Shown here: piece after piece, positions 1 to 53,306 of the stretch
Layout: each line of letters begins with the position of its first letter
Position numbering within the stretch: the first letter of the stretch is position 1
Origin: Vicinamibacteria bacterium
GTDB taxonomy: Bacteria; Acidobacteriota; Vicinamibacteria; Fen-336
Length of the DNA: 53,306 nt
Direction of reading: 5' to 3'
Assembly: GCA_035570235.1 (NCBI GenBank)
Contig: DATMML010000055.1
Span: 1 to 53,306, forward strand
Notes under the pieces: generated by a model
The model's database searches: none
What the model was told of the DNA's origin: nothing
Seen by the model: the letters and a program-made list of their open reading frames with translations, nothing else
Program-made: the position numbers and the translations under genes

Positions 1-91
1 GTGAGACTTACCGTGGATGAGCACAGCATTTTGAGGTTGGGAAACGAGAGCTCTCAAAGGAGTGGAATGACTCTTGCTATCACCAGAGGCG

Positions 92-610
92 ATGAGCGAT
101 GCGGCGTTGTCGCGCTCTCCGAGAGTGAAATCAGACCACCACACGCTCCCGCTCGGATCTTGGAGGGTTCCAGCCTACCGTGTTTGCCTCGTGCGCGATG
201 CTTCTGTGCGGCTAGAAGAGCGCCCACAGTTGCGCGACGCTCCCGCAGCCGTCCGCATCATAATCCCGCTTCGCTTTGCGCGGGACGATGGTGTGGAGCA
301 CTTCGGCGTCCTACTCCTCGACATCAAGCACCGCATCATCGGCTCGCTCGAGATCTCAGTGGGCAGCCTCACCGGGTCCCTCGTCCATCCCAGGGAAGTC
401 TTCGGACCCGCGCTGGCGCATAAGGCTGCTGCTCTCATCTTGTTCCATAACCACCCCTCGGGCGACCCGGAGCCTTCCCTTGAGGACCTGACCCTCACCC
501 GTCGGCTGGTTGCGGGGGGCCAGCTGCTCGGTATCGAGGTCCTCGACCACATCGTCGTTGGGGACGGGACCGAACGATGGGTTTCGCTTAGGGACCGAGC
601 GGTCCTCTAG
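92..610 (+). CDS. RadC-like JAB/MPN domain protein (short)
   Basis: This 172-residue protein carries the JAMM metal-binding signature HNHPSGDPEPSLED in its C-terminal half, as in RadC/YeeS-type MPN(+) proteins. The start of classical RadC, with its helix-hairpin-helix, is absent, so it is a short single-domain form. Its biochemical role is uncertain, because the old 'DNA repair' label for RadC is not supported by function. The ATG at 92 was chosen because AGAGG lies just before it; an in-frame TTG at 74 would add six residues. Base composition here looks less GC-rich than the rest of the window. Short RadC homologues often sit in mobile or recently acquired DNA, which would fit, but no transposase is visible here. 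Confidence 0.75.
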   Translation: MSDAALSRSPRVKSDHHTLPLGSWRVPAYRVCLVRDASVRLEERPQLRDAPAAVRIIIPLRFARDDGVEHFGVLLLDIKHRIIGSLEISVGSLTGSLVHPREVFGPALAHKAAALILFHNHPSGDPEPSLEDLTLTRRLVAGGQLLGIEVLDHIVVGDGTERWVSLRDRAVL

Positions 611-734
611 CTGCGGCGAGCAGTGCGGCGTGCTTCGGGCGAGTGGCGGCCGGCGGCCGGGGAAGGTCGAGAAGTGTCACTTTGAGCTCTGTTATCATCG
701 GATTCGGCTACTACCTGAAAGAGAGGATGAGGCC

Positions 735-1247
735 ATGGGATCATTGGCACTTTCTGCGACTCTGCTTTCTCTTGCTTTGCACCTCATGACTCCCTCGAGC
801 GGGGACTCGCCATCCATTGCTCCCCCCGACAACGCTCAACTCCTCCTCCGCACGGTCGCGGACGGCGTGCAGGTCTACACCTGCCAGGCCGTCGAGGGCA
901 AGACTCAGTGGGTCTTCAAGGCGCCGGAGGCCGCGCTCTTCGACGAGACGGGGCGCCAGGTGGGGAAGCACTTTGCGGGTCCGTCGTGGGAGTCTTTCGA
1001 CGGGAGCCTCGTCACGGGTGAGGTGGTCTCAAAGATGCCCGCCCCCACTCCGGATGCGGTCCCTTGGCTTCTGCTGCGGGCAAAGTCACACTCGGGCCAG
1101 GGCCAGTTCGCACGCGTTCAGTACATCCAACGGACCGAAACCAAGGGCGGCGCGGCGCCGTCTTCCCCTTGCGATTCATCCCATCTGGGGGCGGAGGCGC
1201 GGATGCGCTACTCCGCAACCTACACCTTCTACGCGTCGGCTCCCTAA
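735..1247 (+). CDS. DUF3455 family protein
   Basis: This 170-residue protein has a weak hydrophobic N-terminus, probably a signal peptide, then the DUF3455 pattern: QVYTCQA near residue 50, a W-x-F-x-A-P-E-A-x-L-F-D segment, G-x-x-x-G-K-H-F-A-G-P-S-W-E and DGS-x-V. DUF3455 proteins are secreted proteins of unknown function found in many soil bacteria and in fungi. A purine-rich GAGAGGATGAGG stretch precedes the ATG and can act as ribosome binding site. TATCAT around 692-697 could be a -10 element, but no good -35 partner is visible. It is not co-directional with the next gene. Confidence 0.75.
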   Translation: MGSLALSATLLSLALHLMTPSSGDSPSIAPPDNAQLLLRTVADGVQVYTCQAVEGKTQWVFKAPEAALFDETGRQVGKHFAGPSWESFDGSLVTGEVVSKMPAPTPDAVPWLLLRAKSHSGQGQFARVQYIQRTETKGGAAPSSPCDSSHLGAEARMRYSATYTFYASAP

Positions 1248-1342
1248 GTCAGTCGCCCTCCGTTTCCTAGCGCCGCGCGTATCCTCCCTGCGGGTCTCCC
1301 TTCGTTGGCCGAGGCTCCGCAGCCGACTCTCTGAGAGTTCCC

Positions 1343-1381
1343 AAAAAAATAGGGCGCCGGGTCCTTCCGACCCGTGCGCCC
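1343..1381 (-). terminator. Rho-independent terminator of the Ala/Lys-rich protein gene
   Basis: Read on the minus strand, GGGCGC and GGGTC pair with GACCC and GCGCCC around a short loop (1352-1381), followed by a run of seven T (1349-1343). This is a textbook intrinsic terminator just downstream of the stop codon at 1407. Confidence 0.85.
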
Positions 1382-1406
1382 CGTACGGAAACTTGGGAAA
1401 GGGCTG

Positions 1407-1793
1407 TTACTTCTTCGCGGCCGGAGCTGCCGGGGCCGCCTTGATCTCGGTCACGGCCTGGTGCTCGCCCTTCTCGTTGTCGCGGCAGGTCACGGTGACC
1501 TTCTCGCCGGCCTTGATACTCTTGAGGCTGGCCTGCGCCTTGCCCTCGACGGGGGCGGTGTTGTTCCCCTTCTCGCCCTTGAGGGTGATGGTGTTCTTGA
1601 CCGCGTCCACGGAGACGACCTCGGCCGTCACTTCGTGGGTCTTCACGGCGGGAGCCTTCTCGGCCGCCTTGGCGGGAGCAGCAGCCTCGGCCTTGGCGGG
1701 AGCAGCAGCCTTCTCGGCGGGCTTGGCCGCCTCTTGGGCGAACGCCACGCCAGCCACGAACACGAGCGACATCAGCATCGCGAACTTCTTCAT
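1407..1793 (-). CDS. Small secreted Ala/Lys/Pro-rich protein with C-terminal beta domain
   Basis: The 128-residue product starts with a clear signal peptide (MKK, a hydrophobic stretch, VAFA cleavage site). Residues ~22-50 are a low-complexity Ala-Lys-Pro-Glu spacer. Residues ~52-118 form a small domain, TAEVVSVDAVKNTITLKGEKG, then VTVTCRDNEKGEH, that resembles short OB/CusF-like periplasmic domains (inference). It ends in an Ala-Pro-Lys tail. An AAGGAG site sits before the ATG, a sigma-54 promoter lies 57-73 bases upstream and a terminator follows, so it is a monocistronic regulated gene. Function is unknown; a periplasmic or envelope-stress role is a guess. Confidence 0.8.
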   Translation of the reverse strand: MKKFAMLMSLVFVAGVAFAQEAAKPAEKAAAPAKAEAAAPAKAAEKAPAVKTHEVTAEVVSVDAVKNTITLKGEKGNNTAPVEGKAQASLKSIKAGEKVTVTCRDNEKGEHQAVTEIKAAPAAPAAKK

Positions 1794-1849
1794 TTTGGTA
1801 GTTTCTCCTTAAAGAGGAATTCAGGTCTTCACGACCCACTCAGCACTAG

Positions 1850-1866
1850 AGCAAGGGCAGTGCCAA
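1850..1866 (-). promoter_or_regulatory. Sigma-54 (-24/-12) promoter
   Basis: On the minus strand the sequence reads TTGGCACTGCCCTTGCT. This matches the sigma-54 consensus YTGGCACG-N4-TTGCW at both the GG (-24) and GC (-12) elements with correct spacing. The predicted start lies near 1840, about 46 bases before the ATG at 1793. Sigma-54 promoters need an AAA+ activator, and one is encoded directly upstream (1959-3359). Confidence 0.8.
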
Positions 1867-1910
1867 GCCTCCGGCGAGGCCGGTCCCTCCGCCCGTCCAG
1901 GGAAACTCTT

Positions 1911-1928
1911 CGTTTACATCGTTTACAG
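1911..1928. repeat. Tandem 9-bp repeat, candidate activator site
   Basis: CGTTTACAT at 1911-1919 is followed at once by CGTTTACAG at 1920-1928. The pair lies about 45-60 bases upstream of the -24 element of the sigma-54 promoter, a plausible place for an enhancer-type activator site. It sits between the regulator's stop codon and the promoter. Confidence 0.5.
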
Positions 1929-1958
1929 TCGCTTAGGCCTGACGAAGGGGTCTACGCT

Positions 1959-3359
<1,401 letters not shown>

Positions 3360-3378
3360 GGAGTTGTGGTGCCCGCCC

Positions 3379-4896
3379 TCAGTGCGTTCCCGCCACGGCG
3401 GGGGCGGCATCCGCATCCGTCCCAGCCTCTTGCGTGCTCTCCGGCTCGAAGGGGAGGACGATGCTGGCGGTCGTGCCCTGCCCGGGCGTGCTGCTCAGGG
3501 TGATGGTGCCGCCGTGGTCGGCCACGATCTTGTGGGTGAGGGCGAGGCCCAGCCCGAGGCCAGTGTCCTTGGTGGAGAAATAGGGCTCGAAGGCGGTGCG
3601 GGCGTCCTCCGCGCTCATGCCGTGGCCGGTGTCGCGCACGCTCACCACCAGGCACTCCGCCCCGCCCTCCGTCCGGCCCCGACGGATGGAGAGGTCGAGG
3701 AGCCCGCCCCCCGGCATGGCGTCGAGAGCGTTGATGAGGAGGTTCAGGAAGCAGGTCTTGAGCAGCTCCGGATCGGCCACGATCCGGGGCAGGCCCGCCT
3801 CCGTCTCCACGGCGAGGGCGATGCCCTGGTCCTTAGCCTTGTGGTCGACGAGCGAGGCCACCTCGCGGAGCACCTCGTCCACCGCGCAGGGGCGGGGGTC
3901 CAGCCGCATGGGCTTGCCGAAGGAAAGAAAGTCGCCCACCAGGCGGTTGAGGCGGCTGATCTCCGCCTTCACGTTCTGGAGGATCCGGTCGTAGTCCTCC
4001 CGCTGCCCCGGCTCCGCGGGGGCCATCCGTCCCCGCAGGTGGTCGATGGAGAGGTTGATGAAGTTCAGGGGGTTGCGGATCTCGTGGGCCACCGCGGAGG
4101 CCAGGCGCCCCATGGCCGTGGACCGCTCCGCGAAATGCAGCCGCTCCTCCAGCCGGCGGTTCTCGCGCAGGCGCTCCACCATCTCGTTGAAGGTGCGCGA
4201 GAGACCCACCATCTCGTCTCCGCCCCGGGGCGACACCTGGACCGAGAGGTCGCCCGCGGCCACCTTCCGGGCCGCGTCCGTCAAGTCCCGGAGGGGCCCG
4301 CCGAAGGACCAGGAGAGGTAGAAGGAGAGCACGATGCCGAGGGCAAAGACGCCGAGGGTGACCATGATGCGGTTCAGGAAAGCCTCTTCGGAGAGGGCGG
4401 AGAAGTCGTCCAGGACGCGCGTGATCAGGAGGTAGCCCACCCGCTTGTCCTGCACCACGATGGGGATGGTGAGGGTGGAGGTTTTCTGGTTCGTGGCCGA
4501 GCCCACCTCGCCCAGGAACCCGCGAATGACGACCTCCGTGCCTCTCCTCTTTCCCCGGACCAGACGCTTGCCCACGATGCCTGGGTTCGTGGAGGCCTGG
4601 ACCTCGTCCGTGGCGTCGGCCAGGGTCACGTCCGCCACCCCCAGCTGGCGCAGCTTCTCCACGTAGGCCTTCAAGGCGACCTGGGCGTCGCCCTCCGCCG
4701 CCGGCTGCTCCTGGGCCACCTCGATGGCCTTCGACAACTCCTCGGTGTAATCTCGCACCTGCGACAGCAGCTTGCGCTCGCTCAAAAGGTGGAGCATGAA
4801 GAGGCAGGCTCCGGAAAGGACCAGCAGGGAGACCATCATCACTAGGAGCTTGGTCTTGAGGTCGAAGTCCGGCAGCCGCCGGAGAAGCACGCTCAT
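3379..4896 (-). CDS. Membrane sensor histidine kinase (HAMP-HisKA-HATPase)
   Basis: This 505-residue kinase begins with a transmembrane helix (LLVMMVSLLVLSGACLFML) and a ~130-residue extracytoplasmic sensor region containing a Cache-like IPIVVQDKRVGYLLITR stretch. A second membrane helix, a HAMP domain, the H-box AVAHEIRNPLNFI, an N-box (NLLINALDAMPGG), a G1 box DTGHGM and a G2 box GLGLGLAL follow. It should autophosphorylate and pass phosphate to the regulator encoded 19 bases downstream. The long frame continues upstream to 6936, but that part is antisense to another gene. The ATG at 4896, followed by a short basic segment and the membrane helix, is the natural start. Confidence 0.93.
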   Translation of the reverse strand: MSVLLRRLPDFDLKTKLLVMMVSLLVLSGACLFMLHLLSERKLLSQVRDYTEELSKAIEVAQEQPAAEGDAQVALKAYVEKLRQLGVADVTLADATDEVQASTNPGIVGKRLVRGKRRGTEVVIRGFLGEVGSATNQKTSTLTIPIVVQDKRVGYLLITRVLDDFSALSEEAFLNRIMVTLGVFALGIVLSFYLSWSFGGPLRDLTDAARKVAAGDLSVQVSPRGGDEMVGLSRTFNEMVERLRENRRLEERLHFAERSTAMGRLASAVAHEIRNPLNFINLSIDHLRGRMAPAEPGQREDYDRILQNVKAEISRLNRLVGDFLSFGKPMRLDPRPCAVDEVLREVASLVDHKAKDQGIALAVETEAGLPRIVADPELLKTCFLNLLINALDAMPGGGLLDLSIRRGRTEGGAECLVVSVRDTGHGMSAEDARTAFEPYFSTKDTGLGLGLALTHKIVADHGGTITLSSTPGQGTTASIVLPFEPESTQEAGTDADAAPAVAGTH

Positions 4897-4903
4897 GACA
4901 CTC

Positions 4904-4933
4904 AGTCTAGACCCCCAACCGCCCGCGCTGCAA
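4904..4933 (-). promoter_or_regulatory. Candidate promoter of the kinase-regulator pair
   Basis: Minus strand TTGCAG (4933-4928), an 18-base spacer, then TAGACT (4909-4904). The -10 ends seven bases before the ATG at 4896, so the transcript would be almost leaderless. Confidence 0.45.
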
Positions 4934-4962
4934 TCGGACGGGGCCGCTCGGAGGCTCCGCCC

Positions 4963-6849
4963 ATGAGCTCGCCCCCCGGCCACACCCCGCCCAGCCAACT
5001 GCTCGTCGCCACCAGCGACTCCACCACCCGTGCCCTCCTCCGCAAGGCCCTGCACGTGCGGGCGGTGGAGGTGGTGGAGGCGGCGGATGGGGTTGAAGCC
5101 CTGGCCCTGGCTCGCCGGCTGGACCTGGACCTCATCCTGCTCGATGCCTTCCTGGCCGTGGTCGACGGGATCTCGGTCTGCGCCCGCATTCGGGCCGTGC
5201 CCGGGGTCGACCAGCCCCCCATCGTCATCATCGGCTTGAGCTCGTGGCGGACGGTTCAGCTGGCCTTTGCGGAGGGAGCGGACGAGATCCTGCCCAAGCC
5301 CCTTCACCCCCCCCTCATTCGCTCGCGGGTCGAGTACCTGCTCCGCCGGCGGCGGCAGGAGAACCGGCTGCGCCTCATGGAGCGCGCGGTGGAGGCGGCG
5401 GGGAGCGGAATCACCATCCTGGACGGCCGCTCCTCCGAGTATCCCCTGACCTACGCCAACCGCTCCTTCCTGGACATGACCGGCTATCCCGCCCCGGAGA
5501 TCCTGGGCAAGAACCTCCGGCTGCTCCGGGGTCCGGAGACGGACGTGGCCGCCACCACCGAGCTCCGGGATGGCATGGCGGCCGGGCAGTCGACCCGCGT
5601 GCTCCTCCGGAACTATCGGAAGGACGGCACGCCCTTCTGGAACGACATCTCCACCTCGCCGCTGCCCGACGTCTCCGGCCGGGTGACCCACTTCGTGGCC
5701 GTGCAGACGGACGTGACCGCGCGGATGGCGAAGTCCGGGAAGCTCGAGGCGAGCCATCTGGAGGAGTTCGCCCGGGAGCGCACCCGCGAGCTGGAGGGCG
5801 TCCTGAGCAGGGTGGAGGATCGGCGCCGGTTCACGGAGACGATCCTTAACAGCATGAACGCGGGGGTGGTGACCTCCGATCTCTCGGGGCTCATTTCCTT
5901 CGCGAACCGGGCGGCCCTCCACATCCTCGGAGTCAGCCTGGCCAACTGCCGGGGGCGCTCGGTGCTGGAGATCTTCGGGAACCTGGAGGAGCTCAGGGAG
6001 GCCATGAAGCGGGCGGGGGGCGGGCGCGAGGCGCGTCTCGACTTTCCCCTCATCACCCCGGGAGGGGGCCGGCTCTACGTGGGCATGTCGGTCATGCGGG
6101 CGCCTGCGGAGCTCGAGGCCGAGGTGGGCTATGTCTTTCTCTTCCGCGACCTTGCGGAGACCCTCGAGAGGGACAGGCAGGAAGAGGAGCGAGCCACCCT
6201 GGACGACGAGGCTGAGGAAGAGGCGGCCCCGGTGACGGCCGTGACCGCCCCCCCTACGGCGGGAGAGGCCAACCGCGAGCCCCCGCCAACTACCGCGGAG
6301 GAGGAAGAGGAGGACGAAGCCTTGGTCGCTTCCGCGGTCGGGCGGCGGCGTCCCCACCTCGCTCTGCGCTACTGCGCCCCCGTCGAGCTCGTCCGCCAGG
6401 CGGCGGAGACCCTGGCCAAGCGCTCCCCCGAGGGGTGGCCCGACGTCGGTATCGATGCCCCGGAACACCTGCCCGAGGTCCTCGTGGATCGCCAGCAGGT
6501 GGTGGAGGCCCTCGCCCGCCTGCTGGACAACGCCGCCCATCGTTCCGTGGACAAGGCCCGGCTGCGGGTGCGTCTGGCCGAGACCCAGGCCCTGGGCGAG
6601 CGGGGGGTCCGGGCGGAGCCCTTCGTCCGGGTGGATATCCTCCTCCCCCGGGAGGAGATCACCGACGAGGACCTGGGGGGGGACGGAGAGAGCGCGCGCC
6701 GCCTCCAACACCGCCGGCAGGACCTGGCCACCGCGGAGCAGCTCCTGCAGGCCAACGGCGGGCGCCTCGTGCCCTCGCCCCCCGAGCACGACGTCCGGTC
6801 CCTGTCCGCCTTGATCCCTATGGGAAGCCCCCCCGAGGCCCCCGGCTAG
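4963..6849 (+). CDS. Receiver-LOV-PAS-degenerate ATPase protein, LOV lacks the photoactive Cys
   Basis: The 628-residue protein has four parts. Residues ~10-130 are a receiver domain with the phospho-Asp in LILLDAF and Lys in LPKPL, but the N-terminal acidic pair is replaced (LVATSD). Residues ~140-260 are a LOV-type PAS domain: GKNLRLLRGPETD, NYRKDGTPFWN and VAVQTDVT match the flavin-binding LOV consensus, except that the adduct-forming Cys is Leu185. Residues ~290-400 are a second PAS. After a Glu-rich linker comes a weak HATPase-like region with an N-box-like LLDNAAH but no recognisable G1/G2 boxes and no HisKA histidine. GGAGG precedes the ATG. It is divergent from the kinase at 4896 and is probably a flavin or redox sensor rather than an active kinase (inference). 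Confidence 0.88.
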   Translation: MSSPPGHTPPSQLLVATSDSTTRALLRKALHVRAVEVVEAADGVEALALARRLDLDLILLDAFLAVVDGISVCARIRAVPGVDQPPIVIIGLSSWRTVQLAFAEGADEILPKPLHPPLIRSRVEYLLRRRRQENRLRLMERAVEAAGSGITILDGRSSEYPLTYANRSFLDMTGYPAPEILGKNLRLLRGPETDVAATTELRDGMAAGQSTRVLLRNYRKDGTPFWNDISTSPLPDVSGRVTHFVAVQTDVTARMAKSGKLEASHLEEFARERTRELEGVLSRVEDRRRFTETILNSMNAGVVTSDLSGLISFANRAALHILGVSLANCRGRSVLEIFGNLEELREAMKRAGGGREARLDFPLITPGGGRLYVGMSVMRAPAELEAEVGYVFLFRDLAETLERDRQEEERATLDDEAEEEAAPVTAVTAPPTAGEANREPPPTTAEEEEEDEALVASAVGRRRPHLALRYCAPVELVRQAAETLAKRSPEGWPDVGIDAPEHLPEVLVDRQQVVEALARLLDNAAHRSVDKARLRVRLAETQALGERGVRAEPFVRVDILLPREEITDEDLGGDGESARRLQHRRQDLATAEQLLQANGGRLVPSPPEHDVRSLSALIPMGSPPEAPG

Positions 6850-6981
6850 CCGTCTGACTTCGCGCCGCTTCCGGTCCGATAAGGTGCCAGACAAACCGGC
6901 GGGGGGCCCGCCCGGCGGGGGTAGCCTCGGACGCACAAGGACTTCGCGCTGGTACGCCCATTGCTACTAAACGAAGCAGCA

Positions 6982-7443
6982 ATGCGTACGTCCCGGACGA
7001 TTCTGCTCGTGGAAGCGGATTCCGGCTGCGGGCAAGCCCTCGCAGCGGTCCTCCGGCGCCAGGGGGACCGCGTGCGTGTGGCCCGGACCCGGGCCGAGGC
7101 CCTCCTGGCCGCCCGCCGCCAGCCCTACGACCTCGCGATCGTGGACCTCTTCCTGCGCGGGGGGGGGGCCGAGCTGGCCCGGGAGCTCGCGCACTCTGTC
7201 CCCAGGCTGTGCCTGAGCCTAGGCGCCCGTCTCGAACAGCTGGAGATCCTGGAGGCCGCCTTGGGCTTCCCCGTGCACCGCAAGGCGAGGCTTCCCGCCC
7301 TGCTCAGAGGCCGAGGCGCTTCATCCAACGGTAGAGGGTACGGGGGGAGACGCCCAAGATCTCGGCGGCCTGCTCGCGCCGCCAGCGCGCCTGCTCCAGG
7401 GCCTGGCGCACTCGGGCCGGGTCGGGGCCGTCGTCACGGCTGA
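6982..7443 (+). CDS. Single receiver-domain protein with basic tail
   Basis: Residues 1-~112 form a receiver domain: TILLVEAD, the phospho-Asp in YDLAIVDLF, and a Lys in HRKARLP. The remaining ~40 residues are a Gly/Arg/Ala-rich tail that is antisense to the DNA-binding end of the regulator at 7304-8686, giving a 140-base tail-to-tail overlap. The tail has no recognisable fold and may only reflect the lack of a stop codon. Start at 6982 was preferred over a TTG at 6961 because the domain begins there. Stand-alone receivers usually act as phosphate carriers or allosteric partners; the neighbouring kinase at 8683-9759 is a candidate partner. Confidence 0.6.
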   Translation: MRTSRTILLVEADSGCGQALAAVLRRQGDRVRVARTRAEALLAARRQPYDLAIVDLFLRGGGAELARELAHSVPRLCLSLGARLEQLEILEAALGFPVHRKARLPALLRGRGASSNGRGYGGRRPRSRRPARAASAPAPGPGALGPGRGRRHG

Positions 7444-8686
7444 GGTCCTCCGCAGGGGCGGGGGGTGAGGCGGGGGCGGGGTGAGGGGCGGCGGGGGCCG
7501 CCACCGGGGCGAAGGACCCGCGCGGGGAGCGCTGCACGATCTCGGGCGGCAGGTCGCTCACGTCGATCATCTCCCCCTCCGCGAGCAGACCGGCCCGCTC
7601 CACCGCGAAGTGCAGCTCGCGCACGTTACCCGGCCAATCGTGGGCGGCCAGGGCCTGGAGGGCGGCGGGGGAGAAGCGCTTCTGGGAGGGGAGCGAGTGG
7701 GAGAAGTGCTCCACGAGCAGGGGAATGTCCTCCGGCCGCTGCCGCAGCGGGGGGATCACCACCCGCACGCCGTGGATGCGGTAGAAGAGGTCCTTGCGGA
7801 ACCGCCCCGCCGTCACCTCCGCGGCCAGGTCGCGGTTGGTGGCGGCCACGAGGCGGAAATCGGCCCGGCGCTTGCGCGTGGCTCCCACCCGGTAGAACGT
7901 TCCGCTGTCCAGGACGCGCAGGAACTTGGACTGGATCTCGGGGGCCATCTCCCCCACCTCGTCCAGGAAGAGCGTCCCTCCGTCCGCCACCTCCACGAGC
8001 CCCGGCTTCTCGTTCCCCGCCCCCGTGAACGCCCCGCGCTCGTGGCCGAAGAGCTCGCTCTCGAGCAGGGTCGAGGGCACCGCCGCGCAGTTCAGGTCCA
8101 CGAAGGCCTTGTTGGCGCGGGGGGAGATACGGTGCAAGTGGGAGGCCAGAAGCTCCTTTCCCACCCCGCTCTCGCCCTCGATCAGGACCGGGGTGCGGGC
8201 GGCGGCCACCATCTCCACCGTATGCAGGACCTTCTGGAGCTCGGGCGAGCGGGTCAGGATGTCGGAGGCCATCCCGCGCTGGACCTGGAAGCGCAGACGA
8301 CGGTTCTCCCGCTCCAGGACCGTCTTGTCTCCCGCCTTCTCCACCCGCATCCCCAGCTCTTCGAAGTTGGGGGGCTTGGTCAGGTAGTCGAAGGCCCCGA
8401 GCCGCATGGTCTGGATGGCGGACTGGACGTTGGCGAACCCGGTCACGATGATGGTCTGCAGCTCCGCATGCTCCTTCTTGACCTTGGCCAGGATGTCGAC
8501 CCCGTCCGCGTCCGGCAGCTTGAGGTCCAGGAGCAGCACGTCCCACTCCGCGGTGGCCAGGGCCTTGTAGGCCGCCTTGCCGGTGGGGCAGACCTTGACC
8601 TCGTGGCCCGCCTTCTGGAGGAAGCGGGCCACGGTGAGGCCGAACGTGGCCTCGTCCTCCGCCACCAGCACCCGATAGCCGCTCAT
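7304..8686 (-). CDS. NtrC-family sigma-54-dependent response regulator
   Basis: This 460-residue regulator has a receiver domain (E10/D11, phospho-Asp D54, TKPPNFEEL), an AAA+ domain with GESGVGKE, a canonical GAFTGA loop and LFLDEVGEM, then a Pro/Ala-rich linker and a Fis-type helix-turn-helix (RREQAAEILGVSPRTLYRWM). It should activate sigma-54 promoters. Its ATG overlaps the stop codon of the upstream kinase (ATGA at 8683-8686), which implies translational coupling and partnership. The frame is open much farther upstream, but that part belongs to the kinase gene in another frame. It is a paralogue of the regulator at 1959-3359. Confidence 0.93.
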   Translation of the reverse strand: MSGYRVLVAEDEATFGLTVARFLQKAGHEVKVCPTGKAAYKALATAEWDVLLLDLKLPDADGVDILAKVKKEHAELQTIIVTGFANVQSAIQTMRLGAFDYLTKPPNFEELGMRVEKAGDKTVLERENRRLRFQVQRGMASDILTRSPELQKVLHTVEMVAAARTPVLIEGESGVGKELLASHLHRISPRANKAFVDLNCAAVPSTLLESELFGHERGAFTGAGNEKPGLVEVADGGTLFLDEVGEMAPEIQSKFLRVLDSGTFYRVGATRKRRADFRLVAATNRDLAAEVTAGRFRKDLFYRIHGVRVVIPPLRQRPEDIPLLVEHFSHSLPSQKRFSPAALQALAAHDWPGNVRELHFAVERAGLLAEGEMIDVSDLPPEIVQRSPRGSFAPVAAPAAPHPAPASPPAPAEDLSRDDGPDPARVRQALEQARWRREQAAEILGVSPRTLYRWMKRLGL

Positions 8687-9759
8687 GCCCTCTCCGCCGC
8701 CTTCATGACGACCCTGAAGCAGGCCCCACTCCGCCGGGGGCTGTGCACGACGTCGCCCCCCCACCGGCGCACGAGCGTGCGGGCAATGGCCAGACCCAGC
8801 CCCGCCCCCCCGCCGACGTTGGTCGTGAAATAGGGCTCGAAGATCCTGGCCCGGATCGCGGGGGGAACGCCGGGGCCGGTGTCGATCACGTCCAGGAACA
8901 AGTTGGGCCCCGTGCGCCCCGCGCGCAGGGTGAGGGTCCCGCCCCCGGGCATGGCCTGCGAGCCGTTCATGGCCAGGGCCATCACGACCTGCTTCAAGGA
9001 GTCCGTCTCCAGGCGGGCGGGGGGGAGCTCCTTGGGGATGCGCGCCACCACCCGGATCCGCGCGAAGGCGGGATGCCGCTCCAAAAGGCGCAGGGCGGTG
9101 CCCACGGTCGTGCCGAGATCGGAGGTGGTTCCGGGATCGGCCCGCGCGGAGTCGAGCAGGAAGCGCACGATGCCCTCGCACCGGCCGACCTCGCGGCGGA
9201 TGAGATCCCGGAACTTCCGCGCCTCGCGCGCGGCCTTCCCCGAGCCCTTGGTGGCCAGGGAGGCCAGGGCCTCCGCGCAGCCCGCGATCCCGGCCAGCGG
9301 GTTCGAGACCTCGTGGGCCACCCCCGCCACGAGCTGGCCCAGGAAGGCCAGGCGGTCGGAGGCGATCAGGCGCATCTCGAGGGTCCGCCGCTCCGTGATG
9401 TCCTCGAAGGCAGAGAGGACGTGGGTCACCTCGGGTCCTTGGCGCACGGGCAGGCGCCGCACGTGGAAGAGGCCGGCGCGCGTCTCCGCGGTCTCCTCGT
9501 GGGGGATGCCGGTCTTGAAGACGTGGCTGAGGACGGGCAGGGTGGCCCGATACCCGCGGGGCGGAAGCACCCCCCGGAGGGGACGGCCGAGAGCCCGGCC
9601 GCGGGGCACGCCCAGGGGCCCCTTCTCGCGCAGGCTGTTCCAGGCCACCACCCTGAGGCCGCGGTCCACGACGTAGAGCCCGATGGGGAGGGCGTCGAAA
9701 ACCGCCGCCCCCAGACCGGAGAGCGGCTCGGCTTGGGTCCGGGGGAGGCGCTGGGCCAC
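8683..9759 (-). CDS. Soluble PAS histidine kinase
   Basis: The 358-residue kinase lacks membrane segments. Residues ~15-130 form a PAS domain (AVFDALPIGLYVVDRGLRVV to AFEDITERR). The H-box is LVAGVAHEVSNPLAGI, the N-box AMNGSQAMPGG, the G1 box DTGPGVP and the G2 box GAGLGLAIARTL. It begins with GTG; a TATACT hexamer ends seven bases upstream. Its stop codon overlaps the start of the NtrC-type regulator gene, its cognate partner by context. The absence of membrane segments suggests sensing of a cytoplasmic signal. Confidence 0.92.
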   Translation of the reverse strand: MAQRLPRTQAEPLSGLGAAVFDALPIGLYVVDRGLRVVAWNSLREKGPLGVPRGRALGRPLRGVLPPRGYRATLPVLSHVFKTGIPHEETAETRAGLFHVRRLPVRQGPEVTHVLSAFEDITERRTLEMRLIASDRLAFLGQLVAGVAHEVSNPLAGIAGCAEALASLATKGSGKAAREARKFRDLIRREVGRCEGIVRFLLDSARADPGTTSDLGTTVGTALRLLERHPAFARIRVVARIPKELPPARLETDSLKQVVMALAMNGSQAMPGGGTLTLRAGRTGPNLFLDVIDTGPGVPPAIRARIFEPYFTTNVGGGAGLGLAIARTLVRRWGGDVVHSPRRSGACFRVVMKAAERA

Positions 9760-9766
9760 GGCCGAG

Positions 9767-9772
9767 AGTATA
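9767..9772 (-). promoter_or_regulatory. -10 hexamer TATACT before the PAS kinase
   Basis: TATACT on the minus strand ends seven bases before the GTG start at 9759. No convincing -35 was found. Confidence 0.4.
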
Positions 9773-9891
9773 GCCCCGCGACGCGCAGAAGCGCACCCGC
9801 CTCATGGGGCGTGATAGCATCCGATGAACATCCGGGTGCCACGGTGATTCGGTTCGCCCCCCCGTCAGGCCTCCCCTCTTGAGGCGACCAG

Positions 9892-12800
9892 ATGGACCTC
9901 GCTCAGATCGGGAAATATGAAATCGTGGGCAAGATCGGCCAGGGGGCCATGGGCGAGGTCTACAAGGCGCGCGATCCCGCCCTGGGCCGTTTCGTGGCCA
10001 TCAAGACCATCTCCCAGCGCCTCGACGTCAACGACCTCATGCGGCAGCGGTTCCAGCGGGAGGCCCAGGCCGCGGCCCAGCTCGCCCACCCCAACATCAT
10101 TACCGTCTTCGAGTTTGGGGAAGAAGCGGGGATGTCCTTTATCGCCATGGAGCTCCTGGAGGGGATCGACCTCAAGGAGGTCATCGAGCGGCGGAAGCTG
10201 CCGCGGCTCGAGGACAAGCTCCCGGTGCTGGAGCAGATCTGCGAGGGCCTGGCCTTCGCCCATTCGAAGGGGCTCGTGCACCGGGACCTGAAGCCCGGGA
10301 ACATCCACATCCTTCCCAATGGCCAGGTCAAGATCATGGACTTCGGCCTCGCGCGCCGGACCAGCGATGCCGCCAAGACGGCGGTGGTGATGGGCACGCC
10401 CTATTACATGGCGCCCGAGCAGGCCCAGGGTGGGCGGGCCAGCGCCCGCTCGGACATCTTCTCCTTGGGCGCGGTCGCCTACGAGCTTCTGGCCGGCCGC
10501 CGGCCCTTCGGGGGGGAATCCGTTCCCGCCGTGCTCTACAGCGTCGTCCACACCGCGCCGGAGCCGCTCGCGAAGTGGATCCCCGAGCTGCCCCACCTGG
10601 CCACGCTGGTGGAGAAGGCCCTGGCCAAGGACCCCCATGAGCGCTTCGAGAACGCAGGGGAGATGCGGGAGGCCCTGCGCGATGTCGTTCGGGCGTTCTC
10701 CTCCGGCTACCGCTACGACCCCGCGGCCGCCACCATGGCGGGGGTGGCCCCGCCCCGGCCCGCTGCCTCCCGCCCCGCCCCCAAGACCCTGAGCCAGGCG
10801 GAGGACACCGCGGAGCCGATCAAGGAGGCCCTCTTCGAGCTGCAGCAATACCTGTCCGACCACCTCCCCCCCCTGATGGTCGCGGACTCCATGCTCCTCC
10901 TCCTGGACTGTCCTCCCGAGGGCGTGGCCACGGAGATCTACGCCTGGGCCCTGGCCCAGACCCATGGCCCCACGAGGGTCTCCCTCACCGAGTACCTCTT
11001 CCATGCCTTGAGCAAGATCCACCTCATGGGGGAGTTCCGGCTCCTGGAGAAGGAGCGGCTGGACGCCTACTTGAGCGAGCTCGCCGAGAGGATCATCGAC
11101 TGCTGCTCAGAGGAGGACGAGGAGCATCTGCGGAGCAGCCTGAAAAGCCTCGGGCGGTCGGAGATGGTGTCGACGGCCGAGATCCTTCACCGCCAGATCG
11201 GTGGGGAGCGGGTGCTGGTTCCAGAGGGCTCCGCCGCCCCCTCCGGAGGGAAAGCCCCCTCCTCCGCGGGCCCGGCCAGCGCGGCCGAGCTGCGCCGGCT
11301 GACCCTCCTCGTCGAGCGTCTGCGGCAGGAGGTGCAGGACTCCCCTCCCGGGGGAACCGTGGAGGCCACCCGCTCCCAGCTCATCTCCCAGACCCTGGCG
11401 AGTGCCGTGGCCCACGCCACGAGCGAGCGGGAGCTGGAAGAGCACCTGGGGCGCCTCCGCGAGCTGGGGGTGGCCGCGGAGGGGGGCGACCTCTTTCGCT
11501 CGCTCGGCCAGGGCCTCTCGGACTGGGTGCTGCCCGGGGGCGCCTCGGGAAGCCTCGGCCTCGACGAGACCGGCCAGGTCGAGGCCATGCGCCGCGTCAT
11601 CGTCCTGGCCGAAGAGCCGGTGGAGATGGCCCGCCGCTTCCGGGGGATGGTCTACGCCGCCATCGACGAGTTCAACCAGGGAAACCTGGGGCGGGCGGTC
11701 AAGATGCTCGAACTCGCCGAGCGCCTGATCAAGGAGAAGCAGTTCGACGGCAGCTTCGTGGAGACCATCAGGCGCAAGGGGCATGAATCGATAGACATAA
11801 GCCGCCTGCGCAAGCTCGCGGAGAGCCCCGAGAAGCACGCTCCCCTGCGCACGGTCCTGAACTTCTTCCATTTCGGGCTCGGCCACCGGGCGCTCCTGGA
11901 CGAGCTGCAGGGGGAGACCCGGCGGGATCGTCGACGCCTCCTCCTGGACCTGCTCCAGGCCCACGGCCCCCCCGTGCGGGTGGCCGCCCTGCAGAGGCTG
12001 GAGGCCCATCGGAGCGGCGGGGACGACCCCGGCCCCTACATGCTGCGGAACATCGTCTACCTCCTGCGCCTGATCCCCCGCGTGGACGACGAGGGCATCG
12101 ATCGCGAGATCGACCTCCTCTCCTTCCTCGCCGAGCCCGGGTGGCCGCCCTTCCTGGCCCGGGAAGTCATCAGCGCCCTCGCCAGCATGAAGCCGGCCAA
12201 GGCCAAGCAGTCCCTGGTGGGACTCCTCCACTCCCGCGAAGCGGCCCTCGGTAAGGCCGACGTCCCCGATCGCACGGAGGGCCACGCCCTCCTGGACCGG
12301 CTTTGCTCGGCCCTCATCCGAACGGCCCACCCCGCAGCCTGGAGCGCGGTCGTGGAGCACGCCCTCGGCGAGCGGCCAGAGCTGGGATCGACCATCGATC
12401 GGCTGGCGGAGTTCTCCTCCCAGGACCTGCGGGCCAGCCCGCCCGTCCTGGCCCGCCTGCTGGAGGAGCTCCGCGCCCGCCTCCCGCACAGGGTCCTGAG
12501 CTTCCTCGTGACCAGGAACGACCAGGCGCTGACCTGCCTCATCGAGGCCCTCTCGGGTACGCCCGCGGACGAGGTCAAGGAGGCCCTCACGGACATCGTC
12601 CGGCGGTTCTCGGGCCATAGCTTCGCGGTCACGGCCCAGCGGGCGCTCGAGGGACTGCTCGCGCGCGCGGCGGCTCCCCCTGCGGTCCCGCCCACCCAGA
12701 ACGAGTCCGGCGACCTCGAGGTCTTCGGCCTTCCCAGCCTCCTGCACAGGGTGGTCGAGAAGCAGGCGACCGGGCTTCTCACCCTGCTCGATTCGCAGGG

Positions 12801-13257
12801 AACGCCGATGGCGGCCTTGACTCTGGAGGGCGGCCGCGTCCGCACCTGCCAGATCGGCCCCCTGCAGGGCGAGGAGGCCTTCTTCCAGCTGCTGGAGAGG
12901 CCCTTCGCGGGAGCGTTCTCCCTTCTCGGCCGCCCCCCGAACCCGGGGGCCTCGTCGGGGGCCGGGTTTCTGGACGTGGGCGCGCTCACGAGCCAGGGGA
13001 TCCTGCGCTACGGCTCCCTCCAAAAGGCGAGCGCCCTCGTCCCCGACGACGTAGCCCTGGAGGCTACGGGGCAGAGCCCCACCGCCGTCCCCAGCGAGCC
13101 GGACTACACCCTCGTGGTCAAGCTCTGGGAGAAGGCCTGCGCCGGCGTGACCCCGCGCCAGTGCGAGGCGGAGATCCCGGTCGACTCCTTCCGCATCCGC
13201 CGGGCCCTCGGTCACTGGGTGGAAGAGGGCGCCCTAAAGCCGCGCGCGGCTCAGTAG
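9892..13257 (+). CDS. Ser/Thr protein kinase with helical repeats and C-terminal DUF4388-like domain
   Basis: This 1121-residue protein starts with a complete Hanks-type kinase domain (~9-275): glycine loop GQGAMGEVYKA, K38 in VAIK, catalytic D132 in HRDLKPGN, DFG at 150 and APEQ. There is no membrane helix, so it should be cytosolic, unlike PknB. Residues ~300-420 and ~460-900 are alpha-helical with HEAT-like repeats. Near residue 945 a DUF4388/PATAN-like domain starts (SGDLEVFGLPSLLHRVVE, ATGLLTLLD, GGRVRTCQIGPLQGEEAFFQLL), and the end resembles a winged helix. Targets are unknown. FHA-PP2C (18663-20309) and two other DUF4388 proteins nearby are candidate network partners. Confidence 0.92.
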   Translation: MDLAQIGKYEIVGKIGQGAMGEVYKARDPALGRFVAIKTISQRLDVNDLMRQRFQREAQAAAQLAHPNIITVFEFGEEAGMSFIAMELLEGIDLKEVIERRKLPRLEDKLPVLEQICEGLAFAHSKGLVHRDLKPGNIHILPNGQVKIMDFGLARRTSDAAKTAVVMGTPYYMAPEQAQGGRASARSDIFSLGAVAYELLAGRRPFGGESVPAVLYSVVHTAPEPLAKWIPELPHLATLVEKALAKDPHERFENAGEMREALRDVVRAFSSGYRYDPAAATMAGVAPPRPAASRPAPKTLSQAEDTAEPIKEALFELQQYLSDHLPPLMVADSMLLLLDCPPEGVATEIYAWALAQTHGPTRVSLTEYLFHALSKIHLMGEFRLLEKERLDAYLSELAERIIDCCSEEDEEHLRSSLKSLGRSEMVSTAEILHRQIGGERVLVPEGSAAPSGGKAPSSAGPASAAELRRLTLLVERLRQEVQDSPPGGTVEATRSQLISQTLASAVAHATSERELEEHLGRLRELGVAAEGGDLFRSLGQGLSDWVLPGGASGSLGLDETGQVEAMRRVIVLAEEPVEMARRFRGMVYAAIDEFNQGNLGRAVKMLELAERLIKEKQFDGSFVETIRRKGHESIDISRLRKLAESPEKHAPLRTVLNFFHFGLGHRALLDELQGETRRDRRRLLLDLLQAHGPPVRVAALQRLEAHRSGGDDPGPYMLRNIVYLLRLIPRVDDEGIDREIDLLSFLAEPGWPPFLAREVISALASMKPAKAKQSLVGLLHSREAALGKADVPDRTEGHALLDRLCSALIRTAHPAAWSAVVEHALGERPELGSTIDRLAEFSSQDLRASPPVLARLLEELRARLPHRVLSFLVTRNDQALTCLIEALSGTPADEVKEALTDIVRRFSGHSFAVTAQRALEGLLARAAAPPAVPPTQNESGDLEVFGLPSLLHRVVEKQATGLLTLLDSQGTPMAALTLEGGRVRTCQIGPLQGEEAFFQLLERPFAGAFSLLGRPPNPGASSGAGFLDVGALTSQGILRYGSLQKASALVPDDVALEATGQSPTAVPSEPDYTLVVKLWEKACAGVTPRQCEAEIPVDSFRIRRALGHWVEEGALKPRAAQ

Positions 13258-14054
13258 GCCTGGAGGTCCGCTTCCGAGAGCAGCATCCTCTGGATGCCGC
13301 GCGCGCGGCCCGTCTCGGGGTCAACGTCCACCACCGCTGCGGCCAGGCGGGGGTCTCCCTTGGCCGTCTCGAAGCGGGCGGGCATGCCGGTCAGGAAGCG
13401 GAGGATGACGGTGTCCTTCTCCACCCCGATCACGGAGTCGTAGGGGCCGGTCATGCCCAGGTCGCTGCAGTAGGCCGTGCCCTTGGGGAGCAGGCGGTGG
13501 TCGCAGGTGGGGACGTGGGTGTGGGTGCCCAGCACCGCAGAGACCCGGCCGTCCAGGTAGTAGCCGAGGGCCGTCTTCTCGGAAGTGGCCTCACCGTGGA
13601 TGTCCACGATGATGACCGCGGCCTCCTTGCGCAGCCGCTCGACCTCCGCGAGGCCCATCCGAAAGGGGTCGTCCATGGCTCCGTTCATGAACACCCGGCA
13701 GCTTAGGTTCAGGGTGGCCACGGGCACGCCCGAGCGCTTGCCCTTCCCCACGTGGGCGCCCCGGCCGGGCTGACCCTGGGGGTAGTTGAGGGGGCGGAGG
13801 AGCTGGGGGATGAGGTCCACGATCCCGATGATCTCCTTCTTGTCCCAGATGTGATTGCCGGAGGTCATGCAGTCGATGCCCAGGTCCAGGAGCTCGTCGC
13901 ACACCTCCTTGGTGACCCCGAAGCCGCCGGCCGCGTTCTCCACGTTGGCGATGCAGTAGTCGATGTCGTGCTTCTTGAAGACGAGGGGGAGCCCTTTCTT
14001 GAGGATGGCCCGGCCCGGGCTCCCCACCACGTCGCCGATGACGAGAATGTTCAT
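13251..14054 (-). CDS. YmdB-type metallophosphoesterase (TIGR00282)
   Basis: The 267-residue enzyme has the family signature from its first residues: MNILVIGDVVGSPGR, then ANVENAAGG, TSGNHIWDKKE, IIVDIHGEATSEK and GTHTHVPTCD, which supply the Asp, Asn and His ligands of the dimetal centre. Family members hydrolyse 2',3'-cyclic nucleotides or cAMP and affect RNA decay and biofilm behaviour in Bacillus and Deinococcus. An in-frame N-terminal extension to 14126 was rejected because MNILVIGD is the universal start and AAGGGAGGG precedes it. Its last codons overlap those of the convergent kinase gene by seven bases. Confidence 0.92.
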   Translation of the reverse strand: MNILVIGDVVGSPGRAILKKGLPLVFKKHDIDYCIANVENAAGGFGVTKEVCDELLDLGIDCMTSGNHIWDKKEIIGIVDLIPQLLRPLNYPQGQPGRGAHVGKGKRSGVPVATLNLSCRVFMNGAMDDPFRMGLAEVERLRKEAAVIIVDIHGEATSEKTALGYYLDGRVSAVLGTHTHVPTCDHRLLPKGTAYCSDLGMTGPYDSVIGVEKDTVILRFLTGMPARFETAKGDPRLAAAVVDVDPETGRARGIQRMLLSEADLQAY

Positions 14055-14063
14055 CGCCCTCCC

Positions 14064-14126
14064 TTGACCTCGCCGCCCGGGGGCGACGAATCCGCGAGAG
14101 TAACGCCCGCGGGGGGGCGAGGTCAA
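14064..14126. repeat. 11-bp inverted repeat TTGACCTCGCC in a divergent intergenic region
   Basis: TTGACCTCGCC at 14064-14074 is mirrored by GGCGAGGTCAA at 14116-14126. Each arm starts with a -35-like TTGACC, one pointing toward 14154 and the other toward 14054. The -10 regions are weak (CGAATC, TTACTC). Either face-to-face overlapping promoters or an operator. Confidence 0.5.
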
Positions 14127-14130
14127 ATGC

Positions 14131-14136
14131 TACAAT
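14131..14136 (+). promoter_or_regulatory. -10-like TACAAT
   Basis: TACAAT lies 17 bases before the ATG at 14154. If used, it excludes the alternative ATG at 14127 as a start. No -35 partner is seen. Confidence 0.3.
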
Positions 14137-14153
14137 CCGGCGGCGATCCGGCT

Positions 14154-15680
14154 ATGGAACTCTCCCTCAAGCTCCTAGCGCTGGCCGGCGCCGCCACCGC
14201 CGACGGCGGCGCGGAGGTGCGGCGCCACCTCCACCTCCTCCTGGGGGACGTGGCCCCCTTTGATGCGGGGGAGATCCTTCTCCGGCAGGAGGGCCGGCTC
14301 CAGCGCTGGAGCCTGGAGCACGGCGAGGAGGGGCCGATTGGGGCCGAAGACCTCCTCGACCACGTGCGATCGCAAGGAACGCCCTTCCGGTTGGACAACC
14401 TGGAGGAGGCGGGAGCCTTCCCCTCCACCAGGGATCAGATGATCGCCCGCGGCCTTTCCTCGCTCCTCGCCCTCCCCCTCGGCGCGGGAGCGGGCCCCGA
14501 TGGCCTTCTTCTCATCGCCCGCCGGCACGGCTGGGCCTTCGTGGGGGCGTCTCTCCACGCGCTCCAGCCCCTGGCCGCGATGGCGGGTCTCGCCCTTCAG
14601 CACGCCCTCTCCTTGACGTCCCTGAAGGCGCGGGCGGACGCCCTGGAGGCGGCGGCCTTGCCGGACGCTCTCGAGCGCGCCCAGCGGGAGCTCGCCTCCG
14701 CCCGCCAGGCGCTCGAGGCGGCGCTTGAAGCGGTGGCGGAGGAGCGGGAGCGGGGAGACTCCGCGACGCGCCGAGCGGAGGAGGCGGACGCCGCTCACCG
14801 GGAAGCGGAGAGCGCGCGCGAGGTCCTCGCCGCCCAAAAGGAGGCGGCTTGGATGGAGGCCGCGGAGCGGGAGAGGGAGCGCGACCAAGCCCGCGGCGAC
14901 CTCGGCGCGGTCCGGGAGGCCCTCGCGGAGGCGCGGGCGAGCGGAGAGGCGGCCGCGGCTCGGGTCCACGAGCTCGAGGAGGAGCTCCACGTGGGCGCGG
15001 CCCTGCGCGCCGGCCTCCAGGCGGAGCTGGACCAGGAACGCAGCAAGACCGAGGGGCAGGCAGCGGAGCTCGAAGCCCGCCGCCGCGAGCTCGAGGAGCA
15101 GCGGGCGCTGGCCGCCTCGGCCGCCCGCCTGCAGACGGAGCTTGAGGAGCAGCGCTTGTTCTCCGAACGAGTGCAGGCGGAGATGGAGGCGGCCCGAAGC
15201 GAGCTTGGGGCGGGCCGGTTGGAGCTCGAGAGGCTAAAAGGGGCGGCGGGGGAGGCGGAAGCGGCGCGGGCGGAGGCGGAGGGGCGTCGGGAGCAGCTGG
15301 CCGGGGAGCTCCACGAAACGAGGGCCGCGCGCGACGCCCTGCGGACCGCCCTCGACGAGCAGCAGGCCCGCATCGACGCGCTGGAGGCGGAGCTCAAGAG
15401 GACGCAGCAGGAGCTCATGACCGCGCACGAGGAGCGGGCGCAGGCGCGCGCGGCCGCGGAGGAGACCCGCACCGCCCTCGCCGAGGCCCTGGCCCGGGCT
15501 CGAGAACTCGAGGTGGACCTGGCGGCGGCGGCGGCCTCCCGCGAGGCCCTCTCCGCCCGGGCCGAGCGCTGGCGGGCCGCCGCCCGCGCGGCCGCGGCCC
15601 CGCCGTCTCCGAGCCGGCCCCACCGGTCGGCCAAGCGGAAGCGTCCCCCGCCCCGCCGGCCCTCCCCGGGACGCGGCTAG
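14154..15680 (+). CDS. GAF-like domain plus long coiled-coil protein
   Basis: This ~508-residue protein has an N-terminal ~150-residue region resembling a GAF domain (EILLRQEGRLQRWSLEHG to ALPLGAGAGPDGLLLIARR, then LQPLAAMAGLALQHAL). About 330 residues of Ala/Glu/Arg-rich heptads without helix breakers follow, clearly a long coiled coil, and a short Pro/Arg/Lys-rich tail ends it. The start at 14154 is a choice; ATG 14127 is also in frame with GAGG upstream. Function is unknown; the architecture suggests a signal-responsive scaffold. Its stop lies two bases from the stop of convergent lon. Confidence 0.75.
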   Translation: MELSLKLLALAGAATADGGAEVRRHLHLLLGDVAPFDAGEILLRQEGRLQRWSLEHGEEGPIGAEDLLDHVRSQGTPFRLDNLEEAGAFPSTRDQMIARGLSSLLALPLGAGAGPDGLLLIARRHGWAFVGASLHALQPLAAMAGLALQHALSLTSLKARADALEAAALPDALERAQRELASARQALEAALEAVAEERERGDSATRRAEEADAAHREAESAREVLAAQKEAAWMEAAERERERDQARGDLGAVREALAEARASGEAAAARVHELEEELHVGAALRAGLQAELDQERSKTEGQAAELEARRRELEEQRALAASAARLQTELEEQRLFSERVQAEMEAARSELGAGRLELERLKGAAGEAEAARAEAEGRREQLAGELHETRAARDALRTALDEQQARIDALEAELKRTQQELMTAHEERAQARAAAEETRTALAEALARARELEVDLAAAAASREALSARAERWRAAARAAAAPPSPSRPHRSAKRKRPPPRRPSPGRG

Positions 15681-15682
15681 CT

Positions 15683-18120
<2,438 letters not shown>

Positions 18121-18124
<4 letters not shown>

Positions 18125-18591
18125 GGCTCCTGCTCCCACTCTATGGGGATCGTGGTCTCGCGCCCCCGACGGTCTTTGAGCCGGGGCAGGGTGACGGTGA
18201 GGACCCCCCCCGCCAGATGGGCCTCGGCCTGCTTCAGGTCCACCGCCACATCCAGGTGGATGGTGCGCACGAAGCGCCCGTGGGGTCGCTCCATGCACAG
18301 GAAGGCCGCGATGGCCGCGGCGGGACGGCGCTCGCGCCTTTCCCCGGATATGACCAGCTCCCGCTCCCGGCACACCAGGCGCAGCGACTCCGGGGTCAGG
18401 GCAGGCACCTCCGCCACCACCACCAGCCTCCCCCGGCTCTCGTAGACGTCGATGCTCGGGGACCACTCCCCGGGCAGCGGCCGCTCCGCGCGCTCGAACC
18501 CGGACAGGCGCTCGAAGAGCTGGTTCACCTCGCGCTGAAGCAAGGAGAGCGCAGAGAGGGGAGGCCGCGCGGCCTTCTTGGTCACGCTCAT
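18121..18591 (-). CDS. Small heat shock protein (Hsp20 / alpha-crystallin family)
   Basis: The 156-residue chaperone has an N-terminal arm, an alpha-crystallin domain (SIDVYESRGRLVVVAEVPAL, LVISGERRER, GRFVRTIHLD, GVLTVTLPR) and a C-terminal I-x-I motif in TIPIEWEQ, used in oligomer assembly. It holds unfolding clients. It leads a two-gene unit with lon through a 4-base overlap, pairing holdase and protease. The ATG at 18591 was chosen over upstream in-frame codons because the conserved arm begins there and a promoter sits at 18607-18635. Confidence 0.93.
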
Positions 18592-18606
18592 CAGGGGTCC
18601 GATTAG

Positions 18607-18635
18607 AGTAGATATCACGGGGGGGGCAGGGTCAA
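18607..18635 (-). promoter_or_regulatory. Candidate promoter of hsp20-lon
   Basis: Minus strand TTGACC (18635-18630), 17 bases, TCTACT (18612-18607); the start codon follows 15 bases later. It looks like a housekeeping promoter; a sigma-32 pattern and CIRCE repeat are not seen. Confidence 0.5.
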
Positions 18636-18662
18636 GCCCGAACCCCGGGGCCAAGGGGGCGG

Positions 18663-20309
18663 TCAGTGCCGCTTGAGCACGATGAGGGTGCGGTCGTCGG
18701 TGGCCTTGGCCCCCGCCGCGAAGCGCTCGAGCTCCTTCAGGATCTCCTCCTGCAGGGTCGAGGCTTCGAGCCCGCGGCAGCGTTTGCACACCGCGGCCAG
18801 GCCCTCGTCCCCGAACTCTTCGCCCGTGGGGGCCCAGGTCTCGGTGACCCCGTCGGAGAAGATGACGAGGGTGTCCCCCGGGTGGAGCTCGACGCAGCCG
18901 TCGGCGTAAGGGACGCCTTCGAACAGGCCGAGCACCATCCCTCCCTCTTCCAGGGTCTCGAGCGTTCCGTCCGCGCGGATGAGGTGGGGGGGATTGTGGC
19001 CGGCGTTAACATAGCTCAAGCGGCCGCTGGGCGGGTCCAGGGAAGCCATGAAGAACGTCACGTATTTGTTGGAGGGGACGTTCTGGCAGACCGTGCGGTT
19101 GATGCGGGAGACCGCCTCCGAGAGGGTGGGCTCCGTCCAATGGCCGCGCACCGCGGCCCGGAGCACGGTCATGATGAGAGCCGCGCCCGTGCCCTTGCCG
19201 GACACGTCCCCCAGGGCCAGGAGCAGCCGGCCTTCTTCGACCGCGAAGTCGTAGTAGTCCCCCCCCACGGTGCGGCAGGGCGTGTTCGAGCCCACCAGCC
19301 CGTAACCGGGCACTGACGGGGCCCCCCGGGGAAGGAGCCCGTTCTGGATCTCCGCCGCCACCCGCATGTCCTCGTCCAGGCGGCGCTTCTCCAGGCTCTC
19401 CTCCAGCAGGCGGACGTTCTCGATCTTGGCCGCGGCCACGTTGGCAAGGGCGGTGAGGATCCGGACGTCCTCCTCGCTGAAGGAGTGGGAGCGCTGGAGC
19501 GAGTCCAGGTACACGAGGCCGATGACCGTGTCCGGGGCGTCGGAGGTGGATGTGAACCAGAGGGGCGCGCACATGGCGGAGCGGATGCCCGAGGAGAGGA
19601 TGCTGACCTCGCTCCGGAAGCGGGCGTCCTCGAGCAGGTTGGGCACGAGCAGCGACACCTTGTCCTCCAGCACCCGCCGGGTGATGGAGCGGCTGATCTT
19701 GGCCAGGGTGTCCCCCTTGCGGCTGAGGGCGGCCTTGATCACGGGCAAAGGGGGCTCGCCCTGCAAGAGCACGATGGCCCCCCGCTCGGCGGGGATGGCC
19801 TCGAAGAGCAGCTTCAGCACCAGGTCGAAGAGCTCGCCCAGGGGGCGGTGGACCACGAGCGCGCCCGCGGCCTTGCTCAGGATGGCCAGCACGCGGTTCT
19901 GGCGCTTGAGCTCGGCGGGGTCGAAGGCAGGCTTGGTGTTGATGTCGGAGAGCTCCTTGACGGAGAAGACCCGCGTCCCCTCGAACTCGGACTCCTCCTC
20001 CTCCTCGAGCTCGGGAACGTCTCCGGCCAGGAAGGTGAGGACGTGCTCGCCCAGCGTGATCACGTCCCCCTCGCGCAGGCGCCGCTCCTCGCGCACGGGC
20101 TCCCCGTTCAGGAGGGTGCCGTTCTTGCTCTGCAGGTCGGCCAGGTAGAAGCCGTCCGGCTTCTCCACGATCTCCGCGTGGTGGCGGGAGAGCCACTGGT
20201 CGGGCAGGAAGATATCGCTCTCCCGCGAGCGGCCGATGGTCACCCGCGGCTTGGCCAGGGGGAACCGGTCCCGCGTGCCATCGGCGGTCTCGATCCCGAG
20301 CTCGGGCAT
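18663..20309 (-). CDS. FHA-GAF-PP2C (SpoIIE/RsbU-type) phosphatase
   Basis: The 548-residue protein has an N-terminal FHA domain (~20-95; VTIGRSRESDIFLP, LSRHHAEI, SKNGTLLNG), a central GAF domain (~150-300) and a C-terminal SpoIIE-type PP2C domain (~320-545; GGDYYDF, ALGDVSGKG, NAGHNPP, FSDGVTE, DDRTLIVL) with the metal-binding aspartates present. FHA binds phosphothreonine, so a Hanks kinase such as 9892-13257 is a natural upstream partner. RsbU-type phosphatases act on anti-anti-sigma factors; an RsbW-like ATPase lies at 31636-32106. TAGAAT ends eight bases before the ATG. Confidence 0.93.
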   Translation of the reverse strand: MPELGIETADGTRDRFPLAKPRVTIGRSRESDIFLPDQWLSRHHAEIVEKPDGFYLADLQSKNGTLLNGEPVREERRLREGDVITLGEHVLTFLAGDVPELEEEEESEFEGTRVFSVKELSDINTKPAFDPAELKRQNRVLAILSKAAGALVVHRPLGELFDLVLKLLFEAIPAERGAIVLLQGEPPLPVIKAALSRKGDTLAKISRSITRRVLEDKVSLLVPNLLEDARFRSEVSILSSGIRSAMCAPLWFTSTSDAPDTVIGLVYLDSLQRSHSFSEEDVRILTALANVAAAKIENVRLLEESLEKRRLDEDMRVAAEIQNGLLPRGAPSVPGYGLVGSNTPCRTVGGDYYDFAVEEGRLLLALGDVSGKGTGAALIMTVLRAAVRGHWTEPTLSEAVSRINRTVCQNVPSNKYVTFFMASLDPPSGRLSYVNAGHNPPHLIRADGTLETLEEGGMVLGLFEGVPYADGCVELHPGDTLVIFSDGVTETWAPTGEEFGDEGLAAVCKRCRGLEASTLQEEILKELERFAAGAKATDDRTLIVLKRH

Positions 20310-20317
20310 CGGCGCCG

Positions 20318-20323
20318 ATTCTA
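20318..20323 (-). promoter_or_regulatory. -10 hexamer TAGAAT before the FHA-PP2C gene
   Basis: TAGAAT on the minus strand ends eight bases before the ATG at 20309. No clear -35. Confidence 0.4.
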
Positions 20324-20351
20324 CACCACGGCCGCTAGGGATCCCGCCGAC

Positions 20352-21305
20352 TCAGGGAGGGGCGGTGGGGGGGGCGACGCGCCGGTGCTTGACCGCGTAG
20401 TAGCCCTTGCGCACGCGGACCTCGGCATCCTTGCGCGCGAGCCGCAGTTCGATGGTGCGCCAGGTTCCGTCGGGAAGCCGTTTGGGCGAGTAGGCGAGCA
20501 GATAGTGGTTCTTGAGCTCGTTCGAGATCTCGTTGAAGACCCGGATCAGGTCCCCCACCTTGTCGGGAAAGAAGAAGGCGCCCCCCGTCTCCTGGGCGAT
20601 CTTGCGCAGGAAGCCGCGCGGGCTGCGGGCGAAGAGGCCGCTCTCCCCCTTGAACCCGACGCTGTAGACGGTGGCCTCCACCTCCCGCGCGTAGTCGATG
20701 ACGTCCTGCTCTTTCAGCTGGCTGGTGGTGTCGGCGCCGTCGGTGAAGACGACCACCGCCTTGCGCCCGGGCTGGTCCTTGATGCGACCCAGGCTGTACT
20801 GGATGGCGTCGTAGAGGCTGGTGCCGCCCCAGGCCTGCAGGCCCTGGACGATGTTCTCCAGCCGGGAAGTGTCGCCCGTGAACTCCGTGCTCCCTTTGAT
20901 CGTCTCGTTGAACTGGACGAGCAGGGCCCGGTCGACGTCGTCCAGCTTGTAAATGAGGCTCAAAGCAGCCTCTTGCAGGAAGGGGAGGGTACGGGTCATG
21001 CTCCCGCTGGTGTCCAGGACCAGGATCACGGAGAGGGGGATGCGCTCTCCCTCTCCGGAAGCCTCCCGGAAATAGGAGACCTCCTGACGCACGCCGTCCT
21101 CGTAGAGCTCCACGTCCTTGGGACCCAGCCCGCGGATCAGGTGGCCGCCCTTGTCGAACACCACCGCGGTCACGGAAACCACGTCCACATCCACCTCGAG
21201 GGTGAAGGGCTTGGGGGGCGGGCTTTGGGCTTGGGCGAGAAGCGGGCTCGCTCCAAGCAAGGTCGCGGCCGCGAGGGCGAGGCAGGAGGACGGGAAGCGC
21301 TTCAC
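20352..21305 (-). CDS. Secreted VWA-domain protein (VWFA-related Acidobacterial type)
   Basis: The 317-residue protein has a signal peptide (residues 1-~26) and a region with VSVTAVVFDKGGHLIRGL and VELYEDGVRQEVSYF, typical of the TIGR03436 family that is greatly expanded in Acidobacteriota. A von Willebrand A domain follows with an intact MIDAS (DTSGS near 96-100, FTDGADT later). The start is GTG and overlaps the upstream gene's stop (GTGA at 21302-21305). The role is unknown; MIDAS domains bind proteins at the cell surface. It is the strongest taxonomic clue in the window. Confidence 0.9.
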   Translation of the reverse strand: MKRFPSSCLALAAATLLGASPLLAQAQSPPPKPFTLEVDVDVVSVTAVVFDKGGHLIRGLGPKDVELYEDGVRQEVSYFREASGEGERIPLSVILVLDTSGSMTRTLPFLQEAALSLIYKLDDVDRALLVQFNETIKGSTEFTGDTSRLENIVQGLQAWGGTSLYDAIQYSLGRIKDQPGRKAVVVFTDGADTTSQLKEQDVIDYAREVEATVYSVGFKGESGLFARSPRGFLRKIAQETGGAFFFPDKVGDLIRVFNEISNELKNHYLLAYSPKRLPDGTWRTIELRLARKDAEVRVRKGYYAVKHRRVAPPTAPP

Positions 21306-21886
21306 GCGCCGGGCACCGGGGGGCGGGCGAGGAGGCGCCGGCCGAGGAGGACGCCCGCCAGCACCAGGAGCATGACCACGGCGAGGGGGACGAGCACGGC
21401 GAGGCAGAAAAGAACGACCGTGATCACGTCCTCCCCGAGGCTCAGGAGGGGGTTGGCCAGGCCGCCCGTGAAGGCGGTGGAGGCCGCCCGCAGCCCGGCC
21501 TTGGCCGCGTGGGGCACGAGCGCGGCGGGGGCCCCGACCGCCGCCCCCAGGGCCAGGGCGGCCAGGGGGTCCGTGGTGTGCCCCAGGGCGGAGGCGGCCA
21601 AAAGAGCGCCCGCCCCCGCGCGCAGGGGTGTCGACAAGGCGTCGAGCCCGTGGTCCAGGGCGGGGATCTTATCGGCCAGGATCTCGATGAGGCTGGCCAC
21701 GCCGAAGATAATCAGGGCCTTGTTCGAGGACACGAACTGAAAGGACGGTCCCAGGACCAGCCACCCCGCCCGCGAGAGCACGCCGGCCAGGAAGAGGGGC
21801 AAGAAGGTGCGGAGCCCGGCGCAGGCGGCGAGGGCGATGGCGAGCGCGACCGTCTGCAGCGTCTCCGCGACCGAAGCCACGTCCAT
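21302..21886 (-). CDS. DUF4126 family membrane protein
   Basis: The 194-residue product is almost entirely hydrophobic, with about five membrane segments. AACAGLRTFLPLFLAGVLSR near the start, LIEILADKIPALDHGLD, and GLANPLLSLGEDVITVVLF near the end match DUF4126. Function is unknown. The ATG at 21886 sits six bases after a TACGCT -10 element. Its stop overlaps the GTG of the VWA gene, so the two form an operon. Confidence 0.85.
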   Translation of the reverse strand: MDVASVAETLQTVALAIALAACAGLRTFLPLFLAGVLSRAGWLVLGPSFQFVSSNKALIIFGVASLIEILADKIPALDHGLDALSTPLRAGAGALLAASALGHTTDPLAALALGAAVGAPAALVPHAAKAGLRAASTAFTGGLANPLLSLGEDVITVVLFCLAVLVPLAVVMLLVLAGVLLGRRLLARPPVPGA

Positions 21887-21892
21887 GAATCG

Positions 21893-21921
21893 AGCGTAGG
21901 GCGGGGGTGGGGGAGTGTCAA
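21893..21921 (-). promoter_or_regulatory. Promoter of DUF4126-VWA operon
   Basis: Minus strand TTGACA (21921-21916), a 17-base C-rich spacer, TACGCT (21898-21893). The start codon is six bases after the -10, so the mRNA should be leaderless. Confidence 0.65.
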
Positions 21922-22009
21922 GCAGCCCTGGGGGCAGCCGAGACTCCAGAAGCAAGCGAACCACGAGGCAACCCTGGCGGGGGCGGGCGCCTGCCGACCG
22001 CTCGGGGTC

Positions 22010-22387
22010 TCATGAAACGGGCTTGCTCTGGTCGCCGCGAACGGCCCCGCCCGGATCGACAGGGGGCGGCAGAGGACGGAAGACGCTGAAGACCGCTAAG
22101 GCGAGAAGAGCTGAGAGGCCGGTCACCGTGAAGGCGAGCGCTCGGCCATGCCAGAGCCCTGCGAGTCTCTCTCGAAGCTCGTAGGCCAGAACGTTGGCCT
22201 TGCCGCCGTACATCTCCATCTGCCGGAGATATACCTTCGAGTCCTCCGGCCCCGCACCGAGAGGATCGCCAGGTGGAGCGGCGGTGAAGTAGATGACGAG
22301 CGCGGCCGCACACCCGGCGAACAGGATTCCTCCGGCTACCTCCGTCCGCCGCGCCTCGATGAAGGTGGCAAGGTCCTTGAGTAGCAA
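22010..22387 (-). CDS. Two-helix membrane protein, unknown function
   Basis: The 125-residue protein has two membrane helices (VAGGILFAGCAAALVIYF; ALAFTVTGLSALLALAVFSV) flanking a ~60-residue polar loop with KVYLRQMEMYGGKANVLAYEL. No family was recognised. The start is a TTG at 22387, chosen because GAGAGGAG lies eight bases before it and no ATG or GTG fits between it and the preceding gene. It follows the secreted protein gene by 50 bases and is probably the last gene of the unit beginning at 25042. Confidence 0.6.
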   Translation of the reverse strand: MLLKDLATFIEARRTEVAGGILFAGCAAALVIYFTAAPPGDPLGAGPEDSKVYLRQMEMYGGKANVLAYELRERLAGLWHGRALAFTVTGLSALLALAVFSVFRPLPPPVDPGGAVRGDQSKPVS

Positions 22388-22437
22388 CGCGCCTGCTCCT
22401 CTCTCGGGTCGCCCACTGAAGAGTCGTTCACCTTGGG

Positions 22438-23223
22438 TCACTCCGCCTTCGCCACCATCCGGAAGGTGTCCACGTTCCTCATGTGCCGCTTGGAGAACTC
22501 CATCTTCCCGCGGTCCTGTTCGACCTTCACGAAGGTCGGGGCCTCCGCCTTGAGGTCCACCTCCAGGCTGGTCTCCGCCAAGTCGCGCCAAGCCGGCTCG
22601 GCCGTGGTCCCTTCGTTGGCTTGGTAGGCCAGGCGCAGGTGCCGCGGGGGCGGTGTCTGCGCGGGAAGATCGATCTCAAGCAAGATCCGTCCCGGCCGGG
22701 TCTCCGGCGGGCCCAGGCGGATCTTGGGGCTGGCCACCACGGCCAGGGTCTCGGGGGCGAAGGAGAAGGAGTTCACGATCGCGCCCGGGATATCAGGATC
22801 GAGGGTCGCGTCGACGTATGTGGCCACCGGCTTCTCGTCGAGGCGGACCTCCAGGCGGAGGCTGGGATCGTCGGGGGCGGCCTTGGGGTCCCAGGCCTGC
22901 CAGAACACGCCGCCCGTGATCACGACCACGAGCCGCAGGGGCGGGGGGGCCGGGGGCAGCGGAGCGGGGGTCGCGGGGGGCGCGTTCACGACCTCCTCCG
23001 TGCCGTCGTCCTTTATGATGCGCTCGATCTTCTCGCGGGGCACGATAAGGAGCCCGTAGGGGGTCTGGATCCGGATGCGCTTGGTGCCTTGGGCCACGAT
23101 CTTGCCCGTCACGCGGTCCCCGTCCACGAGGACGAGCACCTCCGCCCTGAGTCCGGACGAGCAAAGGAGAAATGACGCGGCGAGAAGGATCGAGCGGGCA
23201 CGGCGTCGCCTTAAGCCGCTCAT
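22438..23223 (-). CDS. Secreted protein with Sm/SH3-like N-terminal domain
   Basis: The 261-residue product starts with a signal peptide (basic MSGLRRRR, hydrophobic core, GLRA). Residues ~28-72 (LVDGDRVTGKIVAQGTKRI, YGLLIVPREKIERI) look like a small beta-barrel domain of the kind that follows the signal peptide in many bacterial envelope proteins. After a Pro-rich linker, residues ~95-261 form a beta-rich domain with no recognised family. Its ATG overlaps the stop of the zinc-ribbon gene (ATGA at 23220-23223). Confidence 0.7.
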   Translation of the reverse strand: MSGLRRRRARSILLAASFLLCSSGLRAEVLVLVDGDRVTGKIVAQGTKRIRIQTPYGLLIVPREKIERIIKDDGTEEVVNAPPATPAPLPPAPPPLRLVVVITGGVFWQAWDPKAAPDDPSLRLEVRLDEKPVATYVDATLDPDIPGAIVNSFSFAPETLAVVASPKIRLGPPETRPGRILLEIDLPAQTPPPRHLRLAYQANEGTTAEPAWRDLAETSLEVDLKAEAPTFVKVEQDRGKMEFSKRHMRNVDTFRMVAKAE

Positions 23224-23414
23224 GTCACCAGCCCGCAAGTCCGGCAGCGGACGCCCTCCCCACCCCCCACCCCCTTGAAGTACTCCTCGTAGCAGGCGGG
23301 ATCGGTGCAAACCACGACCCCGCACTCGCATTCCCAGCCCAGGTCGGTAGGACTCGTGACCTCCCCCGCGCAGGCCCGGCAAAGCCGGCGGGGCTCCGCA
23401 GTGCTCTCCGCCAT
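23220..23414 (-). CDS. Small zinc-ribbon/RING-like protein
   Basis: This 64-residue protein contains four cysteine pairs: CRAC, CEC, CTDPAC and CRTC. The spacing suggests two zinc sites. No catalytic motif is seen; such proteins usually mediate protein contacts. It is fused into an operon by overlaps at both ends: one base with the J-domain gene upstream and four bases with the secreted protein gene downstream. Confidence 0.75.
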   Translation of the reverse strand: MAESTAEPRRLCRACAGEVTSPTDLGWECECGVVVCTDPACYEEYFKGVGGGEGVRCRTCGLVT

Positions 23415-25042
23415 CAACTCTTCTTGAAGAATTTCTTGATGAGGCCTCCGGGGGGCTCCGGCTCCCCGACCTGGTCTCCCAGTTCGGCGCGGGCCTCCTC
23501 GTGGTCCGGTTTCAGCTCCAGGACCTTCTTGAACATGGAGACGGACCGGCTCTTGATCCCGCTGTTCTTGTAGATCCGCCCCAGCATGAGGAGGGCGTCC
23601 ACGTTCTGGGCCTCGTCCTGCAGGACGGCCAGAAGGACCTCCTCCGCCCGCTTCACCCACTTCGGATTCTTGAGGTAGGCGCGGGCGAGAAGGACCCGGG
23701 CCCTCTGCCGGGACTTCCCCTGCACCACTCCCACCGCCGGCTCCAGGAGCTGGATCGCGTCCCAGTACTTTTCCTTCTCGATGTATTTCTCCGCCTGGCG
23801 GATCGATAGCTCCGCGGAGCGGGCCTCGGCCGCGGGGTCGGGTGGGGGCTCTGGGGCGGAGGGCGGGGGCGGGGGGCCGGGCGCGACGGGCCGGGGCGCG
23901 GAGCGGCCTAGCGTCTCTTCGTAGGAGGCCCGCGAGCGCGGATTGCGAAGCACCTCGTAAGCCTCGCCCAGCCGGATGAAGACGGCCTCGAGCTTGTCGC
24001 GCAGGTCGGCCAGGGCCGCGTCGTGGTGCACGTCGGGGTGGAACTGCTTGGCCAAGTGGAAATAGGCTTCCTTGACTTGGGCCTCGGTCGAGGCCCGGGG
24101 AATGCCCAGGATCTCGAAGTGGTTGCGGACCCGGAGGCCCTCGTAGGTCTCCATGATCTCCTGCCGACGGTGGGGGGCCGGCTTGCTGGCCACGGGGGGC
24201 GGGGGCGCCGGCGGGGGGGGTGGCGGAGCCACGCGCGCCGGCTCTGGCCGGGAGGCGGCGGGAGCTGGACTCGGTGCGGGGGGCGCGGGGGCGGGGGGCG
24301 CGGGGACCGCCTTGACCGGCCGCGCCTTCTTGGCGGGGCCCACTCCAAACTCGATGATGCCGGTGCAGAGCAGGCCAAACAGGCTCTTCTGGGTCTGCTC
24401 GGCGGGCATGGGAATGAGGAGGGTGATCTGGCGAGCGGTGAGCGTCCCGTCCACCCGGGAGAGCACGAAGCCGTCGCTCGGGGAGAGCGTGATCTTCTGG
24501 AAGCGGAGCAGGGGGTCGGTGGAAAGGGCGAGCACGCGGTCAATGTCGCCGAGGGCGTACCGCACGACATCGGGGTCGTGCACCTGCTGGACGGCCTCTA
24601 GGATCAGCTCTCCGGTGGAGAGCTTCAAGGTCAGATCCTCGTTCACCGGCTCTTCGGCCTCCTCTTCGAACCGGTAGGAGCCCTCGTGCCAGGAGAAGAC
24701 CTTGGCCAGGATCTCGTGCACCTGGAAGGCCATGGCATCCTCCAGGCGACCCTGGTCCATGATCCCGAGCTCGATGAAGACCTGGCCCAGGCGCTTCTTC
24801 TCGCGCAGCACCACCTCGGTGGCGCGTGAGAGGTCCGCGGTGGTCAAGAGGCCCTTGCGGACGAGCACCTCGCCCAGATAATCCGCGGCCACGTTCGTCT
24901 GGGCGTTGACGATGGTTCCCCCGCGGAAGCGGACGCTGCGCAGTTCGCTCCCTTGGGTGAAATGAAGAAGGCCCGTCTTGCGGCCGACGTAAAGCTCCCT
25001 CAGCAGGCCGGGGAGCACACCCTCCGCCAGGGTTCCGTTCAT
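23414..25042 (-). CDS. DUF4388-J domain-TPR protein
   Basis: The 542-residue protein begins with a DUF4388/PATAN-like domain (MNGTLAEGVLPGLLRELYVG, KTGLLHF, GGTIVNAQTN). Residues ~60-160 resemble a GspE N-terminal type region (YLGEVLVRKGLLTTADLSRA, RLGQVFIELGIMD). A Pro/Ala linker leads to a J domain (~315-380) with the HPD motif in KQFHPDVHHD, which stimulates Hsp70 ATPase. TPR-like helices (~415-520) follow. It therefore links an Hsp70 contact to a signalling-type domain. It leads a four-gene unit; TATACT and a GAAGG site precede the start. Confidence 0.85.
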   Translation of the reverse strand: MNGTLAEGVLPGLLRELYVGRKTGLLHFTQGSELRSVRFRGGTIVNAQTNVAADYLGEVLVRKGLLTTADLSRATEVVLREKKRLGQVFIELGIMDQGRLEDAMAFQVHEILAKVFSWHEGSYRFEEEAEEPVNEDLTLKLSTGELILEAVQQVHDPDVVRYALGDIDRVLALSTDPLLRFQKITLSPSDGFVLSRVDGTLTARQITLLIPMPAEQTQKSLFGLLCTGIIEFGVGPAKKARPVKAVPAPPAPAPPAPSPAPAASRPEPARVAPPPPPPAPPPPVASKPAPHRRQEIMETYEGLRVRNHFEILGIPRASTEAQVKEAYFHLAKQFHPDVHHDAALADLRDKLEAVFIRLGEAYEVLRNPRSRASYEETLGRSAPRPVAPGPPPPPSAPEPPPDPAAEARSAELSIRQAEKYIEKEKYWDAIQLLEPAVGVVQGKSRQRARVLLARAYLKNPKWVKRAEEVLLAVLQDEAQNVDALLMLGRIYKNSGIKSRSVSMFKKVLELKPDHEEARAELGDQVGEPEPPGGLIKKFFKKS

Positions 25043-25078
25043 GTCCAGAAAGTGCCTTCAAACCCCAGAATCACGGCA

Positions 25079-25084
25079 GTATAG
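25079..25084 (-). promoter_or_regulatory. -10 hexamer TATACT for the J-domain operon
   Basis: TATACT on the minus strand lies 36 bases before the ATG at 25042. It is back to back with the PilZ promoter; no good -35 was found. Confidence 0.4.
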
Positions 25085-25113
25085 CCCAGGGGGCCCCTTC
25101 TGTGCGCCCGCCC

Positions 25114-25142
25114 TTGACCTCCCCCTGAGCGCCCTCTATCAT
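25114..25142 (+). promoter_or_regulatory. Promoter of the PilZ gene pair
   Basis: TTGACC (25114-25119), 17 bases, TATCAT (25137-25142). The ATG at 25151 is eight bases after the -10, so the mRNA is expected to be leaderless or nearly so. Confidence 0.7.
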
Positions 25143-25150
25143 CCGCTCCA

Positions 25151-25489
25151 ATGATCGACGACGACGAGCGTCGCCACTATCAGCGGCTGCGCCTGGACGG
25201 GCGGATGGTCGGGCGGGCCACCGTGCTCGCGGACTTCCGGGTAGCGGCCCTCTCCGAGACGGGGGCCACCCTGGAGATGGGGATCCCTCTCGCCATGGGC
25301 TCGTCCTGCGAACTCACCCTGAACCTCTCGCACGTGGCCGTCGATCTCAAGGCCCGGGTGGTGGACGTGCGCCTTCCCGAGGGCTCCGATGGCTCCTACG
25401 TGATCGGGGTGGACTTCGCCGGCGTCGATGCCCTGGACTTCGGTCTCCTCCAGTCGTTTCTGGAGCGGGAGCGGCGGAAGGAGTCGTGA
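25151..25489 (+). CDS. PilZ domain protein with RxxxR but altered second motif
   Basis: The 112-residue protein is a stand-alone PilZ-like domain. The N-terminal RxxxR motif of c-di-GMP binding is present as R8-HYQ-R12. The second motif, normally [D/N]xSxxG, reads A33-L-S35-E-T-G38 and so lacks the acidic/amide residue. Later strands (SSCELTLNLSHVAVDLKARVVDV, YVIGVDFAGVDA) fit the PilZ barrel. It overlaps the next PilZ gene by four bases. c-di-GMP binding is uncertain. Confidence 0.8.
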   Translation: MIDDDERRHYQRLRLDGRMVGRATVLADFRVAALSETGATLEMGIPLAMGSSCELTLNLSHVAVDLKARVVDVRLPEGSDGSYVIGVDFAGVDALDFGLLQSFLERERRKES

Positions 25490-25773
25490 CCAAGCCCGCC
25501 CTGACCGGCCAGGCACGGGTCCAGGTCCCGGCCCGGCTGCTCGATCTCAGCGTGGGGGGGGCGCTCCTCGTCCAGCCCACGGCCTTGGAAGTGGGGGCCA
25601 TCCACGATTTCGCGATCGAGCTCGAGGGGCAGACCCTCTGGGTGCAGGCCGAGGTCCGGCACTGCCGGGCCGCGGAGCGGGGGGCGGGGTATCAGATCGG
25701 CGTGGAGTTCGTGGGGGTCGAACCCCACGAACAGCGTCGGCTCAACGACTACCTGAAGAGCCACTCGAGCTGA
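25486..25773 (+). CDS. PilZ domain protein with DxSxxG but no RxxxR
   Basis: This 95-residue PilZ-like protein begins with GTG overlapping the stop of the preceding gene (GTGA), with GAAGGAG upstream. It has D20-L-S22-V-G-G25, a clean second PilZ motif, and the strands VQAEVRHCRAAE and YQIGVEFVGVEP. The N-terminal RxxxR motif is missing. The pair thus carries complementary halves of the c-di-GMP signature, which suggests a heteromer or a non-ligand role. Confidence 0.78.
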   Translation: MTKPALTGQARVQVPARLLDLSVGGALLVQPTALEVGAIHDFAIELEGQTLWVQAEVRHCRAAERGAGYQIGVEFVGVEPHEQRRLNDYLKSHSS

Positions 25774-25788
25774 GAGAAGCCCGGCCCC

Positions 25789-26826
25789 TCAGCGCTTCTT
25801 CTTGGGGAGGCTCTTCAGCTCCAGGACGTTGAAGCGGTGCACGAGGGGCAGGTCCTTCATGCTGAGCAACCCCGCCGGAGCCGCCATCAGCTTGGGGATG
25901 CTGTTCACGACGATGGCGGCGGTGGCGATGTCCCCCGCCACCCCTCCCGCGATGGTGCAGTCGATGGGGGGGGCGCCGTCCACGAGCACGTGGTCGCGCG
26001 GCGACTCCGCCCCCACGTACATCTGCAGGTCCAGGCTTATGGCCAATTCGCCGTTGCGATAGCCGCGCGCGGATTGCTTGATCCCGGCCGCCGCCCCCGC
26101 CGGCACCCGCAGGTAGTCGGTGTCGAGGTCGCGGGGGGCAATGGCCGGCTCCAGCGACTCCTCCACGCGTTCCAGCTTCCAGCCCAGGCCGGCCGCGATC
26201 ATGTGCGCCGACTCCAGCAGGCCGACGTGGCGGACCGTTCCCTCAGTGAGGGCCCGGCGGAACTGACTGAGGTTCAGCCCCGCCCCCACCTTGCGCTGCA
26301 GGGGCAGACGGCGGGTTCCCGCGTCCACCACCCGCGTGACCGAGATCCGGTTCACGCGCGCGCAGGGTGCGGTGAGCATGAGAGCGAGGGCGTCCATGGA
26401 ATAGCCGGGGTTCACGCCCGTGCCCAGCACCGACACTTTCTTCTTCCGGGCCAGGCGGTCCAGCTCGCGGAAAGAAGATTGGTGGGCGGGGGTGGGGAAG
26501 GCTAGCTCCTCGCAGGTGGTCACCACGTGCAGGCCGCGCTTCACGAGGGCCGCCACCTGCGGCTTCACGTCGCGCAGGGAGGAGGAGGTGCAGAGCACGG
26601 CCACGTCGCCCCGGACCCGACGCAGGAATCGCGCGGGATCGCCCTCGACCTTGATGCGCAGCCGACGGGGAAGCCCGAGCACCACCCCCAGATCCTTGCC
26701 CGCGTGCGCGGGGGACACGTCGGCCGCGGCCACGAGCTTGAGGCCCTCGGTCTCCAGGATCAGCCGGGCCACGCCCTGGCCGATGGATCCCAGCCCGCTC
26801 TGGACGACCCTCAGGACAGGAGGCAT
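25789..26826 (-). CDS. Dihydrodipicolinate reductase-like / 2,4-diaminopentanoate dehydrogenase-like oxidoreductase
   Basis: The 345-residue enzyme opens with a Rossmann motif (QSGLGSIGQGVARL), then VVAAADVSPAHAGKDLG, VLCTSS and GTGVNPGYSMDAL. This layout matches proteins of the 2,4-diaminopentanoate dehydrogenase group, distant relatives of DapB that act on amino acid-derived substrates with NAD(P). It is the last gene of an operon after lysine 6-aminotransferase and a small protein (34-base gap to the latter). The substrate is probably lysine-derived, such as the six-carbon semialdehyde or its cyclic imine (inference). Confidence 0.75.
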   Translation of the reverse strand: MPPVLRVVQSGLGSIGQGVARLILETEGLKLVAAADVSPAHAGKDLGVVLGLPRRLRIKVEGDPARFLRRVRGDVAVLCTSSSLRDVKPQVAALVKRGLHVVTTCEELAFPTPAHQSSFRELDRLARKKKVSVLGTGVNPGYSMDALALMLTAPCARVNRISVTRVVDAGTRRLPLQRKVGAGLNLSQFRRALTEGTVRHVGLLESAHMIAAGLGWKLERVEESLEPAIAPRDLDTDYLRVPAGAAAGIKQSARGYRNGELAISLDLQMYVGAESPRDHVLVDGAPPIDCTIAGGVAGDIATAAIVVNSIPKLMAAPAGLLSMKDLPLVHRFNVLELKSLPKKKR

Positions 26827-26860
26827 GAGCCTCGGTGTCCTGTCCGTCTTCCCTGTGCCC

Positions 26861-27088
26861 TCAGCGCTCCACCTCGAGGGTGTGCACTTCTTCCTCGGCC
26901 TCCGCCGCCATGATCACGGTCGAATGCACGGGAAGGAGGGTCGTGTAGCTTTTCCCCGAAGCCTCCAGCAGGACCTCGTAGAAGCCGTCGGGGGTCACCC
27001 GCACCAGCCGGCCCTTGGCGACCTTGGCTCCCAGCGTGTTGGCCAGGATCTCGCTGTAGATCCGGACCGCGGCTTCCGGCTCGATCAT
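26861..27088 (-). CDS. Small protein between aminotransferase and reductase
   Basis: This 75-residue protein starts MIEPEAAVRIYSEILANTLG, has a beta-rich centre (GRLVRVTPDGFYEVLLEAS, SYTTLLPVHSTVIM) and an acidic end. No cysteine, histidine cluster or membrane segment suggests an enzyme. No family was recognised. It starts two bases after the stop of the lysine aminotransferase gene, so it is surely co-expressed with it; it could be a subunit or effector-binding partner. Confidence 0.65.
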   Translation of the reverse strand: MIEPEAAVRIYSEILANTLGAKVAKGRLVRVTPDGFYEVLLEASGKSYTTLLPVHSTVIMAAEAEEEVHTLEVER

Positions 27089-27090
27089 GG

Positions 27091-28425
27091 CTAAAGCTCC
27101 TTCAGGCTCTTGCGGACGATCTCGAGGGCGGTGTCCGCCTCCGCCCGGCTCAAGTTCAAGGGAGGGCGGAAGCGGATGGAGCGCACGCCGCAGGCTAAGA
27201 GCAACAGGCGGTTGTGGAGGATCGCCCGCCGGGCCTTGTTCCTGAGTTCCGGGGTGGGCAGGTCGAAGGCGATCATGAGGCCGAGGCCGCGCGCGTTGGA
27301 CATGACCCCGCCCAGCTCCTCCTGCAGGCGGACCAGGCCCCGGAGGAGGTGATCGCCCACCACCCGGGCGTTCTCCACCAAATGGTCCTCTTCGATGACC
27401 TCCAGGTAGCGACCGAAGCGAATCATGTCCGTGAGGTTTCCGCCCCAGGTGGAGTTGATGCGGGAGGGGACCCGGAACACGTTCTGGGGCTCCTCGTCGA
27501 CCCGCGGTCCGACCAGGCAGCCGCAGACCTGCGTCTTCTTTCCGAAGCAGAGGGCGTCCGGCTGGAGGCCGTAGTGCTCGTGGGCCCACAGGCGGCCCGT
27601 GATCCCGATCCCGGTCTGAACTTCGTCCACGATGAAGAAGACCTCGTGCTGCCGCGCCTTGGCCTCCAGAGCCTGCAGGAACTGGGGCCGGAAATGGTGG
27701 TCGCCGCCCTCGGCCTGGATGGGCTCGATGATGATGGCCGCGATGTCGTCGGGGTGGGCGGTGAATGCGGCCTCGATTTCATCGAGGGCTCGCTGCTCGG
27801 CCGCGACCACATCCCGCTCCACCTCGGGGGTGACCGGGAAGCGCAGCTTCGGGTTCTCGATCCGCGGCCAGGGGAACTTCGGGAAGTAGTCCGTCTTAAC
27901 GGGGTCGGTGTTGGTGAGGGAGAGGGTGTAGCCGGTGCGACCGTGAAAGGCCTCGCGGAAATGGATGACCTGGCTGCCCTTTTCCCCCTTGATCCCCTTG
28001 GCCTGGTTGCGGCGGACCTTCCAGTCGAAGGCGGTTTTGAGCGCGTTCTCCACCCCGAGGGCTCCCCCCTCGATGAAGAAGGCATACTTCATGTAAGGCG
28101 GCATGGCGTGGCGTCCGAAGGCGTCCACGAACTGGGCGTACTCCACGCTGTAGACGTCCGCCAAGGAGGGCTTCAGCTGGGCCACCCGGTGCAGGGTGCG
28201 CAGGAAATCCGGGTGCTTCATCTTGGGATGGTTGTAGCCGATCGGGTTCGAGCCGAAGAAGGTCATGAAGTCCAGCTGCTCGGTCCCGGTGCGGGCGTCG
28301 TAGACCCAGGAGCCGTGGCTTCGCTCGTGGTCGAACACAATGTCGAGGCCGTCGGCCAGGAGGTACCGGGACAGGGTCCGGTGAACCTCCGCGGGTGCGA
28401 TGAGGGTGAGACTCGAGGTCGTCAT
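27091..28425 (-). CDS. lat: L-lysine 6-aminotransferase (class III, PLP-dependent)
   Basis: The 444-residue protein matches lysine 6-transaminases throughout: FMTFFGSNPIGYNHPKM, VENALKTAFDWKVRRNQ, HFREAFHGRTGYTLSLTNTD, IIIEPIQAEGGD, FIVDEVQTGIG and the PLP lysine in CFGKKTQVCG. It transfers the epsilon-amino group of lysine to 2-oxoglutarate, giving 2-aminoadipate 6-semialdehyde, which cyclises to piperideine-6-carboxylate. The ATG at 28425 was chosen over an in-frame ATG at 28482. No beta-lactam genes are present. The operon partners (75-residue protein, dehydrogenase) suggest catabolism or an unusual lysine-derived product. Confidence 0.9.
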   Translation of the reverse strand: MTTSSLTLIAPAEVHRTLSRYLLADGLDIVFDHERSHGSWVYDARTGTEQLDFMTFFGSNPIGYNHPKMKHPDFLRTLHRVAQLKPSLADVYSVEYAQFVDAFGRHAMPPYMKYAFFIEGGALGVENALKTAFDWKVRRNQAKGIKGEKGSQVIHFREAFHGRTGYTLSLTNTDPVKTDYFPKFPWPRIENPKLRFPVTPEVERDVVAAEQRALDEIEAAFTAHPDDIAAIIIEPIQAEGGDHHFRPQFLQALEAKARQHEVFFIVDEVQTGIGITGRLWAHEHYGLQPDALCFGKKTQVCGCLVGPRVDEEPQNVFRVPSRINSTWGGNLTDMIRFGRYLEVIEEDHLVENARVVGDHLLRGLVRLQEELGGVMSNARGLGLMIAFDLPTPELRNKARRAILHNRLLLLACGVRSIRFRPPLNLSRAEADTALEIVRKSLKEL

Positions 28426-28786
28426 GGCGTTCCGAGCTCCGTCTGAGGGATGGTCCAGGGTCGGGGAGAAGGGGGGAGGCACACGACCATTGCCCCTATG
28501 TCATCCCTCGATCGTATTGCGACAAGAGCTCTCTATTCAGCAAATTAGCCACGCTTGCCCATCGACGGCCCTCCCGCGGAAGGCGCTCGCGGCGGCACAT
28601 GGTAACACATCGGAGTCGGCGTCCTCGACGCTCCCTGAACGCTTCCCGTCCGCCCGAGAAGTCGGCAACTGATCACCCCTCGACGTGCTCTTTAGTCCGC
28701 CCCCGGGGGCCCAGCCCGCGTCCTGCTGGCGAGTCGAGGGCGCCATCGCCCTCCGGTTCGAGGCTAGGTCCGACCGCCGGGGATAG

Positions 28787-28802
28787 CGTGACTGCGGTCA
28801 CA
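28787..28802. promoter_or_regulatory. CRP/FNR-like palindrome
   Basis: CGTGA, six bases, TCACA: nine of ten positions match the E. coli CRP consensus TGTGA-N6-TCACA. It lies about 65 bases upstream of the TATAAT at 28867. Confidence 0.4.
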
Positions 28803-28866
28803 CTCTTGCCGCCGGACGTCGGGTCGGGGTCAGTTCTTCCGCTGCTTCGGCGTCGCCCGGGCGCGG

Positions 28867-28872
28867 TATAAT
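28867..28872 (+). promoter_or_regulatory. Perfect -10 hexamer TATAAT
   Basis: TATAAT ends 12 bases before the ATG at 28885. No convincing -35, which would fit activator dependence. Confidence 0.55.
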
Positions 28873-28884
28873 CACACTCTCCGC

Positions 28885-29880
28885 ATGACAGCGCCCATAG
28901 ATCCCGCCTTTCTCAAGAAGTCCGATCTGTTCGAGAACCAGCCGGAGGAGATCCTGCGGGCTGTGTTGTCCCAGGGGCGAGTGGTGGAATTCGGCCCCGG
29001 AGAGGAGGTTTTCCGCCAAGGCGACGAAGGAGACTGCCTCTTCATCGTCAAGACGGGAGTGCTCGAGATCTTGGCCACTCCCGCCGACGGCGCGGAGCCG
29101 TTGCCGGTGGCCTACCTGGGCACAGGGGAGGTGCTGGGGGAGCTGGCTCTCCTCACGGGGTCGCCGCGCACCGCGACCGCCCGGTCGCCGGAGCACGCCG
29201 AGCTGTTCACGCTCGAAAAGCCCGTGTTCCTGGATCTCATGGAGACATTGCCGGCCTTCTCCCGCAATCTGTGCCTGGTGCTGGCCAAGCGGCTGGAGGC
29301 CACGACCCTGAAGGTGCCCAACGCCTCCGGAAAGCAGCTCCAGGGCACCCTGAAGTTCTTCGACCTGGCCACCGTCATCCAGACCCTCATCGGTTCGCAC
29401 CAGACCGGCAACCTGGTGGTGACCCAGGAGGCGGGCAAGCACAAGATCGCCGAGCTCTTCTTCTTCAAGGGGAACATCGCCCGGGCCAAGTTCAAGCACT
29501 TGACCGGCGACGACGCGGTCTTCCAGCTCTTTCAGAGCGCCTTCGAAGGGGAGTTCTCGTTCAGCGGACGCACCGTGAACGAGGAGGAGGTCCAGACCGA
29601 CATCACCCTCCCCGCCATCTCGCTCCTCATGGAGTCCGTCCGCCTCCAGGACGAGCTGCCCCTGCTCAAGGAGCGCCTCCCCGACCCCGAGAGGGTGTAC
29701 CGCCAGAAGGCGGTTCAGCTGCAGTGGGAGGAGCCGGATACGGTGGAGCTCGCGGCCACGGTCTGGGCGCGTCTGAAGAAGGGAGCCTCGGTCGCGGACC
29801 TGCAGCGCGACATCCCGCGGTCCTCGTACTTTATCTACCGGACGGTCAGCACCCTGCTCGACGGCGGCCAGATCGAGTAG
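28885..29880 (+). CDS. Cyclic-nucleotide-binding domain plus DUF4388 protein
   Basis: The 331-residue protein has a cNMP-binding domain (~10-125): GPGEEVFRQGDEGDCLFIV and the phosphate-binding-cassette-like GELALLTGSPRTATARS. Residues ~148-240 are a DUF4388 domain (LQGTLKFFDLATVIQTLIGS, TGNLVV, FFFKGNIARAKFKHLTGDDAVFQL). The last ~75 residues are helical, with no clear DNA-binding helix-turn-helix. It is therefore a cytosolic cNMP effector rather than a typical Crp regulator. Its stop abuts the stop of the convergent gene with no gap. Confidence 0.88.
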   Translation: MTAPIDPAFLKKSDLFENQPEEILRAVLSQGRVVEFGPGEEVFRQGDEGDCLFIVKTGVLEILATPADGAEPLPVAYLGTGEVLGELALLTGSPRTATARSPEHAELFTLEKPVFLDLMETLPAFSRNLCLVLAKRLEATTLKVPNASGKQLQGTLKFFDLATVIQTLIGSHQTGNLVVTQEAGKHKIAELFFFKGNIARAKFKHLTGDDAVFQLFQSAFEGEFSFSGRTVNEEEVQTDITLPAISLLMESVRLQDELPLLKERLPDPERVYRQKAVQLQWEEPDTVELAATVWARLKKGASVADLQRDIPRSSYFIYRTVSTLLDGGQIE

Positions 29881-30381
29881 TCAGAGCCGGCTCGTCTCCC
29901 GGATCTGCTGCCGCAGGCGCTGGCTCTCCTCGTCCGCCGCTTCGATCTCCGCGGAGAGGCGGGTGATCTGCTGGCGCTTGGCCAGGAAGAAGTAGTTGAT
30001 CGCCTCCAGAATGACTCCGCTCACGATGGCGATGGCGATGGCCTTGGCCAGCAGCGACCCGCTCCAGGGCTGCTCGTTGCGCGCGACCTGCCAGAGAGCG
30101 TAGACCACACCCACCCCGAAGCCGTTGACGCCGACGCCGAAGCTCCCGCGGGCCACGCGGAGGTCGGCTTCCAGCCGGTCCACCATCTGCTCGTTGGCGC
30201 GCAGGGCGTCGTGCAGGGGCGTGACATCCGCCAGGACCAGCCGCACGACATCGCCCCGGCTGACCTTGTGCTGGGTGCCGCAGCCCCCGCACTTGATGTG
30301 ATCGCCGTGGGCGTAGCTGGCGGGGACGAGCACGTCCGAGCGGCAATGAACGCATCGGGCCTTCGGTACGTCGCTTCCCAT
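29881..30381 (-). CDS. Zinc-ribbon membrane protein with coiled coil
   Basis: The 166-residue protein starts with a zinc ribbon (CVHCRSD and CGGCGTQHK), continues with a helical segment (HDALRANEQMVDRLEADLRV), has one or two membrane stretches (FGVGVNGFGVGVVYALWQV and AIAIAIVSGVILEAINYFFL) and ends in a coiled coil. No family was recognised. The ATG at 30381 was preferred over an in-frame start at 30462 because the zinc ribbon begins there and GGGAG lies upstream. Confidence 0.72.
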   Translation of the reverse strand: MGSDVPKARCVHCRSDVLVPASYAHGDHIKCGGCGTQHKVSRGDVVRLVLADVTPLHDALRANEQMVDRLEADLRVARGSFGVGVNGFGVGVVYALWQVARNEQPWSGSLLAKAIAIAIVSGVILEAINYFFLAKRQQITRLSAEIEAADEESQRLRQQIRETSRL

Positions 30382-30712
30382 CGCTATCTCCCGCCCCCTG
30401 GGGGGCGCTGCGATCCGAGGCCGCCAGTGGAGAGCGTAACAGAAGCGCCCCCGCCCACTCAAGGCTTAGCCCCCTCGAGCCCCCCGCTTCCCCCATTCGG
30501 GGCCCAGGGGTCGGAGCCGGCGGTGTCGCTCCTCGGCGGGGCTGATGTCTTACCCTCGTGGGCGGCACCCCGTTCCGGGGCGAGTCGCGGTGCTATGGTA
30601 GTAGCCCGGGGCGCGGAGCCGGGTCCCGTCTCCTTCGGCCGCCTCGGCTCGGGAGCCACCCGGCCCCGGGGGGTCGCGTCAAGTCATGCGGCCCTGAACG
30701 CGGGCAAGCACC
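30382..30712. other. 331-base divergent intergenic region
   Basis: No gene is supported here. A short perfect GC hairpin (CGCCCCC / GGGGGCG around 392-407 of this kilobase, i.e. 30392-30407) lies just upstream of the gene at 30381. No promoter pair could be assigned to either flanking gene. Confidence 0.5.
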
Positions 30713-31648
30713 ATGCACGTCCTGGGCATCGACGCGGGCGGAACCAAGACCGTCGGCTACCTGGCCGGCGAGGACGGCACCGTCCTCGCCGAAGCGCGCG
30801 GGGCCGGGGCCAACCTCCAGGTGGCGGGGGAGAAGGGGGCGGAGACGGTGCTCCGGGCGGTCATGGAGCAGGCCCTGAGGGGCGCGGTCCCACCCGACGC
30901 CATCTGCCTGGGCATGGCGGGTGCGGACCGGGAGACCGACAGTCGGGTGGTGCGCGGGATCCTCCGCCGCATCGGGGGCAACGCCCGCACGCTCCTGGTG
31001 AACGACGCCTTGCTCGCCCTGGTGGCGGGCGTCGAGGATGGGCCCGGCATCGTCATCATCTGCGGCACGGGATCCATCGCCTACGGTCGCAGCGCGCGGG
31101 GGGTGGCGGCCCGTTCCGGGGGGTGGGGTCACCTCCTGGGCGACGAGGGGAGCGGCTATTGGATCGGGCTCCGGGCCCTGCGGGCGGTGGCGCGGGCAGC
31201 CGATGGCCGGGGTCCGGCTACGAGGCTGACCGCGCGGCTGCAGGCGCACTTCGGGGTCCAGAAGCCCTCCGACCTCATCCCCGCGGTCTACGAACGCAAG
31301 CGGACCCTCCCCGCGGTGGCGGCCCTCTCCGTCCACGTGGAGGCGGAGCGCGCCGCGGGCGACGCGGTCGCGGCCGCGATCCTGGAGGAGGCGGTCGACG
31401 AGCTCGTGGCCGCCGCTTCGTCCGTGACCGCCCGGCTCGGCATGCAGGAAGAGTCGTTCGCGTTCATCCTGGCCGGCGGCGTGTTCGCGGGCGTGCCTTG
31501 GCTCGGGGATCAGCTGAGCCGGCGCCTGCCAAAGGTCGCCCGACGCTCCACCGTGAGCCGCCTTCCGGTGGAACCGGCCCTAGGGGCGGTGCGTCTCGCC
31601 CTGGCCGAGGCGCGGGGGGGCGCCAAAGTGCCGCCCTACCTGGAGTAG
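30713..31648 (+). CDS. BadF/BadG-type ATPase, N-acetylglucosamine kinase-like
   Basis: The 311-residue protein has an ASKHA fold: phosphate loop GIDAGGTKTVGYL at the start, LVNDALLAL, IICGTGSIAYGR, GWGHLLGDEGSGYWIG and ILAGGVFAG. This set is typical of eukaryote-type N-acetylglucosamine kinases in the BadF family. It phosphorylates amino sugars, possibly from cell-wall recycling. Its end overlaps the end of the convergent RsbW-like gene by 13 bases. Radical-enzyme activators of this family have a Cys-rich cluster that is absent here. Confidence 0.87.
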   Translation: MHVLGIDAGGTKTVGYLAGEDGTVLAEARGAGANLQVAGEKGAETVLRAVMEQALRGAVPPDAICLGMAGADRETDSRVVRGILRRIGGNARTLLVNDALLALVAGVEDGPGIVIICGTGSIAYGRSARGVAARSGGWGHLLGDEGSGYWIGLRALRAVARAADGRGPATRLTARLQAHFGVQKPSDLIPAVYERKRTLPAVAALSVHVEAERAAGDAVAAAILEEAVDELVAAASSVTARLGMQEESFAFILAGGVFAGVPWLGDQLSRRLPKVARRSTVSRLPVEPALGAVRLALAEARGGAKVPPYLE

Positions 31649-32106
31649 GACCGCACCTTCTTCTCGAGGCGGACGACCGCGCCGCCCTGCCTCGGGAAGG
31701 AGAACGAGACCCGGTCCGTGAAGCGGCGCATGTAGAAGATGCCCCGCCCGCAGCCCTTGACCACGTTCTCCGGGGCCCGGGGGTCGGGAAGGCGAGAGGG
31801 GTCGAAGCCGGGGCCACGGTCGCGCACCGTCATCACCAGCACCCCTCTCCGGGCGAGGCGGAGGGCGACCCAGGCGGCGCCCCGGCCGTGGTGCAGGGCG
31901 TTGACGATGGCCTCGCGGAGGGCCACACCGAGGAAATGCGCGCCGTCGGGGTCGAGCCCTCCGAAACGGGCCAGACGAACGGCGAGCGCCTCGATGCGGT
32001 CCAGGGTGGACTCGCAGTGGGGTCCGTCGTTGATCTCGAGCTGCCCAGGGTCCTCCCGGCTGATCGGGCCCACCCCTGCGTTTCCTGGCTCTGGACGATA
32101 CCCCAT
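31636..32106 (-). CDS. RsbW-like anti-sigma factor ATPase
   Basis: The 156-residue product has a GHKL ATPase fold: ALREAIVNALHHGRG (N box), VRDRGPGFDPSRL (G1) and GCGRGIFYMRRFTDRV (G2), as in RsbW/SpoIIAB-type serine kinases that bind sigma factors. The ATG at 32106 is used here; an in-frame GTG at 32175 overlaps the upstream HAD stop codon (GTGA) and would add 23 residues, so it may be the real start. Its sigma factor and antagonist are not in the window; the RsbU-type phosphatase at 18663-20309 could act in the same switch. Confidence 0.83.
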   Translation of the reverse strand: MGYRPEPGNAGVGPISREDPGQLEINDGPHCESTLDRIEALAVRLARFGGLDPDGAHFLGVALREAIVNALHHGRGAAWVALRLARRGVLVMTVRDRGPGFDPSRLPDPRAPENVVKGCGRGIFYMRRFTDRVSFSFPRQGGAVVRLEKKVRSYSR

Positions 32107-32171
32107 CCCGAAGGGAGTGACGGCCGCCACGGGCCCGGTGTTCCCCGAAACCTGGGCCTGCGTGTCCGGGA

Positions 32172-32843
32172 TCACCGGCCCCGGAGGAGGTCCTCGAAGG
32201 TCGCGGCGGGCAGCGCGTCCAGCGTCGGCGCTACCACGTCCGCGACCAGGGCCGAGAAATGGGGGGATAGCACCCCCACCGACCTCATTCCCGCCCGCCG
32301 CGCGGCCTCGAGGCCGGCCGGGGCATCCTCGACCACCACGCACCGGCGGGGCGGGACGTCGACCCGCGCGGCCGCGGTCAGGAAGATCGAGGGGTCCGGT
32401 TTACCCCGCTCTATGTCCCCCGCCGTCACCACCGCGTCGAGGAAGCGGCCGATGTCGACCGCGCGCAGGACCGCCTCGACGTTTTTGGGCGGGGAGGAGG
32501 TGGCCAGGGCCTGCCGCCAGCCCTCCTTCTGGAGCCGGGCCAGCCAATCCCCCGCTCCCGGCCGCAGCTTGAGGCCGTCCTGGAGGAGCCGCGCTCGGTA
32601 GCGCTGCTCCTTCTCCTCGCCGATGCGCTGGATCTCGCTTGGGGGGAGATCGGGCCCGAACCAGCGGCGGAGGATCGTGTCGTTCAACTGGCCGAACGAG
32701 GCGGCAAAGGCCTCTGGGGTCAGGTCCCGGCCCTCGGCCGCCATCGTGTCCTGCCAGGCTTGCCAATGGTGGTCCCCGGAGTCGATGAGCGTTCCGTCCA
32801 GGTCCCACAAAACGGCGGAGAGGTCGCCCCGAGGTGACTGCAT
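32172..32843 (-). CDS. HAD-superfamily phosphatase (beta-phosphoglucomutase-like)
   Basis: The 223-residue hydrolase has motif I WDLDGTLIDSGDHHWQAW, a helical cap, motif II ATSSPP, motif III GKPDPSIF and motif IV VVVEDAPAGLEAARRAGM. It fits the beta-phosphoglucomutase/phosphoglycolate phosphatase branch; the substrate cannot be told. The ATG at 32843 follows AAGGG, and GATAAT ends six bases upstream. It precedes the RsbW-like gene and probably shares its transcript. Confidence 0.9.
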   Translation of the reverse strand: MQSPRGDLSAVLWDLDGTLIDSGDHHWQAWQDTMAAEGRDLTPEAFAASFGQLNDTILRRWFGPDLPPSEIQRIGEEKEQRYRARLLQDGLKLRPGAGDWLARLQKEGWRQALATSSPPKNVEAVLRAVDIGRFLDAVVTAGDIERGKPDPSIFLTAAARVDVPPRRCVVVEDAPAGLEAARRAGMRSVGVLSPHFSALVADVVAPTLDALPAATFEDLLRGR

Positions 32844-32849
32844 CCCTTC

Positions 32850-32855
32850 ATTATC
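32850..32855 (-). promoter_or_regulatory. -10-like GATAAT before the HAD gene
   Basis: GATAAT on the minus strand ends six bases before the ATG at 32843. No clear -35. Confidence 0.35.
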
Positions 32856-32903
32856 TGGGAGCTCTGGCTTTGGCCCTAAGCGGGGGGCTGGGTCCCACAA
32901 AAC

Positions 32904-32932
32904 TTGATCTTTTAGTAAAGATTAACTATCCT
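32904..32932 (+). promoter_or_regulatory. sufB promoter with motif shared by the sufC promoter
   Basis: TTGATC (32904-32909), 17 bases, TATCCT (32927-32932). The AT-rich spacer and -10 match the sufC promoter at 36421-36449 position by position (TTTTrGTAwrGATTrACTAT), which marks a likely regulator site overlapping the core promoter. Confidence 0.75.
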
Positions 32933-32954
32933 TTGGGTGTAGGCAGGCGGAAAC

Positions 32955-34403
<1,449 letters not shown>

Positions 34404-34517
34404 GCTCGGGCCTCCGCTTGGGCCGTCCCTCGGCAACCGGGAGTGGCCCTGCCCCCCTCGGGAAAACCCTCACCCGCCCCCGGAGAGATCCGAAAAGCCT
34501 CGCCCAAACGCCGGCCG

Positions 34518-34546
34518 TTCACAAGACGGCTACCCCGGCGTATACT
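34518..34546 (+). promoter_or_regulatory. Promoter of the GYF_2 membrane protein gene
   Basis: TTCACA (34518-34523), 17 bases, TATACT (34541-34546). The predicted leader is about 95 bases. The spacer is GC-rich and lacks the suf motif, so this gene looks independently controlled. Confidence 0.6.
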
Positions 34547-34647
34547 CAACCCGCTGAATCCGTTCCAGGGTGGCGGCGGGCAAGGCGCGGCCGGTGTGGC
34601 GTCCCGGCCGAGTGGCTGAGGCGGCTTGCGAGGCGAGGGCGTTCCCC

Positions 34648-36291
34648 ATGGCCCGTGGCTACAAGGTGCGACTCGGCGACGGCAGCGAGATCGGGCCCCT
34701 GGACCTGTCCGCGGTCCGGGAGTGGTACCAGAAGGGGTTAATCAACCGGAAGAGCGCGGTCCTCACTCCGGGGTCCAAGCGCTGGACCACCCTGGCCGAG
34801 GTCGCGGAGCTCAAGGACCTGGGCGGGGCAGCCAAGAGCCAGAGCTCTGCCGCGCTCCGCGCGGCCGTGGAGGAGGCCACCCAGTCGTCGAGCCCGACCT
34901 CCGGGCGTGCGCGGCCCCGCGACGAGGAATGGAGCGGCGCCTCGGGTTTGGCCGGGCTCGGGGACCGTTGGCGAACGCTGGTAGCGGCCCTCTTGCTCTT
35001 CGCGGCCGCGGCCGGGGTCGGCCTCGTCGCCTGGAGGCCCCAGAGTGTTCTCCCTGAGTTCGAGGGGCTTCCCTGGACGGAGTCGGCCCTGGTGCTCCTC
35101 GTCTTTGGGCTCTGTCTGGTCAAGGGCTGGGAGTGGGGCCGCAAGCTCGTCCGCTTCGCGGTCCTCCTCATTGCCGTGGGCATGTTCCCCCTCATGGGCA
35201 TCCTCGTCGCCCAGGGAGTGAGGGGCCCCGCGCTCCTGGCTGCCGTCTCGGCCTGGGTCGTCTTCTCCGGCCTGTTCGCCCTCCTCACGGGAGCCGACGT
35301 GGCCTGGCCCAAGGCGGTCCTGGCCATCCTGGTGGTGCTCGCGGGCGGAACCGGTCTTGTCTATTTCGGCTATGCCCCGGAGACGGAGGAGCGCCGCCAG
35401 GTGCGCGAGTGGGTAGCGCCCGACCGGGCGTTCACGGACGACGGACTCGGCGTCTCCTTCCAAGTGCCGCCCGGCTGGCGCATGCTGAAGAAGGACAACC
35501 CGCTCGTGGCCGCCCCCCCCGAGGCGAAGCTGACCCTGGCCCAGCCCCGGCTGGGCGGTTTCGGATTCTTCCTCGCCGAGTCCTCCCCGAGCGGCGTCGC
35601 CTCCCTCGACCAGTACCTGAATCGCGTCTTGGCCGCCCACCGCCGGACCGTGCCCTCGCTTCGCGAGGCCAGCCGCTCCGACGTGGCGGTGGGCCGGCTG
35701 AGTGGGCGCAAGGCGGTGGAAACCTGGGACAAGGAGGGCACGCGTTACGCGGAGGAGGCCGCGGTCTGGAAGGACGGCTGGGTTTACTTCGCGCTCGTGG
35801 AATGGCTTCCGGAGGGCGCCTCGTCCCCGGATCACGAGCTGGACGTCCTGCTCGCGGCCTTCCAGACCAACGGCGTGCTCGCGGAGAAGCTGAAACAGGC
35901 CGTCCAGAACGTGATCCTGGCCGTGCCCCACCTCTCTCCGACCGCGGCCGAGATGCTCATGGGCCAGAGCCAAGCCCGGGTGCTGGAGCCGGACCAGGCT
36001 TTCCGCCGAGCCCTGGATGCCGCGGCGCGCGCCCTGCCCACCTGGAGCAAGGACGACACCCAGGACTTCGCCCAGATCACGGCCGCCACCTACGCCGCCC
36101 TCTCACCCCAGGAACGCAACCGGCTGGCCGCCTATGTGGAGCGCGTCCGCGGCCGCCAGCTCACGAGCTCCGAGGACGACCGCGAGATGAGTCGGCTCAT
36201 GAAGGCGGCGGTGCTGCGTCTCTCCCCCGCCAAGCGCGAGCGGTTGCAGGCTCTCTACGAGCAGGCCATTCGCTCCGCCCCGGGCGGGTAA
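34648..36291 (+). CDS. GYF_2-domain multi-pass membrane protein inserted in the suf cluster
   Basis: The 547-residue protein starts with a GYF_2 (DUF4339) domain (~3-58; YKVRLGDGSEIGPLDLSAV, WYQKGLINRKSAVLTPGSKRW). About five membrane helices occupy ~110-260. Residues ~275-420 form a soluble domain beginning GLGVSFQVPPGWRML, similar to secreted PsbP/DUF1795-like domains, and the C-terminal ~130 residues are helical. An upstream in-frame ATG at 34570 would add 26 residues unlike the domain and was rejected. No link to Fe-S assembly is known; its own promoter suggests insertion into the cluster. Confidence 0.8.
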   Translation: MARGYKVRLGDGSEIGPLDLSAVREWYQKGLINRKSAVLTPGSKRWTTLAEVAELKDLGGAAKSQSSAALRAAVEEATQSSSPTSGRARPRDEEWSGASGLAGLGDRWRTLVAALLLFAAAAGVGLVAWRPQSVLPEFEGLPWTESALVLLVFGLCLVKGWEWGRKLVRFAVLLIAVGMFPLMGILVAQGVRGPALLAAVSAWVVFSGLFALLTGADVAWPKAVLAILVVLAGGTGLVYFGYAPETEERRQVREWVAPDRAFTDDGLGVSFQVPPGWRMLKKDNPLVAAPPEAKLTLAQPRLGGFGFFLAESSPSGVASLDQYLNRVLAAHRRTVPSLREASRSDVAVGRLSGRKAVETWDKEGTRYAEEAAVWKDGWVYFALVEWLPEGASSPDHELDVLLAAFQTNGVLAEKLKQAVQNVILAVPHLSPTAAEMLMGQSQARVLEPDQAFRRALDAAARALPTWSKDDTQDFAQITAATYAALSPQERNRLAAYVERVRGRQLTSSEDDREMSRLMKAAVLRLSPAKRERLQALYEQAIRSAPGG

Positions 36292-36327
36292 AGGGGAAGC
36301 AGCACCTTCGCTGGCTCTCGTTCCCCT
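36292..36327 (+). terminator. Possible terminator hairpin after the GYF_2 gene
   Basis: AGGGGAA (36292-36298) pairs with TTCCCCT (36321-36327), directly after the stop codon. No T-run follows, so function is uncertain. Confidence 0.3.
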
Positions 36328-36420
36328 AGCCTCTACGTCCCTGAAGGCCGTCCGCTTCACCCTGGGACCAGTAGATCCAAACTCTGGGCTAAGTCGAACT
36401 GTAGCCGCATCTTCCTAACA

Positions 36421-36449
36421 TTGACTTTTTGGTATGGATTGACTATTAT
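36421..36449 (+). promoter_or_regulatory. sufC promoter with shared suf motif
   Basis: TTGACT (36421-36426), 17 bases, TATTAT (36444-36449). The spacer repeats the sufB promoter motif. The ATG of sufC is nine bases after the -10, so this mRNA would be almost leaderless, unlike that of sufB. Confidence 0.75.
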
Positions 36450-36458
36450 GACGCCATC

Positions 36459-37262
36459 ATGCTTGAGATCAAGGACCTACATGCAAGTGTGGGGGACCGC
36501 GAGATCCTCCGCGGTCTGGACCTGTCCGTCAAGGCGGGAGAGGTCCACGCCATCATGGGCCCGAACGGCTCCGGCAAGAGCACGCTCGCCTACGTCCTGG
36601 CCGGCCGGCCGGGCTACACCGTCACCTCCGGGAGCGTCCTCTACCGAGGGCGCGACCTGCTCGCGCTCACCCCCGAGGAGCGGGCCCGGGAGGGCGTGTT
36701 CCTCGCCTTCCAGTATCCGGTCGAGATACCAGGCGTCAGCAATGTCTACTTCCTGAAGGCGGCCGTGAACGCGGTCCGCAAGCACCGCGGCTTGCCGGAG
36801 CTGGACGCCATGGATTTCCTCAACATGGTCAAGGAGAGGTCCAAGATCGTGGAGATCGACGAGGCGCTCGTGAAGCGGCCCGTCAACGAGGGCTTCTCCG
36901 GGGGCGAGAAGAAGCGGAACGAGATCTTCCAGATGGCGATCCTGGACCCCGTCCTCGCCGTCCTCGACGAGACCGATTCCGGGCTCGACATCGACGCCCT
37001 CCGGATCGTGGCCAGCGGCGTCAACCGCCTCCGCAACCCGGAGCGGGCCATGATCGTGGTCACCCACTACCAGCGCCTGCTCGAGTACGTGGTCCCAGAC
37101 TTCGTCCACGTCCTCGTAGACGGGCGCATTGCGAAGTCGGGAGGCAAGGAGATGGCCCTGGAGCTCGAGGAAAGGGGCTACGCCTGGCTCGAGAAGGAGC
37201 CCCCGCCCAGCGGAGCGGCTCTTAGCTCCCCCGCGGTGGCGGGGCCAGGACGCTCGGTGTGA
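36459..37262 (+). CDS. sufC: Fe-S assembly ATPase SufC
   Basis: The 267-residue ABC ATPase has Walker A GPNGSGKSTLAYVL, the SufC-type Q-loop LAFQYPVEIPGVSN, signature GFSGGEKKRNEIFQM and Walker B LAVLDETDSGLDIDAL. It powers the SufBC2D scaffold. The ATG at 36459 was chosen over an in-frame start at 36429, which falls inside the promoter. It overlaps sufD by four bases. Confidence 0.97.
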   Translation: MLEIKDLHASVGDREILRGLDLSVKAGEVHAIMGPNGSGKSTLAYVLAGRPGYTVTSGSVLYRGRDLLALTPEERAREGVFLAFQYPVEIPGVSNVYFLKAAVNAVRKHRGLPELDAMDFLNMVKERSKIVEIDEALVKRPVNEGFSGGEKKRNEIFQMAILDPVLAVLDETDSGLDIDALRIVASGVNRLRNPERAMIVVTHYQRLLEYVVPDFVHVLVDGRIAKSGGKEMALELEERGYAWLEKEPPPSGAALSSPAVAGPGRSV

Positions 37263-38605
37263 AGCCGATGCCGGTGGCCGAGGAAAAGGACGTCTACGCA
37301 ACGAGCTTCGAGCGGTTCGCGGAGGGCGCGGCCGCTTCCGACGCTCCCTTCCTGCGTTCCCTCCGCCGGGCCGCCATGGCCCGCTTCGCAAAGACGGGCT
37401 TTCCCACCACCCGCGACGAGCAGTGGAAGTACACGAACGTGGCCCCCATCACCCGGACCGCGTTCGCCCACGCGCGGGGGTCCGACGGGCTCGCCGTCCC
37501 GGAGGGCACCCTGGCCGCTCTCCGGCCGAGCGGCCCCGGCCGGGAGGCCGTGTTCGTGAACGGCCGGTACGCGGCGTCGCTCTCCCGCCCCGGACGTCCC
37601 ACCCCCGGGGTCGAAGTCCTGAGCCTGGGCGAGGTCCTCCGCTCTCAGCCCGAGCGCGTGGAGCCGTACCTGGCCCGGCTCACGGAGGAGGGGGCGAACG
37701 CCTTCGCCGCCCTCAACACCGCTTTTCTGGAGGATGGGGCGGCGGTCTTCCTGTCCCCGGGGGCGGTGGCGGCGGAGCCGATCCACCTCATCTTTCTGTC
37801 CACGAGCCCCGGCGTCGCCCGGGTGTCGTATCCCCGCACGCTGATCGTGGCGGGGCCGGGCAGCCGGGCCCGGATCGTGGAGAGCTACGGGGGGCCGGCG
37901 GGCGAGGTGTACTTCACGAACGCGGTGACCGAGATCGTGGCCGGGGAGAACGCGGGCATCGACCACTACAAGCTGCAGGAGGAGAGCGAGGGCGCTTTCC
38001 ACGTGTCGACCCTGGCCGTGCGCCAGGAGCGGGCGAGCCGCTTCTCCAACACCCAGATCGGCCTGGGGGCCGCCCTCTTCCGACAGGACATCGGCACCGT
38101 CTTCGGGGGGGAGGGGGGCGAGTGCGTGCTGAACGGCCTCTTCGTGGCCGACCGCGCGCAGCACACCGACACCCACACCCGCATCGACCATGCGGCGCCC
38201 CACTGCCTGAGCCGGGAGCTGTACCGGGGCATCCTGGACGGCCGGTCCCGGGGGGTCTTCCACGGCCTCATCTTGGTCCGCAGGGGCGCCCAGAAGACGG
38301 ACGCCTACCAGACCAACCGGAACCTGCTCCTGTCGCGCGAGGCCTTGGTCAACAGCACCCCCCAGCTCGAGATCCTGGCCGACGACGTGAAGTGCAAGCA
38401 CGGGTCCACGACGGGCCAGCTCGACCCGGGAGCGCTCTTCTACTTGCGGTCGCGGGGGATCGGGGAGGCCGCGGCCCGCAGCCTCCTGACCTACGCCTTT
38501 GCCAGCGAGGTCTTGCAGGGGATCCCGATCGAGAGCCTGCGCGCGGCCGTGGGCCGGCATCTTCCCTCGCCCGGCGAGCTCGAGATCAAGGAGGCAGTGG
38601 TATGA
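37259..38605 (+). CDS. sufD: Fe-S assembly scaffold protein SufD
   Basis: The 448-residue protein has the SufD hallmarks: FPTTRDEQWKYTNVAPI near residue 55, TQIGLGAALFRQDIGTVF, GLFVADRAQHTDTHTRIDH, YRGILDGRSRGVFHG and DDVKCKHGSTTGQLDPGALFY. It is the SufB paralogue in the SufBC2D complex. The GTG at 37259 overlaps the sufC stop (GTGA); an ATG at 37268 is an alternative that would shorten it by three residues. Confidence 0.95.
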   Translation: MKPMPVAEEKDVYATSFERFAEGAAASDAPFLRSLRRAAMARFAKTGFPTTRDEQWKYTNVAPITRTAFAHARGSDGLAVPEGTLAALRPSGPGREAVFVNGRYAASLSRPGRPTPGVEVLSLGEVLRSQPERVEPYLARLTEEGANAFAALNTAFLEDGAAVFLSPGAVAAEPIHLIFLSTSPGVARVSYPRTLIVAGPGSRARIVESYGGPAGEVYFTNAVTEIVAGENAGIDHYKLQEESEGAFHVSTLAVRQERASRFSNTQIGLGAALFRQDIGTVFGGEGGECVLNGLFVADRAQHTDTHTRIDHAAPHCLSRELYRGILDGRSRGVFHGLILVRRGAQKTDAYQTNRNLLLSREALVNSTPQLEILADDVKCKHGSTTGQLDPGALFYLRSRGIGEAAARSLLTYAFASEVLQGIPIESLRAAVGRHLPSPGELEIKEAVV

Positions 38606-39852
38606 GCGCGGCCACTCCGGCCCGGACCAGGCTCTATGACGTCAAGGCCGTGCGCGAGGCCTTCCCCATCCTCCGCACCACCGTTCACGGCAAACCCCTC
38701 GTCTACCTCGACAATGCGGCCAGCGCCCAGAAGCCGCGGTCGGTCATCGAGGCGGAGAAGGCTGTCTACGAGAGCTATTACTCGAACGTCCATCGGGGGG
38801 TGCACCAGCTCTCCGTGCTGTCCACCGAGGCCTACGAGGCCGCGAGGACCAAGGTCCGCGACTTCCTCCACGCCCGCGAGAGCCGGGAGATCATCTTCCT
38901 GCGGGGGACCACGGAAGCGGTGAACCTCGTGGCCCAGACCTACGGGCGAAGCAAGGTGGGGGCGGGGGACGAGGTTCTGATCACCACCCTCGAGCACCAC
39001 TCCAACATCGTCCCCTGGCAGCTGCTGTGCGAGGAGAAGGGCGCGCGGCTCAGGGTGGCGCCGATCAACGACGCGGGGGAAGTCGATCTCGATGCTTTCG
39101 AGAGGCTCCTCTCCCCCCGGACCCGGATGGTGGCCGTGGCCCACGTCTCCAACGCTCTCGGCACCATCAACCCCGTGAAGCAGATGGTGGAGATGGCGCA
39201 CCGCCGCGGGGCGCCGGTGCTCATCGACGGCGCCCAGGGGGTGCCCCACCTGCGGGTGGACGTGGCCGAGATGGGCTGCGACTTCTACGCCTTCTCCGGG
39301 CACAAGGTCTACGGCCCCTCCGGCGCGGGCGTGCTCTACGGGAGGGCCGAGCTCCTGGAGGCCATGCCGCCCTGGCAGGGGGGAGGGGAAATGATCGCCT
39401 CCGTCACCTTCGAGAAGACGACCTACAACGTCCTGCCCCACAAGTTCGAGGCGGGGACCCCCAACATCGCGGGGGTGATCGCCCTCGGGGCGGCCATCGA
39501 CTACGTGACCGACCTGGGCCTGGAGGCCATCGCCGCCCACGAGCACGACCTGCTGGCCTACGGGACGCGCGCTCTCACCGCCATCCCCGGCCTCCGCCTG
39601 GTGGGCACGGCCCGGGAGAAGGCGGGCGTCCTCTCCTTCGTCCTGGACGGGATCCACCCCCATGACATCGGGACGGTGCTCGACTACGAGGGCATCGCGG
39701 TTCGCACCGGCCACCACTGCGCGCAGCCGGTGATGGAGCGCTTCGGCCTGCCCGCCACCACCCGGGCCTCCCTGGGCTGCTTCAACACGCGCGAGGAGAT
39801 CGACGCCCTGGTCGGAGGGCTCCACAAGGTCCAGGAGGTCTTTGGCGGATGA
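38602..39852 (+). CDS. sufS: Cysteine desulfurase SufS (class II NifS-like)
   Basis: The 416-residue PLP enzyme shows YLDNAASAQKPRSVIEAE, the His-bearing TTLEHHSNIVPWQ, the PLP lysine in FSGHKVYGPSGAGVLYG and the catalytic Cys in RTGHHCAQPVMERFG. It releases sulfur from cysteine as an enzyme persulfide. AAGGAGG lies before the ATG, which overlaps the sufD stop. It is followed by its usual partner sufU, again with a 4-base overlap. Confidence 0.96.
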   Translation: MSAATPARTRLYDVKAVREAFPILRTTVHGKPLVYLDNAASAQKPRSVIEAEKAVYESYYSNVHRGVHQLSVLSTEAYEAARTKVRDFLHARESREIIFLRGTTEAVNLVAQTYGRSKVGAGDEVLITTLEHHSNIVPWQLLCEEKGARLRVAPINDAGEVDLDAFERLLSPRTRMVAVAHVSNALGTINPVKQMVEMAHRRGAPVLIDGAQGVPHLRVDVAEMGCDFYAFSGHKVYGPSGAGVLYGRAELLEAMPPWQGGGEMIASVTFEKTTYNVLPHKFEAGTPNIAGVIALGAAIDYVTDLGLEAIAAHEHDLLAYGTRALTAIPGLRLVGTAREKAGVLSFVLDGIHPHDIGTVLDYEGIAVRTGHHCAQPVMERFGLPATTRASLGCFNTREEIDALVGGLHKVQEVFGG

Positions 39853-40301
39853 ACGAGCTCAGGGAGCTGTATCAGGAAGTGATCCTGGACCACAGCAAGC
39901 GGCCCCGGAACTTCCGCGAGATGGAGGGCGCGAGCGGAAAGGCGGAGGGCTTCAATCCCCTGTGCGGAGACCAGGCCACCGTCTACGTGCGCCTGGAAGG
40001 CGACGTGGTGAAGGACGTGAGCTTCAAGGGGGCGGGCTGCTCCATCTCCACCGCCTCCGCCTCCATGATGACGGAGGCCCTCAAGGGCAAGACCCGGGCC
40101 GAGGCGGAAGCTCTCTTCGAGCGCTTCCACGCTCTGATCACGCGCGGCCGGTCGGAGGGCGCCGCCCCTGACCTGGGCAAGCTGGCCGTGTTCTCCGGGG
40201 TCGGGGAGTTCCCGGTACGGGTGAAGTGCGCCTCCTTGCCCTGGCACACCGTGAAGGCCGCGCTGCGGGGCGAGGGGCAGGTCTCTACGGAGCAAACATG
40301 A
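39849..40301 (+). CDS. sufU: Sulfurtransferase SufU
   Basis: The 150-residue protein has the SufU zinc ligands: Cys and Asp in NPLCGDQ, Cys in GAGCSISTASASMM and Cys in VRVKCASLPWHT. The 18-20-residue insertion typical of SufU against IscU is present (FHALITRGRSEGAAPDLGKL). SufU takes persulfide sulfur from SufS by zinc ligand exchange. It overlaps sufS upstream and sufT downstream by four bases each. Confidence 0.95.
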   Translation: MNELRELYQEVILDHSKRPRNFREMEGASGKAEGFNPLCGDQATVYVRLEGDVVKDVSFKGAGCSISTASASMMTEALKGKTRAEAEALFERFHALITRGRSEGAAPDLGKLAVFSGVGEFPVRVKCASLPWHTVKAALRGEGQVSTEQT

Positions 40302-40837
40302 AAGAAGCCAGGACGTTGTCGCGCGACATTCAAGTCGCGGCCATTCCCTACGGGGACAAGATTCCCCTCCCCGCGGGAAGCACCGTCTTCGTCACCCAGG
40401 CCCTGGGGGGGTCCTACACGGCCATGACCGACAACGGCTACATGGTTCGCATCGAGGGCCAAGACGCGGACGCCATCGGAGAGGCGGTGGTGGCCCCTTC
40501 CCCCGCCGCAGACGCGGCCGGGAAGCCGCTGGAGCAGATGGCGTGGGACCAGCTCAAGACCTGCTACGACCCCGAGATCCCCGTAAATATCGTGGACCTG
40601 GGGCTGGTCTACCAGTGCGAGGCCAGCACCCTTCCGGAGGGGGACAGCAAGGTGACGGTGCGGTTCACCCTCACCGCTCCCGGCTGCGGGATGGGGGACT
40701 ACTTGAAGCAGGACGTGAAGGCCAAGCTCCTGGGGATCCCGGGGGTGAAGGAGGCCGACGTGGAGGTGGTGCTGGAGCCGGCCTGGGAGCAGAGCATGAT
40801 GTCGGAGGCGGCCCGACTCCAACTCGGGCTGATGTGA
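40298..40837 (+). CDS. sufT: Fe-S maturation protein SufT (DUF59/MIP18 family)
   Basis: The 179-residue protein combines an N-terminal ~75-residue extension with a DUF59 domain (~85-170): CYDPEIPVNIVDLGLVYQ, LTAPGCGMGDYLKQDV and VVLEPAWEQSMMSEAARLQLG, including the conserved Cys of the family. SufT-type proteins help mature Fe-S enzymes. The extended form is usual for SufT encoded in suf operons. Start overlaps the sufU stop. Confidence 0.93.
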   Translation: MKEARTLSRDIQVAAIPYGDKIPLPAGSTVFVTQALGGSYTAMTDNGYMVRIEGQDADAIGEAVVAPSPAADAAGKPLEQMAWDQLKTCYDPEIPVNIVDLGLVYQCEASTLPEGDSKVTVRFTLTAPGCGMGDYLKQDVKAKLLGIPGVKEADVEVVLEPAWEQSMMSEAARLQLGLM

Positions 40838-40853
40838 GGCCGAGGCAGGAACC

Positions 40854-41333
40854 ATGAAACTGAGCTCTCAAGAGGAATACGGACTGCGCTGCCTGTTGCA
40901 GCTCGGACGCGAGGGGGAGGGGCGGAGCTTGACCATCGCCGAGATGAGTCAGCGGGAGGGCATCTCTACCCCCAACGTGGCCAAGATCATGCGCATCCTC
41001 CGCCGGGGCGGGCTCGTCCTCAGCACGCGCGGAAAGTCGGGGGGCTACACCCTGGCCCGGCCTGCGGCCCAGATCCCGGTGAGCGAGGCCCTGGGGGCCT
41101 TGGGCGGGCGCCTCTTCGACTCGCAGTTCTGCGACCGCCACGCAGGGCTTGCCCTGCACTGCGCGAACCTCGGCGACTGCTCGATCCGTCCGGTGCTCCG
41201 CCATCTGCAGGAGGCGGTGGACCAGGTCCTGGGCCGGCTCAACCTAAAGAGCCTGCTCGTCACCGAGCAGGAAATGAGCGTCTCCATCGGCCCCCACGCG
41301 AAAGCGCTCCCCCTAGCCTCCCGACCTTCCTGA
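40854..41333 (+). CDS. Rrf2-family Fe-S-sensing regulator
   Basis: The 159-residue regulator has an Rrf2 winged helix (MKLSSQEEYGLRCLLQL, SKSGGYTLARPA-type wing as KSGGYTLARPAAQI) and three cysteines, C93, C103 and C109, in the position where IscR/SufR-like members bind a cluster. The spacing (Cx9Cx5C) differs from IscR. It is the last gene of the suf operon, 16 bases after sufT, and is the obvious candidate for binding the motif common to both suf promoters. Confidence 0.93.
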   Translation: MKLSSQEEYGLRCLLQLGREGEGRSLTIAEMSQREGISTPNVAKIMRILRRGGLVLSTRGKSGGYTLARPAAQIPVSEALGALGGRLFDSQFCDRHAGLALHCANLGDCSIRPVLRHLQEAVDQVLGRLNLKSLLVTEQEMSVSIGPHAKALPLASRPS

Positions 41334-41367
41334 TCCTGGAACCCCTGCGCTTTAACAGGTGAATCGT

Positions 41368-41402
41368 CCGGTCACGTTTTGACACGTGATCGGTCCGCTT
41401 TT
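41368..41402 (+). terminator. Likely terminator of the suf-rrf2 operon
   Basis: CCGGTCACGT (41368-41377) and ACGTGATCGG (41384-41393) form a 10-bp stem with one G-U pair, loop TTTGAC, followed by TTTT at 41399-41402. The symmetric core TCACGT-N6-ACGTGA could instead be an operator, but its place after the last suf gene favours termination. Confidence 0.5.
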
Positions 41403-41501
41403 GCCGTCCCTTCGTTCCGCCTGAAGACGAAGCCGCTCCGGATCTGTGGACCGAAGCCCTGGGAAGGGCGGGCGCATCCGCCTGAGCCGCAGGGTACGCG
41501 C

Positions 41502-42869
41502 TCAGAGGACGAGGGGAGCCCGGGGGGGTTGGGTGAAGTCGAAATCGAAGAGCAGGTCGCCGAGCTGGGGAATCGCCTCGCGGACCTGAGGCCGGGGGTC
41601 GGGCCGGCCGTTCGTCTTGGGGTCGATCCGCTGGCCGTTCAGGAACACGTCCTCGATCAGCTTGTTGTAGGCGTCAAACGACAGCGTCTGATGGTCGATG
41701 AACCCCTTCTTTGCGTAGGGCCCGATGACGATGCCCGGAACCCGCAGGCCATAGCCGTTCAAGTCCACGCTCGGCGGCACCACGTGGTCGTAGAAGCCTC
41801 CCCAGTCGTCCCAGCTCAGGAAGATGGCGGTCGACGACCAGCTCGGTCCCTGCATGATGGCGTTGACGAGGCGGGTAACGTAGGCCTGACCCGCGCTCAC
41901 GAGGGCGGTCGGGTGCTCGCTGTGGACGCTGGCGGGCATGATCCAGGAGACGGCCGGCAGCGTTCCCTGCTCGGCGGCCGTGAAGAATTCCTCGAGCCGG
42001 CGGATGTTGCCGAGCTCGCCGTCCTGCTGGACGGTCGCGAAGCCGGGCAGGGGGTTCCAGATGGAGGGTACCCCGACCCGCAGGTTGACGCAGGTCGCGG
42101 GGTTGTCCTCGCAGTCGGGCTGGGCGCCGTCGTCGAGGTAATAGGCCCAGCTGACCCCCTTCTGGTGCAGCAGGTAGGTGATGTCGGTCCACGCGTAGGG
42201 AGCCTTGGAGCCGTTGGCGGGAGCGGTGACCGGGTTCTGAAGCTCGTTCCTGCAGCTCATAGGGTCCGCGCTCGCGCACCGGGCCGACCATTCCGAGACC
42301 AGGAAGAGGTGCATGGGCAGGCTCCAGGAGGCGTTGGCCTGGAACATGTGGTCCTGCAGGACGAAGTTCTGGGCGTAGGCCCAATAGTTGGGAATTTCGC
42401 GCTTGTCGTGGTACCCCATCACGTCGGGAAAGTCTGCGCCCCCTTCTTGGGAGCAGGCGGGGTCGTTGGGGTCGGCGCAATTCTTCCGTCCGCCCACGAA
42501 TTGGCGGATGAAGCCATCCATCTTGCCCGCGTTCACATCGGCGGCGGCGTCCCGCTCCGCATGCGGCCCTCCGGCGTTCCGGTCATTCGGATCGTGAAAG
42601 GGCCTCACACACTGCCCGTTTCGGGGATCCGGCACACACACCGAGGGGACGCCGTCGCTCATGGGGATGCCCTCCGCCCCCGGGAAGGTCCCGAAATAGT
42701 GGTCGAACGATCGGTTCTCCTGCATGATGATCACGATGTGGGCGACCTTTTGGCGGGCGAGATCGAGCGGCGAGAGGCGCGGCGGGGTGCTCGATCCGCC
42801 GCCGCAGGCGGCGAGAAGCGGAAGCAGGGCGAGGGCGAGCGCCTTTCCGACCGCGGATCGGGCAGTCAT
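41502..42869 (-). CDS. Phospholipase C / acid phosphatase-type phosphoesterase, lipoprotein
   Basis: The 455-residue product begins with a lipoprotein signal (hydrophobic stretch, LLAAC lipobox, Cys22). The phosphoesterase-family core follows: [67 protein letters not shown] and [17 protein letters not shown]. Members cleave phosphatidylcholine or phosphomonoesters outside the cell. The set of metal ligands appears complete. TAAAAT ends six bases before the ATG, inside the spacer after the M28 peptidase gene. Confidence 0.9.
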
Positions 42870-42875
42870 GAACCC

Positions 42876-42881
42876 ATTTTA
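42876..42881 (-). promoter_or_regulatory. -10 hexamer TAAAAT before the phosphoesterase gene
   Basis: TAAAAT on the minus strand ends six bases before the ATG at 42869; no clear -35. Confidence 0.4.
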
Positions 42882-42883
42882 CC

Positions 42884-44302
42884 TCACGGCCCGGTCCCGC
42901 CCGCCTTGGGGTCGCGGGGCCGGCGCGGGAGCTTCTGCGGGAGCTGGGCCACCCGGTAGGCGGTGAGGGCCAGCACAACCGCCGCCTGCTCCAGCTCCTC
43001 CGGCCTCACCTTGTCGAGGGTGTCGGCCTGGGAGTGGTGGTTCCGGCTGTACTCGTGCTGGACCTGCTCCACGCAAAAGGCCGGGATCCCGGCCGCGTCG
43101 AAGGGGATGTGGTCAGTATCGTCCTCCAGGCGCAGGTCCGTGTCCACGACCCCCAGCTCTCGCAAAGGGGACAGGACCTGCCCCATGATCGGCTCCACCT
43201 CCCGCCGGCCCTGAAGGGCCACGGCGTCGATGCGCCCGGCGCCGGTGTCCATGACGAAGACGGCGGAATGGTGTTCGAGCTCCCCGCGGTGGGCCTCCAG
43301 ATAGGCCTTGGACCCGAGCAGGCCCTGCTCCTCCCCCGAGAAGAGCACGAAGCGGATGGTGCGTCGGGGCCGCGCCCGGCTCCGGGCCAGGAGACGGGCG
43401 GCCTCGATCACCGCCCCCGCCCCCGCGCCGTTGTCGGTGGCCCCGGTGCCTAGGTCCCAGCTGTCGAGGTGCGCGCCCAGCACCACAAGCTCGTCGGGCT
43501 CCTCCCGGCCGACGAGGTCGGCCACGGTGTTGACGCAGGTAGCGGGCGGGCCGAGCCCGCCCTCGAGGCGCAGGCGGACGACCGGACGCTCGGGCGCGAG
43601 ATGCCGGAGGAGTAGGAACTGTTCGTGGATCAGATACGCTCCGGGCAGGCCGTCCGCTTCGAGGGCTCCGGGCTGCATGTCCATGTTGAAGAGGCCGCCC
43701 GGCTTGCCGGAGTCGAGGAGGTAGGCGGCCGCCCCTTCCTCCTTGAGGAACGCAATCTGCTCCCGGAGCCAGGGCTCGCGCGGTTTCTCCGGGGGGTTCG
43801 GCTTTCCTTGTATGCGCAGGGGCAGAGCCATCATCAAGGGCTCCAGGTTGGAGACCGGTTCGCCCCAGAGCACGATCGCGTCCTTGAGTTGGCCTCGCAT
43901 CGCCTCCATCTCCTCCCGGGCGCGGGGGGCAAAGATGCGCACGGGCCCCTCCACCGTGCCCGGGGTGGGCGGCGTCCAACCCACCTGGGCCACCTGGAGG
44001 AAGTGCTCCCCGGGGCTCCGCACTTCCGCCCAGGCCGGCCCGCGCCTCCAGGTCTTGGCCAGGGGAAAAGGCTCGGGGCGGACGCTGAGGCCCATATCCC
44101 GGAAGCGCCCCTCGGCAAAGCGGTGGGCCCGCAGGAGGGCCTCCGACCCCGTCAGCCGTGGCCCGGTGCGGTCCGCAATCTCCGCGAGCACGGCCATGAG
44201 CGGCTCGGTTTCTCCGATGCCGGCCCGAACGGCTCTCTCCACGGCGTCGGCGTGCACGGCGGTGGGAAGCAGCAGGACGGCCACGGCGGCAAGCGCTCGC
44301 AT
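42884..44302 (-). CDS. Secreted M28-family metallopeptidase
   Basis: The 472-residue protein has a signal peptide (MRALAAVAVLLLPTAVHA), a PA-type insert in the middle and an M28 catalytic domain. Zinc ligands and catalytic residues appear in VVLGAHLDSWDLGTGATDNGAG (His, Asp; split here only by function), FSGEEQGLLGS, FVMDTGAG and NHHSQADTLDK. The family includes aminopeptidases and glutamate carboxypeptidase-like enzymes. GAGGAG precedes the ATG at 44302; an in-frame ATG at 44365 was rejected because it lies before the signal peptide and overlaps the divergent gene. Confidence 0.92.
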   Translation of the reverse strand: MRALAAVAVLLLPTAVHADAVERAVRAGIGETEPLMAVLAEIADRTGPRLTGSEALLRAHRFAEGRFRDMGLSVRPEPFPLAKTWRRGPAWAEVRSPGEHFLQVAQVGWTPPTPGTVEGPVRIFAPRAREEMEAMRGQLKDAIVLWGEPVSNLEPLMMALPLRIQGKPNPPEKPREPWLREQIAFLKEEGAAAYLLDSGKPGGLFNMDMQPGALEADGLPGAYLIHEQFLLLRHLAPERPVVRLRLEGGLGPPATCVNTVADLVGREEPDELVVLGAHLDSWDLGTGATDNGAGAGAVIEAARLLARSRARPRRTIRFVLFSGEEQGLLGSKAYLEAHRGELEHHSAVFVMDTGAGRIDAVALQGRREVEPIMGQVLSPLRELGVVDTDLRLEDDTDHIPFDAAGIPAFCVEQVQHEYSRNHHSQADTLDKVRPEELEQAAVVLALTAYRVAQLPQKLPRRPRDPKAGGTGP

Positions 44303-44349
44303 TTGGGCTCCTCGGTAGTGGAGTCTATCTAAATGGGGAAGCGTGGGGC

Positions 44350-44355
44350 TAGAAT
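44350..44355 (+). promoter_or_regulatory. -10 hexamer TAGAAT of the hom-modABC unit
   Basis: TAGAAT ends nine bases before the ATG at 44365; no clear -35 at the expected distance. Confidence 0.45.
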
Positions 44356-44364
44356 TCCAGGCCA

Positions 44365-45393
44365 ATGCTCCGAGAGCTGCGCATTGCCCTCCTCGGCTTC
44401 GGCAACGTGGGACGGCGCTTCGCGGAGCTGCTCCTCGGGCCCTACGGTCGCGCCCTGCGGAAGCGGGGGGTGCGGGCCCGGGTGACGGGGATCGCGACCC
44501 GTCGCCACGGCGTCGTGATCGACCCCAAGGGACTCGCCCTCAAGACGTGCCTCAAGCGGGTCCGGGCCGGCCTTCCCCTAGATGGGCTTGGGAGCGGGCT
44601 CGTGACCACCGGGGCCGAGTTCGTGCGGCGGGTTCCTGCGGATGTGCTCGTGGAGGTGACGACGCTCGACCCGCGCCGTGGGCAGCCGGCCATTTCCCAC
44701 GTGCGGGCCGCGCTCCGCCGCGGCCTTCACGTCGTGACCGCCAACAAGGGACCGGTCGCCTTCGCGTACGCGAGCCTAAAGGCCCAGGCCCGTCGCCGCC
44801 GCCGCCTCTTCCTCCACGAGGGCGCGGTGATGGACGGCACCCCCGTCTTCAACCTCGTGGATCGATGCCTGGTGGGCACGCGCATCCTCGGCTTCCGGGG
44901 AACCCTCAACAGCACCAGCAACCACGTCCTTTCGCGGCTGGAAGAGGGGGCGACCCGGGAGACGGCCCTCCGCGAAGCGCAGGCCCTCGGCATCGCGGAG
45001 GCCGATCCCCGGAACGACCTCGATGGCTGGGACGCGGCCGTCAAGGGATGCGCCCTCGCCAACGCGCTCATGGGCGGGTCCGTCCGCCCCTCCGGAGTCC
45101 GCCGCCGCGGGATTCTAGGGCTGGGGGCAGCCGAAGCGAGGCGAGCCCTCCGCGCGGGGAGGCGGCTGCGGCTTGTGGTGCGGGGGACGCGCGAGGGGCG
45201 GAGGGTGCGGGTCTCCGTGGGACCGGAACGCATCCCCCTTGGGGACCCGCTCTCCCTGCCGGGCTCGGACGCCGCTCTCGTCCTCACCACCGACCTCATG
45301 GGCGAGATCGGAGTCTTCGAGCGGGGGGCCTTCTTGGACCAGACGGCCTACGCCCTGCTCTCCGACCTGATGACGGTGGCGGCGTCCCTATGA
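44365..45393 (+). CDS. hom: Homoserine dehydrogenase, short form without ACT domain
   Basis: The 342-residue enzyme has an N-terminal Rossmann motif (ALLGFGNVGRRFAELL), VVTANKGPVAFAY, GTLNSTSNHVLSRLEEG and the catalytic Asp/Lys block EADPRNDLDGWDAAVKGCALANALMG written in pieces along residues ~212-236. It reduces aspartate semialdehyde to homoserine for threonine and methionine synthesis. The ACT regulatory domain of longer forms is missing, so threonine feedback at that site is not expected. It overlaps modA by four bases, an unusual pairing. Confidence 0.87.
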   Translation: MLRELRIALLGFGNVGRRFAELLLGPYGRALRKRGVRARVTGIATRRHGVVIDPKGLALKTCLKRVRAGLPLDGLGSGLVTTGAEFVRRVPADVLVEVTTLDPRRGQPAISHVRAALRRGLHVVTANKGPVAFAYASLKAQARRRRRLFLHEGAVMDGTPVFNLVDRCLVGTRILGFRGTLNSTSNHVLSRLEEGATRETALREAQALGIAEADPRNDLDGWDAAVKGCALANALMGGSVRPSGVRRRGILGLGAAEARRALRAGRRLRLVVRGTREGRRVRVSVGPERIPLGDPLSLPGSDAALVLTTDLMGEIGVFERGAFLDQTAYALLSDLMTVAASL

Positions 45394-46160
45394 TGAGGGG
45401 CGGGAGAGGCCAGCCGGCGCAGGCAGTGGTCCTCGTCGCTCTGCTCTTGGCCTTCGCCTCCCCCCTGCGGGCAGAAGAGGTCGTGGTCTTCGCGGCGGCC
45501 AGCCTCACCGACGTCTTGGAGGAGATCGGCCACGATTTTGAAGGCGCATCCTCTCACCATGTCGTCTTCGCCTTTGGGTCCTCCGGCGACCTCGCCCGCC
45601 AAATCTGGATGGGGGCCCGCGCCGACGTCTTCTTCTCCGCCGACCTCAAGCGGATGGACGAGTTGGAGAGGGCCGGGCTCGTGCGCGCCGGCGACCGCGT
45701 GAACGTCCTCTCGAACGTCCTCGTGGTCGTGGTCCCGGCCTCCTCCACGAGCTCCCTCCGCACTCCCAAAGACCTCCTTCGCCTTCCGCGGATGGCGGTC
45801 GCCGATCCCGAGGTGGTGCCCGCGGGCTTCTACGCCCGGAGTTACTTCGAAAAGATCGGTCTTTGGGCGGCCCTCCGGCCCAAAGTGGTGCCCAGCCTCG
45901 ACGTGCGTGCGGCGTTGGCCGCGGTCGCTTCCGGGAGCATTCCTGCCGGGGTGGTGTACCGGACCGACGCCCGCGGGGTGAATGCCGTCCGCGTGGCCTT
46001 CGAGGTGCCGCCGGAGGAGGGTCCGGCCATCGTCTATCCGCTCGCACCCCTGGCCGCCTCGGCCAAACTCGCCACCCGCGAGTTCGTCCGCTTTCTCCTG
46101 CTTCCGAGCACCCGGGCCATATACGAGAAGCACGGCTTTCTGGTCCTGGCCAGGAAGTGA
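45390..46160 (+). CDS. modA: Molybdate-binding periplasmic protein ModA
   Basis: The 256-residue protein has a signal peptide (ending FASPLRA) and the ModA pattern VVVFAAASLTDVLEEIG, FAFGSSGDLARQI, ADVFFSADLKRMDEL, and SIPAGVVYRTDA. Ser residues in the first two motifs are the usual oxyanion ligands. It delivers molybdate or tungstate to ModBC. The ATG overlaps the stop of hom (ATGA). Confidence 0.92.
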   Translation: MMRGGRGQPAQAVVLVALLLAFASPLRAEEVVVFAAASLTDVLEEIGHDFEGASSHHVVFAFGSSGDLARQIWMGARADVFFSADLKRMDELERAGLVRAGDRVNVLSNVLVVVVPASSTSSLRTPKDLLRLPRMAVADPEVVPAGFYARSYFEKIGLWAALRPKVVPSLDVRAALAAVASGSIPAGVVYRTDARGVNAVRVAFEVPPEEGPAIVYPLAPLAASAKLATREFVRFLLLPSTRAIYEKHGFLVLARK

Positions 46161-46161
46161 G

Positions 46162-46842
46162 GTGCTGACCGCGGATGAGCTCGGGGTCGTGCTCTTCACC
46201 GTCAAGGTGGCGGCGTTGGGGACGACGCTCATCCTTCCTTTGGGGGTGGCCGTGGCCCTGGGCCTGGCCCGCTACCAGGGAGCGGGCAAGAGCGCGCTCG
46301 AGACCGTCCTCTCCTTGCCTCTGGTGCTCCCTCCCACCGCGGTCGGGCTCTTCCTCCTCCAGACCCTGGGCCGCCGCTCGCCCCTCGGTTCCTTCCTCGC
46401 CGCCCACGGAATCGAGGTGCTCTTCACCGGGAAGGCGGTGATCCTGGCCACGACCGTCATGTCCTTCCCGCTCCTAGTGCGCTCGGCCCGCACCGGTTTC
46501 GAGGAAGTGGACCCCCGCCTCGTCGGTCTCGCGCGCACGCTGGGCTGCGGTCCTGTCGCCGCCTTCTTCCGGGTCACCCTCCCCCTCGCCTGGCGGGGGG
46601 TCTTGACGGGGACGGTGCTCGCCTTCTCCCGGGCCCTGGGCGAGTTCGGGGCAACCATTATGATCGCGGGCAATATACCCGGCCGCACCCAGACCCTCGC
46701 CCTCGCGATCTTTCAGTACAACCAAACCGGACGCGACGAGCGGGCGCTTATCCTGGCGGGGGCCACGGTGGCCCTGGCCTTCGCCGCCCTTTGGACCACG
46801 GAATGGGTCACGCGCCGGCGCGCGCGTCGAGGCCAGGCGTGA
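46162..46842 (+). CDS. modB: Molybdate ABC transporter permease ModB
   Basis: The 226-residue permease has about five membrane helices and the ABC coupling motif SFPLLVRSARTGFEEVDPRL followed by ARTLGCGPVAAFFRVTLPLA, then FSRALGEFGATIMIAGNIPG, a ModB hallmark. The start is a GTG at 46162, one base after the modA stop, with AGGAAG upstream; the open frame farther upstream is antisense-like sequence inside modA. Confidence 0.92.
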   Translation: MLTADELGVVLFTVKVAALGTTLILPLGVAVALGLARYQGAGKSALETVLSLPLVLPPTAVGLFLLQTLGRRSPLGSFLAAHGIEVLFTGKAVILATTVMSFPLLVRSARTGFEEVDPRLVGLARTLGCGPVAAFFRVTLPLAWRGVLTGTVLAFSRALGEFGATIMIAGNIPGRTQTLALAIFQYNQTGRDERALILAGATVALAFAALWTTEWVTRRRARRGQA

Positions 46843-47900
46843 TCGACCTCGCGCTCGAGCTCCCGCTCTCTCGCTTCACGCTCCGGGTAGAGACGCGGCT
46901 CGGGGAGGGAGCGACGGTCGTGATGGGGCCGTCGGGGTCGGGCAAGACCTCGCTGCTCGAGGCCCTGGCCGGGCTGCGCCGGAAGGCTCGGGGGCGGATC
47001 CTGGCCGATGGCCAGGTCTTGCTGGACACCGAAAACGGCACCTGCCGCCCGCCCGAGGCGCGGCGAATCGGCTACGTGCCCCAGGACGCGGGTCTCTTCC
47101 CCCACCTCACCGCCCTCGGCAACGTGCGCTTCGGCGCCCGCGGCGACCCCAGCTTGGTGGAGGGCGCGGTGGACACCCTCGAGATTGGAGGCCTGAAGGA
47201 CCGCTACCCGGTCTCCCTCTCCGGGGGGGAGAAGCAGCGCGTGGCCCTGGCCCGCGCCCTCGCCACCAGGCCGCGGCTCCTCCTCCTCGACGAGCCCCTG
47301 GCCGCGCTCGACGTGGGCCTGCGCGAGCGCATCCTGCCCTACCTGCTGCGCATCCGGGATGAGTGGAAGGTGCCCTGCCTCTACGTCACCCACAACGTGG
47401 GCGAGGCCCTGGCTCTGGCCGGCCAGCTCCTGCTGCTGCGGGAGGGGCGGGTGGAGGCGCAAGGGGAGCCCCTCGCCCTTCTGTCCTCGCCCGGCCTCTC
47501 GCGGGAGGCGGAGACCGGCATCGAGAACCTTCTCCCCGCACGCGTCCTTTCCCACGACATCGAAGCGGGCGTGACGCGGGTGCGGGTGGAAGAGGGCCCG
47601 GAGGTCTCGGTAACCCTGTCCCCGGGGCGGCCCGTCGGAAGCGCGGTCACGGTGGCCCTGCGGGCCGAAGACGTCCTGGTCTCGGTGGAGCCCGTCCGCG
47701 GCCTCTCCGCGCGCAACGTCTACGAGGCGCGCATCGCCTCCTTGGAGCGCACAGGGGCGGACGTGACCCTGCGCTGCACGCTCCGCGACGGCGGTGTCCT
47801 GCTGGCCCGGATCACCCCCGCCGCCGCCACCGCCCTCCGCCTGGCCCCCGACCGCCCGGTGTGGCTGGCCGTGAAGAGCCACTCCATACAGATGTTGTGA
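46839..47900 (+). CDS. modC: Molybdate ABC transporter ATPase ModC
   Basis: The 353-residue ATPase has Walker A GPSGSGKTSLLEAL, Q-loop GYVPQDAGLFPHLT, signature VSLSGGEKQRVALAR, Walker B LLLLDEPLAALD and a C-terminal TOBE/Mop domain (~285-350) that binds molybdate for regulation. The GTG at 46839 overlaps the modB stop (GTGA). A hairpin follows the stop codon. No modE regulator is present. Confidence 0.95.
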   Translation: MIDLALELPLSRFTLRVETRLGEGATVVMGPSGSGKTSLLEALAGLRRKARGRILADGQVLLDTENGTCRPPEARRIGYVPQDAGLFPHLTALGNVRFGARGDPSLVEGAVDTLEIGGLKDRYPVSLSGGEKQRVALARALATRPRLLLLDEPLAALDVGLRERILPYLLRIRDEWKVPCLYVTHNVGEALALAGQLLLLREGRVEAQGEPLALLSSPGLSREAETGIENLLPARVLSHDIEAGVTRVRVEEGPEVSVTLSPGRPVGSAVTVALRAEDVLVSVEPVRGLSARNVYEARIASLERTGADVTLRCTLRDGGVLLARITPAAATALRLAPDRPVWLAVKSHSIQML

Positions 47901-47909
47901 GGGCACCGC

Positions 47910-47932
47910 GGCCCTCAGGGCGGCGGAGGGCC
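47910..47932 (+). terminator. Hairpin after modC
   Basis: GGCCCTC (47910-47916) pairs with GAGGGCC (47926-47932), ten bases after modC. No T-run follows directly, so termination strength is uncertain. Confidence 0.4.
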
Positions 47933-47979
47933 GATGGCGCGGCCCTCTTTCGGGGTTCCGCCTCGTGATAGGGTGAGCC

Positions 47980-48501
47980 ATGCCGGACGCGGGCCAGAAC
48001 CTCCTCGCCGCGATGATCACGCCCGCCGTGCTCATCTCCGCGTGCGGGACCCTGATCTTCTCGACCTCCACGCGCCTGGCCCGAAACGTGGATCGGGTGC
48101 GGGTCCTGACCGCGCACATGGAGCAGCTCTTCTCGGGAATGATCAAGGACTTCCCCGAGGAGCACCGGCGCGAGTTGGAGGTGCAGCTTGGCTACTACGC
48201 GCGGCGCAGCCAGATCATCCAGGGGTCTCTGACCAGCCTTTACGTGTCCCTGGGCATCTTCGTGGCCGCCTCCGTCACCGCTGCCCTCACCACACTGGTT
48301 TCCCGCCTGACGTGGCTGCCCGGGCTCCTGGGGGTGGCGGGGACGCTCGCGCTTTTCGTGGGGGCCATGCTCCTCATCCGGGAGACCGGGCTCGCCCTGC
48401 GCGCGGTCAACTCCGAGATGGAGTTCGCGCTGCGGCTTGGCCGGCTGTACCAGGAGCGGCACGTGGCGAGTCCCCCCGACGCGGGTGGGAAGGGGCCCTG
48501 A
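47980..48501 (+). CDS. DUF2721 family membrane protein
   Basis: The 173-residue protein fits DUF2721: ITPAVLISACGTLIFSTSTRLARNVDRVR at the start (first membrane helix, then the conserved polar R-x-x-R region), a basic cytosolic helix with QLGYYARRSQIIQ, and two more membrane helices (YVSLGIFVAASVTAALTTL; GLLGVAGTLALFVGAMLLI). Function is unknown. It follows modC by 79 bases and a hairpin, so it is probably a separate unit. Confidence 0.88.
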   Translation: MPDAGQNLLAAMITPAVLISACGTLIFSTSTRLARNVDRVRVLTAHMEQLFSGMIKDFPEEHRRELEVQLGYYARRSQIIQGSLTSLYVSLGIFVAASVTAALTTLVSRLTWLPGLLGVAGTLALFVGAMLLIRETGLALRAVNSEMEFALRLGRLYQERHVASPPDAGGKGP

Positions 48502-48586
48502 TCGTCTCCGAACCGCGCGTTTGGCGCGGAGCGACGCGGACCAAAGCCTCCGCTGAACCTCCCCTCGATTTGGTCGACACCCTTGG

Positions 48587-48751
48587 ATGAGGCGAAGATG
48601 GCTCGAGGAGTCCGCACCTACGGTCGAGTACGAAGCCGAGGTGGAACGTCTCGTCCGGGACGGAGAGAAGACGATCGGCGAGGTACCTCGCGATCTGGAT
48701 CTAACGAGAAGGCGGTCCGACCATGACCTGTCGAGACCTTTCGGGTGTTGA
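48587..48751 (+). pseudogene. IS3-family transposase OrfA remnant
   Basis: Translation from 48587 gives a 54-codon fragment containing YEAEVERLVRDGEKTIGEV followed by PRDLDLT. This resembles the helix-turn-helix of IS3/IS911-type OrfA (consensus FKxEAVRLVREGGKSIxxVARDLDLT). The rest of the element is missing and the frame runs into the hydrolase gene. It marks a past insertion at the left edge of a lower-GC segment. No terminal inverted repeats were found. Confidence 0.55.
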
Positions 48752-50246
48752 GGCAGAGAGACTTCCGCTATTGTGGGCGATCTTCGCGTTGATGATCGTG
48801 TTTCAGTTTCCTATTCTTGCCGTGGCCCAGGAGCGAAACTCTCAGGCAACTACTTCTAGCCCGCGGTTGGAACCAGGCCCCTGCGTGCTGACGTTTGCAA
48901 AAGATGAGCGTGTCGATTGCTTTACTCTGGTGGTTCCGGAAAACCATGAGCATCCGACGGGCGCCAACGTACGGCTCCCGCTAGTGATCTTCCGCAGTCG
49001 CAGTGCGACCCCGCAACCGGATCCCATTGTGTTCACGGCCGGCGGGCCTGGCGCAAGCTCTTTGGGCGGATTTGCGTCGGGCAAGTCTATCAAGCTGCTC
49101 GCTTGGCGGGACTTCATCGTTTTCGAACAACGAGGAACTCGATACGCCGAACCGACGCTCCTGTGCTCGGAAGTCGACGAGGAGCATCAAAGGGCATATT
49201 TGGAAGGATATGCCGTGAGCGAGGCGAGACGCCGAGAACTCGAGGCCGCCAAGAGGTGCCACGATCGGTTGATTTCTAAAGGGATTGACCTCTCCAGGTA
49301 CAACACCAGAGAAATCGCGGCGGACCTGGTCGATTTACGCAAAGCTCTGAAGCTGTCATCGTGGAACTTGTACGGGCTCTCTTACAGCACGTGGGTCATG
49401 ATGGACGTAATGCGAGCGGATCCTGGTGCCGTTCGTAGCGTTCTTCTCGAATCCGTTGAGCCACCGGACGTCCCTTATGACGAGATGGGCAATGCGAACC
49501 TGGAGCGCGCCCTAAACGTGGTTTTCGACGCCTGCGCCGTTGATTTCGAGTGCGAGCGGTCGTACCCGGACCTTCGCGCCAGCTTCGACAAGGTCTTGAG
49601 CGCCTTGTATCGTGACCCCATCCCAATGCGGATCAAGACCAAAGATGGCATTGTCCATAGCCGCCCTTTTGGCGGAAGAAACGTCGTAGAGACTGTTTAT
49701 TCGGCACTCAACGATATTTCTCAAATTCCGAAAATTCCTCGAGTCATTTTTCGAGCCGCCCAGGGTGATTTCACTGACTTGCTCGCCATGGCCCAAGATG
49801 GTTTGTCGCCGGATGACCTTAGCTGGGGGATGCGTTATTCCGTATGGTGTGCCGACGGATTGCCGCTCGCAAAGAGAGCAATCGTCGATTTCCAGACGCA
49901 TGTTGCGTTTCCGCAGTTCGGAGACCTTGATTCAGCGGCATTCAGTCCCGGGATCTGCGATGTGTGGAATGTGCCCGCGTCAGACTCATCCGAGTGGCAA
50001 GCCTTAAGGAGTGATATTCCCACCCTGATCTTTGCCGGAGAATTTGATCCGAATACCCCGCCGGCATGGGGTCGAAGGGCCCTCCGGACGCTCAAGAATG
50101 GCTACCTATACGAGTTTGCCGGTTACAGCCATACCCCGAGCCGGTCCTCTTGTGCGCGAGAGATGACCGCCGATTTCTTCAACGACCCATCCAAGGCTCC
50201 CGACACTCGCTGTTTTGCTCAGATCAAGGAAAGGCCCTTCGAATAA
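48723..50246 (+). CDS. Secreted alpha/beta-hydrolase, tripeptidyl-aminopeptidase-like (S33/TAP)
   Basis: The 507-residue protein has an N-terminal signal anchor (LLWAIFALMIVFQFPILAVA). The fold motifs are FTAGGPGASSL (oxyanion region), FEQRGTRYAEPTL, the nucleophile elbow YGLSYSTWVM (Ser in GLSYS), the acid in GEFDPNTPP and the His in GYSHTPS. This matches TAP-type proline iminopeptidase-like hydrolases. Its codon use and base composition are visibly less GC-rich than all neighbours, and a transposase remnant overlaps its start, so it was probably acquired by transfer. The first ~15 residues may not be native. Confidence 0.88.
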   Translation: MTCRDLSGVEAERLPLLWAIFALMIVFQFPILAVAQERNSQATTSSPRLEPGPCVLTFAKDERVDCFTLVVPENHEHPTGANVRLPLVIFRSRSATPQPDPIVFTAGGPGASSLGGFASGKSIKLLAWRDFIVFEQRGTRYAEPTLLCSEVDEEHQRAYLEGYAVSEARRRELEAAKRCHDRLISKGIDLSRYNTREIAADLVDLRKALKLSSWNLYGLSYSTWVMMDVMRADPGAVRSVLLESVEPPDVPYDEMGNANLERALNVVFDACAVDFECERSYPDLRASFDKVLSALYRDPIPMRIKTKDGIVHSRPFGGRNVVETVYSALNDISQIPKIPRVIFRAAQGDFTDLLAMAQDGLSPDDLSWGMRYSVWCADGLPLAKRAIVDFQTHVAFPQFGDLDSAAFSPGICDVWNVPASDSSEWQALRSDIPTLIFAGEFDPNTPPAWGRRALRTLKNGYLYEFAGYSHTPSRSSCAREMTADFFNDPSKAPDTRCFAQIKERPFE

Positions 50247-50248
50247 GA

Positions 50249-50276
50249 GAGTCGGGGCCGAGGGGCCTCCTGACTC
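50249..50276 (+). terminator. Hairpin after the hydrolase gene
   Basis: GAGTC (50249-50253) pairs with GACTC (50272-50276), with an inner GGCC/GGCC pair, right after the stop codon. No clear T-run. Confidence 0.3.
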
Positions 50277-50375
50277 CATCGCGTGGCGTTCGCTCGGCAG
50301 TTAAGAGCGAAAGGGAGCATACAATCGACGGAAGCCCGACACTGGCCAGACAATCAACCAGTCCACGGGGTAGGT

Positions 50376-51131
50376 TCACTCGCGGCCATCAACCACGAGG
50401 GTCGCGATCGCTTGCGTGGCCCGTTCGATGCCGAGCCGGGACGTGTCCACCGTGTGGTCGGCCCGCGCGTAGAGGGGCTCGCGCGAAGCGAGGAGGCGGC
50501 GCAGCTCCGCCATGGCCTCGGGGTGCTCCGCCAGGGGGCGCCGGTCGCCCTGTTGCACCACGCGATTCCAGTGGTCCTCGGGCTGCGCGCGCAGCCAGAC
50601 GGTGAGGGCGCGGCGGCGGAGCAGGGCGTACGTCTCGGGCTCGGTCACGAGCCCCCCCCCGGCAGCCAGGATCACGGGCTCGCGTTCCGCCTCCGCGAGC
50701 ACCCGCTCCAGGGTCTCGCGCTCCAGCCGGCGGTAGTAGGCCTCGCCATGGAGTCGGAAGATCTCGCCGAGGGAGAGCCCGGCCGCGCGCTCCACCCTCC
50801 GGTCCAGCTCCACGAAAGGCAAATGCAGGCGCCGGGCCAAGCGCCGGCCGATCGTGGTCTTGCCCGCCCCCCGCAGTCCGAGGAGGGCGACCGCGGGAAG
50901 GTCGGCCTCTCCGTCCGGGCCGGAGAGGAGGGCGGCGGGGGTAGTACCCAGGGCCTGGGCCAGGCCGGCCAGTTTCCGCACCGAGATGTTGCCCTGCCCC
51001 GACTCCACCTGCACCAGGAAGCGGGGAGAGAGCCCGGCCCGCGCGGAGAGCTCGCGCAGAGTCCATCCCCGATCCCCACGCAGGGCGCGCGCGCGCCGTC
51101 CCAGCCCGGAAAGGAGCCGTTCGGGGTCCAT
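50376..51131 (-). CDS. boxR: BoxR/BzdR-type regulator (XRE helix-turn-helix plus shikimate kinase-like domain)
   Basis: The 251-residue regulator has an XRE-type helix-turn-helix (~10-65; WTLRELSARAGLSPRFLVQV, LAGLAQALG) joined to a shikimate kinase-like domain (~78-250; LLGLRGAGKTTIGRRLARRL, ELDRRVERAAG, AAGGGLVTEPE). In BoxR/BzdR this domain binds benzoyl-CoA instead of shikimate and relieves repression. It is divergent from boxC. The ATG at 51131 was chosen over one at 51155 because the latter lies inside the promoter (TATAGT at 51147-51142). Confidence 0.9.
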   Translation of the reverse strand: MDPERLLSGLGRRARALRGDRGWTLRELSARAGLSPRFLVQVESGQGNISVRKLAGLAQALGTTPAALLSGPDGEADLPAVALLGLRGAGKTTIGRRLARRLHLPFVELDRRVERAAGLSLGEIFRLHGEAYYRRLERETLERVLAEAEREPVILAAGGGLVTEPETYALLRRRALTVWLRAQPEDHWNRVVQQGDRRPLAEHPEAMAELRRLLASREPLYARADHTVDTSRLGIERATQAIATLVVDGRE

Positions 51132-51141
51132 GTGCCAGTGC

Positions 51142-51171
51142 ACTATAATACTCATATGATTCGACAGTCAA
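51142..51171 (-). promoter_or_regulatory. boxR promoter
   Basis: Minus strand TTGACT (51171-51166), 18 bases, TATAGT (51147-51142), ten bases before the ATG at 51131. Confidence 0.65.
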
Positions 51172-51188
51172 GCAGTATAGTGCTTGAC
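51167..51188. promoter_or_regulatory. Palindromic operator candidate between boxR and boxC
   Basis: GTCAAGCA (51167-51174), six bases, TGCTTGAC (51181-51188): a perfect 8-bp inverted repeat covering both -35 elements. A second inverted pair, GCACTATA (51140-51147) and TATAGTGC (51176-51183), includes the boxR -10. Placement fits repression of both genes by BoxR. Confidence 0.65.
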
Positions 51189-51212
51189 AGCCGGGCGGAG
51201 ATTGGATAGGTT
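51184..51212 (+). promoter_or_regulatory. boxC promoter
   Basis: TTGACA (51184-51189), 17 bases, TAGGTT (51207-51212), eight bases before the ATG at 51221. Confidence 0.6.
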
Positions 51213-51220
51213 GCAGGGTT

Positions 51221-52870
51221 ATGGAGCCTGTCGGCGCCGAGAAGCTCGCCCCCGTTCGCTTCGAGACCCACCCCTCCCGCTACCTGCACTGGCGGCTGGA
51301 GATCGAGGCTCCCCTGGCCCGCCTGATCATGGACATCCAGGAGGACAAGCCTCTCCGGCCGGGCTATCCCCTCAAGACCAATAGCTATGACCTGGGGGTG
51401 GACCTCGAGCTGGCCGATGCCATCCAGCGCCTTCGGTTCGAGCACCCCGAGGTGCGCGCGCTCGTCGTCTCCAGCGGCAAGGACCGCATCTTCTGTTCGG
51501 GAGCCAATATCTACATGCTGGGCTCCTCCAGCCACAGCTTCAAGGTGAACTTCTGCAAGTTCACCAACGAGACCCGCCTCAACCTGGAGGACGCCTCCCT
51601 CCATTCGGGGCTCAAGTCCCTGGCCGCGGTCAACGGCGCCTGCGCGGGGGGCGGCTACGAGCTGGCCCTGGCCTGCGACGAGATCCTGCTCGTGGACGAC
51701 GCCTCCTCCGCGGTGAGCCTGCCCGAGGTGTCTCTGCTGGCCGTGCTCCCGGGCACGGGGGGCCTCACCCGGGTGGTGGACAAGCGCAAGGTGCGTCGAG
51801 ACCTGGCGGACGCGTTCTCCAGCCTGGGCGAGGGCGTCAAGGGGAAGCGGGCCGTTTTGTGGGGGCTGGTGGACGAGGCCGTGCCGATCTCCCGTTTTCC
51901 GGCCCGCGTCTCGGAGAGGGCTCTGGCCCTGGCCGCGCTGACTCCGCCCCGGTCCGGCCCTGGGGTGGAGCTCAAGCCCCTGGCCCCCCGCTACCGCGAG
52001 GACGGCACGGACTACGAGTACGTCACGGTCCAACTGGACGCGGAGGCCCGCGTCGCCCACCTCACCGTCCGCGGCCCGGAGGACGGGGGGCCCCAGACCG
52101 CGGTCGACCTCCGGAAACGGGGCAGCGACCTCTGGGCCCTGCGCGCGTTCCGGGAGCTGGACGATGCGCTCCTGGACTTGCGCTTCAACCGGCCGGAGAT
52201 CGGCGTGGTCCTGCTCCAGACGCGGGGGGAAGCGGCGTCCGTCCTGGCCGCGGACCAGGCCCTCTTTGAGAACCGCGGGGACTCTTTCGTGAACGAGGTC
52301 CTGCACCACATGAAGCGGGTCTTGAAGCGCCTGGACCTGACGGCCCGGAGCCTCTTCGCCATCATCGACTCCGGCTCCTGCTTCGCGGGATCGCTCTTCG
52401 AGCTGGCCCTGGCCGCCGACCGCTCCTATATGCTGGCGGGCGCAGAAGGGGACCCCACTCTCGCGCTCTCCAACCTCAACCGGGGAGCCCTCCCCATGTC
52501 GAACGGCCTCTCGCGCCTGGACACGCGGTTCCTGGGAGGCCAGCACCCCGACCTCGCGCCCGGCCGTTCCTACGACGCGGAGGCGGCCCGGGAGGCGGGC
52601 CTGGTGACCTTCGCCCCCGACGAGATCGACTGGGAGGACGAGGTCCGCCTGGCCGTCGAAGAGCGGGCCAGCCTCTCTCCCGACGCCTGCACGGGGATGG
52701 AGGCCAACCTCCGCTTTGCGGGGCCGGAGACCATGGAGACCAAGATCTTCGGGCGGCTCTCGGCCTGGCAGAACTGGATCTTCCAGCGTCCGAACGCGGT
52801 GGGGGAGCGCGGCGCCCTCACCCTCTACGGCAAGCCCGAGCGGGCGCGCTTCAACTGGACGCGGACCTGA
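51221..52870 (+). CDS. boxC: Benzoyl-CoA-dihydrodiol lyase / 2,3-epoxybenzoyl-CoA dihydrolase BoxC
   Basis: The 549-residue enzyme carries an N-terminal crotonase-type domain (KDRIFCSGANIYMLGSSSH, NGACAGGGYELALACDEIL, SLPEVSLLAVLPGTGGLTR) and a second crotonase-like half, the long form typical of BoxC. It opens the ring of 2,3-epoxybenzoyl-CoA hydrolytically, releasing formate, in the aerobic benzoyl-CoA pathway. It leads boxC-boxB; control by BoxR is likely from the intergenic palindrome. Confidence 0.93.
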   Translation: MEPVGAEKLAPVRFETHPSRYLHWRLEIEAPLARLIMDIQEDKPLRPGYPLKTNSYDLGVDLELADAIQRLRFEHPEVRALVVSSGKDRIFCSGANIYMLGSSSHSFKVNFCKFTNETRLNLEDASLHSGLKSLAAVNGACAGGGYELALACDEILLVDDASSAVSLPEVSLLAVLPGTGGLTRVVDKRKVRRDLADAFSSLGEGVKGKRAVLWGLVDEAVPISRFPARVSERALALAALTPPRSGPGVELKPLAPRYREDGTDYEYVTVQLDAEARVAHLTVRGPEDGGPQTAVDLRKRGSDLWALRAFRELDDALLDLRFNRPEIGVVLLQTRGEAASVLAADQALFENRGDSFVNEVLHHMKRVLKRLDLTARSLFAIIDSGSCFAGSLFELALAADRSYMLAGAEGDPTLALSNLNRGALPMSNGLSRLDTRFLGGQHPDLAPGRSYDAEAAREAGLVTFAPDEIDWEDEVRLAVEERASLSPDACTGMEANLRFAGPETMETKIFGRLSAWQNWIFQRPNAVGERGALTLYGKPERARFNWTRT

Positions 52871-52941
52871 GGCCATGAGGGAAACGCGCGCTCTTGGTGA
52901 GCGACTCCTGGGGCCGTCCCGGGTGCGGAGGTAGGGAAGCC

Positions 52942-53306
52942 ATGTCAACCGTCGACCTGACGGCGAGGATCCCCAACAACGTCGATCTGGCCGAGGACAA
53001 GCGCCTCCTGCGGGCCCTCGAGCAGTGGCAGCCCAACTACCTGGACTGGTGGATGCAGATGGGGCCCACCGACTTCCAGACCCGGGACATCTACTTGAGG
53101 ACCGCGATCAGCGTGGACGCCGAGGGCTGGGCCCACTTCGACTACGTCAAGATGCCCGACTATCGCTGGGGGATCTTCCTGGCCGAGCCCGTGGCCGACC
53201 GCCGGATCGGCTTCGGGGACGCGATGGGGCAGCCCTCTTGGTCGGTCGTCCCCGGCGAGCATCGCAACGTGCTCCGGCGCCTGATCGTGACCCAGGGCGA
53301 CACCGA
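52942..53306 (+). CDS. boxB: Benzoyl-CoA 2,3-epoxidase subunit BoxB (partial)
   Basis: Only the first ~121 residues lie in the window; the gene runs off the right edge. The start (ARIPNNVDLAEDKRLLRALE, WQPNYLDWWMQMGP, YLRTAISVDAEGWAHFDYVK) matches BoxB, the di-iron oxygenase component that makes 2,3-epoxybenzoyl-CoA with reductase BoxA. Iron-binding residues would be farther downstream. It follows boxC by 71 bases with GTAGGGAAG before the ATG. Confidence 0.92.
   Translation, partial: MSTVDLTARIPNNVDLAEDKRLLRALEQWQPNYLDWWMQMGPTDFQTRDIYLRTAISVDAEGWAHFDYVKMPDYRWGIFLAEPVADRRIGFGDAMGQPSWSVVPGEHRNVLRRLIVTQGDT

Follow-up and report, generated by a model that had tools for sequence, protein, structure and literature searches.

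Natural LOV* domains, in which the adduct-forming cysteine is replaced, were surveyed by Yee et al. (2015, PMC4682037), who found about 70 entries using a filter of at least nine of the other ten conserved LOV residues. Such domains bind flavin, and that of the halobacterial BAT protein (BAT-LOV*) changes conformation on reduction; in Cys-less VVD and YF1, photoreduction to the neutral semiquinone by light suffices for signalling (PMC4682037). Histidine kinases with the order LOV-PAS-kinase region, such as Brucella LOV-HK (PDB 6ph3 and 6ph4), carry the Cys together with a phospho-acceptor domain and the G boxes. DivL of Caulobacter, a histidine-kinase relative with PAS input, has lost the kinase chemistry and signals through contacts (PMC5361649), and pseudo-receivers are defined as receivers missing at least one of the residues DD, D, T and K (Bourret et al. 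2025, PMC12632262). Cys-less LOV domains, pseudo-receivers and DivL-type pseudokinases are thus each known, and their conserved combination in the protein described here appears to be new; a literature search confined to open papers, and therefore weak evidence on this point, returned no report of a LOV pseudokinase or of a conserved Cys-less-LOV/pseudo-receiver/pseudokinase combination.

The gene lies at positions 4963..6849 (+) of the window, the whole 53,306-nucleotide stretch of acidobacterial DNA that was analysed, and encodes 628 amino acids arranged, from the open reading frame, its translation and the orthologues, as a pseudo-receiver, a Cys-less LOV domain, a second PAS domain, an acidic linker and a degenerate HATPase domain. 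The translation and its motifs are as described in the original prediction, which had noted a near-full LOV signature at 5365-5740, a span corresponding to aa 135-259; the LOV domain itself covers aa 135-255 (5365..5727, +). In place of NCRFLQ the protein has NLRLLR at aa 184-189 (N184-L185-R186-L187-L188-R189), within a GKNLRLLRG motif (aa 182-190; 5506..5532, +), and the other LOV motifs are found at aa 217-227 (NYRKDGTPFWN) and aa 245-248 (VAVQ). The adduct Cys is Leu185 (5515-5517), whose codon, CTC, differs at two bases from TGC, which would encode Cys, and the motif's Gln is Arg189; both replacements had been predicted and are read directly from the translation, although the Gln, described as following the Cys, is four residues after it and not adjacent. 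The LOV domain contains no Cys and a single Trp (W226). With the adduct Cys missing, a thioadduct cannot form.

When we searched the PDB with phmmer, the top matches were LOV domains (9vf7, E 7.1e-35; CagFbFP 6rhf, E 2.5e-29), and models for a LOV histidine kinase and for YtvA are among the best partial matches in NCBIfam, all of which score far below the cut-offs for whole proteins. AlphaFold (AF2), run with 72 LOV sequences, predicted the LOV fold confidently (pLDDT 94.6; VIA Z 20-21 to LOV structures), and this predicted fold is nearest to MrLOVe (9vf7; Z 21.5, 127 residues, rmsd 1.3), with Brucella LOV-HK 6ph2 at Z 20.6; among the matches listed by a fold search with the whole protein, receivers and LOV domains predominate, and the search is uninformative for the C-terminal part. 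In a tree of 111 LOV/PAS rows, built on few columns, the five orthologues form one clade (100/99) nested within the LOV rows. Tree and fold together rule out a placement outside the LOV clade, one of the outcomes that had been named as fatal to the prediction. The protein has the fold, the sequence placement and the six polar flavin contacts of a LOV photoreceptor and lacks its adduct Cys (Leu185 in all five orthologues), which makes it a Cys-less LOV* domain in the sense of a LOV-clade domain with the Cys replaced. It falls outside the search filter of PMC4682037: seven of the nine residues named in that text are kept (G, N, R, L, N, N, Q), with F64 as Leu and Q66 as Arg, Lys or Thr, so that relative to those LOV* domains the Gln and Phe of NCRFLQ are replaced as well.

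The tree also holds isolated Cys losses elsewhere, to Ala in two Halomonas, to Leu in Methyloversatilis, and to Pro and Met in Methylococcaceae. The LOV domains of Halomonas denitrificans and H. saccharevitans (L074 5016-5387 and L083 5016-5387) carry NARFLQ, a natural Cys-to-Ala change, keep every other contact and are nested among Halomonas Cys-LOVs. In the small Methyloversatilis/Methylococcaceae LOV group the Cys is replaced by Leu, Pro and Met (L040 5769-6128, L051 5751-6113, L105 5766-6125), and two of its members (L040 and L105) have an additional Cys-less PAS domain just ahead of the Cys-substituted LOV.

The domains around the LOV have lost catalytic residues, in agreement with what had been predicted for the receiver and the ATPase-like end. 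In the receiver (aa 11-124; 4993..5334, +; Pfam Response_reg 3.2e-14 over aa 15-123) alignment places T17/S18 at the DD pair and G91 at the Thr, which makes it a pseudo-receiver by the definition of PMC12632262, and D61 and K112 are kept; like other pseudo-receivers it has the receiver fold without DD and T, and it differs from them in keeping D and K and in being fused ahead of a LOV* pseudokinase. The second PAS (aa 285-400; 5815..6162, +; Pfam PAS_8, best stretch 291-346) is homologous, by alignment and tree, to the PAS that precedes HisKA in active relatives. In the place of HisKA lies a disordered acidic linker (aa 401-460; 6163..6342, +) in all five orthologues; it is not conserved (14-17% identity, invariant at 0 of 60 positions), with pLDDT mostly 30-50 over aa 411-460. 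Pfam recognised the receiver and two PAS domains in the 628-aa protein, with no match in the C-terminal third and no HisKA anywhere. The C-terminal 160 aa nevertheless align over their whole length with active HATPase domains in hhalign (probability 97.7, E 2.5e-12), and a PDB profile search gave only weak matches, in which kinases were mixed with unrelated S7 proteins. In this degenerate HATPase_c domain (aa 461-622; 6343..6828, +) the motif table shows no conserved N-box Asn, the residue being absent in four of the five orthologues and present only in the window protein, and the G1 and G2 boxes are absent in all five; HisKA and these boxes are present in the active kinases used for comparison, two of which are encoded next to the gene in the window. 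There is thus neither a phospho-acceptor His in a HisKA nor a G1 or G2 box to qualify the protein as a histidine kinase, and it is co-linear with two active kinases from other families of the phylum (L107 and L108). Judged on its sequence, the protein is a pseudo-histidine kinase, descended from kinases and having lost the residues for both kinase and receiver chemistry.

The search for full-length orthologues found them in a single acidobacterial family, that of the window, in five genomes of four genera with the window's included; no further ones were found among 193 genomes of the class, and a phylum-wide sample of 396 genomes yielded only distant relatives in G068 and G273. One orthologue lies on contig PMCG01000048, 'Acidobacteria bacterium isolate fen_336'. 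The four other orthologues are 50-56% identical to the window protein, with identity highest in the receiver (63-72%) and LOV (62-64%), lower in PAS2 (49-61%) and the C-terminal part (37-48%), and lowest in the linker noted above. Leu occupies the Cys site in every one of the five, which answers the proposed check on homologues in related genomes, and since the four others are independent, Leu185 as a chance or sequencing error is ruled out. Pairwise dN/dS, estimated by NG86, a crude method for genes so rich in GC, was 0.10-0.48 in every domain, which argues that the protein is kept by purifying selection.

Active relatives point to its origin. In another family of the phylum, G273 (L108) has a LOV with NCRFLQ, PAS, HisKA and HATPase, co-linear with the window protein over LOV, PAS2 and HATPase; this kinase and Brucella LOV-HK share the domain order of the window protein, and both have the Cys, phospho-acceptor domain and G boxes that it lacks, whereas it carries an N-terminal pseudo-receiver in addition. 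G068 (L107), from another family of the phylum, has a receiver, two PAS domains, HisKA and HATPase, and immediately downstream of each of these two kinase genes lies one for an NtrC-type sigma-54 regulator. Closer to the window protein, G005 (L018), a genome of the same family, has an active-looking PAS-HisKA-HATPase relative. Given these active relatives, the simplest account is that the Cys-less LOV protein derives from a family of active kinases.

The roles of the polar flavin contacts in LOV domains are well established; where we know them in YtvA numbering, we take the contacts to be N61, R63, a second phosphate Arg, N94, N104 and Q123. With residue numbering against phototropin and YtvA mapped by alignment, the corresponding residues of the window protein are N184, R186, R202, N217, N227 and Q248, and all six are invariant in the five orthologues (hypergeometric p 0.0075, against a background of 55 invariant columns among 121 LOV columns); the Asn, Asn and Gln positions singled out by the original prediction, N217, N227 and Q248, are among them. 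For comparison we took 83 homologous domains that have the Cys, the majority retrieved by a scan without the Cys motif in its patterns. Thirty-four columns are conserved at 90% or more in these Cys-LOVs. All five orthologues retain 23 of them, and a replacement in every orthologue is seen at no more than three: C185 by L, Q189 by R, K or T, and G246 by A or T. Further changes in the pocket, common to all five, are Leu at position 153, mostly Ala, Thr or Ser in Cys-LOVs; Leu for Phe at position 187, found in 5 of the 83 Cys-LOVs; and Thr, Val or Ala for Ile, Leu or Val at position 231. By its equal 22-residue spacing to the Gln, W226 would match W467 of iLOV, an electron donor (numbering in PMC5645311). 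With its polar contacts invariant, the LOV domain has most likely retained flavin binding, with either FMN or FAD as the ligand.

Taken together, the findings favour a pseudo-histidine kinase that would act as a flavin redox sensor through protein contacts, with light acting by photoreduction as a possible second route, a reading to which we assign a probability of roughly 0.5. The loss of the catalytic elements and the conservation of the LOV contacts make a non-catalytic contact sensor the best reading, as had been proposed; the LOV placement, the fixed Cys loss, the conserved contacts and the lost catalysis bear that proposal out in part, and the remodelling of the pocket beyond the Cys weighs against it. 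In all probability the protein senses by means of flavin and has contacts with partner proteins as its sole output; we infer the flavin occupancy, the redox or light input, the contact output and the identity of the partner. Starting from an ancestor that would have been an active PAS/LOV sensor kinase, signalling would go through the redox state of the flavin, because the Cys is missing and an adduct is impossible. A cellular reductant, or photoreduction with the conserved Trp226 as electron donor, would take the flavin to the neutral semiquinone or hydroquinone state; N5 would then be protonated and Gln248 rearranged, and the change may pass along the helix after the LOV to PAS2 and the degenerate HATPase. 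Since neither receiver nor kinase chemistry is left, altered contacts would be the simplest output, as in DivL: a kinase or response regulator that serves as partner would be bound differently, and phosphorylation would play no part. DivL itself keeps the kinase fold, with Tyr in place of the His, whereas the window protein has no phospho-acceptor helix domain and no ATPase boxes. The precedents of Cys-less LOV domains, combined with contact output, favour this redox sensor; BAT-LOV* is the nearest of them, having the adduct Cys replaced, the flavin contacts and Gln kept and a receiver in the protein, and it differs in its Pro at the Cys site and its GAF and HTH output, where the window protein has Leu and a dead kinase (PMC4682037). 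Several points count against the flavin-sensor reading: the changes fixed in the family (L153, L187, T/V/A231 and A/T246) could hinder flavin, BAT-LOV* photoreduces poorly and carried only modest flavin when expressed (PMC4682037), and the orthologue loci yielded no conserved neighbour as a partner.

Many PAS domains serve as dimerisation or docking scaffolds. The main rival to the redox sensor, which we consider rather unlikely, is accordingly that the LOV-derived domain no longer binds flavin, being empty or holding another ligand, and is only a dimerisation or docking scaffold of the pseudokinase. It is kept alive by the remodelled pocket, changed in all orthologues at L153, L185, R/K/T189, T/V/A231 and A/T246, and by two relatives that have lost flavin contacts and keep the rest of the protein: the PAS of G068 has lost four (R186 to W, N217 to V, N227 to G and Q248 to I) with HisKA and HATPase kept, and in G377 (L129) the LOV motifs are likewise missing and the kinase kept. 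The same relatives, in which LOV function is lost, set off the six polar contacts, none of which varies among five orthologues that are about 50% identical, and this difference favours flavin over an apo scaffold. Changes at equivalent positions are also tolerated in CagFbFP, whose variants I52T (7ab6), Q89E (9u5n, an FMN complex by its title) and I52V A85Q (8pm1) are still LOV structures according to their PDB titles, and the I52T variant retains flavin fluorescence (PMC8131319).

A second alternative, which we regard as distinctly improbable, makes the protein primarily a blue-light receptor with daylight photoreduction to the semiquinone as its physiological input. It draws on light signalling via the semiquinone in Cys-less VVD and YF1 (PMC4682037), on the retention of the donor W226 and of Q248, and on the distribution of other light sensors: neither a canonical LOV nor a BLUF was found in the window's genome, which also speaks against the window protein being a spare copy beside a canonical LOV. 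Each of the other four orthologue-bearing genomes holds a Cys-containing LOV (L021, L113, L114, L115), fused to a SpoIIE phosphatase in three of the four and ending at a contig edge in the fourth (G006, L113), so that light could be read there without the Cys-less protein; photoreduction of natural BAT-LOV* is, moreover, inefficient (PMC4682037). In nine other family members no LOV of either kind was found at the thresholds used, and Cys-LOVs thus co-occur with the Cys-less LOV in 4 of 5 genomes against 0 of 9 (Fisher p about 0.005, uncorrected for ancestry or genome completeness). That the gene is a decaying pseudogene, as the loss of three catalytic functions might suggest, is very improbable, given a frame that is open in four other genomes, the well-preserved LOV and receiver, and dN/dS well below 1 in all domains.

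In the window the LOV gene is flanked by two intact pairs of sensor kinase and sigma-54 (NtrC-type) regulator, at 1962-4896 (-) and 7307-9759 (-). Its divergent neighbour is an active-looking kinase of the HAMP-HisKA-HATPase type (3382-4896, -), paired with a sigma-54 regulator (1962-3416, -), and the LOV gene lies upstream of the second kinase (8686-9759, -) and regulator (7307-8686, -). Downstream of the LOV gene, a short receiver-like ORF (6982-7440, +; Response_reg 3.4e-4, below the cut-off), possibly a second degenerate receiver, overlaps with its 3' end the opposite-strand sigma-54 regulator gene. No conserved neighbour or partner gene was found among the orthologue loci, where the window's flanking pairs are not conserved, and we therefore name no partner from context.

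Going beyond the redox sensor favoured above, we put forward tentatively, as a possibility with the odds somewhat against it, that the lineage has a conserved flavin sensor of its own which has lost the chemistry of photoreceptor, receiver and kinase alike, and that flavin redox change or photoreduction alone would switch the protein contacts by which it controls a separate kinase or sigma-54 regulator. If true, this would be a natural 'adduct-free, phosphate-free' LOV signalling protein. It bears on two open questions, the need of LOV signalling for the cysteine and the origin of LOV photoreceptors from redox flavoproteins. For these the lineage offers a fixed Cys loss, constrained flavin contacts and no enzymatic output to confuse the readout, together with natural comparisons in the same phylum, in the form of active and LOV-lost relatives.
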